Below, one piece after another: positions 1 to 64,000 of a stretch of 64,000 bases of DNA (positions are counted from its first letter, which is position 1; each line of letters starts with the position of its first letter). The notes under the pieces were generated by a model that saw only the letters and a program-made list of their open reading frames with translations, had not been told where the DNA came from and made no database searches. Source of the DNA: Capniomyces stellatus (lineage: Eukaryota > Kickxellomycota > Harpellomycetes > Harpellales > Legeriomycetaceae); the NCBI GenBank assembly GCA_001661515.1, contig LUVW01000026.1:112781-176780 (forward strand), written 5' to 3'. The position numbers and the translations under genes are program-made.

Positions 1-15
1 GGGGGGGGGGGGGGG
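1..15. repeat. Poly-G tract at the window edge
   Basis: The window begins with fifteen consecutive G before ordinary AT-rich sequence. Similar G or C homopolymers occur at 14932-14981, 49149-49160 and 49958-49982, so it may be real, but at an edge it could also be a contig end. Bases 16-202 are A/T-rich and are probably the 3' flank of the RasGAP gene. Confidence 0.6.
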
Positions 16-202
16 AGGTGTTTGAATTAAGGATGGTCGATTTGATTTAAATATATAGTTTATTTATTAAAATAAAGTAATTACAAGGATTGAATATGTT
101 AATGATAATATTAATAATAAAAGTAAAAAAAAAAGGGAAAAAAATAATTAATAATAATGAATTAATAAAGTGTAAAAAAATAAAAAGGGAGTAATAAAGA
201 AA

Positions 203-3200
203 TTAAAGATCAAGTTGGCAAATATCATTGATAATATTAGCGACGATTTCAGCGGAATGAGAAAAGTTTTCAGAAGTAAAGCCGAGAGAAAGGTTGTTTG
301 GGTCGGTGGAGATCAAGTTGGACAAGATGTTGAGGCTGTTGAAGTTGTTGTTAATGGGAAAAGAAGGGGGAAGACCGGGCAAGTTGAGTAAGATGAGTAG
401 GGACTCGATGTTGGAAGAAATTAAAAGATTTACGTGAGAGTTGGGATCAGAGTTGGAATTAGAGGTGGAATTAGAGTTGGAATTGGAGTTGGTTGACAAA
501 GATGATTTGACAATAGTAAATGGGAGCTGTGGTGGTTGTTGGGAAATAGAGTGGTTGTTATTGGACAAATTTGTTGATGAAAGGGTGATTAGTTGGGTGG
601 ATAGGTTGTGATTGGTGATGTGAAGGTTTGGAGTTGAGAGGTTGTAAAGTTGGGTAGAACGTTTTTTTCCATTGAACTGAAGTTTTAAGTTTGAGTTTAA
701 GTTTGAGTTTAAGTTTGAGTTTAAGTTTGAGTTTAAGTTTGAGTTTAAGTTTGAGTTTAAGTTTGAGTTTAAGTTTGAGTTTAAGTTTGAGATTGAGTTT
801 AAGTTTAGATTAGAGTTTGAGATTGAGTTTAAGTTTAGTTTGGAGCTGTTGGGGTTGGTGGGGATTGTTGGGCTAAAGATTTGGTCTTGAATGGGATAAT
901 TTAGGTTAGAGTCGGGGGATAATGGGGATAGTAGGGGTAATGGGGATAATGGTAGTTGGTTTGAGCTTTGAATAGGGGACATTAGAGTGTTGAATTTAGC
1001 GTAAGGGTTGTTATTTGTTGCGGGGTCCGAGTTATTGAGACTGTAGAGTGAGTTGAAGCTGGAATTAAGGTTGGAATTGGAATTGGGGTTAGAATTGGAA
1101 TTGGGGTTGTTTGAGTGGTTGGTTTTAGTATTGTTACTGCTGTTGTTGTTGTTGTTGTTGGTTGGTCTTTCGAAAAAGTTGCTGTTATTACTGTTATTAC
1201 TGGCAAAACTGTTGTTGCTGAGGTAGCTGACATTACTGACATTACTGATGTTGCTGATTGATAGTGCAGAGTATGTTGAGTCGTTTGAGATTTGGCGGGC
1301 CAAATTACTAGTAGCGATGTTTCTGGAAATGGGAATTGGAATTGGAATTGGAATTGGGGCAGTAGTGTTTGAAGTTGAGGTTGGTGATGGAATTGAGATT
1401 AAAGAGTTGGCTCTGTTGATTTGATTGGAGGAGTTGATTTGATTGGAAGAGTTGATTTGGCTGAGACCGTAAAAGTTTGAGGAGTTGGGTTTTGAATATG
1501 GATCTTGCAAGTTAAACACAGAGTTTGGATTGTTGTTGTACATTGCAGCGCCAAGTCCAGTTTTGATAAGAAGATTAGATTGAGGATATTTAAGAATAGT
1601 AGTTTTAGCAGAAGTAGTTTGTGCTTTTGTTGTTGGATTGGCAGAGTAAGGTTTCAATACTAGGTTAGAGTTGGAAGAATTGATGCTTGAAAACGAGTTG
1701 TTGTTGTTGTCGTAATTGGGAGTGCTTTTGTTGTTTCTAATGAGTTTTTTGTGGGTTGAGTTTGTGAGGTTTAATGAGTTGATTGAACCAATTGACGATG
1801 TGTGTTCAATAAGGTCATTTGGATTGGCTGTTGAGTTTTTGTGGGTTGGGTTTGAAATAGCTGTGTTTCTTGGGACTTGGCGAGGATCGGTTCCAAGGCT
1901 GTTGGATCTGGAAACTGAGAGTAGGGTTGAATGGTTGAGTTGGGTGGATGGGGAGTAATTGGGGTCGTTTATTGGATTGGTTTGATTTGTTGGATTGGTT
2001 TGATTGGTTTGGTTGGTTTGATGGTCATAATCGTCAGTGTTGGAATTAATATTGTTAAAGTAATAGTAGATTTGGGCAAGAGGATTGTTGTACTTGGACT
2101 TGTAATGCAACGAGTCGACGTTGATTTTAAAGTAGGAAATGACAAAGCTGTAGTTAGAGTGGACAAGCAGAGACAGTTGGTTGGTTAGATCCAGAAGCTC
2201 AGAGTCAACAGGACGTGGGTTGGATGGGATTGGTAAAGAGTTTGTTGAAAAGTTGAGAAATGAGGATGCGGTTTGGATCAGTAACAGGCTGAGCTGGATG
2301 TGGTCAAAGTCCATGTCGGATTGTAGTTGTTGATTAGGTGAAAAATGATGTTGGTTGTAATTGAACAGTTTGTTTAGGTAAAACAAGCGAACAGAAAATT
2401 CTTTGAATAGAGAAACCATAAACCGTAACAGAGTTTTCAACGTGCAAATATCGACAAATGAGCCATCAATAGTGCCGATATTACCGAGAGTTTGTGGTGA
2501 GCTTCCAAAGGCAAATACAGATTGAATGTCGTTGTTTGGTGTGGTTGAAGTTGGTAAGTTTGTTGGTTGCATAATGGAAATTGACCAGATAAACAGCATT
2601 GCCATTTCAAAGGCGTTCTTGTCGGACTGTTTGGCTGTATTTTGTTGGATTGAAGAGTAATAACTGGCAAGTTTCTTTGTTGCTGAGTTTGAACTTGAAA
2701 ATGCTGTTGGTTGGGTGTAAGTTGAGGTTGGGTAGTTTATATAACTAGAGTTGTTGTTGATGTTGTAGAAACTAGACTTTTTGTTTTCATGTCCTGAAAT
2801 CGACAAGTTTGAGTAGTTTTTGACGTTGTATAGTTTGGTTTTGAGTCCTGAACTGTTTCTGTACCCATTATTTTGTTCTGGTTTTGAATTTGGGTTTGAA
2901 TTTGGGTTCGGGTTTGAATTTGAGTTCGAATTTAAACTTGTTCTTAATTTTAATTTTGAATTGGAATTTGAGTTTGAATTGGAATTTGAGTTTGAGTTTG
3001 AATTGAATTTGGATTTGGGTTTGGGTTTGTTGGCTAGTACTAGTTCAAAGTACTCGTTGGTAATGTGATTTACTAGCACAGATTCCAACTGTTTTGAATC
3101 AAGACTGGTTTCCAGTTCGTCTAGCAAACAGTCCAATCCATTACAATCCAAATGATCAAGTTGTGACCCATCACCGCCACCTCCTCCAGTACTGCCAGAG

Positions 3201-6200
3201 TTTGTGCAGGTAGTTGAACGACAAACAGAGAAACTTTTAGTTGCAGATTTCCGGTCAACAAGGACCAGTAAATAAATCAAAAAGGTAATAGAACCTTTAG
3301 GAACGTTTGTAGAGTTTGGAAACAATAACACATCGTCACAGCCACTATTAATTCGATTGGAAATATTGTTTTTGTTGTTTTTTTTGATGTTTTTGATGTT
3401 GTTGCTGTTGCTGTTGTTGGGTTCAGTTGGTGGTAGTTTAGACAGTTCTAAAACGCAAAGAAACCAGAGTTTGTTGAAAAACGCAACAATGCGGTTTGTC
3501 CTGACATAAAGAGACGATAAACAAGCAGACGTGGAATTAGACAATGAAGATAATGAGGGTAGTAGAGTGTACATGAGAGCGTTTGCAAAATCATAATCGA
3601 AACCAATGCCTAGACTGACGTCGAGTTTGAAAAGGCTGTTGTGGATCGTAGCTCTTGAAGCCATAAGTTTGTTGGTGAAAATGGCGTGGAGTTGGAGGTA
3701 CGCATAGTAGCTGGAGTTTGAAGGACCGCCATCAAGATCAAAAGTAGTTTGTTCAAATGAAAGCAACAATAATGACTCTAAATCATGACGGGTCATTGCC
3801 TCAACCACAGAAATCATCAGGTCTAGTCCAACACTGTACAATTGGACATGTCCAATCCGGAGTAAACTGACTGACACCCAGAACAAGTACGGCAACATTG
3901 GGTTTTCTGCGTCCAACTCTCTTGATACTGCCGATAATCCAACTACAATCGAAAGCGGTAATGACGCATTTGACTTGGAAAACACCATCAAACAGTTTTT
4001 CAATGTTGATAACATCTGGAATATTATTATGTTGTCTGGATGTTTTGATAATGTCGAATCTGAATTTGATCCCGATAATGAAACAGACTTGACAACATTT
4101 GATTTCTTTTTACTTTGGTTTTTACTATCGTATTGTCGTTGATTTTGGTGTTGGTGTTGGTGTTGGTGTTGAATCGCTTCAAATTGTTTTGGTGGTTGTG
4201 AAGATGTTGCTAATTGGGCAAACAGGATAAACGCTCTTGGTTGAACAGCTGGATTAAACAAAAACAAACTAAACGATACCAGCCCAACAAGTCTTGACCT
4301 CCAAACCGTCCCGATATTGGCCAAGTCGCTATACAAACCACCGAGATTGACGTGTTGAGAGTTTTGGTTGCCAGGTCCAGACTTTATTAGGCCTGATTTA
4401 GCCAGTCTAGCACTGTTTGCGGTGTTTGTGGTGGGTGAGTTGAATTTGGTGATTATTGGGTGGATGTAAGATGAGGTTGTTGAGGAATTGTTGATTGTCG
4501 AGGAATTGTTTATTCCAAAGTAACTAGTGTTTGACCTGTTCAAGTCAATAATACTAGATGAACTGGTGCCAAAAACGTTCTTTTCAGACTGGTTGAAGGT
4601 TGAGTTGTTGTTGGCGGAAATCTTAGCGTCAATAGAGTCAAAGTAGGGTTTGTTGAAGATGGGCAGCCACGATAAGAACAGGAAAATATCAACAACGTTA
4701 GCAACATTAGCTAAATCGTTCAACAGCATGTGGTTGGCCAGCTTTGGAGAGTTTAGTAGGTGGGAAATCTTGCTAGACTTTGGCAGTGCTGAGACTGAAG
4801 CTGAAGCTGATGAGCCTGGAATCAGACATGAGGCAGAAACATTGGCAGAATGTGGGGCAGGAGTCGAGGAGAGGAATGATTGGTGGGACAGTTTATGTTT
4901 CTGCTTCAAAGTCTGTGACTGTTTTTGTTTCTGTGTAGCTAGAGTCGAGAGGTTGATTGAACTGTAGTTTTTTTGGAAGGGTTTGGCCGAGTTGAAAGTT
5001 ATTGGGTTTGATGTTTGAGTTGAAATGCCAAACCACAATTTAGTTGAAGAATTGTTGATCAACAAATTTGTGAGTTTGTCGAGAAGAATTTTTGAAGGTA
5101 AAGTTTGATAGCCAAACTGGCCTTCATAGCAAAGCGACAAGCTGTAAACAAGATTCACCACAACTCTATAAGTCAGCAACTTGACGTAATCATTACCCAA
5201 CCCACACAAAACAGACACAACAAACGCAAGTTCAGAAAAGCTCTTGAACACAAACTGCGGGTTACTGAAGGTAATTGGAACCAGAAGCCGCAACATTGCA
5301 ACAATCGGAGGCCACTGCACGTGCATCTCAAGTTGACGAACCGGCGGGTGCTGGGTCAACACTGAAACGGCATTACGAAGTTTTGTTATCAGGTTGACTC
5401 CAATTGCAGAGTTGTGCGCACACACCGAAACTACAATTTCGTCAAGTGCTTCGTGGAATCCGGACGTGGAAGTGTGGTTGTTTTCTATCAGTTCTTCCTG
5501 ATCAGTAGCCAAAATCAAATTAATCAACGCGTCCATAAACATTATTGCTACTGCATCGGTTTCAACAAGAATCGGCCAAAACAACGTGCTCATGTACGAC
5601 CGCGCCACACTATCTCTTGTTGACAAGTTTATGATTGCTAAAACTAGGTCCTGAACATCCACCTGAATCTTCACGTTTTTGCCACCCTCTCCCGCCCCAC
5701 CTCCCGCAAACAACCCCGATATTCCCTTAAGGTACGGCCGCATAAACTGAAACACAAACCGCTGCTTATCAACAGGGAAAGTCTTGTACGTTGTCAAACA
5801 CAGCTTGATCAACTCAATCGACAAGTCTGGTGTGTCTACTGCCAACACTTTGCTCACACTCGTTGTAAAGTAGTCGCTTGCTGGCGACACGTACATGTCC
5901 AGCCCCTTGCCAACCACACTAAACGCACATGCAAAGTTTACTGTGCCCAGGTTGCTATAGTCAATATAGTTTGTGTAATCACTACAACTCCCAAAGTAAT
6001 ACTCGTCATCAACAACATTTCCAACCAACGCCATCAAATCTTCAGCTTCAGCTTCAACTTCAGCTTCAGCTTCAGCTTGAGCCTGATGGCCTTGTTGCTG
6101 GTGCTGTTGTCCAAACTTGGCCGAAATAATTATTCCCGTCAAGTTGAGTCCCAGCGGATCCACCATTGAACTCATCAACTTGTACCCTTTCATCCGAACC

Positions 6201-9200
6201 AAATTCGAGTCGCTAGTCAAACTGTACAAAAACAACATTACAAGACTTGCTGCCAAGTCCAGTGGCCTCACAATCCGGTTACCAGAAACCACTCCTGACC
6301 CACTCGAAAACATCCCCTTACCCATTGACGCCTGCAGGTTGTGGAACATCCGACTCGCTCTAATCAGACTAAACAACCTCCGCTCGCGTGTAGTTGAGTG
6401 CAAAATCACCCGCTGCTTGCCAAATCCCCCCAACTCCACCACCAACGCCCGCAATGCTGGCTTCATAACCACACTCTTCTTGCTGTTGATGTACGTCAGC
6501 TGCGCCCACTGCTTTGGCCGGCTCTTGTACACCAGCTTCGTTATCTGCCCCGTAACCGATCGCAACCTACTAACCTCACTCTTCACCTTGTACATCGTCT
6601 CGTTGAAAAACCCAACTGCCTTCAGGCTCATATTGCTGATCTCTGTTATATGCACTACTTGGTTGCAGCACACCGGTAACGTGCCCAGAAACATCCCATT
6701 TGCCTGAAGGTCTGCTATTTGCACCGCATCCCGCGTCACCTTCACCACACACGGCACCAGAATCGGCCGCTTCCTCCTCTTCTTCCCCCGCAACCCCCGC
6801 AGTCCACCTACCCCACCATTCACTCTTGACGCAGGTGGCTGGTGGTAAAACCCAATTGTAAAGCTACTCGCCACACTATTGCTCTCGTCGTCCTCCTCCA
6901 GCGAAATCGTCCCGTTTGGCAAACTTTCCGCTGGGTTGTACACCATCTTTTTCAGATCGTCCAAACCTGACGGAAACACAGACACACTGACAATCCACTC
7001 GATCAGCCCCGTGATGTTGACTGATTTTGCCCCATCCATCTGCGCCGCTGACTTTTTGTGCATCGAGTTGAACAGGTTGTTTGTGTACGTTAAGAACCAC
7101 TCGTTGACGTTGTACCAGTACATATTCTTAACCACCACCCGCGTACCCTTTGCTGCTGACCCAAACGACTTGTACAGCGTTGACACAATTTCGTACACCA
7201 TTTCGTGGTGCAGCTCATTAACTCCGCCAAACTGCGTCAGGTCAAAAAACACATCGATTTCTACTACTTCTGCCACTCCGCCATCTTGCCACCAATCCGA
7301 ATCGCCTCCCATCCCCGTATTACCCTTATTTGCCTTGAGTCTGTTTTTGAGTCGCTGCTTTGTAAGTTGCGCCTCTATAATCGCCTTGATCTGCCTAAAC
7401 AGGTGTACTGTTAGAACATTGGTTTCAAACATCGAAAAATGAACTCTCCTGCTGATTACGTACAGCACCGGTCTGTACCCGTTCTTGCTTCCTACCGAGT
7501 AAAACATTTGTCGCTTCTCAATCTGGTCTGTGTTTATCGTTTTGTTTACCGCAAGAATCTGCTCAAACTCTGACTCGTACTCTAAATCCAAGCTGGACTC
7601 TAAATCCAAATTAGATTCCATTCCTAAACTAGACTCTTGCTCCGATTCAGTTCCCAATCCACCATCTCCGCTAGATCTGGACCTACATCTGGATCTGGAA
7701 TCTGAATTTGACTTTTCTTTTCTTTTATTGTTGTTGTTGTTGAGCGTTGATGGTTTGTGTGGTGTGTTGATTAAAGGAATCAATTGCTGTTGAGGAACTG
7801 GTCTAGTTGGAATTCCCAAACGCACAATCAGACTGAAAAGGTACTTTGACAAGTCCTCAAATCCTCCACTAAACACATCCAACCCACCACCATTCTCACC
7901 ACTACCACCACTCTCACCACCGACATTACTAGCATTACCAGCATTATTGGCCAGATTCAAATCCTGATCAAGTTCACCTGAACCTAAATTAACTGACGGC
8001 GATTCTAGCAACGAAACCGTAGACTTGATGATTGGAAAGCCAGCTGGGTGACTGAGCTTGTGGATAGAAGAGCAGATCTGGCCAAGATTGACAAAAATGT
8101 GGTTGTGCAGGTTGATAAAGTTGCAGTAGCCAAATGACAAGTTGGGACTGGCAATGACTCCGCCCATAGCCAAGCAAACAGGGGTTTGAAAAGGTTTTGG
8201 CTCGGAAATTGTAGACAAAAACTGAGAAACTTTAGCAGATTTGTTTGCTATAAACGGAATCAACGGCTCCATAAACGGCTCCTTGTAAACAGCAGCACCC
8301 ACGTTGTTGGCAAGAGTTTGAATAACCTTTGCGCTCAGCAACAGACCGCGGTTGAGATGTTTGGGTATTGGACTGATGCCTAGCAGAGCTGACGAACCAA
8401 TCAGTGCTGGACAAATAAAGCGCAAGAAAATAAAACCTCCAACACTAGTAATACCGCTTTCAGAAAACTTACGGCTAACAAGACGTTTTAAAAGCGAACA
8501 AAACACCAGGAACTCGGCTGGTAAACACTCGGTGGATCTGACTATCGACTCGAGAATTTCGCTGCACAACCGCTCAAAATTCATCACGTTTTGCACAACA
8601 CTGTCACGTGGACCAAACCTGTTTGGGTCCAGTTCGTAGCTTCCCATTTCCGCTGGCATGTCCAGGTGACGTTGGATGGGTCCGCCCAGCACGTGCTTGA
8701 GGTACTCTGTGCCGTACTTTTTGGAAAATAACGCCAACACGCGTGATGCAACACCGTTACGTCTAAACAGTTCTGTGCTTGACTCTGTGCTCGCTACTTC
8801 GTAGCAAACCAGCACTTTTAACAGGTGCATCGTACGTCCATTCGTTTCAAACACATCAAATAAAACATCTGACAACTCTTCTACCTGGCTAACCAAACAA
8901 CTATCAATAACCGCCACTAGCAGTTGGCTGCCCGGGTCCATCAGCAGCACCGTCAGCTCGGTTGGCGCATTGTGTTCGCTTTTGAGTTCTCCTACCGATA
9001 CTGCCCCAGCCTTGCTCATAAACTCTACTAATGCGTCAAGGTACATGGCCTGCACCCGCTTGCTTGAGTTGTTGCAAATCATCTGGAGCGGCTGCAGTCC
9101 CAACCCCACATTCGCCCTGACCAACGCACACAACGACTCACCAACACTGTCCAAAATCGCACAACTAACTTCCATCGACTTTTCCATCAGCTCGTTTGCA

Positions 9201-12200
9201 CTGTACTCACGCCTCATCTGCGAGTGCTCCATAAACTCAACTATTGCGTTTATGTAGAACCGGTACAGCTCCATGCTGCTCTTGACATCGCCCACTAGCA
9301 TTCCCCGGTTTGCTCCCCCAGAATTCGTGTCCACCAGCACCATGTCTACCGCTAACCTGCTCAACGCCCGTGTGAACCGCGCCATCATCATCTCCATCTC
9401 CAGTTGCCGGACCTCCACCAGACTCCCAACCACTTCTGCCCCAGTCCTTCCCAAGTCACTCACCCGCAAAAAGTCAAACACCCAAACCACTATAGTGTAA
9501 AACAAAATATTTCGCTCCACTATGCTGTACCGCAACCCGCAACCACCATCCACTTCACTCTCCAGCATCCCGCTAACTAAATCAGCCAACATACATCGCT
9601 CATACATCATCTCAAACGACGTTGCAAACTGCATGTCCTGCAAATACTTTGCTATATCCATCACTATTGCCTCTACATCCACATTCTCATCCACATCCAC
9701 ATCCACATTCCCATCTTTATTTCTATTCATTTTACTCGGGTTTCTTTGCCGTGTCCTCACCAAACTTCCTGCAACTACAATTGCTTGCCGCACAAACAAC
9801 GTACTCTTCTCTGAATAATTGACTTGGCCTCCAATACCCCCTGAAACAAACATTGCAACCGTTTGCTGCACTCGGCCCATCACCAGTCCAACTAGCAAAC
9901 GGTGTACACCCTCCACCAAAATCTGTACCACCTGTTCGCGCCTATACTCGTCCCCGCTTACCAGCAGCATCAGGAACTCGTCCAGGAACTCCCTCATCAG
10001 TATCCCCGCCTCCTCCTGGCTCATCTGCTGCGCCATCCACACTGGCCAGCACTCTTCAGTATCCCCAACCAACCCCAATTCCACCGCCCCATCATTCAAA
10101 CACCCGTACCCCGATAGAACTAGAAACACTGTACAGTTGCGCCACTGTTCCGTCAACTCGCTGTACACCTTTTCAATCATCATTTCCTCCTCCCGCGTAT
10201 ACTTGACTCCCCCCTTTCCCCCTTCAACTCCCTCCTTTTCCCCGCTATTCTCCTCCACCATTCCTCCTCTAACTCTCCCATAATCGCCATCCTCAGCGCT
10301 GCCTACTTTACTCTCGCTACCCAGCTCTTGCCAATTCTGCACTGGAACCGACATCAACGACTCTGCCGGCTCTCTGTAATGCGTCATCTTGAAAACATTA
10401 ATCTTTTTGTTGTTGGCCATTTTACCATGACTCGCTACTTTTACCGCTGGGAATTCTTTGGTCAGCGATATGTTTGATGTGCTGCTGCTCAGCCCCTGGT
10501 CAAACTGCCCTGCCATCTCCCCCTGTTCAGCTGTGTCCTGCCCGTAAATACTGTGCATTTGGCTCACGTTTAGCGACAGAAACTGGTACCCATCGCGCGT
10601 CAGGTCCTTTTCAGACAGCAAATCTACATTCATAACCACGTTTCTACCCATACTGCCCCCAATCAGCTCTGTCGTGTTTGCTGCATTTGCTACACTGCTT
10701 CTGTTGTTTCCCCCACTGCTGCTCTTTGTTAGTCCGTTGAACTTTTCCTGGAATATCGACTTGACCTTGCTTGAAACTTGTGCAGGAAACTTGCCTGTTT
10801 TTCCACCATTGTTTTGACTTCTCCCATTCACACTCGACCCAAAATCTTCAGCAGCACTTTTACCCTTCATCATCCCAATATCCCCACTAATCTCACTCTC
10901 ACTATACTTATTATCCACATCTCTATATCTATCCACATCTCCATCTCCATCTCCATCTCCATCTCCATCTCCATCTCCATCTCTATCTCTATCTCTATCT
11001 CTATCTCTGGTTGAACTCGAGTTTATTCCCATACTGTTATTACTGTCTAGCATCCATTTATTCTTGCTTTTAATTTTAATTTTACTTTTATTTTTATTTT
11101 CACTTTTGTTTTTGTTTTTGTTTTTGTTTTTTTTTTTGTTTTTGTTTTTACCTCCTATAAACGAAGTAAGTAATTTGAACGAATTGGTGTTGTTTGACTT
11201 GACCTGATCCCGCATAATAATGCTCTTTTCCATCCCATCTTGTATATATCCATACCCATACCCATACCCATACTCGTACCCATTTTCATGTTCATGTTCA
11301 TGTTCATGTTCATGTTCATTTTCATTTTCTTGTTCTTGTTTGTTGTTTTGATCCCTATTCAAATCGACTACATTTTTGTTTATTGTTCTCTTGTTTTCTG
11401 CAAACTGACTGGTCAACGAAATTGGCAAAGCCTCGATTATCCCGCTACTTAGAATCTGACTGAGTCTTGGCTTGTTGGTTTTTGGGTAAAAAGATGCCAG
11501 TGCGGTGTTGTAATGGGTCCATTTCATGTACGCTTCTGCCCAGGCCATCATCAGCACCAAATTCGAGCCTGAATTTCCATTAAAGCTCCGTCTTAGCATC
11601 ATATCCACCTCAGCCCGACTTTTTCCTCTCAAACTCAACCCTCCACCAACTCCAAATCCACTTGTTTGATTGGACGTTTCAACCTCTGCTATCATTGCGC
11701 GAAACAAATTAGCATTGCTCAAAAGTTCAAACTTGTTAAGCTCTTCCAGTTCCATAACTTCGCTCGGGTTTTTTGAGACGGGATGCTTGCTGACCAGCAG
11801 CTTTGCACACTCGAGAACAGCCTCGACTATTTCAAGGCGACTATTCCACAACTGCTGAAGCATCACACTTTCCACCGCATATCCAAACCGAATGTGACAA
11901 TCGTACCTCTCCCACACCCCACATTCACTGCCAAACTCGCCCTCGCTCAGCCCTGCCAACTCCACGTACTTTTGCCTCTTGGCAATCAGGAACCGCAGCA
12001 ACCAGATTCCCCTCAAACTTTCGTCTGCTGTTGTGGTGTCGGCCGCCTGTAGAATGTTCTGGCACACCGCCTCCATCACCTGTGACGTCACCACACAAAA
12101 CCTCTTCCAGTCCCCAACCTCTCCAGTCCCGTAACCGGAATTCACATTTTCACTCTTGTACACCTTCTTGCTGCCACATATTACTCCGCCCAGGTAGTCA

Positions 12201-14952
12201 AACACTGACCCCATCATCTCCACCGCTGGCCCAAACAACTCCCGCAAACTGCTCGACAAACACATCACTATTGACACTGCCACTGGGTATGGCTCAACTG
12301 CCGGCACTGTACATCCAATCGCCAACTCCCCAAACATTGTGTACGCCTTCAACACCCCCATCACTATATCCACATTCACTCCCCTTACATCTTCCTCCCT
12401 TTCATCTTTTCCAAACATTCTCTCTTCATCTTCATCTTCATCTTCATCTTCATCTTCATCTTCATCTTCATCTTCTCTCTCTTTAACCCTGTATCTCTTA
12501 TCCTCACTACCATTGCCCATTCCTATACTTGTACCCGTACTTTCACTTGTACTTGCATTTGTATTTGTACTTGCACTTGCACTTGTTCTTGTACTCGTAC
12601 TTGTTCTGTTATTTATATTTTCTTTTCTTTGATTCATATCCCCATCACTATAATTTCCACTATACTTATTATTTCTATCTCCATCTTTGTATTTATTTCT
12701 ATTTTTATTTCTATTTCTACCTTTATTGACATTTCTATCACTGCTGCTATTGTTATATACTCCTGCTAATCCTCTACTTGTTCTATCGCCTATACCCATT
12801 TGCACACTAGATCCTACATTCGATCCTACATTCGATTCTACATTCACACTACCTTCGCTCATATCATCTGCCAACCTCAACGCCAAAATACTCGTCCAGT
12901 ATATTTCTGCCAGCTGCTCCCTTGCCAGTCTCACAAACCCTTCCTCCAATTCCTCTCCAAACTGTCGCTTACTCCCCAAGTACATCACCAATCCCCGCAC
13001 AAACCCCAGCCTCACTCGGTTTGACTCGATCTCTTTTACCACATGTCCCCCAAACACCCTAATAGACTTTACTGGGTTTAAACTCAACTGGTAAAACATT
13101 TCTCTACTTGTAACCCCTTCATCATAATCTTCTTTGTAATTATACTCGTTTCCATTTCCATTTCCATTTCCATTTCCATTTCTATTTCTATTTCTATTTC
13201 TATTTCTATTTCCGTATTCTTCCTCGTTTCTTGTCTTTGCTTTTTCTTGTACTTGTACTTTTCCCTCCAATCTTCCCTTTTCATTTTCCCTCTGATACAT
13301 CCGATCTACCAATATTCTTCCTGCATCCAGCTGCAAGTACCTGCTTAGTTTCTGCACCCCACTCATGTTTCTTTGTGGCTGCATCGATGCCACCTCCATT
13401 ATTGCTATACCCGACTCTTCAACCCCTTTTGACATTTTCCTTTTCTTAAACTCTTGTCTCAGTGTTGAAAAGAAGCTATACATTCGGTTCTCCTTTCTTG
13501 TTTCCTTTTCCCGTCTCGTTTCCTTTTCTTTTCCCTTTTCATTCTCCATTCTAGTTTCTTTTTTATTCTCTTGCCCAATTCTGCCTTCAGCTCTACTTTC
13601 AACATCTACTTCTGCCTCTATTTCTGCCAACTTTATCGATGTTTTCGGCATCAATCCCAACAAAATCACCAATACTGGCCAAATCACCTCTGTTGACCAG
13701 TACTCGTTTGCAATTTTGTTTTCTTTGTCCTTTTTGTTTTCTCTGTTTTCAAGCCACACCTCCATAATCATATCAAACAATACCTTTGCACTCTCCATAT
13801 CCTCCTTCACCTCCCCGTTCTTCTCTCCCCTCGCATTCATCTCCACAAACTCCTTGCTGCTCTGCGCCATATACCTTCGTATTCCTATTTTCAGCCTCTC
13901 CATCATGAATGTCTTCATTTCATTGCTCCTCCTGCCCATTATCTCAATGCTCGCTCTGATCATCTGGTCCAGTTTCTCCATATCATACAAACTGTGCTTA
14001 AACAACTTCAAGTTTACCTCCTCACTTCTAACATCCACCTCCACTTCCTTGTACAGAAACTCGTGCATCTGCCCAAATATCATGTCCCAGTTACTGCTCG
14101 TCAAGTACATGTACACGTATCCCCCTGCACTCATCAGCTCCTCCTCCACTCCTCTCCCCCTAACTCCCCCCCTAACTCTCCCCACTTCCACTCCCAATCC
14201 CCCAAAAACCATCTCCACCAATTTCTCCATTTGTCCCCCCTTCTTCACATTCCTTTCCCCCTCCGTCAAGTACACCCACGGCATCTTTCTAGCCTCCCAT
14301 CTTTCTACCTTCTTGTCAAACGCCCACACTTCTTTACTCCTCCCCACCATCCCCCTCTCACGTCTCTTTGCCCCCGCTGCCCCAAAAATCCCCCGAATCT
14401 TTCCCAGCAACTCATTCGCTACCCTACCTTCAATCCTCTTTACCCCTCTTAGTTTCTCATAACAAATCATCTTACTCTTCTTTTCCTCCTGATCACTTAT
14501 CCAGTCCAAATTCAGCCCCGTTGCCAACATTCTCCACACTATCAACCGCGTCACATCGTAATCTTCCCCACTCTCTTCCAACCTCTCCAACGATATCTAT
14601 TTGTTTTTCATTTACAAATTCATAAACAAATCCATAAACTAACACATAACCCTCTTTATATCTATAACCCTTTTTATATCCATATCCCTCTTTATATTAT
14701 ACTTACCTTGTCCAACCGCGTCAATAGTGTGTAAAGTGCCTCCACCACACTGTCTCTGTCAACTTTGAACATCTCCAGTATCACTTTAACCAAATTCTGC
14801 ACCACCTCATCATTGGCTATCTCCTCTATCGTTCTTTTGCTTGATGGCGGCAACTATTATTTCATTTATTCATATTTCACCCACATCCCCTTCTTGTTAA
14901 CAAATCTTGATCACTACCCTTTATATCCCCTCCCCCCCCCCCCCCCCCCNNC

Positions 14953-14991
<39 letters not shown>

Positions 14992-15153
14992 AAACTCATC
15001 CCCCTATTTACTTTTTTCACTTTATTGCTACTTCAACCTCTACTCTCTGCTATTTTTGGGCTTATACTTTCTCTAATTATTTAACCATATACTTGCCTGT
15101 TGTTCCAACTGTTTCGATAATATGCCCACATAACTATTTTTCAATTCAAACAT
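203..15153 (-). CDS. Giant IRA/neurofibromin-type RasGAP (3 exons, about 4,865 aa)
   Basis: This is a GTPase-activating protein that would switch off Ras and so damp Ras/cAMP signalling at membranes. I model three exons on the minus strand: 15153-15097 (ATG, 19 codons), 14853-14707 (49 codons) and 14596-203, all phase 0. The main exon lacks an ATG at its 5' edge and is preceded by a TAG acceptor; the first intron uses a GC donor (CAG|GCAAGT). The RasGAP core has the arginine finger in LFRRN near residue 2013 and the FLRFICPAL signature near 2127. A Sec14/CRAL-TRIO-like region (about 2445-2570) and a PH-like region follow. Neurofibromin-like helical segments (NPAVQPRA, LPYLFWVSV) come near residue 3500. 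It is far longer than neurofibromin or Ira2 (about 2,800-3,100 aa). The extra length is mainly Asn/Ser/Asp-rich low complexity. Family assignment is firm; the two small 5' exons are inferred. Confidence 0.9.
684..836 (-). repeat. 12-bp tandem repeat in the RasGAP coding sequence
   Basis: About twelve near-perfect copies of a 12-bp unit (plus strand AAGTTTGAGTTT) encode an alternating Leu-Asn-Ser-Asn run near the C-terminus of the RasGAP. The frame is kept throughout. It lies outside the catalytic and lipid-binding domains and is probably disordered. Confidence 0.9.
2881..3026 (-). repeat. Hexameric repeat encoding Asn-Ser/Asn-Pro run
   Basis: Imperfect hexamers of the type GAATTT/GAGTTT encode an alternating Asn-Ser and Asn-Pro stretch in the C-terminal third of the RasGAP. 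The 6-bp period preserves the frame. Confidence 0.8.
10930..11008 (-). repeat. Hexameric repeat encoding Asp-Arg/Asp-Gly run
   Basis: About eight CATCTC-type hexamers followed by TATCTC-type hexamers on the plus strand encode Asp-Gly and Asp-Arg dipeptides upstream of the GAP domain. A related Asn/Lys repeat at about 11060-11150 and a Glu-His/Gly-Tyr repeat at about 11250-11330 lie beside it, making a repeat-rich, probably disordered linker. Confidence 0.85.
12423..12474 (-). repeat. Hexameric repeat encoding Asp-Glu run
   Basis: About eight to nine TCATCT-type hexamers encode an alternating Glu-Asp acidic tract in the N-terminal third of the RasGAP. The charge alternation and 6-bp period match the other repeats in this gene. 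Confidence 0.88.
13150..13213 (-). repeat. Hexameric repeat encoding Asn-Gly/Asn-Arg run
   Basis: About five TTCCAT hexamers and five TTCTAT hexamers on the plus strand encode Asn-Gly then Asn-Arg dipeptides. The block switches unit by a single base, which suggests a point mutation in an array that then expanded. Confidence 0.88.
14932..14981. repeat. Poly-C (sense poly-G) tract with two Ns inside the RasGAP first intron
   Basis: Fifty positions are C except for two undetermined bases at 14950-14951, followed by thirteen A. In my gene model the tract lies in the GC-AG intron (14854-15096), so the transcript carries poly-G followed by other intronic sequence. The Ns show that the assembler could not size the run, so its true length is unknown. 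Confidence 0.85.
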
Positions 15154-16009
15154 TCTCTATACCATACTATTTCTATACCTCTTTGCTCCCCTTTACTTTT
15201 TCTTTTCTATTCCTCCTTCTCGTCTACCAATTATGTTGTGCCTGATACTTCTTTTCCGCTGTTTATCTACTCGCTTTCTTTTTCCGCCCTCCGTCTTCCT
15301 CTATACTCTATACTTTTTGCTTTATACTTTTTGCTCTACGCTCTTTGCTCTTTCTTTACTTGTACTTTCTTACTTTTCGTCTTTTGTTCCTTTCAGACTG
15401 CTATTCTTCTTTTTATTGTAGAGCAACTATACAACTACTAAAAATATCAAAACATACAAACCCTCAACTTGTCTATGTTTACTTTGCTCTTCTATCACTC
15501 TTTTCTCTGCGCCTTTATTTTATTTCAATTTATTTTGCCTTTTTTAAACAGTCCTTTGCCTTGTTTTCTTTTCGATTTCTTTTTATATTTTAAAATAAGC
15601 ACACTTGAACTTTTTGGTTCACGTAATAAATTAATAATCCTCTCGATTCTTTTATCAACATTGACTACTACTTTTTCCTTTCTTTTTTTTTTTGCTTCTT
15701 TCTCTCGCTTTCAAATTACACTTCTCTTCCCATCTATTGGACTTATTCTCGTCTGCACAAAACTAACTTTACTTGGTATTGACATTCTCGTTGGTTTTTT
15801 TTTTTGCTTTTCTTTTCATTTACATCTACTTTTCTATAATTTTTCTTTACCTACTTTTTCATTTATTATCCTCTTTTCGTTTGTTATTTTGGCTTTTGCT
15901 TTATTATCTCACTTTTCTCTTACCCAACCCGATTTATCAATGATCTTCCACTTTAACCGTGTCATTATTAATTCCATACTCCTCTTTTTACATCTCTATT
16001 TTTTTACAT

Positions 16010-16040
<31 letters not shown>

Positions 16041-18382
16041 CATTATTTTTTTTTTTTTTTTTGAAATTTTGAAATTTTGGCTTTTCACGTCAATTAACTT
16101 TTACGCTTTTTCATTGCACTTTGTAACTTGTGCCAACATTTACTCTTTTTATTTTCCTGATAAAAAAAATAAAAAAAATACTGCTCTATTCTTTTGATTT
16201 GACCTTTTTTTTTTTAACTTGCTATTACGCTCACTCTTACTGATTTCGGCTCTCCTCCCATTTAACATCCACTACTCATACTCGACACTTTATGTTTTTG
16301 ATACAACTTCCTACTCTTCCTCCTCTCATCTACCTCTTTGTCTGTACCCTTCATTCTTCTAATTAATTAATCAACTAAATTGCTTTTTTTGTTCCCAGAG
16401 TTACTTTTTTAGCTCTTATTGCCCTCTATCAGACCTCCCACTTTCTACCTAAACTGCAACTATTATTACATCATCTCACTCCCCTCGACTAGAAAGCTGG
16501 CTGACTTGACAACTCTGCTTTAATCCAACCCCAAGCCTCACCAATACCAATCAGTTTTGTACTATTTGCTCAAGTTATTCAAAACAATTATACTTTTTTT
16601 GTGATCACAACTTTACCCAATAGTTTCGTTTCGTCATTGTTTAATTCCGGTTTTTTGATCCATCAATTAATTACACTTTAATTTCCCGTCTATTTACCGC
16701 TTCTACAACCACTCATCACCTCCACAACCATTTTCTCCATCAGCTTTAACGCCTTCTTTAATTTAACTTTGTCTGCTTTAATCATCCTTAAATTGTTTTT
16801 GCACATCCAAAAAGTTCACGCAATTAACCAACAAACACTGCACATTAATTAACAACTTGTCTTTACTGTCCCATACTCACTCCAAACCTTAATATTGCCT
16901 TGTTTCACCTTTGCTCTCCCCTTTAGACACCCATCCTCCTTACCACCACAACCACGTCGTTTCCATTCCGCCATCATCAACTTGCATCACATTCGTCCAA
17001 AAAAAAATAATCCATTTCTTTTGTACACCAAGACTCCAATCCAAACATTCTACTATCCTTAAAAATGACATCATTTTACACAGTACACTCTACTAATATG
17101 CCAAAATTGTGCCCATTGGCCACAAACATTACTTTATCCACACCTCCACCTAAACTTTTATTTGTTTTCCTTACTTTCTTTATTTACTTTCATTTCAGTA
17201 CAACTTGAAAATATTACTCGAATTGCCACATGTGGTCATTTTTACCTAATTCGCCGCAAATCATTACTGTTTTACGTTTTGTTTGGCTAATACACATTTA
17301 CACCAACACTTTCCTCAGCAAATCTCGGCAAAACTTAGCTTTCACCAAAACTACTCTGTTACAATTGCAACTCCTACCTAAATGAATAGAATCTAAGGAA
17401 TGCTGTATACTCTGCATAATCCAGTATAAATTTCAACCCCAAACGGCCTACAATTTACAAAACAAAACGCCTTATAAAACATCACCCTTTTGCTGGCTGG
17501 TAATTACTATTCAAACCAAGACGTTTCAGCCTCAAAATAAACCTTACAACCACACTCAAAACGACACATTGCCTTATTAACTGCAATATTTATCAACGAA
17601 AATACACAATCAAAAGATGTAAAAAACATCCTTGATTTCAAAGAAACTGGAATGCATCTCACAATGAACACGGTTTTGAAATCATGTTACCATATTGCCA
17701 TAAGCCGGTCAGACTAAACCATAACAGACACACATTGCTTTATATATAACAACAATAAACATATTCCTAGCTTCAAATTGCCACATTTTGTGTGCAGAAT
17801 TGTAAACTAAGCGCAGCACAGTTAGATTATCCAAGTAAAAGGTCACTTTTTTTTTATATTTAGTTAAACCAATCGATCTATCAACAATAAAATGCTATAT
17901 ATAACGACATGTTAGTAAATATGGATCATCTATTTTACTGGTTTTGATGTTTCATATCGCGTAGATTCTCATGTTTTATTTTTTTTCCTAGAATTTATTT
18001 TTTATTTATTTGCTCATGTAAATAAAAGCAATCGCTTTAAAATTCCTTGCAAGGTAAATACAGAGTTGGCTGGCTTCTAGGAATCTATGATGTGAAACAT
18101 AAACATCAACTCTAGTTGAAAGAGCCACAGGGAGATCCTATTTAATATCAATCAGTCCAAAAAGCTCAATAAAATAGTATCAAAAATAAATATAATAGCA
18201 TAGGCTTAGTGAAAGCAGCGGTTTATAGCTACATACCACTTTTCCAAATTTGAACAGAGCGGATTTGACTGCTTCAAACTTTATCAACACATTCACAGTA
18301 GTAAAAGATATTTTCACTTTTTAAAAAATAGTATCCAATCGCTTTTTGTAAACAACAAGGAAAACATCTTGGAAAAAAAATA
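15154..18382. other. Pyrimidine-rich intergenic stretch, RasGAP 5' side
   Basis: The plus strand is very rich in T and C up to about 16.9 kb, including a run of 24 T near 16016-16039. This gives long Phe/Leu/Ser-rich open frames that look compositional, not coding. The minus strand here would be the promoter and 5' leader of the RasGAP gene. From about 17 to 18.38 kb the sequence is ordinary AT-rich DNA and I see no gene. Confidence 0.6.
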
Positions 18383-18757
18383 ATGGAAGCTTTACATTGG
18401 AAGCCTGGTCATGTAGCATACGGAAATTTCAGTTTTGTATGTTTCAACTCAACAGAAGATTTCAGTCTTGCGGTAGGAAAACCCATGTGCTAAATTTAAG
18501 GTAGATTATTACATTGAATACGATCGATTCCATTATTGTGAAAATTCTACAGTAGCTGGTCCTGGAGTTAGAGGGGTTTTGAGATGTGAAAAGACGATAA
18601 GCTACAATGCAACATACAATTTTTATAAAAATAACTGTGGAAAAGTAAATGGAACTATCCATAATATTTGCAGATCTCGTGCAGTAACATTCAAGATGAA
18701 TCTTAAGGGTATGTGCATACTTATGATGGCTACAGCATTGCTGGTCTCTGCCATTTA
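18383..18757 (+). CDS. Doubtful small Cys-rich protein with GPI-like tail
   Basis: I do not recognise this product. A continuous frame from 18476 to the TAA at 18755-18757 encodes about 93 residues with five cysteines, three N-glycosylation sequons (NST, NAT, NGT) and a hydrophobic C-terminus (MCILMMATALL) like a GPI signal. The frame opens directly after a TAG acceptor. An ATG at 18383 could join it through a 40-nt intron with a GTATGT donor (18437-18476 or so), giving roughly 111 residues. No signal peptide is visible in that first exon, which argues that the true 5' exon lies elsewhere or that the locus is degraded. A second frame ending at 18910 also closes with a hydrophobic tail, so an alternative 3' splice form is possible. 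Confidence 0.33.
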
Positions 18758-19170
18758 AAAACAAGAAAGAACACTCCCCCACACATACACATACAGCACG
18801 CTGCGTTTTGCCACTCTTATTGTGGATGTACAACTTACAACTCAAGCCACCGACCCTTTCTTATTTTAACTTTCGCTGTATTAGCTATTCAACATGCATT
18901 TTACTTTTAACTGAATTGGTAGTTGGTTATAGTTAACCCTATATGATTATTGGTGATACAAGCTAGATTTTAAATAAAAGCACTGACGACAAATACAAAC
19001 TCAACATATACCACCCTGATACAGTATTACAATGTTACCTTTCTATACAAGTTACATTTATCTCCGTTATTTGTTTCCAATAGGGCCAAAACATATTCCG
19101 GTATAATGTAAAGCCTGGACTGTTGCAGCCATTGTCATTCACACTCTTTTGTTACTATCGGCATGTTGTC

Positions 19171-19218
19171 AATACCAATACCACTACCACTACCACTACC
19201 ACTACCACTACCACTACT
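19171..19218. repeat. Microsatellite of ACTACC/CCACTA units
   Basis: AATACC units pass into about six CCACTA hexamers. No reading frame covers the tract, so unlike the RasGAP repeats it is non-coding. Confidence 0.85.
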
Positions 19219-19780
19219 ATCATATCTCTTTCCCTTAAAAGAAAGGATTGGTAAAGAGTTCAGTGGTGAAATGGTCGGGTTCTATTTTCCAACCAAGCCG
19301 CCATACTAATTAATGGTTTCAAACCACGCTGTATAGGACGTTTTTAAATTCTTCGTTCTATTAATACACTTTAAAAAAATTAAGCATTCAGTTTTATACT
19401 AATGATCACTAATCTGCTGCTAAATCACTTATTCTAAATAACTTCACTAATAAAAGAAATTAATTGATCATTTTGAAAAAAAATTTCATCATTTCAATTT
19501 GCTTTTTTTGACAAATAAAAGCTTGTAAATAAATCTAAACATGCTGCCAATAGTCTTAAGCTGAATTTTCAGCCCCTTAAATTGATCATAATATCTTTAG
19601 TTGCTTTCGATTGCTGATTAAATAGTCTTCAGTCTATCATGCTTGAGTCTACTCGGCTCGGTTCTGTTAGGCTTTTTTTTAATATATAGAAGCATGATTT
19701 ATTATAAATCGTTACAACTAGTTTTTACGTTGAAAGTCGTGAGATCCCTCGCAAATGATATTGCTTTTCCCAAGAAATAC

Positions 19781-19959
19781 AAAAACGGTGTCCAACATAC
19801 CCCAACAAATTAAAAACAGTGGTATCCAAAATACTCGAAATAAAAACAGTGGTGCCTAAAATATTTCAGCAAATTAAAAAACAGTAGTATCCAAAATACC
19901 AACAAAATTAAAACAAATGATATTCAAAATATTTCAACAGTGTTAAAATAACGGTATCC
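19781..19959. repeat. Degenerate tandem array, 30-35-bp units
   Basis: Five to six diverged copies begin with AAAAACAGTGGTATCC-like sequence and continue with CAAAATA and CAACAAATT-like segments. Copies start near 19781, 19812, 19842, 19876, 19910 and 19944. Unit length drifts from about 30 to 35 bp. Confidence 0.75.
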
Positions 19960-20462
19960 GGCTACAGCGTATAAAACCAAAGAGCTCACAACAAATGCGA
20001 TTTGTTTCTCCGAGTAAATATATTATGAAAAAAAAATAATTGACGAGGTGGAAATTTAATAGCAAATTTGGTTGCTTACTAATTCAACAAATTTGCTCTA
20101 GCAAGATTTAAGTGCAAGAAAGTGAATAAAGCACAATGATGTTATACTAAACTAACCGCCGTTGGCTACAGTGATTGTCCAAACAGCGTAAACTGCGCTC
20201 TAATGTTTCTGTGAGATTCTATTAACGCAGCGTTGAAATGGCAATAGCTGGATCAAGTTTTAAGCTTGCAATAATACTCGGGGTTACCAAATGCTGGCTG
20301 TTCTTATTGTGTCTATCTACAAAGTAAAAAAAAAACTAATCTACATTGTTGTTATTCCAATTTCTATACTTCAATAATAGTAAAAGTAAACTTCATTGCT
20401 TTGTTGATCCTGTTTTGCAAATAAACCACATAAAATAAAAACTGTAACTTTATCAAAAAAAA

Positions 20463-20472
20463 TATATAAATA
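20463..20472 (+). promoter_or_regulatory. Candidate TATA box for the GST gene
   Basis: TATATAAATA lies 110 bp upstream of the GST start codon in an otherwise A-rich leader. Position and sequence are compatible with a fungal TATA element; no transcript data are visible. Confidence 0.4.
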
Positions 20473-20581
20473 CCAAACATTTCCTCCCCATACTCCAAAA
20501 ATCTCATCAGTATATCGATTTTTATAAACAATACAACTCATATTTGGTTTGTAACTCTGATTAAAATAAATATAAGCAAAC

Positions 20582-21175
20582 ATGTCCTCATACAACTTAT
20601 TCTACTTCCCAGCCAAAGGACGCGGTTACGTCAGTCGCATTATTATGAGTATGGGTAAAGCCAACTGGAAGTCAACTATGCCAGAATGGCCAGCATCCAA
20701 AGAAACCGCACCATATGGCCGTCTTCCATACCTCGTTGAAACCAACCCAGATGGCTCCGAGTTCACTTTGTGTGAAAGCAATGCCATTGAAAGATACTTG
20801 TTGAACAAGCTCGGTCTTGGACTAAAGGACCCACAACAAGTTGCTATATCAGAACAATATGTTGGTCAGATAGCCGATTCACTTGACGCCTTCTTCAAGT
20901 ACCACTACGTTAACAAGACCCCAGAAAACAAGGATATTCTCGAAAAGACGCTTACATACTTGATCAGCAAACACGAGAGTGTTTTGGCTAGCAACCCAAG
21001 CGGACACTACATCGGAAACGAAATCAGCTACCCAGACTTGGCTCTTCTTAACCTGTACGAACAAATTGTTGAAACCTCAGCCACTGATATTTTCAACGAG
21101 CAAAATGCACCAAACATGCTAAAACTTGTCAAAATCCTCCAAGCCAACAGTATCATTGCCGCAACTGAATATTAG
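20582..21175 (+). CDS. Glutathione S-transferase, sigma-like (197 aa)
   Basis: This cytosolic enzyme conjugates glutathione to electrophiles and peroxide products. It is a single exon of 197 residues, close to the normal length of sigma/pi-type GSTs. The N-terminal thioredoxin-like domain shows the catalytic tyrosine (Tyr8, in LFYFPAKGRG), the cis-proline motif GRLPYL (Pro49) and the Glu-Ser pair that holds the glutathione gamma-glutamyl group (CESNAI, residues 64-69). The C-terminal all-alpha domain contains the YPDLAL segment with the conserved Asp of the N-capping box. The ATG at 20582 starts the domain with no spare sequence. An AATAAA at 21238-21243 could be the polyadenylation signal. 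Class assignment beyond sigma-like is uncertain. Confidence 0.93.
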   Translation: MSSYNLFYFPAKGRGYVSRIIMSMGKANWKSTMPEWPASKETAPYGRLPYLVETNPDGSEFTLCESNAIERYLLNKLGLGLKDPQQVAISEQYVGQIADSLDAFFKYHYVNKTPENKDILEKTLTYLISKHESVLASNPSGHYIGNEISYPDLALLNLYEQIVETSATDIFNEQNAPNMLKLVKILQANSIIAATEY

Positions 21176-22915
21176 TTTATTAGATTTAAAAAAATTCGTT
21201 TGTTTTTAGATGGATAATTTTCTAGCTATAAACAAATAATAAAGGCAACAAATAGTAATAAAAAAGCAAAAAAACAGAATTAATGATGCAAATAAGTCTA
21301 TCGCTTTAATTACAATCTTTTTGAATAAAAAAAACAAGAATACAAACAAAGCTGGTCTGTGAGCGAGCGTTTATAATCGTAGTAAATATGCGATTATGTT
21401 TTATGCGCCATTTGTTGCTATTTTATGGATCCAGCTTGCCCATATTGGGTCGATTTAGTTTGCTTTTTATTTAGTATTTTTTTATTTTTAAATATCAATA
21501 CTAAAAGAACCAAAAGTGGTGTGGTTATAAACTAATTTAGAATAGCCAGACTGGCAGTTTTGGATTTTCTGCTACATCAACAGATCAAGTTGCACAATCT
21601 ACTAATAACCAATATGAGAAATTGTTACGTTAACTGCCGAGTTGATCTTTAGACTTGAAAAGTTGAAATGTACAAGTTTTTTTTAATTTTTGAGGCTTGT
21701 ACCGATTTTATTGTACAGTTTATTTTGACAAATGATTGGGCAACAAAGCTGATAATTTCGGAAGCCAGCACATTACTTGTTTTTTTGAGCTAGTTGTCGC
21801 CAAAAACCTTATTGATGTAAAAAAAAAAATCAGCTGTTTGCTTACATAAAGCCCATTTCAGTGCAATTGTGATCTGTTGTGCAATTACTGGTTGCTATTA
21901 AAGTCGAATTGTCTAGTGGTGATTATCCTAATTACCAAGTGATCAAACTCCGAGAACCCTGCTATGCTGAAAATGGAGCGGACATATCCAAGAGCAGAAT
22001 AAGCAGGCTATTAAAAGCCAAGGTGCACTTGGGGGTATTAAATAAAGTCAAAGTACAAATCAAAAGTGATAAACACAATCCGGTGATTTTGTAGAGGGAT
22101 GATTTACACCTAACGCCGTAAATATCAGAATAAAAATACACACGACCCTTTTCAAGGAACACCCTTTACTTTACCTCTGCTTTTTTGCTTTTCATTTCTG
22201 CTCTATACAGAGCTCCGGGGGGCATTGTGCTGATTTCAGTCACGCCTGTAGAGAGAAAAGACAATGCTTTAGAAGGTTTGGAGAAATACTGAATACATTT
22301 ATTTATTCGCAATTTCGCAAATTTGTGACTATAATTCAAATAAAACAGAATTGTTAATCCCTGTTTATGCCAAATTACAGAGTTATTATTGGCTCTTTGT
22401 GTAAGGTAATGCATTTAAACAACTTTTGCTGTAATAAAGCTGGGCAGTTTTAATTACAGGATTATTTTTGAATAATGAAAATAAAAATAATAAGAACAAA
22501 AATCTATTTATAAAAACAGCAGTTTTAAATCTCAACGCTAAGTTCTAATAAAAGGGCAAATCTAAATTGGATTGTGCTTTTTTTATTATCATCGATTAAT
22601 ATCCCAAATATACGAGCTACGGACATTTTTTTTATTGAAAATTTACAAACTTTATTTTAATTAAAAAAAGTTGTATATAAAGCAGCTTTTGCACTTTAAC
22701 AAGCCAAGAAATAGTACAGTTATAACAAAGAAAACTTTTTTTAAAAAAAACCATTATTAGGAAATAGGACACAACGTATTAAAACGCTTTAAGAATACAG
22801 GCCAAGAAAAGACAAGCCAAGTGCAATTTGATAATATAGTAAAGGGAAACAAGCTAGATTCGATTTACAAGAATAAGAGTAGCAATAACAACAACATAAT
22901 ATTAAATCCAGAACA
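21176..22915. other. Intergenic region between GST and 6-phosphofructokinase
   Basis: AT-rich DNA. A GTG-initiated 71-codon frame at 21879-22094 and a further stretch in the same frame at 22131-22290 after three stops are more even in composition than their surroundings. They could be a decayed gene, but I recognise no family. The right end holds the phosphofructokinase promoter. Confidence 0.5.
22674..22682 (+). promoter_or_regulatory. Candidate TATA box for 6-phosphofructokinase
   Basis: TATATAAAG lies about 240 bp upstream of the chosen ATG. The leader after it is A-rich with few ATGs in the coding frame. Confidence 0.35.
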
Positions 22916-25900
22916 ATGTTTATGCAGAGGAGAGAAAGTAGTTTCTTTGTGTACCCAAAGCAAAGGTGGAGCACCAAGGATGTCACGTTTGCAAACTTTT
23001 CGATATCTACAAGCAAAGTCTCAATGTACGAAGAGCTACTAAAGTTTTACGAGCTTTTGAATTTTGTTATAATAAGGGACACAAACTACAAGGAAGGCAA
23101 GAAAGACCTGGGCTTTGAATTTGTAATAAATTCGGAAACATGGATCCACCAATTCTCAAGAGTCAACAACAGCTCGCTAACCATAAGAATATTGTTGATT
23201 GAGGACCCTGAAGAAAAGTTTTCAGGAAACTCCAACCTAACAATGAGCTTTGTTTTTAGCGATTTGGACGTAAGTCAAAAGCACAAGTTTTGTTGCCAAT
23301 ATTATATTGTGAGATTTTATTTACTGTGTGTAAAAAGGGGGTGAGGTGTTAAGTCGGGTATTGAAAAAAAAGTGGTTATATATGATTAGAAACTTCACGA
23401 GGAGCTTAAGGAGCAAAAAATCGAGCACGAGCTATATGTAAACCAGGAGGCTCGACAAAAGAGAATATCGCTATTTGACCCAGCTGGCACGCAGATATAC
23501 ATAACACCAGAGTCAAACTCGTTCAACGTACCATGTGCTTCGGAAATAGACACAGGCAAAGCACACTTTATGGAAAGCGCACGTTCCAGAACACCAAAGT
23601 CGCTGAAAAACAGTCTAGGGAGTAGCATTCCGGGATCAGGGGGGAAGACGCCCAGAGGAGCTGTGAGAAGGATAGGGATAATCACATCAGGAGGAGATGC
23701 ACAGGGGATGAATGCGGCAGTGAGATCGATAGTTAGATTTTCGATACATAGGGGGTGCGAGCCTTATTTGATCTATGATGGGTATAACGGGTTGATTACA
23801 GGAGGGGATAAAATTGTGAAGGCAGGATGGGCAGATGTTAGTGGGTTCCTGACACTTGGAGGGACACTGATAGGGACAGCCCGGTGCCTTGAGTTTAAGG
23901 AGCTGGAGGGAAGAAGGTTGGGAGTGCTGAATCTTGTGAAAAAAGGAATCAACTCGCTTGTTATTATTGGAGGAGATGGGTCGTTGACAGGCGCAGACAA
24001 GCTTCGAGCTGAATGGCCAGACCACATTGGAGCGCTGTTGGCTAAAGGTAAGAGAGAATGAGGTAGCTGATGAGGGGGAAGGTGGATAATAATAAAAAGG
24101 AAGATGAGATTACGGTTGAAATGATGCCAGTAGGAATGATCTTAAATGGGTGGGTGGGGAGGAAATGATTGGTTGAGTGAGGGGATGATTAATGAACAAG
24201 AAAATAAATATGGATAAATAGGTGACATTACTGAGCAGGAGGCAAAGGACTGTGAGAACCTTATGATTGCAGGGATAGTAGGGTCAATAGACAACGATTT
24301 GGCGTCAACAGACTTGACGATTGGGGCGAATTCGGCGTTGACCAGGATTTGCGAGTCGTTGGATGCTATTCAGAGCACAGCAGCCAGCCATCACCGGGCG
24401 TTTGTGGTGGAAGTTATGGGGAGACACTGCGGGTGGCTGGCGTTGTCAGCAGCAATATGCACGGGGGCAGATTACCTGTTTATCCCAGAGGATCCGCCAA
24501 GAGGGGAGGATTGGGAAACGAGGATGTGCACGGCGCTGAAGAACAGCAGAGATGCGGGAAAGAAGACGTCGCTGATTATAGTTGCAGAGGGGGCGGTAGA
24601 TAGCAACTTGAAGGCGATAAAGGCAGAGTACATTAAGGATATTTTGGCGGACAGGCTAAAGTACGATACCCGAGTGACGATCCTTGGACACGTGCAGCGT
24701 GGAGGAAGTCCAACGTACATTGACAGATACTTGGCGACAATCCAGGGAGCAGAGGCAGTGGAAGCGATTCTGCGGGCAACAACGGAAACACCGTCGCAAG
24801 TAATTGGGATTCTTGAGAACAAGATAACAACGCAGCCACTACAGGAGGCAATTGAGCTGACCCAGAAGGTGGCAAAGGAAATAAGCTCCAAAAACTTCAA
24901 AGGCGCGCTGGATCTGCGGTCGAGCACGTTTTTGAGCCAGCTGAAGGCGTACAAAGAAATAGCAACATTCCACGTGGACGGCCGCGATCTGGTATCGAAG
25001 GAAAAGAGACTGAATATAGCCATTATTCACACCGGGGCGCCCGCAGGAGGAATCAATCTGGCTACACGGAGCGCAGTTCGACTGTGCATCAACAGGGGCC
25101 ACAGACCGCTGCTTGTATACAACGGATTCCCGGGGCTGATGCGAGGCGAGATAAGAGTGGCCGACTGGATGATGGTTGACTCCTGGACTGTTGATGGAGG
25201 CTCGCACCTGGGGATGAACAGAGACCAGCCTGACTCGCAGCTTGGTGCAGTTGCTTTCCAGCTGCAGAAACATGACATTCAGGGCCTGATTATTATTGGT
25301 GGGTTTGAAGCCTACACATCGTTGCTGACCATATCAAGGAAGCGCAAGGAATATCCTGCCTTCTGCATTCCCATGGTCCTGATTCCCGCCACTGTGTCCA
25401 ACAACGTCCCTGGAACCGATCTCTCCATTGGGTCCGACACCGCCATCAACGTCATCACTAACGCCTGCGACTCCATCAAGTTGTCTGCAAGCTCAAACAG
25501 GAAAAGAGTCTTTGTTATCGAGGTCCAAGGCGGCAATTCTGGATATCTTGCTGTTATGGGCGGACTTGCGGGTGGCGCCACCTGCATCTACACCCCTGAG
25601 GAGGGTGTTGACCTGCAAAGAATCGTCAATGACACAAGGTACCTCAAGCACTGCTACAAGCAAGAACTCGGCCAGTCTCAAGGAAGAATTGTCCTCTACA
25701 ACGAGAACGCCTCCAACATCTACTCCCTAGATATCATCTCCAAGATCTACCAGGGCGAGTCTGGTGGCTTCTTCAAGGCCAGCACGTCTGTTTTGGGCCA
25801 TTTGCAGCAGGGCTCCACCCCATCCCCATCCGACAGGATCCACTCAAACTCGATGGCTATTGAGTCGATTGAGTGGATTGAAAAAATTGCCTGGGAGTCT

Positions 25901-26284
25901 ATTTCCAAGTACCAGAACGACCCCCTAAGTATCAGCGAAGAGTCTGGCTTGAAGGTCAAGTACCACAACCCCGTTTTCACTACTGATACCAAGTCTGCCA
26001 CTGTTGTTGGTGTTTTGGGATCCGAAATCCGCTTCACTCCTGTTGAGGACCTGGTCAAAAGCACCGATTTTGCAAAAAGAAACCATAAAAACGAGTGGTG
26101 GTACTCTGTCAGAAACCTAATCGATACTCTGTCCAGAAACTATAGATCCAACAACTCCGACCTCGACTTTCTTGAAGACATTAACAACCCAATAGCTGGA
26201 TACGAAAGCTGTGCGGTCGAGCTGACTGCCGAGGACTTGAAAGATCTGTACCTCTCTTGCCATAAACTGGCCAAGCTCGCTTAA
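22916..26284 (+). CDS. ATP-dependent 6-phosphofructokinase, fungal fused type (3 exons, 1,024 aa)
   Basis: This enzyme phosphorylates fructose 6-phosphate to the 1,6-bisphosphate, the committed step of glycolysis. Exons are 22916-23269, 23390-24047 and 24222-26284, with GTAAGT and GTAAGA donors and TAG acceptors; phases agree and the total is exactly 1,025 codons with the stop. The N-terminal about 190 residues are the fungal extension ahead of the catalytic half. The catalytic half carries GGDAQGMN (about 219-226), GGDGSLTGA, the base in GSIDNDLASTD, EVMGRHCGW and GHVQRGGSP. The second half, from about residue 600, is the duplicated regulatory copy with altered motifs (GGFEAY for GGDGS, SNNVPGTD for SIDND, GHLQQGSTP), as in other eukaryotic fused enzymes. 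Fungal enzymes are often alpha/beta hetero-octamers; only one gene is visible here. Confidence 0.97.
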
Positions 26285-28829
26285 CAACTGCAACCATCTT
26301 TTCCTTGATTTTATTAATTTCTTTATACTTTTTTATCTTTTTACTATTAAGTTTTTTTATTTTAAAATACAACCTACTCTTTGCAAATTTAAACTAAATA
26401 AATATTTACAACTTTTGTGGTTGTTTTTACCACCAACTAAAAAAATATAATCATTGCTTGTGAACGAGTCTTTTTTTTTTTTTTTGAATTGAATTGAAGC
26501 TACTAATATTGTCTTCAATCTCCTTAATGAATGTACTCAATGCTGCTTATTGAGGCTTAGACCTCCTCCCCCTTTTTTGTCGTTGTTCTTGCTTTTATTT
26601 AACCAGAGTGTTCTAGTACAATGCAAACAAGCGGAATTGGTCAAGCACTTTTTTGGCGAGTAAAACTCGAAAAAAAATATAAAAAAATTAGAATTCGGAT
26701 ATTTGAAACCGTAATTGAAATTGTCAACATATAAATAAATGATTGCCCCAAAATCGCAAAGAAAGTGAAAGCGATTTGATGATTATTGCATAATTTAGAA
26801 TGTTTATTAATAAGCCTTTTTCCCTTAGTCTTGCTTTTGCCTTAGTCATGCTTTTGCCTAGTAATGATGGCCTGGATTTTCCCTGTTTATTTTCGATATG
26901 GATTTGGTAGTGAAATATTGGTTTAATATAGCGGTTTAAGGAAAGTGCAAGTAGCCGTTGAAGGATGGTTGAATTAAATACACCCACAGGGTAAGAGTCG
27001 GGGCTATGACTGCTGCTGCTGGATTATAAGTCCAAACTTTTCCATTCAAACTTATCATGCGTATATGTTATTTATGTTTTTTTTCCCAATCTTTTTCCCT
27101 CTCTCTTTTCTATTTTTTGATGCTTGGGGTTGGACCAGTACTAGTCATTTGATTCATACTTGTTTTTGGTTATTCGTTTGATTTGGTTTGGCGGTGGTAA
27201 TGACAAACGTCACCAGAAAATTACAATGTATTCAACTGAAAAGTGCTGGGGATGGTTAAAGTTTATAAGGTTTGATGGTATTGTCGTAGCTGTGGTGAAA
27301 AGGTTGCTGATATTATTTTATTTTATTTTATTTTACTTTACTTTGAATGACCAACACAACAGGTCCAACTTGGCTTGCAGTAGATTAGTAAACAATATGT
27401 CCAACTTGAATACTGTTGTTCAAAACCTCCAAGTTAAAATAAAAACCAAGAGTGTTAAAAAAGCAAGTTGGGCAACTTACCAATTGGATTTGATATTCTT
27501 CAAACTAAAGCTTGCATTCGGCCTATCTGAATTAAACAAAGCACTAGAAACGTTCACTTCAGGCCCAATTAGTGGGATTATAGATTTAATTGGTGGAGTG
27601 TGTTTTACTAAGTAGTAAAGTAATTACAGTGATACACAATTAGTTAATAAACGAAGGGTTTATATATCACTTTTTCACTAGTTTCCAGAAAAAAGAATAG
27701 TAATAAACCCCATTAAAAACCACTTTAACATTTGGTGTAAAGTGGCAATTTAACGATACTATAGAACTAAAACGAGCAAAAAAAAAAGGTGCAATAATAA
27801 AAGCATCGAAAGGAAAGAATACAAGTTCAAGTAAAATAAACACAACTTTATTATATTTAAAACAATAAAAAGCAAAGCAGCCGTTTTGAAGACTCGAGTT
27901 GAGGATTAGCAGAGAGCATATAGCAAAGAAAGTACAAGAAGAGTAAAAAAAAAAGAGTCTTGTGCAGATTTGAGCCAACATTTACAACTTTACCTTGTCA
28001 ATAGGTTAGTCTGAATTTTGAGTTGAAAAAGCTGGGCGCTGAAATTACATTGAAAACACTTTCAGAATCGCAGCAATCAAGAAAGGAAAGAATAAGGAAA
28101 GAAGGAAAGGAAGCAGTACGTCTGGCCCATGTTATAAGAGAAGCGACCACGTCTATTGAAACCAAAGTAGAGGGAATCTGATACCCAAATTAGCAAAAAG
28201 TAAAACGAGTGTTGGGAAAGTAAACCGTACAGACAAGAATAGCACACACCTGAATACGGATGTTGTTTGCTTATGGGTACGACTAGGACGAAGGCAAGTA
28301 GGGCAACCCAGGGGAGAGAAAAAGAATGAATAGTGTTGGTTAAATGATTATTTCTGAAATGTTAATGTAACAAAGTTGAAAGTTTTTTAAAGCTAAATGG
28401 ATTATTATTATTATTTTGTTAAATAGTATACAGCATAGGAGTATTGGTAAGAAAAAAAAAGAATAGAGCAGAGCTAATTGCGATACAAAAGTAAAGCGAA
28501 AAGAACACGCAAACATAAAAACAATTGGAAATACACGTTAGCAGTGGAAAGCTTGTACTATAGTAACCAAGCACAAAAAACAATCAGCTTTAAATAGACG
28601 AGGGTTGTGTGAATGAGCACTTGTATTTGTATACGTCGAAAGTAGCAAAAAGTATAGCAGCAGAACAAAGCAAGAGGCTGAAGAGTAAAGCGGGAAAGAA
28701 AAAAAACCGAGAAAGGTATATAAAGAGTGACAAGTAGCAAACAAGACGCGGTAATTGAAAAGAGGGTAATAGAGGGGGTAGCAGACTTGCAAGACTGTTG
28801 GTTTTTTTTTTTGTTTTGTTTTTGCATAA
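26285..28829. other. Intergenic region left of the ankyrin-DIL gene
   Basis: Mostly AT-rich non-coding DNA, including the phosphofructokinase 3' flank and a long A/G-rich leader before the ankyrin-DIL start at 28830. One short frame (27397-27615) is listed separately. A Phe-rich minus-strand frame at 27667-27981 looks compositional. Confidence 0.6.
27397..27615 (+). CDS. Possible small protein, 72 aa, unrecognised
   Basis: From the ATG at 27397 a 72-residue frame reads as an amphipathic, helix-like sequence (VVQNLQVKIK, LDLIFFKLKLAFGLSELN), in contrast to the Phe/Tyr-rich noise frames nearby. The frame stays open upstream to about 27160 but there it is low-complexity. I recognise no domain. 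It could be a genuine small gene, an exon of something larger, or chance. Confidence 0.25.
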   Translation: MSNLNTVVQNLQVKIKTKSVKKASWATYQLDLIFFKLKLAFGLSELNKALETFTSGPISGIIDLIGGVCFTK

Positions 28830-31079
28830 ATGATGGCCCAAAAGCACGAAGCTGTCAAAGTTGAAGCTATAAAAATGGCCAAGTTGCAAGATGTGGAGAG
28901 TAAGGAGGAGTATGCTAGCTCGGTGGACACCAAAGAGGAAACCCTAAGCGATACGGAAAAGCTAGAATCACAGAGCGTAGAAATAGAAGCAAGGGTGGGA
29001 GAGATGGAGAAGGAAAACAAAGAGGAAGCGGGGGCTAAAGGAGAAACAGGAGGGTCAAGGAGGCAAATAATGGAGGCAGAAAGGGATTCAACGCCGGATA
29101 CAGACTTGGACGAAGTGGAAGTAAGTAAGATGGAGAGCAAGTATTCAAGGAAAAATGACATGGAAGAGATAGATGTTCTAAGAAGTAGAAGGCTGACGTT
29201 GGAGGGGAAAAAGGCAGAGATGAACAAGATATTCAGAAACGCAGCGCTGAATGGGAAGCTAGAGAAGCTGGAGCAAATGTGGCGGGATTGGCACACGGCC
29301 GGGTGGATCGATGTGGATGGGCGGGATGTGGATGGACAGACAGCGTTGATATTTGCAAGTTGTTTTGGGCAACTTGACTGTCTACGATTTCTGCTGGAAA
29401 TTGGGGCGGATGTCAACATACAGGACGACAAGGGATGGTCGGCGCTGATGTGGGCAACAAACAACAACTATCACGAGGTGCTAAAAGAGCTGCTGAAACA
29501 TGGAGCATCACCGCTTACCAAGAGCAGCAGGGGTCATACAGCGATTAGTATAGCAAACACAAATGTGGCAAACACAAACAGGACAAATGCCCGGAAGAAC
29601 AGCGGGAGAAAGAGCAGTTCTGAGGAGTCAGGGGGATTAGGAGGCGAGAACTCAAACTCAAGAACGAGTTTAAGCGATAAGCTGAGGGACTTGACAATCA
29701 AAAAAAGAATGGACGACGGAATCACATTCTTTGAGAGTTTGGAGCTTCAGGAGGAGCTGAAAGTGAAAGAAAACGAGATGAATGCGTCACAAGTGTTGGA
29801 GCTGCTAAAGAACGAGTCTAGAGTAGAGGAGGATGACATTAAAGGCAGAAGGGGGAGAAGAAAGAGCAAGGGCAGCACAAGTAACAGCTTAGGAAATGTT
29901 GGCGAGGAGAATAACATTGGTAGAGATGTGCGGAGAGTGCACAGAAGAAGTTATGGTAAAGGGACGAGCAAAGAGAGCAAGAAATGCAATACCAATAATA
30001 GCAGCAGTAGTAGTAGTGGTAGTAGTAGTGGCGATGAGGGGGAAACATTTGATGAAGAGAATGCGAGGCATTTGGACTTTAATTGGGACGAGGTTCAGCC
30101 ACACCAAATGTACGCAGTTCCGCAGTATGAACTAGGCAAGTTTATTAGAAAGGTAGTTTTGGCAGTTGAGCCAAGAGCCAGGCTGGTGCAGCCAAACTCG
30201 TTGTTTATCCCCGCATCGATGCTGTTTTTGTCAATGAGATTTACAGTGAGTTTGGGGATTCCCGAGTCGTTTGAGCACTTTTTAAACGAGAGTATAGCAG
30301 CAATAGTACACACAATCCAGACGTCAAAGCAAAAGATAGCGGACTTGGCGTTTTGGATGGCTAATGTGCAGCTGCTAGAGTATTTTCTAGACAAGGACCC
30401 GAACTTGGCAGCAAAATCGGTGTTAGGGCGAAAAAGGTTGGTCAATTGTGCCAATGATGCGTACATTCTGCTGGTGAACAAGGTGCACGAGATCATAGAC
30501 GAGTGTCTTGACGAGTCGTTGCTGGATTATACCCGCGAGCCAGAGATGTTTTCGAATATTGAGTATGAGAAGGAGAAGCCGAGTGGTGGGCTTAGTGGGG
30601 CAAGGAGACTTTTGTTTTTTAGCCTGCGTGAGCCTGAACCAGCACCGTTGCCCAAGGATAAAAACGGGGTTCCCTTACTGAGAGAAAAGTCTAAAATCAA
30701 GAGCAGCACGCTTGAGATCAGCAAAAAGAGCATTGACTTGCGGCGAAGCGATGATGATGAGAAAAAGGCCAGTGCTGCTGCACCCCAGCAAACAGCCAAC
30801 GAAAACCCCGACAGCCAGACCAATGCGCTCAACAAGGCACGCAACAGACTGTCGTTTTTCTGGAGAACCGATTCAAAGCCGCTGCCTGCCATCAGCATCA
30901 CAGCAGACTCAGACCCCAGAGCCTCTCGGGAAAGTACCGGGGCTGATTCGGCTGCAAGTGCGGCATATCTGGGGCCAGAGGTGAAGCGCAGAAGCAAAGA
31001 GGAGGCAGATGGTGGGAAGTTGGCTGGACAGGCAGATGCAAAGGCAAACAGCGAGTCAAAGTCCCAGTCGCAGCCACCT

Positions 31080-31111
<32 letters not shown>

Positions 31112-32930
31112 AAAGCTTTCATTGTCTAGAGACTCACATGTAAGCGATAGAGACAGCGAGTTAAAGCGCGAGGAAGGACCGAATCCTAGGACCATTCTTA
31201 GCATTTTTGACGACCTGCTGAAGGTGCTGGATAAGTGTTACCTGCATCCAGGGGTAATCAAGACAATAATGTTGCAGCTGTTGTACTACTTGGGGGCTGA
31301 GATGTTCAACCACATGATAACCACACGGGAGTTTTGTTGCCGATCAAAGGCGCTTTCAGTTCGTCTAAACCTGACTATAATCACAGACTGGGTTAGGAAA
31401 AACCAAGCCAAAATGTTTGTCAAGAGCGAGGAAGTTGGACAGTTTTTTGAGCCGTTGGTTGAGCTGGTTCAGATCCTGCAAGTCATTACAAGTCTCAAGG
31501 ATCTAAACTCGTTTGTTGAGATAGTTAGTGGGTTTAAACACCTCAACGTTCTGCAGCTGGACATCATGATCAAGAATTACAGGTATGAGGTAGGAGAACC
31601 CCACGTGTCGCCCCAGATTATTTGTTACACCCAGCCGCCAGCCGCAAGAGTCCGCGAGCTGCAAAAGCTGCAGAAACCAGCCCCATCCGCAAAAAATAAA
31701 GTCAGTTACAGAAGCAGGATCAACGATGAACACGACTCCTTCAATCCCAGAACATCATTCAGCCATTACTACCCCCAGGACTCTAAACCCAACTCAAACT
31801 TCAACAAGCCACTCCCGCTAACCGACAACAAAGCCAAAAACCGCCGCTCCTACGTTGTTGGTTCCAGGCCCCTGGCTCTGCAGTCATCAACCCTGGTTTC
31901 CTTGCCTCTGAGGCCTGATGGTTCTGCCCAGTCTCTGGCTGTCGAGCAGTCCCGAGACGCTTTGGGCCTGTATCGGAACTCCCTGACTCGCCCCACAGGC
32001 GCTGTGAACTTGGACCTGGCCAACGACCTGACAATTCCGAATGAAAATCAGTTTCCAACTCTAAGCACCAACCTCAACAGCCCAGCTACGTTCAATCCAG
32101 GCCCTGCTCCTGCTGGCGACATCAGGCTCTCTGCCGAGTTTGTCAGAAACACCAGGCCACAGTCAATGCTTATCAGCCAGTCTATGCATTTTGACATAGC
32201 CTCAAACATCCATCCAGCCATCAACTCTCCCAACCTAATCAACATGGCTGACCCAATGAACGTTCCGGCTACTAGAAACTCAATTTCTGTTACTGATTCC
32301 AACATGATTCGCTCAACCTCGTCACACAACCCTTCAACCAACTCTGCTCAGCTAGTCCCCACTCAACCTTCAAGAAACCTCAGCACCTCGTTGCACCTCA
32401 TACCCCAACAACAACAACAACCACCACTAAACGACTCGCTTTCAACGCCTTCCTTGTACAACAACAACGTCCAAAACATCTCTGAACTAATGGATACCAA
32501 ACTTATAGCTGACCTCGACGTCCCTTCAATATCCTCGTACTTAAATTGGTGGAGATCTATTTCCAAAGAAAAGTCCAAGAATTTCCTTAAAACCAAGTCC
32601 CGCCTCCTGGCAAACTCAAACAATTCGACTTGCAAAATCGATGTTTCTTTTCCTCATTTCCCACTCACCGTCCAGCTTGTCAGAGACCCCAAAAATATCC
32701 GCATTTTCGTTGACCACCATGGAAATAAAGACTCCAATGGCTGCCTCTTGGATAGCGAGCCTGTAGATCCAACTGATACCAACATTAATCCCAACAATAA
32801 TCCCGAATCTAACTCGGAACCTAAAAGCAACGACTCTGATGCGTCAGGGTTGTCATTCTCCAACTTTTCTGTTGAGCTAACTCCTCTAGTTCCTAATTCC
32901 TTTTTTGCCGAATTAGACTCATTGTCCTGA
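28830..32930 (+). CDS. Ankyrin-repeat and DIL (dilute) domain protein, 1,366 aa
   Basis: The DIL domain is otherwise best known as the cargo-binding globular tail of class V myosins and in afadin. Here it is joined to ankyrin repeats without any motor, so the protein is probably an adaptor for membrane traffic or polarity. The acidic, charged N-terminus (1-130) leads to two or three ankyrin repeats (about 140-240; DGQTALIFAS, GWSALMWATNN). The DIL region runs from about 420 to 935: the first part has FWMANVQLLEYFL, and the second has QLLYYLGAEMFN and EPLVELVQILQV, matching myosin V tail landmarks. A low-complexity insert with eleven glutamines (about 750-760) splits the two parts. The C-terminus is Asn/Ser/Pro-rich. 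It is a single exon, and the first of two tandem ATGs is used. The role is inferred from domains only. Confidence 0.85.
31082..31111 (+). repeat. CAG repeat encoding polyglutamine
   Basis: About ten uninterrupted CAG triplets encode a glutamine run inside the low-complexity insert of the DIL region. Uninterrupted CAG is typically length-polymorphic. Confidence 0.9.
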
Positions 32931-34644
32931 TTTATTTAATCGCCGCACTTTTCACCCCCTTCTCCTCCTTTCACATTCTTTCTTTTTTTTCTTTCTTTTT
33001 TTTTTTTTGTATGTTCCTAAACCTAAAATTAACTTCCTAAATAAATTCCCTCTTGTCGACTTATTAGCTGTTTTGTTGTGTTACAATTTTCAATTGTGCA
33101 CATGTACAATTTTATCACCTATTTATTTTTAAGCAAAAGCGCTGAATTCACCTGTCTCCTGTCTCCTGTTTTTTTCTTTTCCTTTTGGGACTTCGGCGTT
33201 TTGCAGCCTATAAAAGAATCTAAACATAAAACAGTTCATTTTACCAAGTCCTGGTTTAAGCCAATGGTATGCTCTTTACATCACTAATATATTTTTTCAA
33301 TATATCTCTCTCGTGTAATCGATGGAAAAACATAGCACAAACAACATGGTCCTTTTAGGCTTATCGATATATAATTTCCCTCCATCCATTCATGCCCTTC
33401 TTTTACTTTGCTGCTGCTTTTTTTAATTAGTTACAAATTTACAGCAGTTTTAAACTTCAGTCTGCTCATTACAAATCCCTTTTCTTTATTACCAATTTCA
33501 TAGCTTTTCCAAACCCTTAATTCTCTTGTTTTTTATTTTCATTTTCTTACTTAGCAAACATTTCTCTGACAACACGTAATATTTATTTATTTATTTTTGC
33601 AAAAGCTAGGGTTATGGATAGCAAGATCTACAACTCCGCCCTTTTTTTTTCTTTTAAACGCTTGTAAATCTTTTCTAGAAATTAAACACTAAAGTTGTCA
33701 CATCATACAATCAATCTCTCATTACTTTGAATGGGTGCCACACCAACTTCATTCTGCTTTTTTTTTGTTCTTTCAGTGACTTTATTTCTGCATTTGTAAC
33801 GCATACTCGACAGTGTCAGCCGTGTATGTATTGTTCAGTTCTTACAACTTTCAGTCTATTTTGCCTGATGTTGACATTAACCAAAAAACCAGGCCAAATA
33901 ACACAAACGTTTCCTTATGTTTCTCTCTTCAGCCAACACATTACACATGAACTTTCCTATTCTCAGCTTGACATGTTTTTTATACTTTACTTTTGCCAAT
34001 ACCAAACACACTCACGCAACTATTGGTGGTGAAACATCACCAAATATCATTTCCTAATTGCAATCAGGTTAGTTTTGCGTCAGAGTAACTGCGCTAGTTA
34101 AACTTGGCATCTTCAGGTTACTCTTTGATACAACACATCTGGTATTTTCATCCCTGCTCTCATCGAGTGTCTAACAAACACACTCGCTTCCACTCATCTT
34201 GCCTTGCTTTATTTCAATTTACACGTCTGGTCCATTGTTTATTCTTTCCCCACTATTTTTGACAAGTGCAACATGGCTATGATTCCTGTTTTTGATTCAT
34301 GGATCACATTCCTTTCCAACTCCTTGTCATGCTCTTTTTTTTTCTTTTTTTTCTCTGCTTTCCTTCCTTTACCTTCTAATTTCCTTTTGACTCGAATCTT
34401 GATTCCAAGATCTGAAAAAATAATTATTAAAAGTAAGCCACCTTGCTTTAGATTAATTTGACCTTCCATTCTGCTGTTCTAGTGGTTTTAATTAGTGTTG
34501 GCAGAAACTGCAATATAAATGAGTGCAATTTATTCGTCAACGAGTTTTATTTTTTTAACTTTCTGCTTTTTCAAATTTAAAAAAAACAAGGTTAAATGCA
34601 ACTTTTCAATGATTTTGGTTGTTTTGTTTTCACTTTTTACAATC

Positions 34645-34700
34645 GCTACTATTACTATTACCATTACTATTACCATTACTATTACCATTACTATCGCTAT
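34645..34700. repeat. ATTACT/ATTACC microsatellite
   Basis: Alternating ACTATT and ACCATT hexamers, about nine units, in non-coding DNA. Confidence 0.8.
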
Positions 34701-35033
34701 TTTTTTTTTGACGACTTCAAAAATAAAGTCAACAAATTCTTTCCAAATGAATCGATTTGGTTCAGTTTAATTCTGGAAGTTAAATCAATTTTTAACAGCA
34801 TTTCTATTCGTGCTTTTAATTGATTAAAGAAATAACAATGCTAGTTTTGAGGTTACACGAATGGGGTTTAAAAAAAAAAAGCTGTCATTTCTATTATTGT
34901 TTATTTTTGCATTCGAAAAGCATTCATGTATAATCTGATTCTCCAAATGGTCAATGAATCGATAAAAGCAACAGAGCAAATAATCATGGAATCCCTCTAT
35001 TTTGGTTGGCCTCACTCGTTTCTTTTTTTGGAT

Positions 35034-35096
35034 ACACTTTGTTTTTCGTTTAGTACACATTGTTTTTCGTTTAGTATACATTGTTTTTCGTTTAAT
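35034..35096. repeat. Three tandem copies of a 21-bp unit
   Basis: Three consecutive 21-bp units of the form ACACATTGTTTTTCGTTTAGT differ by only a few bases, followed by a partial fourth. The unit is a multiple of three and stays open on both strands, but the flanking frames do not look coding. Confidence 0.85.
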
Positions 35097-35373
35097 ACAT
35101 TTTGCTTTTACTTCTTTTGACACTTTCTGTATTATTCGCTGTAGTTGCTTAATGCAGTCACTTTATAGGCATACGACAGATTCAAGCAGTGTCAAATTAA
35201 AATATAGGCAAAAGTATACAATAATTGTAAGCATTCTTGTACATAGTGAGCAAGTCCAAAAGCCTAATCAAATACTATCATAAAGATAACAGTTTTTTTA
35301 TTATTTATAAAAGAAATAGTAAATAGAAAAAAAAAAACAGCAAAGACAATTTTGAAAAAGATAACAAAAAAAG

Positions 35374-35380
35374 TATAAAT
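35374..35380 (+). promoter_or_regulatory. Candidate TATA box for enolase
   Basis: TATAAAT lies 163 bp upstream of the enolase ATG, in an A-rich region typical of highly expressed fungal glycolytic promoters. Confidence 0.4.
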
Positions 35381-35503
35381 ACACTCAAAAAAAACCTTTG
35401 GTTTAAAACTTTTATTTATTTACAATCAACTTTTAATCATTTTTACTCACCTGTAAAAATAATAATCAAGTAACTAATATTACACCATCGCGTGCAGTTT
35501 TAA

Positions 35504-36991
<1,488 letters not shown>

Positions 36992-37375
36992 ATACCTCAT
37001 GTATTTTTGTATTCCCCCTTTTTTTTATTTCGATTGATTTCTTTATAGCTTTTATGCCACTATTTATAAATAAGAGAAACGATTTGATCTAAACAATTAC
37101 ACTCGATTGTTGACACAAAACATCATGTTTTCAATAAATAATACGTTTATCTTTAACCTTTTTTTTTAAATGAATAATAATTATAAAGTGCGTTAAATTT
37201 GTTGCTAGCCTTCCCGCAAGCGTAGCGCTCATAGCCTCAGTTCTGATTATTAAATCTCAAAACCCCATTGCACATTTATGCCGTTTTATTCTTAAAGTTG
37301 TTGCAATTTTAAAAGTAAAAAAAATGCCAACTTGACTATCAGCATTCATAGCAGTGATTCTATAAGTTCATCAAA
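36992..37375. other. Short convergent intergenic region
   Basis: This 384-bp AT-rich stretch lies between the 3' end of enolase (plus) and the 3' end of the first GDSL gene (minus). I see no gene; it should hold both polyadenylation regions. Confidence 0.6.
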
Positions 37376-38545
37376 TCAAAACAAAGAGAAGCTGATGGCA
37401 AGAATAGAGAATACGGCGACTAGCGGAGCCTTATTGAATGCCATTGCACCTGAATTCTTATCTTCAGTGCCGGCAGCTAAAGTACTAAGATTTCCCTTGG
37501 CAGCCTCTGCGTTGTATGACTCGACATTGGTAACACCGGTGGTGTAGCTGTCGTTGCTGTACAGTATGTTTGACTTGGCCTTGACATCGGTGATGTTGTA
37601 TTTTTTGACAAGGTCAATAATAGACTCTTTAGTAATATTCAGTTTTGACCCCAATACCTCAGATGCGACCGCGCCAGCAATTGCATGAACTCTTGTTGTT
37701 GGGTGGATCCAATCAGCAAAAAGATAGTCATCAGAGTCTGGGCAGGATGATACAAGCACCTTATCCTTAACTGGGTAGCAACTTTCGTTCACATTTTTGA
37801 TGTTCATTGCCAATGATACCTCTGGGGTGCCAATGAGATGAAGCAACTCGTAAAAATCAAAGATCTTGACATATTCGACCTTATCTTTTTGTGCTGTTCC
37901 AAACTCGGTCACCTTGCTCAAAAGCTTGGCATTAGTGGCAGTTATGTATGCCGTGAATACCCTCAGAGCTGGTGCTGGCAATGTGTTGATTGCTGGTGTC
38001 AATACAACATCAGGGATGTTTGACACAATCACTCTCTTGTAACCAAAGCCGACCAATCGGCTTACGGATGTCATGATGTTTGATACTACCGAATCAGAAA
38101 ACTCGGTCATGTTTATGGCGCCGGTGGCCAGCAGCTGGGAGCCATCAAGGAAATCGTTTGAGCCAATTTCGATTGCTACAATGTCTTTGGCAATTGCTTT
38201 TGTTCCGTTCAAAGAGCCAAAAGTTTTCATGAAAGAGTCGATTTGGTCGGGGACACTTGGGATTGTGATGTTTTGCTTTGTGAACATGTTCACGCTGGTG
38301 TTGTTTGATGTAGCACCACCCACGGCGTAGTTTACCAAGGTGAGGTTGTTGTAATGAGCCAAGTACTCGTTCCATACTGGTCCTGTTGAGAATCTCTTGT
38401 TCCACCAAGGAACTGGGAATGTTGCGTTATAGACATTTCCAATATCTGACAAGCTGTTTCCAAAAACGACAAGCTTATCTTTGGCCTCGGCAATGCTCAC
38501 CAAGCCTACTGCAAAAAGAGACAATATATTAACTGCTGATACCAT
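37376..38545 (-). CDS. Secreted GPI-type SGNH/GDSL hydrolase, paralogue 1 (389 aa)
   Basis: A surface or cell-wall esterase/lipase of the SGNH superfamily, probably cleaving acyl or acetyl esters; the substrate is unknown. A signal peptide spans about residues 1-21. Block I is VFGNSLSDIGN with nucleophile Ser31, block II has the conserved Gly in YAVGGATSNN, block III has the oxyanion Asn in EIGSNDF, and block V is ADWIHPTTR with Asp278 and His281. GNSLSD stands in place of the usual GDSLSD. A Ser-rich C-terminus ends in a hydrophobic tail (LVAVFSILAISF) like a GPI signal. It is a single exon. This is the first of four same-strand paralogues and is most like paralogue 2. Gene-family assignment is strong; substrate and anchoring are inferred. 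Confidence 0.88.
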   Translation of the reverse strand: MVSAVNILSLFAVGLVSIAEAKDKLVVFGNSLSDIGNVYNATFPVPWWNKRFSTGPVWNEYLAHYNNLTLVNYAVGGATSNNTSVNMFTKQNITIPSVPDQIDSFMKTFGSLNGTKAIAKDIVAIEIGSNDFLDGSQLLATGAINMTEFSDSVVSNIMTSVSRLVGFGYKRVIVSNIPDVVLTPAINTLPAPALRVFTAYITATNAKLLSKVTEFGTAQKDKVEYVKIFDFYELLHLIGTPEVSLAMNIKNVNESCYPVKDKVLVSSCPDSDDYLFADWIHPTTRVHAIAGAVASEVLGSKLNITKESIIDLVKKYNITDVKAKSNILYSNDSYTTGVTNVESYNAEAAKGNLSTLAAGTEDKNSGAMAFNKAPLVAVFSILAISFSLF

Positions 38546-40634
38546 GTTGCTTTGAATGGATTTAAGTTTATTTGTTGGGATAGTAGCTGTATTAAAGGTA
38601 TTGTTTTTGTTCTTAAAAGTAAAAGGAATAATTTGTTTATCTTAATAAATCGTAGAGAATAAGATAGGATAAAGCCAATCTTCCTATAGGAATCGTACTT
38701 TACCCTCTTTTAAATACCAGAATAGGCTTTTGCTCAAGCTTACTTTCTTTAAAGGTATCCTAGAACTCATCTAAATTGCGTACTCTTCAAGTTTAGATTT
38801 AGCTATTACGCCAATTTTACTAATTGCCCACACTTTTTTTTTGTTTCTAATTTTTTTTTTACGCTTATTGATTTATTGATTTATTGATCCATTACAATTC
38901 GTTTTTTTTTATTACCCCTTAGTCAAGTTTTATAACTGGTGTATGACTATTTTTTTTTACTTTTTTATAATACCAAAATTATTAACCCTAATTTTACAAT
39001 CTGCTGTGCGACTGTTTTATATACATATATATACTTTAATCGTTAACTCTGGGCCCATAATCATCAAACCTTCATTGAAGCTACATGTATATTAGCATCT
39101 ATCTTGGATGTCTATCTCATTTACTTGTGATATCATCACCTATGTTTGGTATGAAGGCAAAGTTTTTTTTTGAAACATCCAAGTGGCGGTGGCCATAAAA
39201 ACAAATCTTCAAAAATTCAAAAATACTGAAAGACATGGTAGCACTTTTAATTGAATTGTTACGATACTCTTTCTATACACTTGATTTGTGTTATGTCTGA
39301 TTTTGCTGCCGTTCTTCCTATTGGTCGGTGTGATGTCTCTTCAAGGTTGAATATCACTCCTTAATTTGTCGTTAAGACGATAATACAACAGATATGGTGA
39401 ATACAAAAAAAATATTATTGGCGATAAGACTCGCATTCGGAACACTGGTTCTTTTTATCTCGATGACAGTATATTATTTAGTGATTAATTAGGTCTCAAA
39501 GATTGGAGGAACCGCAAAAGGGCCAATAGGAGTGTGCTAAAAATCTTTGAGTTAACTTCAATATTGAAAAAAACTAAGCACGAAATGATTTTTTTTTTGC
39601 AAAGCTGGATTTGATGTTTCAACATATTCATTTATTTGTGTGGTATATTGGCAACGAAAACAGCAAATCAGAATATAAAATGCGACCTCAATAAAAGAAA
39701 AATAAGTAAAATGTTATGCTACACAATGATCCTATTCCTAAATGCTTAATGTCACCGTTATTCAATACCTCCTCTGTTCCATTTGATTGTCCGTACCCTA
39801 TGAGCGTTTGTAAGACTGCCAGGATTCTCAAAAATCTTGGCGGTTGATTGTTCCAACCCCTTTTCCAAAAGCTTGCCCACTAACTTCTGTGAGATTAGAG
39901 TGGGCCGAATCTGGGGTTCCTCCTGGCCCTTTTAGCCTATCCTTGTAATGGCTAATTTAGGACTCCAATTTATCTGAGCGTATTGTTGTCAATCTGTTGC
40001 AGTCCAACAGGATATGTTCAACTCTTTCCGGTGTCTCCTGTCCACAGTGTGAACACTTTTCTGTATAACCTAAATGCCAACAAGTATTACAGGTTTGGAA
40101 ATGCCAAATTTGGTTACTCAATATAATCTACCACAAGCTTACTAAGCGATTAAACATATGGGGCATTTCCAATGGAGCTGATTTTTTCATCTTGCCGCAC
40201 GGATTCTTGGGAAGAGATTGTAGGTTCAGCAAAGAAAATATATAATTGCAAAGTATCACTGGAGGGATACAATGTAAACTACATTTCCAATAAACTGAGC
40301 CGCGACTATTGTGTATCAATTGTAAAGTCCTCAAAGTTTTTTTTTTCATGTCTGTTTAGGATGATGATATTGAAGTCATGATGTTGGTAATTTGATAAAG
40401 CGATTTATGAAAACCGTAGTAAAGAAATAGTTAATGTTTACAATAGTTTGCAAGTCTAGTGTTTCCAACCAGACTTTCAAGATATATAATTGTGGTATAT
40501 TTTTATTAAAAAATATGACTTGTGTTCTAGATAGTTGGTTTTGCGCATCAAAAACCTAAAAGTAATATTGGTGTTGAAAGCTATCAAAGGCTCCGGTAGC
40601 CGATACCCAGCGCGAGTTTAAAAAATGGCTCAAA
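38546..40634. other. Intergenic region inside the GDSL array, carrying a retroelement remnant
   Basis: This AT-rich spacer is the longest of the three within the array. A decayed non-LTR retrotransposon 3' end lies at 39828-40349. A 10-bp inverted repeat (CTCAAAGATT near 39494, AATCTTTGAG near 39541) could form a hairpin. No other gene is seen. Confidence 0.65.
39828..40349 (-). pseudogene. Remnant of a non-LTR retrotransposon ORF2 C-terminus (zinc-binding RT tail)
   Basis: One minus-strand frame runs about 174 codons and is broken by a TAG near 40125 and a TAA at 39957-39959, closing with TGA at 39828-39830. The middle segment contains a C-x2-C, then W-H-L-G-Y-T-E-K, C-x2-C-G-Q-E-T, and E-H-I-L-L-D-C pattern. 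This is the zinc-binding tail seen after the reverse transcriptase and RNase H of many LINE-type elements (zf-RVT). All three segments share the same frame, so the stops are point mutations, not frameshifts. No reverse transcriptase domain or poly-A end is recognisable nearby. It is a dead, 5'-truncated fragment lodged between two GDSL paralogues. Confidence 0.72.
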
Positions 40635-41801
40635 CTAGACCAATACAAGGAATATGGCAAGGATGGCGAATACAGCTGCGATTGATGTCTGGCTTTTGAT
40701 TGCAGCAGAGTTGGAATCTGTAGATACAGCAGACAGCTTTTCAACATTCAATTCAGCAGCCTTTGCGTTGTATGACTCGACTTTGGTAACACCGGTGGTG
40801 TAGCTGTCGTTGTTGTACAGTATGTTTGACTTGGCTTTGATTTCAGTGAGATTGTATTTTTTGACAAGGTCAATAATAGACTCTTGGGTGATGTTGAACT
40901 TTGATCCCAATACCTCGTTTGTAACAGCACCAATAACAGCATGTACTCTTGTTGTAGGATGAGCATCATCGGCAAAGATATAGTCGTCAGAGTCTGGGCA
41001 TGTAAAGGTCAGGATGTTATTTCCAACCTGGTAGCAAACATCTTTTACCACCTTGAAGTTCAGCGAAGCTGATACCATAGGAGTGGTTAGAACGCCCATA
41101 AGTTTAGAAAGATCCTGTAGCTTGACATAGTCTATTTTCCCCTTTTGCTCAACCTCAAACGTACTCAGCATAATATCTAGCCGCTTGTTTGCAAGGTCCA
41201 GATACATTTTAAGCAATGTTTGCACTGGTACTGGAAGCGTGGTGACCATTGGACTGGCCGACATGTCTGGTATGTTTGAAACAATCAGCCTTTTGTAGCC
41301 AAATTTGACAAGTCTGTTTAGCGAGACCTGGATGTTGTTTATTACAGTATCAGCGTACATATCCATACTGACTACTCCAGCGACTATGACTTCAATTCCA
41401 TAGAACAGATCGTTTGAGCCAATTTCAACTGCTACAATGTCTTTGGCAATTCCCTTTGTTCCATTCAACGCACCGAATGCCTTTAAGTACGAGTCTATTT
41501 GATCAACGACGCTTGGGATTGTGATATTCTGTTTTGCCAGCATATTCACACTAGTGTTGTTTGATGTAGCTCCACCCACGGCATAGTTTACCAAGGTGAG
41601 GTTGTTGTGGTACGCCAGGTATTCGTTCCATACTGGTCCTGTTGAGTACCTCTTGTTCCACCAGGGAACCGGGAATGTTCTATCATGTACGTTTCCAATA
41701 TCCGACAAGCTGTTTCCAAAAACAATGAGCTTATCTTTGGCCTCGGCAATGCTCACCAAGCCTGCTGCAAAAAGAGACAATAAACCAATAGCTGATACCA
41801 T
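40635..41801 (-). CDS. Secreted GPI-type SGNH/GDSL hydrolase, paralogue 2 (388 aa)
   Basis: Same architecture as paralogue 1: signal peptide (1-21), nucleophile Ser31 in VFGNSLSDIGN, Gly in YAVGGATSNN, Asn in EIGSNDL, and the Asp-His pair (Asp278, His281) in ADDAHPTTR. The C-terminus ends with a hydrophobic tail (AAVFAILAIFLVLV). All catalytic residues are present, so activity is expected. The first 100 residues are nearly identical to paralogue 1, while the C-terminal half has diverged more, which suggests either recent duplication with uneven divergence or gene conversion at the 5' end. A CTATATAAC motif about 100 bp upstream (near 41901) could be its TATA element. Confidence 0.88.
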   Translation of the reverse strand: MVSAIGLLSLFAAGLVSIAEAKDKLIVFGNSLSDIGNVHDRTFPVPWWNKRYSTGPVWNEYLAYHNNLTLVNYAVGGATSNNTSVNMLAKQNITIPSVVDQIDSYLKAFGALNGTKGIAKDIVAVEIGSNDLFYGIEVIVAGVVSMDMYADTVINNIQVSLNRLVKFGYKRLIVSNIPDMSASPMVTTLPVPVQTLLKMYLDLANKRLDIMLSTFEVEQKGKIDYVKLQDLSKLMGVLTTPMVSASLNFKVVKDVCYQVGNNILTFTCPDSDDYIFADDAHPTTRVHAVIGAVTNEVLGSKFNITQESIIDLVKKYNLTEIKAKSNILYNNDSYTTGVTKVESYNAKAAELNVEKLSAVSTDSNSAAIKSQTSIAAVFAILAIFLVLV

Positions 41802-43068
41802 ATTTTTTTTTGTTTATTAATTTATACTGATTATCGACTGAATGTGTGCGTATGCAGAGTTACAGATATCCGTTTCAACAATACTTTGGCTAAATCTTTG
41901 TTATATAGCACTGTTAAAAGTAATACTAATAAAAAAACTTGAGGTTGGAGGACAGTGGTCTTGTTAATGGCTTTATATAATTTCTTTGTTTAGCAGTTTG
42001 TTGTTCCTTTTTTTATTTATTGAAATAGCAGCTTGTTGTTTCGTTCTGAATTGGGGACTTAATAAATCCGTATCTACCAACTCTGTTATTGGATTGCTAC
42101 TGTTGCTCTTGCTTTTGATTCTACCTCGGCTACACCTATTTCAGTTTCAGCTTTACTTTCAGTTTCAATTTCGGCTTCACTTTCACTTTCACTTTCAGCT
42201 TCAGCTTCACTTTCAGTTTCAGTTTCAGCTTCAGTTTCTAGTTTCTAGTTTTGATTTTGATTCTATCCATTTGGTTGATTTAACTATTTCATGTTTTACT
42301 CGACTATGTTTGTTTGTTTTATTTTATTTTTTATATATTGTTTTTAGATTTTTTCCAGTATTTTTTTTATTTACATGTTGTTTTTTGTACTTTTTTATTT
42401 TTATTTTTTGTGTGGGAAATTATCCTGTATTTTCAAATACAGCGATAATCATCCTGACCATAGTTTCAAACTACACCAATAAACCAATCGAATTAGTTAA
42501 ATATTGGTGCTAAATCGACCGGGTGTAATTAAATGCTATAAGTTGGTTATTTCAAGTTATATTTGTTTCACACTGATTGTAATTAATGCCAAAAGCAGTG
42601 TTACAAGCTTAGCCCTCCCCTTTTGCCACCCACCCACAAATAACTTTTTGTCATGCTTATACTTCAAAGCCTTGAACGCACTTATCTAAATGGTCGTGTT
42701 TGTTTTTGTTTACTTTTGTTTTATCTGCCTGTTTACTAGCTTGATTGAAAAATGTAAACGTAATTTCGTCCAATGGTCACTTTCTAGTCGATTCTCAACG
42801 ATTTATTTCATATTCTTTCAGGTTTAATTACTATTTCAATTACACCATAAACGAGAAACTTTGGCACACTAAAAACAATGGAAAAAAAATGCGGCACACC
42901 ACATAATTGATCGCCCATTCTTGCTTTCAATAGACCATCCGGCGTTTCCATCAGCTATTCTCTCCACCAAGATATTGATTTACTATAAAATGCTTGGGAA
43001 AGAAAACGTGTATTGCCACCTCTACTGACCACGCAGCCATAGGTGGGTTACTGGGACCAGGTAAACAT
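41802..43068. other. Intergenic region between GDSL paralogues 2 and 3
   Basis: This stretch contains a hexameric TTTCAG/TTTCAC-type microsatellite at about 42138-42240. Plus-strand open frames across it are Phe/Leu-rich and look like a by-product of the repeat. I see no gene. Confidence 0.65.
42138..42240. repeat. Hexameric TTTCAG/TTTCAC microsatellite
   Basis: About seventeen imperfect hexamers. The minus strand would read as alternating Glu-Thr/Glu-Ala/Glu-Ser, just like the coding hexamer repeats of the RasGAP gene, but no start or conserved domain accompanies it here. Confidence 0.8.
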
Positions 43069-44247
43069 CTAAGAGATCAACACAAAACCCAGGGAAATGA
43101 TCGCTGCTATACAAGAGCCAGTTACTTTAGAGCTGGAGCTTTGCAGACCAATGGGTGTTGTCGTTACTTTTGGCCGCGGTTTTCCCTTCAGCTTCACCAA
43201 GTCGCTTTCGGTTAAGCTCCAGTTATACGAATCGATTTTGACAATTCCCGTGGAGCTGCTATCAGGGTAGTACATAAAGTTGTCTTTTGTGCCAGCAAGA
43301 GTTACGTTGTACCTCTCAATAATAGAAAGCACTATATCTTCGCTTACGCCATTAAACCCGTTGACGACTTCTGCTGCAATCGCCCCAATCAGAGCGTGCA
43401 CCCGAGTAGTAGGATGTATGGTGTCGGCAAATAGATACTTGTCTGAATTCTCACACGAAGAAATAAGCTTATTGTCTAAAACTCCATAGCATGGCGAGGC
43501 GATGTTTTCGATGTGCAGCGCCTGTGTTACATTTGGATCGTTGAAAACGTCTGTTATCTTGTGCAGGTCAACTATACGTGTCCACCCAGGATACCCTCTT
43601 CTGGCAAAAGTAAACGTCATGATTCTTCCATATAATTTGGAGTTCGCAATTCTGATGTACCTGTCAATGTTGGCAATCTCTGTTTTAGTTAAAGCCTCGA
43701 CAGCTGGCGTGATCGACAAATTCGGGATATTAAAGACCAGTATATTTCTGTAGCCAAAGTCTGCAATCATAGTTACTGAGCGCATTATACTCGAGACCAA
43801 CGAGTCGGTAAAAACATCTATATCAATAGAGTTTGACGAAAGCGGCCCGATAGAGTACAGTATATCATTTGACCCTATCTCGATTGCAACAATGTCATCA
43901 CTAATGCTCTTTTTATCAAAGTGTTTTCCAATTTCATTTGAAAAGGACTCTATTTGATTGATTGCACTAGGTATTATGGATGTCGTGTTGGAAAAAATAT
44001 TTAAACTTGTATTATTTGAAGCAGCTCCTCCTATCGCAAAACTCATCAAAGTGTAGTTTTTGTAAAAAGAAAGGTATTCGTTCCAAACAGGGCCAGTGGA
44101 AAATCGCTTATTCCACCATGGTATTGGATATGTGCTAAAGTTGATATTGCCGGTGTCAGATAGACTATTCCCAAAAACCAGCAGTTTTTTGTTTGCCTCA
44201 ACCTTGCTCAGCAGTATAAGCACAAAGGTAGATATCAATATTCTCAT
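43069..44247 (-). CDS. Secreted GPI-type SGNH/GDSL hydrolase, paralogue 3 (392 aa)
   Basis: Diverged array member with a shorter signal peptide (about 1-18). The catalytic set is complete: Ser28 in VFGNSLSDTGN, Gly in FAIGGAASNN, Asn in EIGSNDI, and Asp275 and His278 in ADTIHPTTR. The shared landmark WWNKRFSTGPVWNEYL is retained. The C-terminal tail (SCIAAIISLGFVLIS) is again hydrophobic and GPI-like. It is more distant from paralogues 1 and 2 than they are from each other, so this duplication is older. Activity is expected; the substrate is unknown. Confidence 0.87.
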   Translation of the reverse strand: MRILISTFVLILLSKVEANKKLLVFGNSLSDTGNINFSTYPIPWWNKRFSTGPVWNEYLSFYKNYTLMSFAIGGAASNNTSLNIFSNTTSIIPSAINQIESFSNEIGKHFDKKSISDDIVAIEIGSNDILYSIGPLSSNSIDIDVFTDSLVSSIMRSVTMIADFGYRNILVFNIPNLSITPAVEALTKTEIANIDRYIRIANSKLYGRIMTFTFARRGYPGWTRIVDLHKITDVFNDPNVTQALHIENIASPCYGVLDNKLISSCENSDKYLFADTIHPTTRVHALIGAIAAEVVNGFNGVSEDIVLSIIERYNVTLAGTKDNFMYYPDSSSTGIVKIDSYNWSLTESDLVKLKGKPRPKVTTTPIGLQSSSSKVTGSCIAAIISLGFVLIS

Positions 44248-45651
44248 TACCGTCGTTTTTTTTTTTGGTATTATTTCGAATTTCTGAGAGTAGGCCGTGT
44301 TTTTATTCGTTTGTTTTTAATTCGCCTTTTTTAATTTATTTTTAAAAAAAGAAAGAGAAACCACTGGTTTGTGTTTGATATACCAGGATGGCTATTTTGT
44401 CGCTTTGAGTTTCAAGGTCGTTTTAGGCGCTGCGCAAAACTCAAATTAACAGCGGATGTAGGTCTGTTTTCTAAAAGCAAATAAAATAATGCTGTAAACA
44501 AATGTATAAGTGTTATATATCTGGAGTAGAATAGAGTGAAAAGGAAGAACATACACCAGTTAATTCAAGCTTTAACTTTTATAATTAAGACTTTAAACTT
44601 CAACCAGGAAGAAACACAATCTGATGGAATTAATCAGCAAGACATTTTTAATGATCAACACATTACTGAAAAGCACAAAACAGCATAGCATAGTATAGCA
44701 TAGTGTAGTATAGTATAGTATAGCTGAGCATTATATAGATACAGCCTGCACTTTTTGTAAATGCAAAATGTATGTGTATTGTATCCCCTTCCTCGCCTCG
44801 TATAATTCCATTATAGCAACTCTTGCTATCCATATTTGCACCAAATCCTTAGTTGAATTTCAGTTTAAAGTGTTATTGTTATTCTTTATTTTTTTTGAAT
44901 TTGAATAAAGTTGACCTACATCAAGGAAATTGGCTGTACAATGGAATAAGAATCAAACAATGTTTTGATTTATTGTATGCCTAATTCCGATTGTGTTTGG
45001 TTGCTATGTATGTAATTGTACACATCTAAAACGTTCATATAACAGCGCATATCAAACTTTGCTATATGCTCTGCCTAGCTTTTAGGTCACGTACATAACT
45101 TGGCTAACGTTTGTTTGTTGAGAACTAACGTCCTGGCCGATTTAAACTTTACACCCCTGTTCTTGAGCTTGAATCATAATATAAACCGTTTTAGAATATA
45201 CCACAACAGCTGAAAAGTACACTACGCTCAGTTGATATAAAGGGAGATGTATTTTGAAGAACTATAAATTCTCAGTTTTAAAATGTTAAAGGTTATAATA
45301 AAGAAAAACAAAAGATAGAACAAAAGTAAGATGTGCATGGTATGTATGCTTTTGATGCAAAGTAAGGACCTGACTAACTAAATGTCAATCATTCCAATAT
45401 ATTCAGTATTAGCTATTGCACCGTACGAGTATAAGTATAAGTATAAGTATAAGTATAAGTATAAGTATATGTATATTTTATATTTATTTATTTTATTAAT
45501 GTGATTTATTGGCAACAGAATCAACACAATCGTATATGTATGCACCAAGACTTTCACTGATATTTTTCCATCGTTCAATTAATAAACCAGATCAATTTAA
45601 AAGATGTAGAAAAAAAATCCTAACTGTTTTAGTAAATTGAGATTGGCTATT
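44248..45651. other. Intergenic region between GDSL paralogues 3 and 4
   Basis: AT-rich spacer with two small microsatellites: ATAGT/ATAGC units at about 44687-44725 and TATAAG units at 45429-45468. No coding signal is seen. Confidence 0.65.
45429..45468. repeat. TATAAG hexameric microsatellite
   Basis: About six perfect GTATAA units lie some 190 bp beyond the stop codon of GDSL paralogue 4. Confidence 0.85.
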
Positions 45652-46830
45652 CTATAAAAGTGTGGAAAAGAGCAAACAAGTAGCTGATAGCAAAAGCAAA
45701 ACACCAGTGCCCGACTTGGTGTTGCTTCCGGATGAGTACCTGAATGCTTCTCTTCCTGTTGCGATTTTTGTAGAGTTGCCTTCTGCCTGTTTCCTATTAT
45801 AAGAACTGATTTTGACCAATCCAGTGGTGTTGCTATTTTGCTTATAAATAAAGTTGCTCTTGGAGCCAGCAGATGGTATGCTGTACATCTTGATGTGAGA
45901 TAGTACGGATTGTTGACTAAGACCATCAAGCCCTCTTGACGCTTTGGTTGCCATAGCCCCAATCAGAGCATGAATACGGGTTGTAGGGTAATACGAGTCT
46001 GCGTATATATAGGAGTCTGATTCATCGCATGAGGAAACCAGGCGGTTATTCAACTCAATGTAGCATGGTGCACTGGTGGATTTGATGCCCAGGGCCTCAG
46101 TGACATTAGGTGTGTTAAAAAGCTGGAATAAGGTATACAAGTCGAGTATCTGCACAGAGTTGGTGGTTTTATTTGATTCTTTTATTAAATCCGTAACACT
46201 GGTGTACAGCTTGGCGTTGATTTCCTTGATGCAGTTCTCGACCGGCTTCAAGTACGACTCTGGCAATTTAGAAATAGCAGGAAGTAAGGTTAAGTCTGGG
46301 ATGTTTGATACGATAAACTTTTTGAATCCAAAGCCATCAAGTTTACGAACCGAGTTCATGATATTTGAGACCAAGTTGTCCGAAAAAGAGTCAATGTCGG
46401 TGGAGTTTGAATAAATGTGCCCAATAGAGTTTATAACGTCGTTGGATCCTATTTCGATAGACACCAAGTCGGTCTCCATATCAGTCTTTTTCATCTGGTT
46501 TCCTATCTTTTCAATAAACGAATCGACTTGTTTGGGAAGACTGGGCGCCTTGGTCTGCGCATCAGAGTCAGCAGCTTCATCGGTGTCGTTCGACAATGCA
46601 CCACCAAAAGCGTAGTTGACTAGAGTGTAGTTGTCAAAGTAGGCCAAGTACTCGTTCCAGACGGGACCTGTGGAAAACCTGTTATTCCACCATGGCACTA
46701 CTTGTTCTGTGTTGTTTGAATTGCCTATATCCGATAGGCCGTTTCCAAAAACGATCAATTTGTTTTTAGCCTCAGTAATCGTCACCACCGAGCCTAAAAG
46801 CGCGAGTAGAGTTTTTGTTTTTATTGCCAT
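45652..46830 (-). CDS. GDSL-like pseudoenzyme, paralogue 4 (392 aa, catalytic Ser and His lost)
   Basis: The full SGNH/GDSL fold signature is present: signal peptide (about 1-21), WWNNRFSTGPVWNEYL, Gly in YAFGGALSND, Asn in EIGSNDV, and a GPI-like tail (GVLLLLSATCLLFSTLL). However, the block I nucleophile is glycine (VFGNGLSDIGN, Gly31; codon GGC where paralogue 3 has AGC). The block V histidine is tyrosine (ADSYYPTTR, Tyr281; codon TAC where paralogue 1 has CAC). Asp278 remains. The frame is intact over 392 codons with no stop or shift, and the secretion signals are kept, so this is not an ordinary pseudogene. Ester hydrolysis by the usual Ser-His-Asp mechanism should be impossible. A ligand-binding, decoy or structural surface role is an inference. 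Confidence 0.87.
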   Translation of the reverse strand: MAIKTKTLLALLGSVVTITEAKNKLIVFGNGLSDIGNSNNTEQVVPWWNNRFSTGPVWNEYLAYFDNYTLVNYAFGGALSNDTDEAADSDAQTKAPSLPKQVDSFIEKIGNQMKKTDMETDLVSIEIGSNDVINSIGHIYSNSTDIDSFSDNLVSNIMNSVRKLDGFGFKKFIVSNIPDLTLLPAISKLPESYLKPVENCIKEINAKLYTSVTDLIKESNKTTNSVQILDLYTLFQLFNTPNVTEALGIKSTSAPCYIELNNRLVSSCDESDSYIYADSYYPTTRIHALIGAMATKASRGLDGLSQQSVLSHIKMYSIPSAGSKSNFIYKQNSNTTGLVKISSYNRKQAEGNSTKIATGREAFRYSSGSNTKSGTGVLLLLSATCLLFSTLL

Positions 46831-48946
46831 TTTAGGTAGCGTGTATTATAAACGTATTGTTAAGCAGTGGGTATTAGGAGTAATATATCAAATATTAATA
46901 GGGTAAGTAAGGATTAGGGTCAAGATGTAAAGTTTGAAGTGGATATAATTTGGGATCATGTAAGACTCGGTCTTATTTATATATTATTAGACGCACAATA
47001 CAACTAGATTTTTTTTTCTTTTCATTAGTTTCAACAAAGAAGCAGAAACAACTTGAAAGAAATAACCATACACACTTGCAAGTCATAATTCAGAAGCTCG
47101 AGTAGAATATATATATATATATATACAACGGTGTTTTGACTTGTTTGAGACAATCTGTTGGGTTGCCATTTACCAGAAAGATCAACGTAGAGGCAGATTT
47201 ACTTGTGGGTACGTTATCGCATCAAGAACGGTTGGGGGTATTCTCTATGCTGATTTTGAGGATTTTAGATTGATTTGATTGTTAAAAGTTTGGATGGTCT
47301 TGGCTCCAAGAAGATGAACTGAGTTTGACTTTTTCAAAAAAAATGAAAAATTTAGAGAAAAGAGTATTGATGTTAATTTCTGATAACTCTTCAATACAAT
47401 ATGCCAATTTTGTAACTTTGTGCCTGGTAAAGTTATATTCCAGGATTCAGGCTGGCAAAGTGAAGCTGAACTGATGTTGAAAATCGACCTTAATGGTTGG
47501 AGTACGCTATTAAGATGGCCCCAGGATTTCTTGATTGGATTTGAATGATTGAAGCCGAGAAATTAGATGATGAACAACACCCTAATGCCAGTTTAAGTGG
47601 GATTTTCAAAACATAATACAAATACATAAAATACCAACAGTAATAATAATGACAGACACGTTTATTATTACCTGTAATTGCTGCTCGTAGTATTCAGTAT
47701 TTTCAAAAGAATTGCGCTAGGACTTGGAATCAGCATTAATGAATTCAGGGAGATATTTTATATAAACAATCAAAATGCACGTAAAATCTTGAAGATTATG
47801 TTTACAGGATTTATGGGTGTGTGCAGCTTAAAACTTTATTGCGTGAAGCGATATACCTTCAAGGCCATGGTTTTCACCAACGAAAGCCTTTACGACAACC
47901 CAAACATAAATTATAGCTGATAGATGATAGTTGATAGCAAAGTTTAAGGTTTATGAATAGATGGATATTTGACACAAGTAATATATACTGGTTTATTGGA
48001 CTTGTAGTGTAATTCGCATTTAAGAAAAATAGCGCTCGATGACTCGATTTAGGATTCATTAGATAAAGAGTATACATATCTAATAATAAAGGGACAATGC
48101 ATCGAGCTTGCTGACCAAAGCCAAGCTATATTAAATGTCAGTTTTTCTAATAGAAATTGAAGCAAGTGGCCATAATTTGGTGAATGCTATTAAGCAAACA
48201 GAGAGTGGCTGTAAAGCAGTGAGTTTGGCACAGTTGGTAGACGAAACCCGAATTGTATAAATGGTTCAACATTTCCGATACAAAAAGTGACAAATCCATT
48301 CTGAAGCGTAGCAAGAGAAGTAAAAGAGTAAAAAAAAAATAAAAAAAATAACACAAAGGTGGAATTTAGGACTTGGTTGTAAAAAGAAACAGGAAAAAAA
48401 AATGAAAAAGGATTGGATTAAAATTAGAGTCAACTATTAGCCAGTTTTGTACTATTGAGTAGAAATAAAATAAAATAAAAAATAGTTGTATCCAATTAAA
48501 AGCAAGAAAATATTTTATAAAGGGGACGAGCTTTAGAAGGAAAAAAAAAGGTGAAAATTAAGGGTTGGATAAAAATTTGTTGAAATTAAAAAAAAGAGGT
48601 AATGTTCAGAGGCGAATTTGTTGATTGAAGAGAGAAAAAAAAAAAAATAAGCGAAAACAATAATAGAAGCAAATTTTACTATTATCAAAAACATCAAGTT
48701 AAAAAAAAAAAAGGTTATATCTGAACAGTGGATTAAAGATTGTTGAAATCGTGATTCAAGCTCAGTAGGTTATATTTTATTTTTATCATTAAATATACTA
48801 GTCGACAATAGGAGGTTACTATATTAAAGTGAAAGAGTAAATCGATAAAGTTTAGATTAGACAAAAAGGATTGAAGATATAAACAAAAGCCGTAGTGAGG
48901 AATAAAAAAGGCAACTAGAAATCGAGAAATAAACTAGTAAAAAAAA
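46831..48946. other. Intergenic region left of eIF3l
   Basis: This is a divergent region between GDSL paralogue 4 (minus) and eIF3l (plus). It has an AT dinucleotide run near 47108-47125, a short unconvincing frame at 47678-47920 and A-rich DNA to the eIF3l start. A tRNA-like A-box/B-box pair at 48225-48275 does not fold as a tRNA. Confidence 0.6.
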
Positions 48947-51372
48947 ATGTATCAAGATAATTTTGATGATGAGTTTTCAGGAGACATTAATGTCGAGGTA
49001 GTTGCTGATTCATATGCAGCAAGAGATGATTTTGAAGATGGAGAAGTTACCAAAGGTAAGATGCTAAAAAAAAAAGGAAATTGATATATTATTTAGTAAT
49101 GCAAATGTTGAGTTTAGGGCTGAGATGTTTTGATCAGTCAAGATTAAAGGGGGGGGGGGGAAGCAATGAAAAAAAAAAAGAATGTGTGAAGAGGGAATAA
49201 AAATAAAGAAGATGAAATGGTATGATTAATAGAGCTTGAGGAGATCCAAATTGAGCAGAAACTTTTACATGACAAGCATCAGGAGCAGCTGCAGGCAGGG
49301 ATTGAGTCGATTCCAGATCAAGTTAGAGATTTCTTGCTGTACTTCCACAGAACAGTAATTCAGCTGAATACAGGCAAAATCACACACATTTACGAGTATC
49401 AATTTAACAAGTTGAGCGAGAGATACTTTGCAAAAGCAGCGTGGCCAGAGCCAAAGTATGTATCGGCACTTGTGAAGGATAGCGGAGTGTTTCTAACGCT
49501 GTACAAAGAGCTGTACTACCGTCACATTTATAGTCGTTTGCAGTTGAGTCTGGAGGTCAGAATTCTTTCGTTTGAGAATTACTGTGATCTGTTCAACTAC
49601 ATTTTGAGTAAGTAAACGAAAAAGAAAATAGAATAGATAAACAGAGTTGTAATGGTGATGTTGATATTGAGTATGTTTGATTATTTTATTTTATTTTGAA
49701 GAGAAGAGGAAGGGGATTAGAGAAGGTGTTGGGCTAACAATAGAAGCTAATGTAAACATTAAATGTAGACTCTGATAAGCCAGTCAGCCTTGAGCTTCCA
49801 AACCAGTGGCTATGGGATATTATTGATGAGTTCATCTATCAATTCCAGACATTCTGTGCCTATAGAAACAACTTGAACAAAAAGACACAGGAAGAGATCG
49901 AACTGTTGAAGTCATCGCCAACAGTAAGTCAAAAATAGGAGTTTAGGGTTGTGGGGAGGGGGGGGGGGGGGGGGGGGGGGGGTGGTATAGAGGGTGTTTG
50001 ATAGCTTAGTAATAGGGGATATGAGAGGAAAGTTGATATGGAATAAAGAGAAATAACGATTGTGATGGTTTTATAGGTCTGGAACACGCACAGTGTACTG
50101 AACGTGTTGTACAGTTTGGTGTCTAAATCGAACATTACACAGCAGCTACATGCAGGAATTCACGGAGGAGATTTGGGGTAAGTAGAGAGTTAGGGTTGTT
50201 TAGGGTTGTTTAGGGTTGTATAGGGTTGGATATTGTCGAGTGTGACATGCATAGTGTGTAAAGTAGATAAATGATTAAAAGTGGATGTGGTGTTGTAATG
50301 TAGAGAAATAGCAGGAGAGTACGGATCATGTACACTGTACAAGATGCTTGGATACTTCAGTTTGATTGGGCTGTTGCGTGTGCACTGTTTGTTGGGAGAT
50401 TATACATTGGCGCTGCAGAGTTTGGAGAACATTGAATTGGGCAACCACCGGGCGTTGTTTACGCGAGTACCAGCATGTCACGTGACGCTGTACTACTATG
50501 TGGGATTTTCGTACTTGATGATGAGAAGATACGCAGACGCAACAAGGACGTTTGCAGGAATCTTGACGTTTATTTCACGTACAAGACAGTACCAAACACG
50601 GTCATTCCAATTTGACATAGTGAACAAGAAGGCAGACCAGATGTACGCGCTTCTTGCAATCTGCATGGCGTTGTCACCAACAAGAGTTGATGAGCAGATC
50701 CACAGTCAGCTGAGAGAAAAGTACGGAGACCAGCAAATGCGGATGCAGCGAGGAGGCGAGGAGTCACTGACGACATTCCAGGAACTGTTTATGTATGCTT
50801 GTCCAAAGTTCATCAGCCCAAATGCACCAAACTACGATCTGTTTATCAGCAAAAACAAAAACGAGGAGGGCGACTCTGGTGCCGAGTCAGACGACGACGA
50901 GGCTGCGGCCGAATCCGAGTCCGAGCTTGAACCCGAGTCCGAGTCCACTGAAGGCCGACCAAAGAGAGCCAAGTACAACAAGTTTGAGCTCCAGGCATAC
51001 CAAATGAAGATCTTTATGCACGAAGTAAGCCTACAACTCGTCATCCCCACTCTCAGATCCTTCCTCAGACTCTACACCAGCATGAAGCTCGACAAACTCG
51101 CGTCTTTCCTGGACATTTCCCCAAGCGAGCTCCACACCCAGCTTCTTGTCTTTAAGCAAAGAGCAAAACAGCTCAAGTGGGTTGGTGGTGCCAGTTTGCT
51201 TGAAGGCGAGATGTCTGTCACCAGCGATTTGGGTTTTGCTATTGACAACGACGTTGTTTATATTGCCGAAAACAAGGTTGGCCGCAGATATGCTGATTGG
51301 TTCATCAGAAACTCTGTTCGACTCCAGGATCTCGTCAACAACTTGGAATCCAAAAGCATCCACTCTGCCTAA
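48947..51372 (+). CDS. Translation initiation factor eIF3 subunit l (5 exons, 602 aa)
   Basis: A PCI-family subunit of eIF3, the complex that brings the initiator complex and mRNA to the 40S ribosome. Exons are 48947-49055, 49233-49607, 49769-49923, 50077-50177 and 50304-51372; all phases agree and each intron has a GTAAG donor and TAG acceptor. Near-invariant stretches are visible: IPDQVRDFLLYFHRTVIQLN, ELPNQWLWDIIDEFIYQFQ, EYGSCTLYKMLGYFSLIGLL, TLYYYVGFSYLMMRRYADA and CPKFISPNAPNYD. The C-terminal PCI/winged-helix region ends in RRYADWFIRNSV. A Ser/Glu/Asp-rich insert of about 35 residues follows LFISKNKNEEGD, where animal proteins have a short linker. At 602 residues it is slightly longer than the human protein because of this insert. 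Introns 1 and 3 contain poly-G tracts, and intron 4 has telomere-like repeats. Confidence 0.97.
49149..49160 (+). repeat. Poly-G12 in eIF3l intron 1
   Basis: Twelve G in a row on the coding strand, followed about 15 bases later by an A run. It lies well clear of the donor (49056) and acceptor (49232). Confidence 0.9.
49958..49982 (+). repeat. Poly-G25 in eIF3l intron 3
   Basis: About 25 consecutive G on the coding strand, with GTGGGGA just before. It lies inside the intron 49924-50076. The exact length is unreliable in short-read assemblies. Confidence 0.88.
50191..50229 (+). repeat. Telomere-like 10-bp repeat in eIF3l intron 4
   Basis: Four tandem copies of TAGGGTTGTT-like units contain the fungal telomeric core TTAGGG on the coding strand. 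They sit about 10 bases after the intron 4 donor (50178). Confidence 0.88.
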
Positions 51373-51692
51373 TTCTAAATTTTCCTCTATACCCCTTCTT
51401 TTCTTTTACTTTCTTTTACTTTACTTTTCTTTACCATTACTTGATATTTCTTCTCTCTTTTTTTTTCTATTATTAATCCTTTGTTTATTCGCTTGTTTAA
51501 TAAACTAGGTAATAATTACTATGGTTCATTTGGTTCAAACTACCTTGTTTATTTATTTTTAATATTTTTTTTACCATTTTTATCGATTTTTCTTATTTAA
51601 ATAAATAAATCAAATCTACAGACTACCAATTCTTGATCCCGCTTTAATAGACATTGGTTTTTTTTTTGACATTGTAAAACAAGACTAGAGAA
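51373..51692. other. Short intergenic region between eIF3l and the CHERP-like gene
   Basis: This 320-bp T-rich stretch contains CTTTTACTTT-like repeats after the eIF3l stop and a short A/T leader before the next ATG. No gene is seen. Confidence 0.6.
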
Positions 51693-54445
51693 ATGCAGCA
51701 ACTAAAAGATGAACTGCCGAATGAAGAGGAAATGGGGGTAATCAACAAAATGGTGGAAATGAGACTGACAAATCCAACTTTAATACAAATGGTAACTAAT
51801 TCCTCTTATGATATGGTCTCAACAAGCCACCACAAACTTGGCTTTTCTTGTACACAAAATTCTCATTGAAAAACTATATAGAAAAAAAAACGATGGTATA
51901 GACTTTAAGAACGATTTAATGGACCTTTAGGTTTTATCGAGACAGCAAGGGAATCCCAAATTCGAGTTTTTGACGCCTGGCGGTAGATTCCACAATATAT
52001 ATTTAGAAAAGGTGCAAAGCCGACAAAACCAGACTCAAAACCAAACAGCTACAACAAATACAGCAAAAAGTATAGAGACATTGAGCTTTATTGATGGGTT
52101 TGGTTTTGGAAAAGAGTACAAAAGCAATGCTGTGCGGGTGCTTCGAGCATATAGAAACCAAGGCGGTGAACAGGCGGGCCAGGCCAATGAGGCAAATATC
52201 CTGGAGTCTATCGAAGCAGCAGTTTTAGCCTCGAATCAGTTGGCAATAAAAGTAAGTCGGGGAGGGTTTGGTAGTGTGTTTTTGACTACCAACAAGTAAA
52301 AAAATAACACTGTTGGAACGATGACACTGCCACGTATAGTTTTGCATAGTATAATATCGTTTCAAATCAGATATGTGACAATACGGTGGAGGTGAAATAA
52401 CGAATGTTTATGATATGATTAGAGTGCTGGACAGCTGGTTTATCGAAACCTGAGAAATGAAAACGAGTACTTTGCAGTAGTGTATTTCCTTAGTGCACTG
52501 TGCAAGTCATCGAATTACAATGACGCAAAGTTGCACTGTCTGGAGCTGATAACCGAGATACTGCAGCAAGCGTAAGTTGTATAAACAAATGGCGCGATTT
52601 CTAGAACACTAATTAACAAATCTATAATTAGTGTTTTTATTATTATTATTTTATTATTATTTATTATTTAGCCATACTGATAAAAACTCGCTGGTCACAG
52701 AATCAATCCTGAAAAGCGTGCTTGCACTACTTGCAAGTTCTTTTACACAAACATCGCAAAATAACTCTGCCACCAACACCAACACGACTACCCGCTTCAT
52801 CGATAATACCTTGAACTCATGGAGCACTAATGGGTACTTTGACGCGTTAAAACTGGCTAAACTCAAAGTCGATCTAATGTGCCAAAACTCGTCTTTAGGC
52901 CATTTGCCTGCCGTTTCCTTCCCAATCAATCACATCCCCAGCTTTTCTGCAACCAACAATAATAACATTAAGGATGTGTTTGTCTCCCACCCACCAACAT
53001 CTGACCAGTCTAACATCCAGGGCCTCGTTCATCCACATCCATTTCCCACAGCTCCTCCCCCTCTACCTCTACCCCTACCACTACCACAGCATCATGTTTT
53101 ATTACCAGGAATTCCTCCGCCTCATGTTTTACCACCTCATAATATTCCGCTACATCACATTCCACCACCTCATAGTATTCCACAACCACATAGTATTCCA
53201 CAACCACATAGTATTCCACCACCTCATAATATCCCACTCTCGAACATCCAACAACCACCACCACCACCACCACCACCACACTTGTTTCCACCAAACTTAC
53301 CTCCACAAAACCACCTTCAGCACCAGCAAATATACCCTGGTTTTCCAAAAACATTACCTGGCCACCCCCAGCAATTCCCAGAAGGTTTTTTGATGCACCA
53401 TCAACAACCACATCAACAACAACAGCTACAACAACAGCAACACTTCCAGGACGTTGTTGTTCCTAAAAAGTACTTTGAACTGCCTGCTGGCCTTATGGTT
53501 CCTGTTTTAACAAACAACAAAGGCCGGAAACCTTACGTTCCGATCCAGACTGCCAAAGTCGAAGACCCCGAGCTAATTCGTTCAGTCGAATCAACAGCTG
53601 TTTCTAGCCACCTTGAAGCCGCTTTTGAAAAGTTTTACTCGGGCGTTCGAATGATTTACCACGAAGGCGAATTTGACCAATCGATTGACTATAATCCTCC
53701 AAGCCAGCCAGAAAATCTTCCTCAGCTTGACATTGAAGGCTGGGATCCTGCGGTTATTGACAGTGTTGTTGAAAATATCTCCAAGTCGATTGATTTTGGT
53801 TTGCACAAAAGCAGACGCAATAGATCAAGGTCGAGATCAAGGTCAAGGTCGAGATCAAGACGTAGATATCATTCATCAAGTTCACGGTCATCGTCGTCGT
53901 CATCATCTTCATCCAGATCCTATTCTTCAAGATCCAGGTCTTACTCTTCAAGATCCAGATCCAGATCAAGGTCAAGGTCACGATCCAGGTCGCCAGTTAA
54001 AGTCAATAAAAATATGTCCAAGAAGTCTGCGGTTCCGTTTGATTACGGACTTTTAAAAGACAACTCGCTCAACAACCCGCTAAAGAGCAACAGCGATTTA
54101 TACCCAAATGCAAAGAAATCAGAGGCCGCATCCTTAAACAAACCAATAAACTCGACCAATGTGGGGTACAAAATGATGGAGAAGTTGGGTTGGTCTGCTG
54201 GTCAAAAGCTTGGCAGTACCTTTGAGGGGATTGATGAACCTATTATGCCAGGTGGGAAAATGACCAGTCGTTCAAGCCGTTACGATCAACCCAAACAGAG
54301 CAGGCGGGGCGAAGAGGGTAGGGACTTGCATGGGTCCGATGACGCTGGTGATGAGGACCAAAGCGAATCTTTGTATTCCGACTACAGATCCCAGCTGGTT
54401 CGCGGGTATGGGAAATCGAATAAACCAAGCAGATCCAAACGTTAA
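51693..54445 (+). CDS. CHERP-like splicing protein: SURP, CID-like, RS and G-patch (4 exons, 780 aa)
   Basis: The domain order matches CHERP/SR-related proteins linked to the U2 snRNP and RNA polymerase II. Exons are 51693-51791, 51931-52251, 52423-52571 and 52672-54445; phases agree. The SURP module spans about residues 15-60 (INKMVEMRL, GNPKFEFLTPGGRFHNIY). A CID-like helical region follows (about 80-230; ENEYFAVVYFLSALCK). The middle is Pro/His-rich with tandem PHSIPQ-type units. A conserved CHERP segment (about 470-560) contains LPAGLMVPVL and EAAFEKFYSG. The RS domain lies at about 570-632, and a C-terminal G-patch at about 685-725 has GYKMMEKLGWSAGQKLG. Nuclear location and a splicing role are inferred from the family. 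Orthology to CHERP is likely but not tested. Confidence 0.86.
53130..53235 (+). repeat. Coding tandem repeat of Pro-His-x-Ile-Pro units
   Basis: Units of 15-18 bp such as CCACATAGTATTCCACAA encode PHSIPQ, PHNIPL and HHIPPP variants in the Pro/His-rich linker of the CHERP-like protein. Two units are identical at the DNA level, so recent expansion is likely. Confidence 0.8.
53812..54000 (+). repeat. RS-domain coding repeat
   Basis: TCAAGG/TCGAGA/TCCAGA hexamers encode Arg-Ser dipeptides with a Ser-only core. Such tracts are phosphorylated in SR-type splicing proteins. Confidence 0.85.
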
Positions 54446-54652
54446 ACAGAGTGTACTCACCCTGTTTTAATTTATCCCTCATATTTTATTTAATTTTATT
54501 TTTTTATACATATATACACATTACACTTTTTTTTTTTTTTGGCTTTATTGTAATAGTAAAATCAGTACTTTTGATAAACACGGTAAATAAACATAAATAA
54601 ATAACAACATTCAATTAACAAATCAACCATACTCCCTTACTCCCACTTCTCT

Positions 54653-56977
54653 TTACTCCCACACCTCTTCTTCCCCGCCCCTATCTTTGGTGCACCTGAC
54701 TTGCTTTCTTAGAGCTTCGTTTTGGTTCAGCAGTCCTTTGATTGTGGACTTCAACTGTTCAATATGGTTGCTTAGATGTTGGAGTTTTGGAAGCATATTT
54801 GTCACTGCCAAACTGTCTCCACTATTTTGTAGGTCACAGGTGTTATTTGCGCTTTTGGCCTGGGTATGTGACTTGTCCGCGCTGTTGTTGACACATTCAA
54901 TTGCGTTGTTTGTGTGTTGTGTGCTGTTGCTTCTGTCGTTTGCTTGCGTGGCTGCTTGTGGTTGACCGTTCTTTACTTCTATACTTGAAGTCTTGAAACC
55001 TCCATGACTCTCGCCTATTGATTCGGGTATTGTTGATAAGCTATGTCTACGCTCAATCATAAATTCTCTTTTACCACCACTACCATTGTTGCCATAACTT
55101 CCTCTATTATACCCATAGTAGAAACTAATGTTTTTAATCAAGCTCTCCTGGCACGTTTTTTCTCTGAATAGTACTGCACTTGCGTGACTTGGTTGCTGTT
55201 TATTTATCTCAACACTGTCACCAAAAATCGATTCATGGCTGCAGACCTCACTTTTTACTTTGTCTCGGCTCACCCTATCGTTTTCGCCTGCATTCCTGTT
55301 TGCTAACTCCAACCCCCCAGCACTGGCCAATCTCCCATACACAGCTCCTTGCTGTAAGACTTTGTTCTCGCCATTGTTCATCCATCCATCACCACTCCTT
55401 GTCTTTATATCTCTAACCTCTTTCCTTTTTGTACAGCCATTCATTACCGGAATCGTTGGCCGATTTATATTGTAGCCATCCATCAACTTTTTATCCCCAA
55501 AATACCCACCCACACACTTTAAACTATTTTCCATACACCTTGCATTCATACTGCCGCTCTGATCTGTCAGCCCGCCCATACCTCCTATACCTCCAGTGCG
55601 CAGGTGGCTATCTGGAACAGTGTTTCTTCTCTTTCTTTTACTGATCGCAACGCCTTCCATTCCAATACCTTTTGTAAATTCACTTTCCACACCTTGAGCT
55701 CCGATTTCCTCTCCGCGGCCCCCAAATCTAGCATTAAATCCCAAATATCCTGCCAAACCAGGTCCGCCGCCTACATCACCTCCGAAATTATAGCCCCGAT
55801 CTACAATCCTGCCCACAAAAACATCCCTACACCCTCCAGCTCCTTGTTCAGCACCATCCATCATAACTAGCTGTCCCGCCCCTCTAACCATTCTCATCAT
55901 ACCAGCACCACCAGCAATACCCCCAGCATTGCCTTTCAACCCCTCAGCAACTCTACCCTTTTTCGCGCCCCCGCTCTCAAAATGAACACTAGGACTTCTT
56001 AAATGCCTGTTTAATGCGTCTAATCTTGCAAAGCCTCTCCCACATTTGTAGCATCTATGTGGTCTTTCCCCAGTATGCAGTCTTGAATGCCTCTTTAAGT
56101 CCTGCTGTCTTCGAAACAGCATATTACACTGCAAGCACACAAACGGCCTTTTAAAGTTATGCGTCAGCTCGTGTGACTTTAGGTTGCTTTTCCTTGTAAA
56201 CTCTGCATTGCATACCCTACACACATGAGGTACCAACTCTTTTCTCTCATTCTTTTTTGTTTCTATTACATCCACTTTACTCACAACTGTTTTTTCAACA
56301 TTTTTTGCTTCTGCTTTCTTCTCATTTTCCTTTTCTTCTGAAATCCCCTCATTATCTTTCTTTTCTTCCAACCTTCTCTTACCTGCCTTTTCTTCATCTG
56401 GATCGACAACAGTTTCTTTACTCTTATATTTTATCTTGCTTCCATGGACGGCCTCTGTGTATGCTTCCAAACCACCGCTTTCATTTAAAATGTGCCCGTT
56501 TTTCCTTTTGTCAGCCCTCCCAGAACTTGTACTATTTCCATCAGGACTCATAATTACAGTCAACCCAACATGGCCATCAATGCCACGTTCAGTAAAAACA
56601 TCGTCATTGTATTCAATATAATGCCCATTTGTTACAAAGTTATCAACCCTTGTTCTGCTACAGGAGTTTACTCGTAACTCGTAATCAGTCAAAGCCAACT
56701 CGCTTCTTTCACAATTCCAAAACTCTCCAATCCTACTTTTACTCTCCTGATCCTTTCCCAACCTGCAAATTTTATAGTTTGCATACTTGCTTTTGTTTGC
56801 TACGCCATGCACAGCAGATTTGGGATATATGCCCTCATTTTTGCCACTATCCTCAGAACTGTAAAGAAGATGTGATATTGGCGGTAGTTTTAACCCAGAT
56901 CTATTGCTAAGACTGTTGCCAGTTAGCCCCCTTTTATCCTCAATCCTAGGCTCAAAACGATTATCTTCAATATCCAT
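54653..56977 (-). CDS. C2H2 zinc-finger transcription factor (774 aa)
   Basis: A probable DNA-binding regulator; its targets are unknown. Three adjacent zinc fingers occupy about residues 252-335. Fingers 1 and 2 are canonical C-x2-C-x12-H-x3-H (CRVCNAEF..., CLQCNMLF...), and fingers 2 and 3 are joined by the classic TGERPH linker. Finger 3 (CYKCGRGFARLDALNRH) has a wider H-x6-H end, a variation common in fungal factors. The N-terminus is acidic/basic low complexity. The middle is Gly/Asn-rich, and the last 45 residues contain a heptad-like coiled coil (LQHLSNHIEQLKSTIKGLL) that could dimerise. It is a single exon whose ATG is preceded by a 19-bp repeat array. Its 3' end converges with the CHERP-like gene, 207 bp apart. 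Confidence 0.86.
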   Translation of the reverse strand: MDIEDNRFEPRIEDKRGLTGNSLSNRSGLKLPPISHLLYSSEDSGKNEGIYPKSAVHGVANKSKYANYKICRLGKDQESKSRIGEFWNCERSELALTDYELRVNSCSRTRVDNFVTNGHYIEYNDDVFTERGIDGHVGLTVIMSPDGNSTSSGRADKRKNGHILNESGGLEAYTEAVHGSKIKYKSKETVVDPDEEKAGKRRLEEKKDNEGISEEKENEKKAEAKNVEKTVVSKVDVIETKKNERKELVPHVCRVCNAEFTRKSNLKSHELTHNFKRPFVCLQCNMLFRRQQDLKRHSRLHTGERPHRCYKCGRGFARLDALNRHLRSPSVHFESGGAKKGRVAEGLKGNAGGIAGGAGMMRMVRGAGQLVMMDGAEQGAGGCRDVFVGRIVDRGYNFGGDVGGGPGLAGYLGFNARFGGRGEEIGAQGVESEFTKGIGMEGVAISKRKRRNTVPDSHLRTGGIGGMGGLTDQSGSMNARCMENSLKCVGGYFGDKKLMDGYNINRPTIPVMNGCTKRKEVRDIKTRSGDGWMNNGENKVLQQGAVYGRLASAGGLELANRNAGENDRVSRDKVKSEVCSHESIFGDSVEINKQQPSHASAVLFREKTCQESLIKNISFYYGYNRGSYGNNGSGGKREFMIERRHSLSTIPESIGESHGGFKTSSIEVKNGQPQAATQANDRSNSTQHTNNAIECVNNSADKSHTQAKSANNTCDLQNSGDSLAVTNMLPKLQHLSNHIEQLKSTIKGLLNQNEALRKQVRCTKDRGGEEEVWE

Positions 56978-59831
56978 GGTACCTTGGTTTGTTATCTGTA
57001 TGTATCAGTACCTAATTTGTGATGCGCAACTACTTGACTGAATAGGCTTTATTTAACTGAATTGACTTTATTTAACTGAATAGGCTTTATTTAACTGAAT
57101 TGACTTTATTTAACTGAATAGGCTATTTTATTGTGGGCTGGATAGGTCTTTATATTGAGAAATGTATCTTTTTTTTTACTGTTTTTGCTACTGTACTTCT
57201 CTATTATTCTTTGACCTGCGCCGCATTTAGTTTGTATTTAAGTAAAATATAGAATGCCTTACCCTAATAAGCGCACTATCATAGTATACGGATGCACAAA
57301 AGTCATACTCATATTTTGTCTTTATTTTAATTTCATCACAAGCAAAGGTCTTTTTTAAACAAAGTATAAAAGGAACTTCAAAACTGTCACAGAGTTAGGT
57401 TAACAAGTTTTGGACAGCAGTCGCATTGTTGAAGCACATTGTCACTTTATATTAAACCATTGCTTAATAAACCAAGACCTCTCGAATTAATATTTAAGGT
57501 GACCAGCAAGAAGAAACCCTATAATGTGCAAGTCCACATTAATAGGACGTGGTGTGTTGTGGGTTTACAGATATACATTGATTGATGATATTATTCATAT
57601 TGCTAAATATTGATCCGGTTTTATGCTGTAATCATTAATCTGGATTTATCTTTAAATTTGGACTCGTTTTTTTATTATTAAAGTAGGGCCGCTTTTTTGT
57701 TATTGGTAAATAAGACTACTTTTTAGTAGAGTTTATTATCCATTGACGTGAAAATCAATACAACTACACAGCTGTATGCAACCAGTTTGATTTTCAAACC
57801 TTGGATGCCGCAGAAATAAAGGTAGAATATTGTGTGGTAGCAACTCCAACATTAGCCAAACCGTAACAAAGCATAACTAAAAAATGATGGAATTATTTTC
57901 TGCTACAGCTTGGCTGATATGCATTTACCCAAACTCGGTCGATTAGAGGGTGGGAGGGCCAGTGATTGTACTATTTTCAAATTAAGAAACGAAGGATTCA
58001 AAGATCATACCAGAAAAACCTGATAAAAATATCCTAATTTTAATATATTTGCTCAACTGTTTTATTTTATTTTATTAATCGCGATTGTGATTTTGATAAC
58101 CATGAATCACTAAACTTGATTTCTAACAAAACTAATAGATACTTCCTGTGTTAAAGCTACAGAAAATCTTATTAAATTTGACTTTTCAAGCGCTCAAGAC
58201 AATGGGCAAGTGAATTTCGTTCTGTTTTTTTTACCTTTGTCTTTGCGATTAAGGCGGTTCACTGCCATGACTCGTTGCAAGATCATATGCAACAAAATCC
58301 TGAATAATCAACCATTATATTTCAAATAATTAGTAAACACAAAGCAGAATTAGTGACAGTTTAACAAACCTTGCTAAAAAAAATGATAGCATTGATGATA
58401 ATCGATACATAATTTGCCTGTTAAAACCGGAGTGATAGAGCGAGCCCTGGATATTTCGAAAACAAATTCTATGGCGGAATGGTAATTAAATTTCAAAGGC
58501 AGCCAAATAGCAGGAAATAATGAACATCGTCTTTTCCCAAGAGCACACAGATGGTGTTTGGTATTGGTCATCATGAAATGTGGTATCTATATCGTTTTAA
58601 CACATAGATATTTTCTCAAACCTTTGATAGAAAACTAGAAGTGATGGAATGTGTCGGCCCATTTCTGACAAGCAGTAACATAGCTGTGACTAAACCTGAT
58701 ACAGCTCTATATAAAATAACATACGCAGCGGCGATAAAGATTATGTGTATCATACACGCCCTTGTTCCCAGTTCCATGATGACATTAACACCGCATCGCC
58801 TTCAGAATAACTGAATAACTGAATAACAATGACATTATCTCAACGCCTGTTGTATATGTTGGTAGTATTTCTATATTAGCGAAATACGACCAAATGCTTG
58901 GATCATTTTGAAGGTGGACTAGTTGAATGGTTTGTACAATGTAATACTATTTTCTCGTTGTTATCTTTATATGTACTGAACTCTTTGGTAATAAATATCT
59001 TTTTTGGTACATTTTATTTTTTAAGTTAAAAAAACGTCTAATTTTACATTTAGCCAACCATGATAAATGGTCATAGGCCAATTTAAAACAAAGTTATCCA
59101 CCCCGCAGATGTAATTGAAAGGGTAGATTAAAATGTACCAAATCCCAATCGAGTGAAAATCTCCTTTACACTTTGGCATATTATTCTTAAACATCAAATA
59201 CAGCCCCTAAATTAATATAGTTGTTTTTCTACAACTGGAACCAAATATTTAATAGCTTTTTGTTAGCAATAAACCTATTTGAAATAACAAAACTGTTAAA
59301 CCAATTCAATGAAAAAGTCAGTTTAATTAGATGGGAAATGAAAAAAAAATGTGTGTTACGTTTTAATTTTGCTAGCAGTCATTAACCATATTAAGTACTT
59401 GATTAAGGTCTCTGGACATGAGTATGCGCACTTGGGCTTTATTAAGGAGAACTCACAGGCAAACATTGGCTGGTGATTGGTTTGCGGTAATCTGGTGGTA
59501 AATATTCCATAAACAGCGTTGGTTGTGGTATAAATAACATCACCGATTAGTCCAGCTAGGACTAGAAGCCGATAAACTGTCTATCAACAGCACAAAGTCC
59601 ATCATAGCTTATTCCTTTCTTTTACCTTTTTTTTTTTTTAAAAAAAAAAACTGTGGCTGTTGCAACGGTAAAACAGTTTGCAATTTTAGTCTGACATATG
59701 TTCTAATTTAAAATAGTACACACCAAAACTATAATCGCCAGGCTTATTAAAAGCCAACCAAACAGCAAAATTCTATATATACAACAGAAAAAAAGTATGG
59801 TAACAAGGCATAAGTCAAGCGCTTGACCGAT
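56978..59831. other. Divergent intergenic region between the zinc-finger and Mid1 genes
   Basis: About 2.85 kb of AT-rich DNA between two divergent genes. The zinc-finger side has an alternating 19-bp repeat (57041-57125). The Mid1 side has a TATATATAC-like element near 59775. No gene is convincing in between. Confidence 0.6.
57041..57125. repeat. Alternating 19-bp tandem repeat upstream of the zinc-finger gene
   Basis: Two 19-bp variants, AATAGGCTTTATTTAACTG and AATTGACTTTATTTAACTG, alternate A-B-A-B followed by a partial A. This makes a 38-bp higher-order unit. The array starts 64 bp upstream of the zinc-finger ATG on the minus strand, so it lies in its promoter or leader. Confidence 0.9.
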
Positions 59832-62800
59832 ATGGGTAGCAAAATATGGTTCTTTATACTTATATTATCAGCTACATGTCTTAATGTGGACGCAAATGAG
59901 CTGAACACAGTAAGGGTGAAGGTAGGAGAGCATTACACGGGGATTATAAAGCCTGGGGAAGTGCAGAAGATAAGGATAACAGTGCCTGGACTCAACAGCG
60001 ACAACGGCAAAGAGAATGAAAATGAGGTTGACCATGCAATAGTAGCGAAAAAATGGTCGTTGAAGCCACAGCCGTTTAGAAAAAGAAGAAATCCAGGATT
60101 CAAAGAAATATTTATGAGAAATAAAGTTGTAAAATACCTAAACGAATACAATATAATCAACATGGAGTCAATACCAGAGTTTCTTGATAGACAAAAACAA
60201 AAGTACTTTGACCCAAACAAACACAAACAGAAAGACAATGATGAAAAACACAAAAAAAAAGAACACTGGAAAGCCGGAATACTTGGACACAAAAATACAG
60301 TCCCACGTAAAAATAATATCGACTCAAAAAACGGAATGAAGGGGGGCAGTTCCCAGAGTTTAAAAAAAAGAAAGCCAAACAAGTTGGCTTCGTTTCTACA
60401 AGGTAAGTGACGAGCTGTAGCATTTTTACCTTATAAACACCCTTGTAGTCGTTTAACAGCAGTGTGATGTTTTTTTTGGATAGGCGCAAGTTGTGAAAAG
60501 AGCGCACTGTTCGTTGACAAGATTATCAATATGTCGTTTCCCAATGTTGATGCAGAATTCTTGCCAAATACAATCTACTCTAAATTGGAGATATGCAAGA
60601 TGCCCTTACAGCACAATGAGTCCGAACCATCTTTAGCAAAGTCGCTAGAACTTAGTCTGGACTTTTCACACATGACCCAAGGTGATATGGTGGTTAGAGA
60701 CATTAAGCATTTTGAAATGACCGAGGCTGATGTGTACCCATATCCCAACGGGTTGCTAGAAATCACTCTTAGCGTAGGGGAGCACAACAACCTTTTTGCA
60801 ATAATAACTGCACCAGAGGATCCGAGCAGAAGCAACGATACGTACACTTACACGTTCTTGTCGATGAGCCATGGTAAAGGAAACATAAATTTATCATTTG
60901 GAAATTTGGCACTGAATTGATCTAATCCTAATCCTAATCCTAATCCTAATTCTAATCCTAATCCTAATCCTAAATCTAAATCTAAATCTAAATTTAAAGC
61001 ATACATAAATACACTGATCTGAAAATAATTGTAGAAGAGTACATTGAGCTAAGTCGATACAATTTTGGTTTAAAAACAAATATGGCTGTAAGCACAGATA
61101 TTAACTCGGCGGTATTTTCGTTGACAATTCCAGAAGATATAACCCGCAGCCATAGTTCGTTTTATATTCGACCATTTATGTCTACGTATCTGTCAAGATC
61201 AACCTGTGCAATAGAGCGACTAGCAACCAAGGTGTTGCCAAATCACAATTCGCAGATATTTTTAAAAAAGAAATTCTCAGACAAGCTAGAAAATTTGGGG
61301 TTCCACATGGATACCTTTGGAAGTGACTACACTAGCACAATTTTTGACAGTGCTGTAGATGCTATGAAGCGGTGCGTTGACGAAAATGTCCACTTGGAAA
61401 AGTTTAACTATATGCATATCCACGCTGTTGGGCTAAAGAACGGGAAAAAATACCAAGCATACTACATTGACCCAGGAAATGATGGCAGGTCACTAAAACA
61501 CGTACACTCGGAGATCCCATTTAGATTAACTTATAGTAAGAATATGAATTGCCCTGTATTTTATAAATAGGCCAGAGCCACATGTCTGTGGTGGACTCTC
61601 TGTATGAAACTATACCCACTCACATTTAAAAAAATGCACACAAGAAGACACTACTACAAATACACCAACTTTAAAAGTAGTGAGATAGCATGATTCTAAC
61701 CAAATACAAACTTGGTTGTTTGTTTAGGCGAAATTTGTAGAGTGCTATATCTAGTGCCAAACTGCCCTGATATAAACTACTCGGCGCCAGCCCCTCTCGA
61801 TCTTCGGCCAAATTACCCAGACTTTGAAAGACCACTGAATCCCACCGAGATTCTTAATTTCAACAAGACGTTGGCTTTGTCGCTTTTGTACTCTAGAAAA
61901 ATAAACGATTACTTAAAAAGGTTCGAAAATGGGCTGCAGAGATCAAATTGCGAGGGAAAGGCTTTTTCCTCCATATCAACGTGTAGCGATTGTAAAAAAG
62001 AGTATTCGAGGTGGCTATGTGCTGTCACTATCCCATCGTGTATGGGAGTAAACTTGGTCAAATTTAATACCACTGAGTTGGAAAAAATAAAGAAATTGAT
62101 ACCCGGGCTTTATAAATCAATACAGCTTCTTCAAGGAATAACCGATATCAAGCCGCTTGGCGATCCAGAAAATTGCAGAAATTCAACAGAGTCAAAAAGA
62201 AAACTAATAAACAATAATGATGGCCCAGGTGATTACAGAATTGCAAACACCAGCTCGAATGGTCAAGCTTATGGAAAATATGCTGAAAGCTTATTCGACA
62301 AAACCACAGCTCGAACTATCAGGGAGTGCGTTGGTGCGACGTGTGATTTTTTGTATACGGGAGAAAGCTTTCTTTTTATAAAGCCATGTATTGGGGTTTG
62401 CACTAGAGTTCCAAGATTTTGTCCATCGTACCTTAACTTCAAATGCCCTAATTCCAAGAATGACAATCTGCTAAACTCAAGTTATGGTGTGGATTTAAAG
62501 TTGAATTTGATAAGTGATGAATATCTGCTAAAAGTGTACTCCTCATGTGAAAAAGTGCAATCGTTCTTTGGTGGAGACTACATACACGATAATGTCACTT
62601 TTTTGGATATGTACAGGGAGGAAGTCAAAAGGAGCTTTGCGCAAGATCACACGGACGATAAAATAGCCAACTTTTCGGAACTAACGCAAAGCGATATTTT
62701 GAGTGTGATAGCAGGATATTTTGAACTCCAGCTCTTGATGAGCGGCAGAGGTACATGCAACTTTCCGGGCTACATTAAGAAGCTAAACGGTGCAAATGAA

Positions 62801-62911
62801 AAAGTTACTTTGAACGCCAAGAAATTTGGAACATTTGGAGAGTTTCTCTTGAATTGCGTTGTGACATTCGTCTTTATTTCGGGGTTAAAAGTTGTTATCG
62901 ACATGCAATGA
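59832..62911 (+). CDS. Mid1-type regulatory subunit of the stretch-activated calcium channel (4 exons, 881 aa)
   Basis: Mid1 is the secreted or membrane-anchored partner of the Cch1 channel, needed for calcium entry during mating, cell-wall and ER stress. Exons are 59832-60402, 60484-60873, 61035-61535 and 61728-62911; all three introns keep phase. The ATG at 59832 starts a clear signal peptide (WFFILILSATCLNVDA). A beta-rich extracellular region spans exons 2 and 3 (YTYTFLSMSH|EEYIELS, AVFSLTIP). Exon 4 opens with the conserved YS|EICRVLYLVPNCPDINYSAP. It then carries the Cys-rich domain CSDCKKEYSRWLCAVTIPSC and later CTRVPRFCPSYLNFKCP, ending in a hydrophobic tail (FLLNCVVTFVFISGL). A Lys-rich insert of about 110 residues in exon 1 is unusual and explains part of the extra length over yeast Mid1 (548 aa). 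Confidence 0.87.
60922..60996. repeat. Telomere-like CTAATC/CTAAAT repeat in Mid1 intron 2
   Basis: About eight CTAATC hexamers (TTAGGA on the minus strand, one base from the fungal telomere TTAGGG) pass into four CTAAAT hexamers. The tract lies within the intron 60874-61034 and would otherwise hit a stop just after the upstream frame. Confidence 0.88.
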
Positions 62912-64000
62912 TTAGTGTGTGGACTACAATAGACCATTGAGGGGTTATACTACATAGGATACTTGGAAGCGTGAATTTTCTATAACCGCCAACAGTGCCA
63001 TAAAGCATAAACGACTGGATTCGGCGCTACATTAGGATTTGGTTACTTTTCCTTTATACAAGCTATAAATTCAAAATTAATCGAGCTGCATACAAGTAAA
63101 TATCAACTCGCACTCTGACTTATTTCTCATTTATAGAATATAACTTTTTGAGGCTCTGTAGCTCTTCTTCACCTTAATATTCTTGTTCTTACTGCGCCCA
63201 TCCAACTCGGTAATAAACCCAAAGATTAAGTGGTATCTTTTATTGAAAATAAATCTGAAACTATGATACCAACCGCAGCAATACCATTTTACCACAACGT
63301 GTTGATTACCAATGATCTTTATCCCACTAATAAAGTTATTATTTATTCCTCAGTAACAATCATTCATAAATCTAAATGCGTTGCAGTATATAAAAGCCTG
63401 ATATAACTAGCTTCGATTGCGAAGGTTATTACAGTTCATTACAGCTCATTACTAATGGTTGGATTCGTGTTTATTTTACGCAAGTCTGGTGTTGCTCAAG
63501 TATATCTATGTAACCATTGTAAAGGTCCTACCGTAATACGAACAACTCACTCGTGTACCTGTATCATTTACCTTTGAAGCCAACTATCAAGATCGTAGTA
63601 AAAAGAAATACCTGTTACAAGTCAAATTAACCCAGTAGTGATTGTGCATGTAGCTAAAATGAGTTGCTTTGTGAGGTTTGATTTGTGTAGTTCTCAGGAC
63701 CAATGTAAAACGAACAGATCGATGTTTCGCCTTCTCACATATCATCACATAATCACGTTCAAATGTACAGTTATAAGGTCCAAGCACTAATATTGGAATA
63801 ACTACAATATGGCTTATATAATCTCACGGTGTATGTGTGTTTTTTTTTGTTTTAATTGAAACTCACTAACTTGCCTCTACAAGTTGCTATTATTATTATT
63901 TTATTAAAACTACTTGGTTCGAACCAACTTTTCTAATTTTATTTTAGAAAATGCTGTGTCACAACACACCATATATAACACACCGGATTTTGATAATACG
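62912..64000. other. Right-end intergenic region
   Basis: AT-rich DNA after the Mid1 stop. No frame, tRNA or repeat of note is supported. Confidence 0.6.

What the first reader, a model, noticed from the sequence alone, without database searches (positions are those of the whole stretch)
45652..46830. Intact GDSL paralogue that lost both catalytic Ser and catalytic His
Paralogues 1-3 keep Ser in GNSLSD and His in HPTTR. Paralogue 4 has Gly31 (GGC) and Tyr281 (TAC) at exactly these aligned positions, while signal peptide, Gly and Asn blocks, Asp278 and GPI-like tail are all kept over a 392-codon open frame. Two independent catalytic losses without any frame damage suggest selection for a non-enzymatic surface role, for example binding the ester ligand or acting as a decoy.
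Basis: partly seen in the sequence, partly recalled or inferred. Interest (0 to 1): 0.78.

Follow-up and report, generated by a model that had tools for sequence, protein, structure and literature searches.

The report
Dead esterase kept in gut fungus
A relative of insect-gut fungi carries an intact gene for a probably secreted esterase-like protein that has lost its two key catalytic residues, one of several such losses in the same gene family, which suggests that the protein shell may be useful without the chemistry.

Summary
The fourth of four tandem GDSL genes (45652-46830, minus) is an undamaged 392-codon frame with Gly at the catalytic Ser and Tyr at the catalytic His. Nearest protein relatives are from insect-gut fungi. 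The model is a confident SGNH fold, closest to ChoE; Gly31 and Tyr281 fall on ChoE Ser38 and His288. It is very probably no serine esterase. At 33 sites conserved in 24 intact relatives it deviates at exactly these two (P=0.011). Its branch is as long as its intact sister's; omega is 0.19, not 1. It is not alone: 7 of 23 full-length members in this genome lack Ser or His, and a Ser- and His-less branch is shared with Zancudomyces, so non-catalytic members appear to be kept. For this gene alone a young loss on the way to decay is not excluded: 0.054 neutral changes per site could pass without a stop, and no close orthologue was found. Surface binding by a dead pocket is the best reading, not shown.

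The parts
45652..46830 (-). p4: full-length GDSL (PF00657) gene without catalytic Ser and His; 392 codons
   Evidence: Open frame; PF00657 53.2 bits over cut-off 23.6; AlphaFold2 mean pLDDT 87.3, pTM 0.85
46738..46740 (-). codon 31, GGC (Gly) in place of the block I catalytic Ser
   Evidence: falls on ChoE Ser38 by the offset of the structural alignment and PMC11372007 passages
45988..45990 (-). codon 281, TAC (Tyr) in place of the block V catalytic His
   Evidence: falls on ChoE His288
45997..45999 (-). codon 278, GAC, block V Asp kept
46441..46443 (-). codon 130, AAC, block III Asn (oxyanion hole) kept
46600..46602 (-). codon 77, GGT, block II Gly (oxyanion hole) kept
43069..44247 (-). p3: intact S/G/N/D/H paralogue, sister of p4
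   Evidence: sister with support 98/94 and 96/89
40635..41801 (-). p2: intact paralogue
37376..38545 (-). p1: intact paralogue

Best explanation
p4 is a pseudoenzyme of an expanded family of secreted, partly tail-anchored SGNH/GDSL esterases (ChoE and thermolabile-haemolysin type) in a Harpellales-like gut fungus. It belongs to a tandem array, lost the nucleophile Ser and the general base His very probably after it split from its intact sister p3, and kept the predicted fold, the two family-invariant cysteines and the oxyanion-hole residues (shown from sequence and model). It is probably still made as a folded surface protein whose pocket holds an ester, lipid or wall ligand without cutting it, so that it works as a binding or adhesion protein and no longer as an enzyme (inferred). 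Such losses happened more than once in the family, and one Ser- and His-less branch is shared with Zancudomyces culisetae.
Against: No expression, activity or binding data. dS on the p4 branch is saturated and the branch includes time before the loss. No close orthologue of p4: the eight best hits are 34-39% identical and have Ser and His. p4 shows no erosion of the kind seen in the other dead members, which fits a young loss too. A hydrophobic tail is not significantly linked with loss: 5 of 7 against 5 of 13, p=0.35. p4 with the dead clade as one group is not rejected on the 40-row tree (AU p=0.058), nor p4 with P0018 (p=0.304); both are on a 21-row tree chosen afterwards (p=0.0038 and 0.0084). 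The lost Ser is Gln in L030 and Glu in P0019, so that their loss was shared is itself an inference.
Confidence: 0.5

Rival explanations
1. p4 is a freshly inactivated gene: redundant with three intact neighbours, it lost catalysis recently and is drifting towards a pseudogene; it has not yet met a stop.
For: About 0.054 neutral changes per site would still leave no stop with 5% chance; the substitution pattern allows up to about 0.167 neutral changes per site (lnL drop 1.94). 0.027 changes per site would give about 2 hits at the 33 conserved sites. Both changes are single transitions from a sister codon. p4 is little eroded elsewhere. Broken or partial copies of the family exist in the genome.
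Against: Both hits fall on the catalytic pair and none on the other 29 conserved sites, P=0.011. The loss would have to lie in about the last 4% of the branch (0.16 of 3.7-4.5 neutral codon changes; my arithmetic). Six other full-length members without Ser or His stand in the genome.
Confidence: 0.28
2. p4 works as a decoy or regulator of its active siblings: it competes for their substrate or inhibitor, or pairs with them.
For: In tandem with three intact siblings of the same build; inactive GH28 proteins of beetles are part of the same pathway as the active ones (PMC6549527, abstract); pseudoenzymes can compete for a ligand (PMC10211241, passages).
Against: Nothing in the sequence points to pairing or to a shared inhibitor; not tested.
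Confidence: 0.1
3. p4 is still an esterase or transferase by another route, with other residues doing the work of Ser and His.
For: A Pleurotus GDSL hydrolase with SGGI in place of the SGNH set had activity (PMC11372007, abstract and passages); some pseudoenzymes have migrated residues (PMC10211241, passages). Ser33 and His287 are present in p4.
Against: That Pleurotus protein kept a putative nucleophile Ser; p4 lost it. Ser33 and His287 are also conserved in the intact relatives, so they are not replacements gained by p4. Coordinates of the model could not be measured.
Confidence: 0.07
4. Assembly or sequencing error, or a rare allele.
For: Each change is one nucleotide from a sister codon; no reads were available.
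Against: Two coding transitions 750 bases apart with no frame error over 1179 bases; loss of the same residues occurs at other loci of the same assembly and in proteins of two other species.
Confidence: 0.05

Closest known systems
ChoE, SGNH acetylcholinesterase of Pseudomonas aeruginosa (PDB 6uqv, 6uqy, 6ur1)
   Different: p4 has Gly and Tyr where ChoE has Ser38 and His288; p4 continues about 90 residues beyond the aligned part and ends in a hydrophobic tail
Thermolabile haemolysin / phospholipase VvPlpA type (PDB 6jl1, 6jkz, 8h09)
   Same: Best sequence matches in the PDB, E 1.6e-13; the name given to several Harpellales relatives
   Different: They have Ser and His where p4 has Gly and Tyr (alignments). 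No haemolytic role is implied
ERMO3/MVP1/GOLD36 (At1g54030) of Arabidopsis
   Same: GDSL-family protein with Gly for the block I Ser, reported without lipase activity and with another cellular role (PMC4757993 and PMC3498303, passages)
   Different: Plant protein seen in the vacuole; only the one catalytic change is reported; 3 dead of 116 GDSL sequences in A. thaliana by that paper, against 7 of 23 here
Inactive GH28 polygalacturonases of beetles
   Same: Duplication-driven family with many inactive members that matter (PMC6549527, abstract)
   Different: Other fold and organism
Cholinesterase-like adhesion molecules (CLAMs: neuroligin, neurotactin, gliotactin, glutactin)
   Same: Membrane-bound esterase relatives lacking one or more triad residues (PMC9958613, passages): what p4 may work like
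   Different: Different superfamily (alpha/beta hydrolase, by recall), animals; analogy only

Membership tests
Pfam Lipase_GDSL (PF00657) | Score over the curated cut-off | tested here: met
   53.2 bits against 23.6
SGNH hydrolase (active enzyme) | Block I catalytic Ser | tested here: not met
   Gly31, GGC
SGNH hydrolase (active enzyme) | Block II Gly and block III Asn (oxyanion hole) | tested here: met
   Gly77, Asn130
SGNH hydrolase (active enzyme) | Block V Asp | tested here: met
   Asp278
SGNH hydrolase (active enzyme) | Block V His | tested here: not met
   Tyr281, TAC
SGNH fold | Fold shared with solved SGNH hydrolases | tested here: met
GDSL pseudoenzyme | Catalytic motif missing in an otherwise intact protein | tested here: met
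GDSL pseudoenzyme | No hydrolytic activity | not testable with these tools
   Needs an assay
GDSL pseudoenzyme | Selective constraint after the loss | tested here: inconclusive
   omega below 1 on the whole branch, but time of loss unknown
Pseudogene | Frame damage | tested here: not met
   No stop or frameshift over 392 codons
GPI-anchored surface protein | Hydrophobic N-terminus and uncharged hydrophobic C-terminal tail | tested here: met
   Hydropathy rule only
GPI-anchored surface protein | Anchor attached, protein on the surface | not testable with these tools
   -
CLAM (cholinesterase-like adhesion molecule) | alpha/beta-hydrolase fold | tested here: inconclusive
   The rows shown of the fold lists are SGNH-type hydrolases by their titles, which cannot exclude other folds; used as analogy only

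The most novel reading that the evidence does not exclude
Harpellales gut fungi have turned a cholinesterase/lipase-type SGNH fold, more than once, into non-catalytic surface proteins that grip a ligand (a choline or lipid ester, wall or gut-lining component): a fungal SGNH counterpart of the animals' cholinesterase-like adhesion molecules, with p4 the youngest convert caught with its pocket still intact.
Probability: 0.2. Interest if true: 0.8.

Novelty: new member of a known kind. Interest (0 to 1): 0.5.

Why it matters
Catalytically dead GDSL proteins are on record in plants. A set of them in a relative of insect-gut fungi, with more than one loss and one Ser- and His-less branch shared with Zancudomyces, would point to a non-enzymatic use of this fold, perhaps at the fungus-insect interface, and gives a within-genome series (intact, dead with little erosion, dead and eroded, broken) on which to study how enzymes become binding proteins. 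The database name Thermolabile hemolysin, given to the Ser-less P0018 and P0019, would mislead. No paper in the searched library holds both Harpellales and GDSL.

Tried and rejected
Taken up and left: (1) p4 and the other Ser-less proteins as one old loss: rejected for all eight Ser-less rows together (AU p=0.0031); for p4 with the five-protein dead clade not rejected on 40 rows (p=0.058) but rejected on 21 rows picked after the first test by leaving out long and distant rows (p=0.0038). p4 with Smittium P0018 was not rejected on 40 rows (p=0.304) but was on 21 rows (p=0.0084). P0018 with the dead clade was not rejected and fitted slightly better than the free tree (p=0.563), so the parsimony count of 4 Ser changes may be 3. 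A fifth test, dead clade with L029, did not finish. (2) A link between catalytic loss and a membrane-anchor tail: 5 of 7 against 5 of 13, p=0.35. (3) Free separate omegas for p3 and p4 ran to the bound of branch length and are not used. (4) Promoter comparison: TATA-like words within 300 bases upstream of p2, p3 and p4, none of p1; uninformative. (5) Wider search for dead orthologues: the third protein search returned one protein (E up to 1e-20) and not even P0019, a row of its own query; only the 7997 candidates sharing most words were scored, and the second was capped in the same way. So two Ser-less among 14 fungal database proteins is a lower bound. (6) Organism: inferred from nearest relatives and from SepSecS exons (PMC12611240 says that Sec machinery genes are features shared among Harpellales, passages); no taxonomic marker gene was compared. 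(7) Print: the listings (no paper; 8 of 383 shown; no paper) showed no fungal GDSL pseudoenzyme by title or abstract start; the nearest is the Pleurotus hydrolase without Asn and His of PMC11372007 (listing). Subscription journals are mostly not held.

Rows left out before counts: of 32 places in the own genome (30 loci by my count) 23 full-length frames were counted; L023, L024, L032, L033, L034, L035 and L036 (broken, partial or cut by a contig end) were not. L012, L019 and L020 (GDSL-domain matches that p4 does not find) were left out as distant or with stops. L017 minus strand has no ATG in its open frame and L022 is so distant that its block alignment is unsure; both are in the 23. Stops in the excluded copies were not checked for introns.

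Full report
What is there. Four GDSL-family genes lie head to tail on the minus strand at 37376-38545 (p1), 40635-41801 (p2), 43069-44247 (p3) and 45652-46830 (p4), between an enolase frame (36002-36991, plus) and a PAF67-domain frame (50344-51372, plus). p4 is the gene of the finding. Its frame is whole, 392 codons; codon 31 is GGC and codon 281 TAC, where p1-p3 have Ser and His codons. Gly77, Asn130 and Asp278 are kept.

Where it comes from. The window lies in an unnamed 24.5-Mb, 59-contig assembly. The eight best protein relatives of p4 are from Furculomyces, Smittium and Zancudomyces, 34-39% identical, the ninth from Mycoemilia. Zancudomyces is in the order Harpellales, Smittium and Furculomyces too by recall; Harpellales live in insect guts (PMC5954228, abstract start in the listing). 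SepSecS exons are present, and a paper calls the Sec machinery genes features shared among Harpellales (PMC12611240, passages). That the organism is one of the Harpellales is inferred, not shown with a marker gene.

The family in this genome. p4 as query finds 32 places, 30 loci by my count. 23 carry a full-length frame and were compared with 14 fungal database proteins and 3 bacterial ones. In the own genome 13 of 23 have Ser, Asn, Asp and His all in place; 7 of 23 lack Ser or His: p4 (Gly/Tyr), L021 (Gly/Ser), L027 (Gly/Lys), L030 (Gln/Ile), L031 (Gly/Asn), L029 (Thr, His kept) and L017 plus strand (Ser kept, Asn for His); the other 3 differ at Asn or Asp. Of the 14 database proteins 2 lack Ser: P0018 of Smittium culicis (Gly, with Ser for Asp, His kept) and P0019 of Zancudomyces culisetae (Glu, Gly for Asp, Thr for His). 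In A. thaliana a published count is 3 dead of 116 (PMC4757993, passages); against that 7 of 23 is an excess (Fisher p=1.2e-4), with the caution that the criteria differ.

How often catalysis was lost. On the tree made without the five catalytic columns, p4 is the sister of intact p3 (98/94), and L021, L031, L030 and P0019 form another group (99/96), with L027 next to it at weak support (96/42); at least 4 changes of the Ser state and 3 of the His state are needed on that tree. All eight Ser-less rows as one clade are rejected (p=0.0031), so two losses are the firm minimum. P0018 may belong with the dead clade (p=0.563). p4 with the five-protein dead clade is borderline on 40 rows (p=0.058) and rejected on 21 rows (p=0.0038); the smaller set was chosen afterwards. 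p4 with P0018 went the same way (0.304 and 0.0084). So p4 very probably lost catalysis by itself, after its split from p3.

Is p4 under constraint? Its end branch equals that of its intact sister (0.85 and 0.88; 0.87 and 0.83). In a five-gene codon model (385 codons) omega on the p4 branch is 0.185 against 0.234 elsewhere; omega of 1 is worse by 2dlnL=12.8, and p4 does not differ from the rest (0.29). Synonymous change is saturated, so the values are rough, and the branch includes time before the loss. A model with a final neutral stretch tolerates up to about 0.167 changes per site; the absence of stops bounds it to about 0.054. At the 33 sites conserved in at least 95% of 24 intact relatives p4 differs at Ser31 and His281 only (P=0.011; 0.011-0.035 over four thresholds). 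Taken together: catalysis was lost selectively while the rest of the protein was held, or the loss is very young. Against a long non-enzymatic career stands that p4 deviates at only 1 of 38 conserved sites outside the catalytic set, like the intact members (median 1 of 24 members), whereas eight other Ser- or His-less members deviate at 3-7 (median 5; Mann-Whitney p=5.6e-4).

Evidence from the family that dead members are kept. L030 and Zancudomyces P0019 are joined with 100/99; both lack Ser, Asp and His and share further changes around them, though the lost Ser is Gln in one and Glu in the other, so the shared loss is inferred. They are 41.7% identical, path 1.62; the closest pair between this genome and the intact Zancudomyces protein P0008 is p1, 40.1%, path 1.97. 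A protein without the catalytic set thus appears to have been kept between the two fungi at least as well as one with it, although neither pair is shown to be orthologous. P0019 also gives a confident model (pLDDT 84.9, pTM 0.84). By contrast several copies of the same family in this genome are broken or partial, so decay seems to happen where nothing holds a copy; introns were not excluded as the cause of some stops.

Structure and working model. The p4 model is confident (pLDDT 87.3, pTM 0.85). Its closest solved relatives are ChoE entries; thermolabile haemolysins, PlaA and fungal CE16 and AnAE esterases follow. The alignment with ChoE runs from 22/29 to 299/306, an offset of 7 at both ends, which puts Gly31 on Ser38 and Tyr281 on His288; the ChoE set S38-G98-N147-H288 is given in PMC11372007 (passages). 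ChoE entries with S38A and with H288N are titled as complexes with acetylthiocholine, so either loss alone leaves a pocket that binds. In Streptomyces rimosus lipase Ser10Ala or His216Ala abolished activity (PMC10779480). I therefore take p4 to be inactive (by analogy, not assayed) and able to hold a ligand in its pocket (inferred). With an N-terminal hydrophobic segment and an uncharged C-terminal hydrophobic tail it would sit on the cell surface (inferred). The nearest working analogy is the cholinesterase-like adhesion molecules of animals, membrane-bound esterase relatives without a full triad (PMC9958613, passages); p4 is of another fold and is not claimed as one of them.

What is known. 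GDSL pseudoenzymes are known: ERMO3/MVP1/GOLD36 has Gly for the same Ser and another cellular role (PMC3498303 and PMC4757993, passages). Inactive members of expanded families can matter (beetle GH28, PMC6549527, abstract). A warning is the Pleurotus GDSL hydrolase with SGGI, still active, but it kept a Ser (PMC11372007, abstract and passages). The mBio comparison of nine Harpellales taxa has none of the words GDSL, lipase or hemolysin in its main text, and no paper in the library holds both Harpellales and GDSL. So this is a new member of a known kind; its interest lies in the number of dead members in one fungal family and in the Ser- and His-less branch shared with Zancudomyces.

Noticed in passing
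window 203-14590 (-): A 4795-codon open frame with a RasGAP match, in a stretch with many 6-, 12- and 18-base repeats and strong GC skew.
   Followed up: partly
G000:C28:210997-212050 (L037, L038): Exon-like matches to SepSecS (PF05889), selenocysteine synthesis, rare in fungi by recall; Sec machinery is called shared among Harpellales in PMC12611240.
   Followed up: partly
L010, L018, L014, L013: Four related members keep Ser, Asn, Asp and His but have Phe, Tyr, Phe and Ser at the aligned block II Gly, and lack the hydrophobic C-terminal tail.
   Followed up: no
L028:1640-2836 (-): Full-length member with Ser, Asp and His kept but both aligned oxyanion-hole residues replaced; sister of Ser-less L029.
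   Followed up: no
L011:4574-6238 (+): Intact GDSL member with a long Thr/Tyr/Pro-rich repeat tail, like a cell-wall protein.
   Followed up: no
L023, L032, L033, L034, L035, L036: Broken or partial family copies; the first piece of L023 also has Gly for the catalytic Ser.
   Followed up: partly
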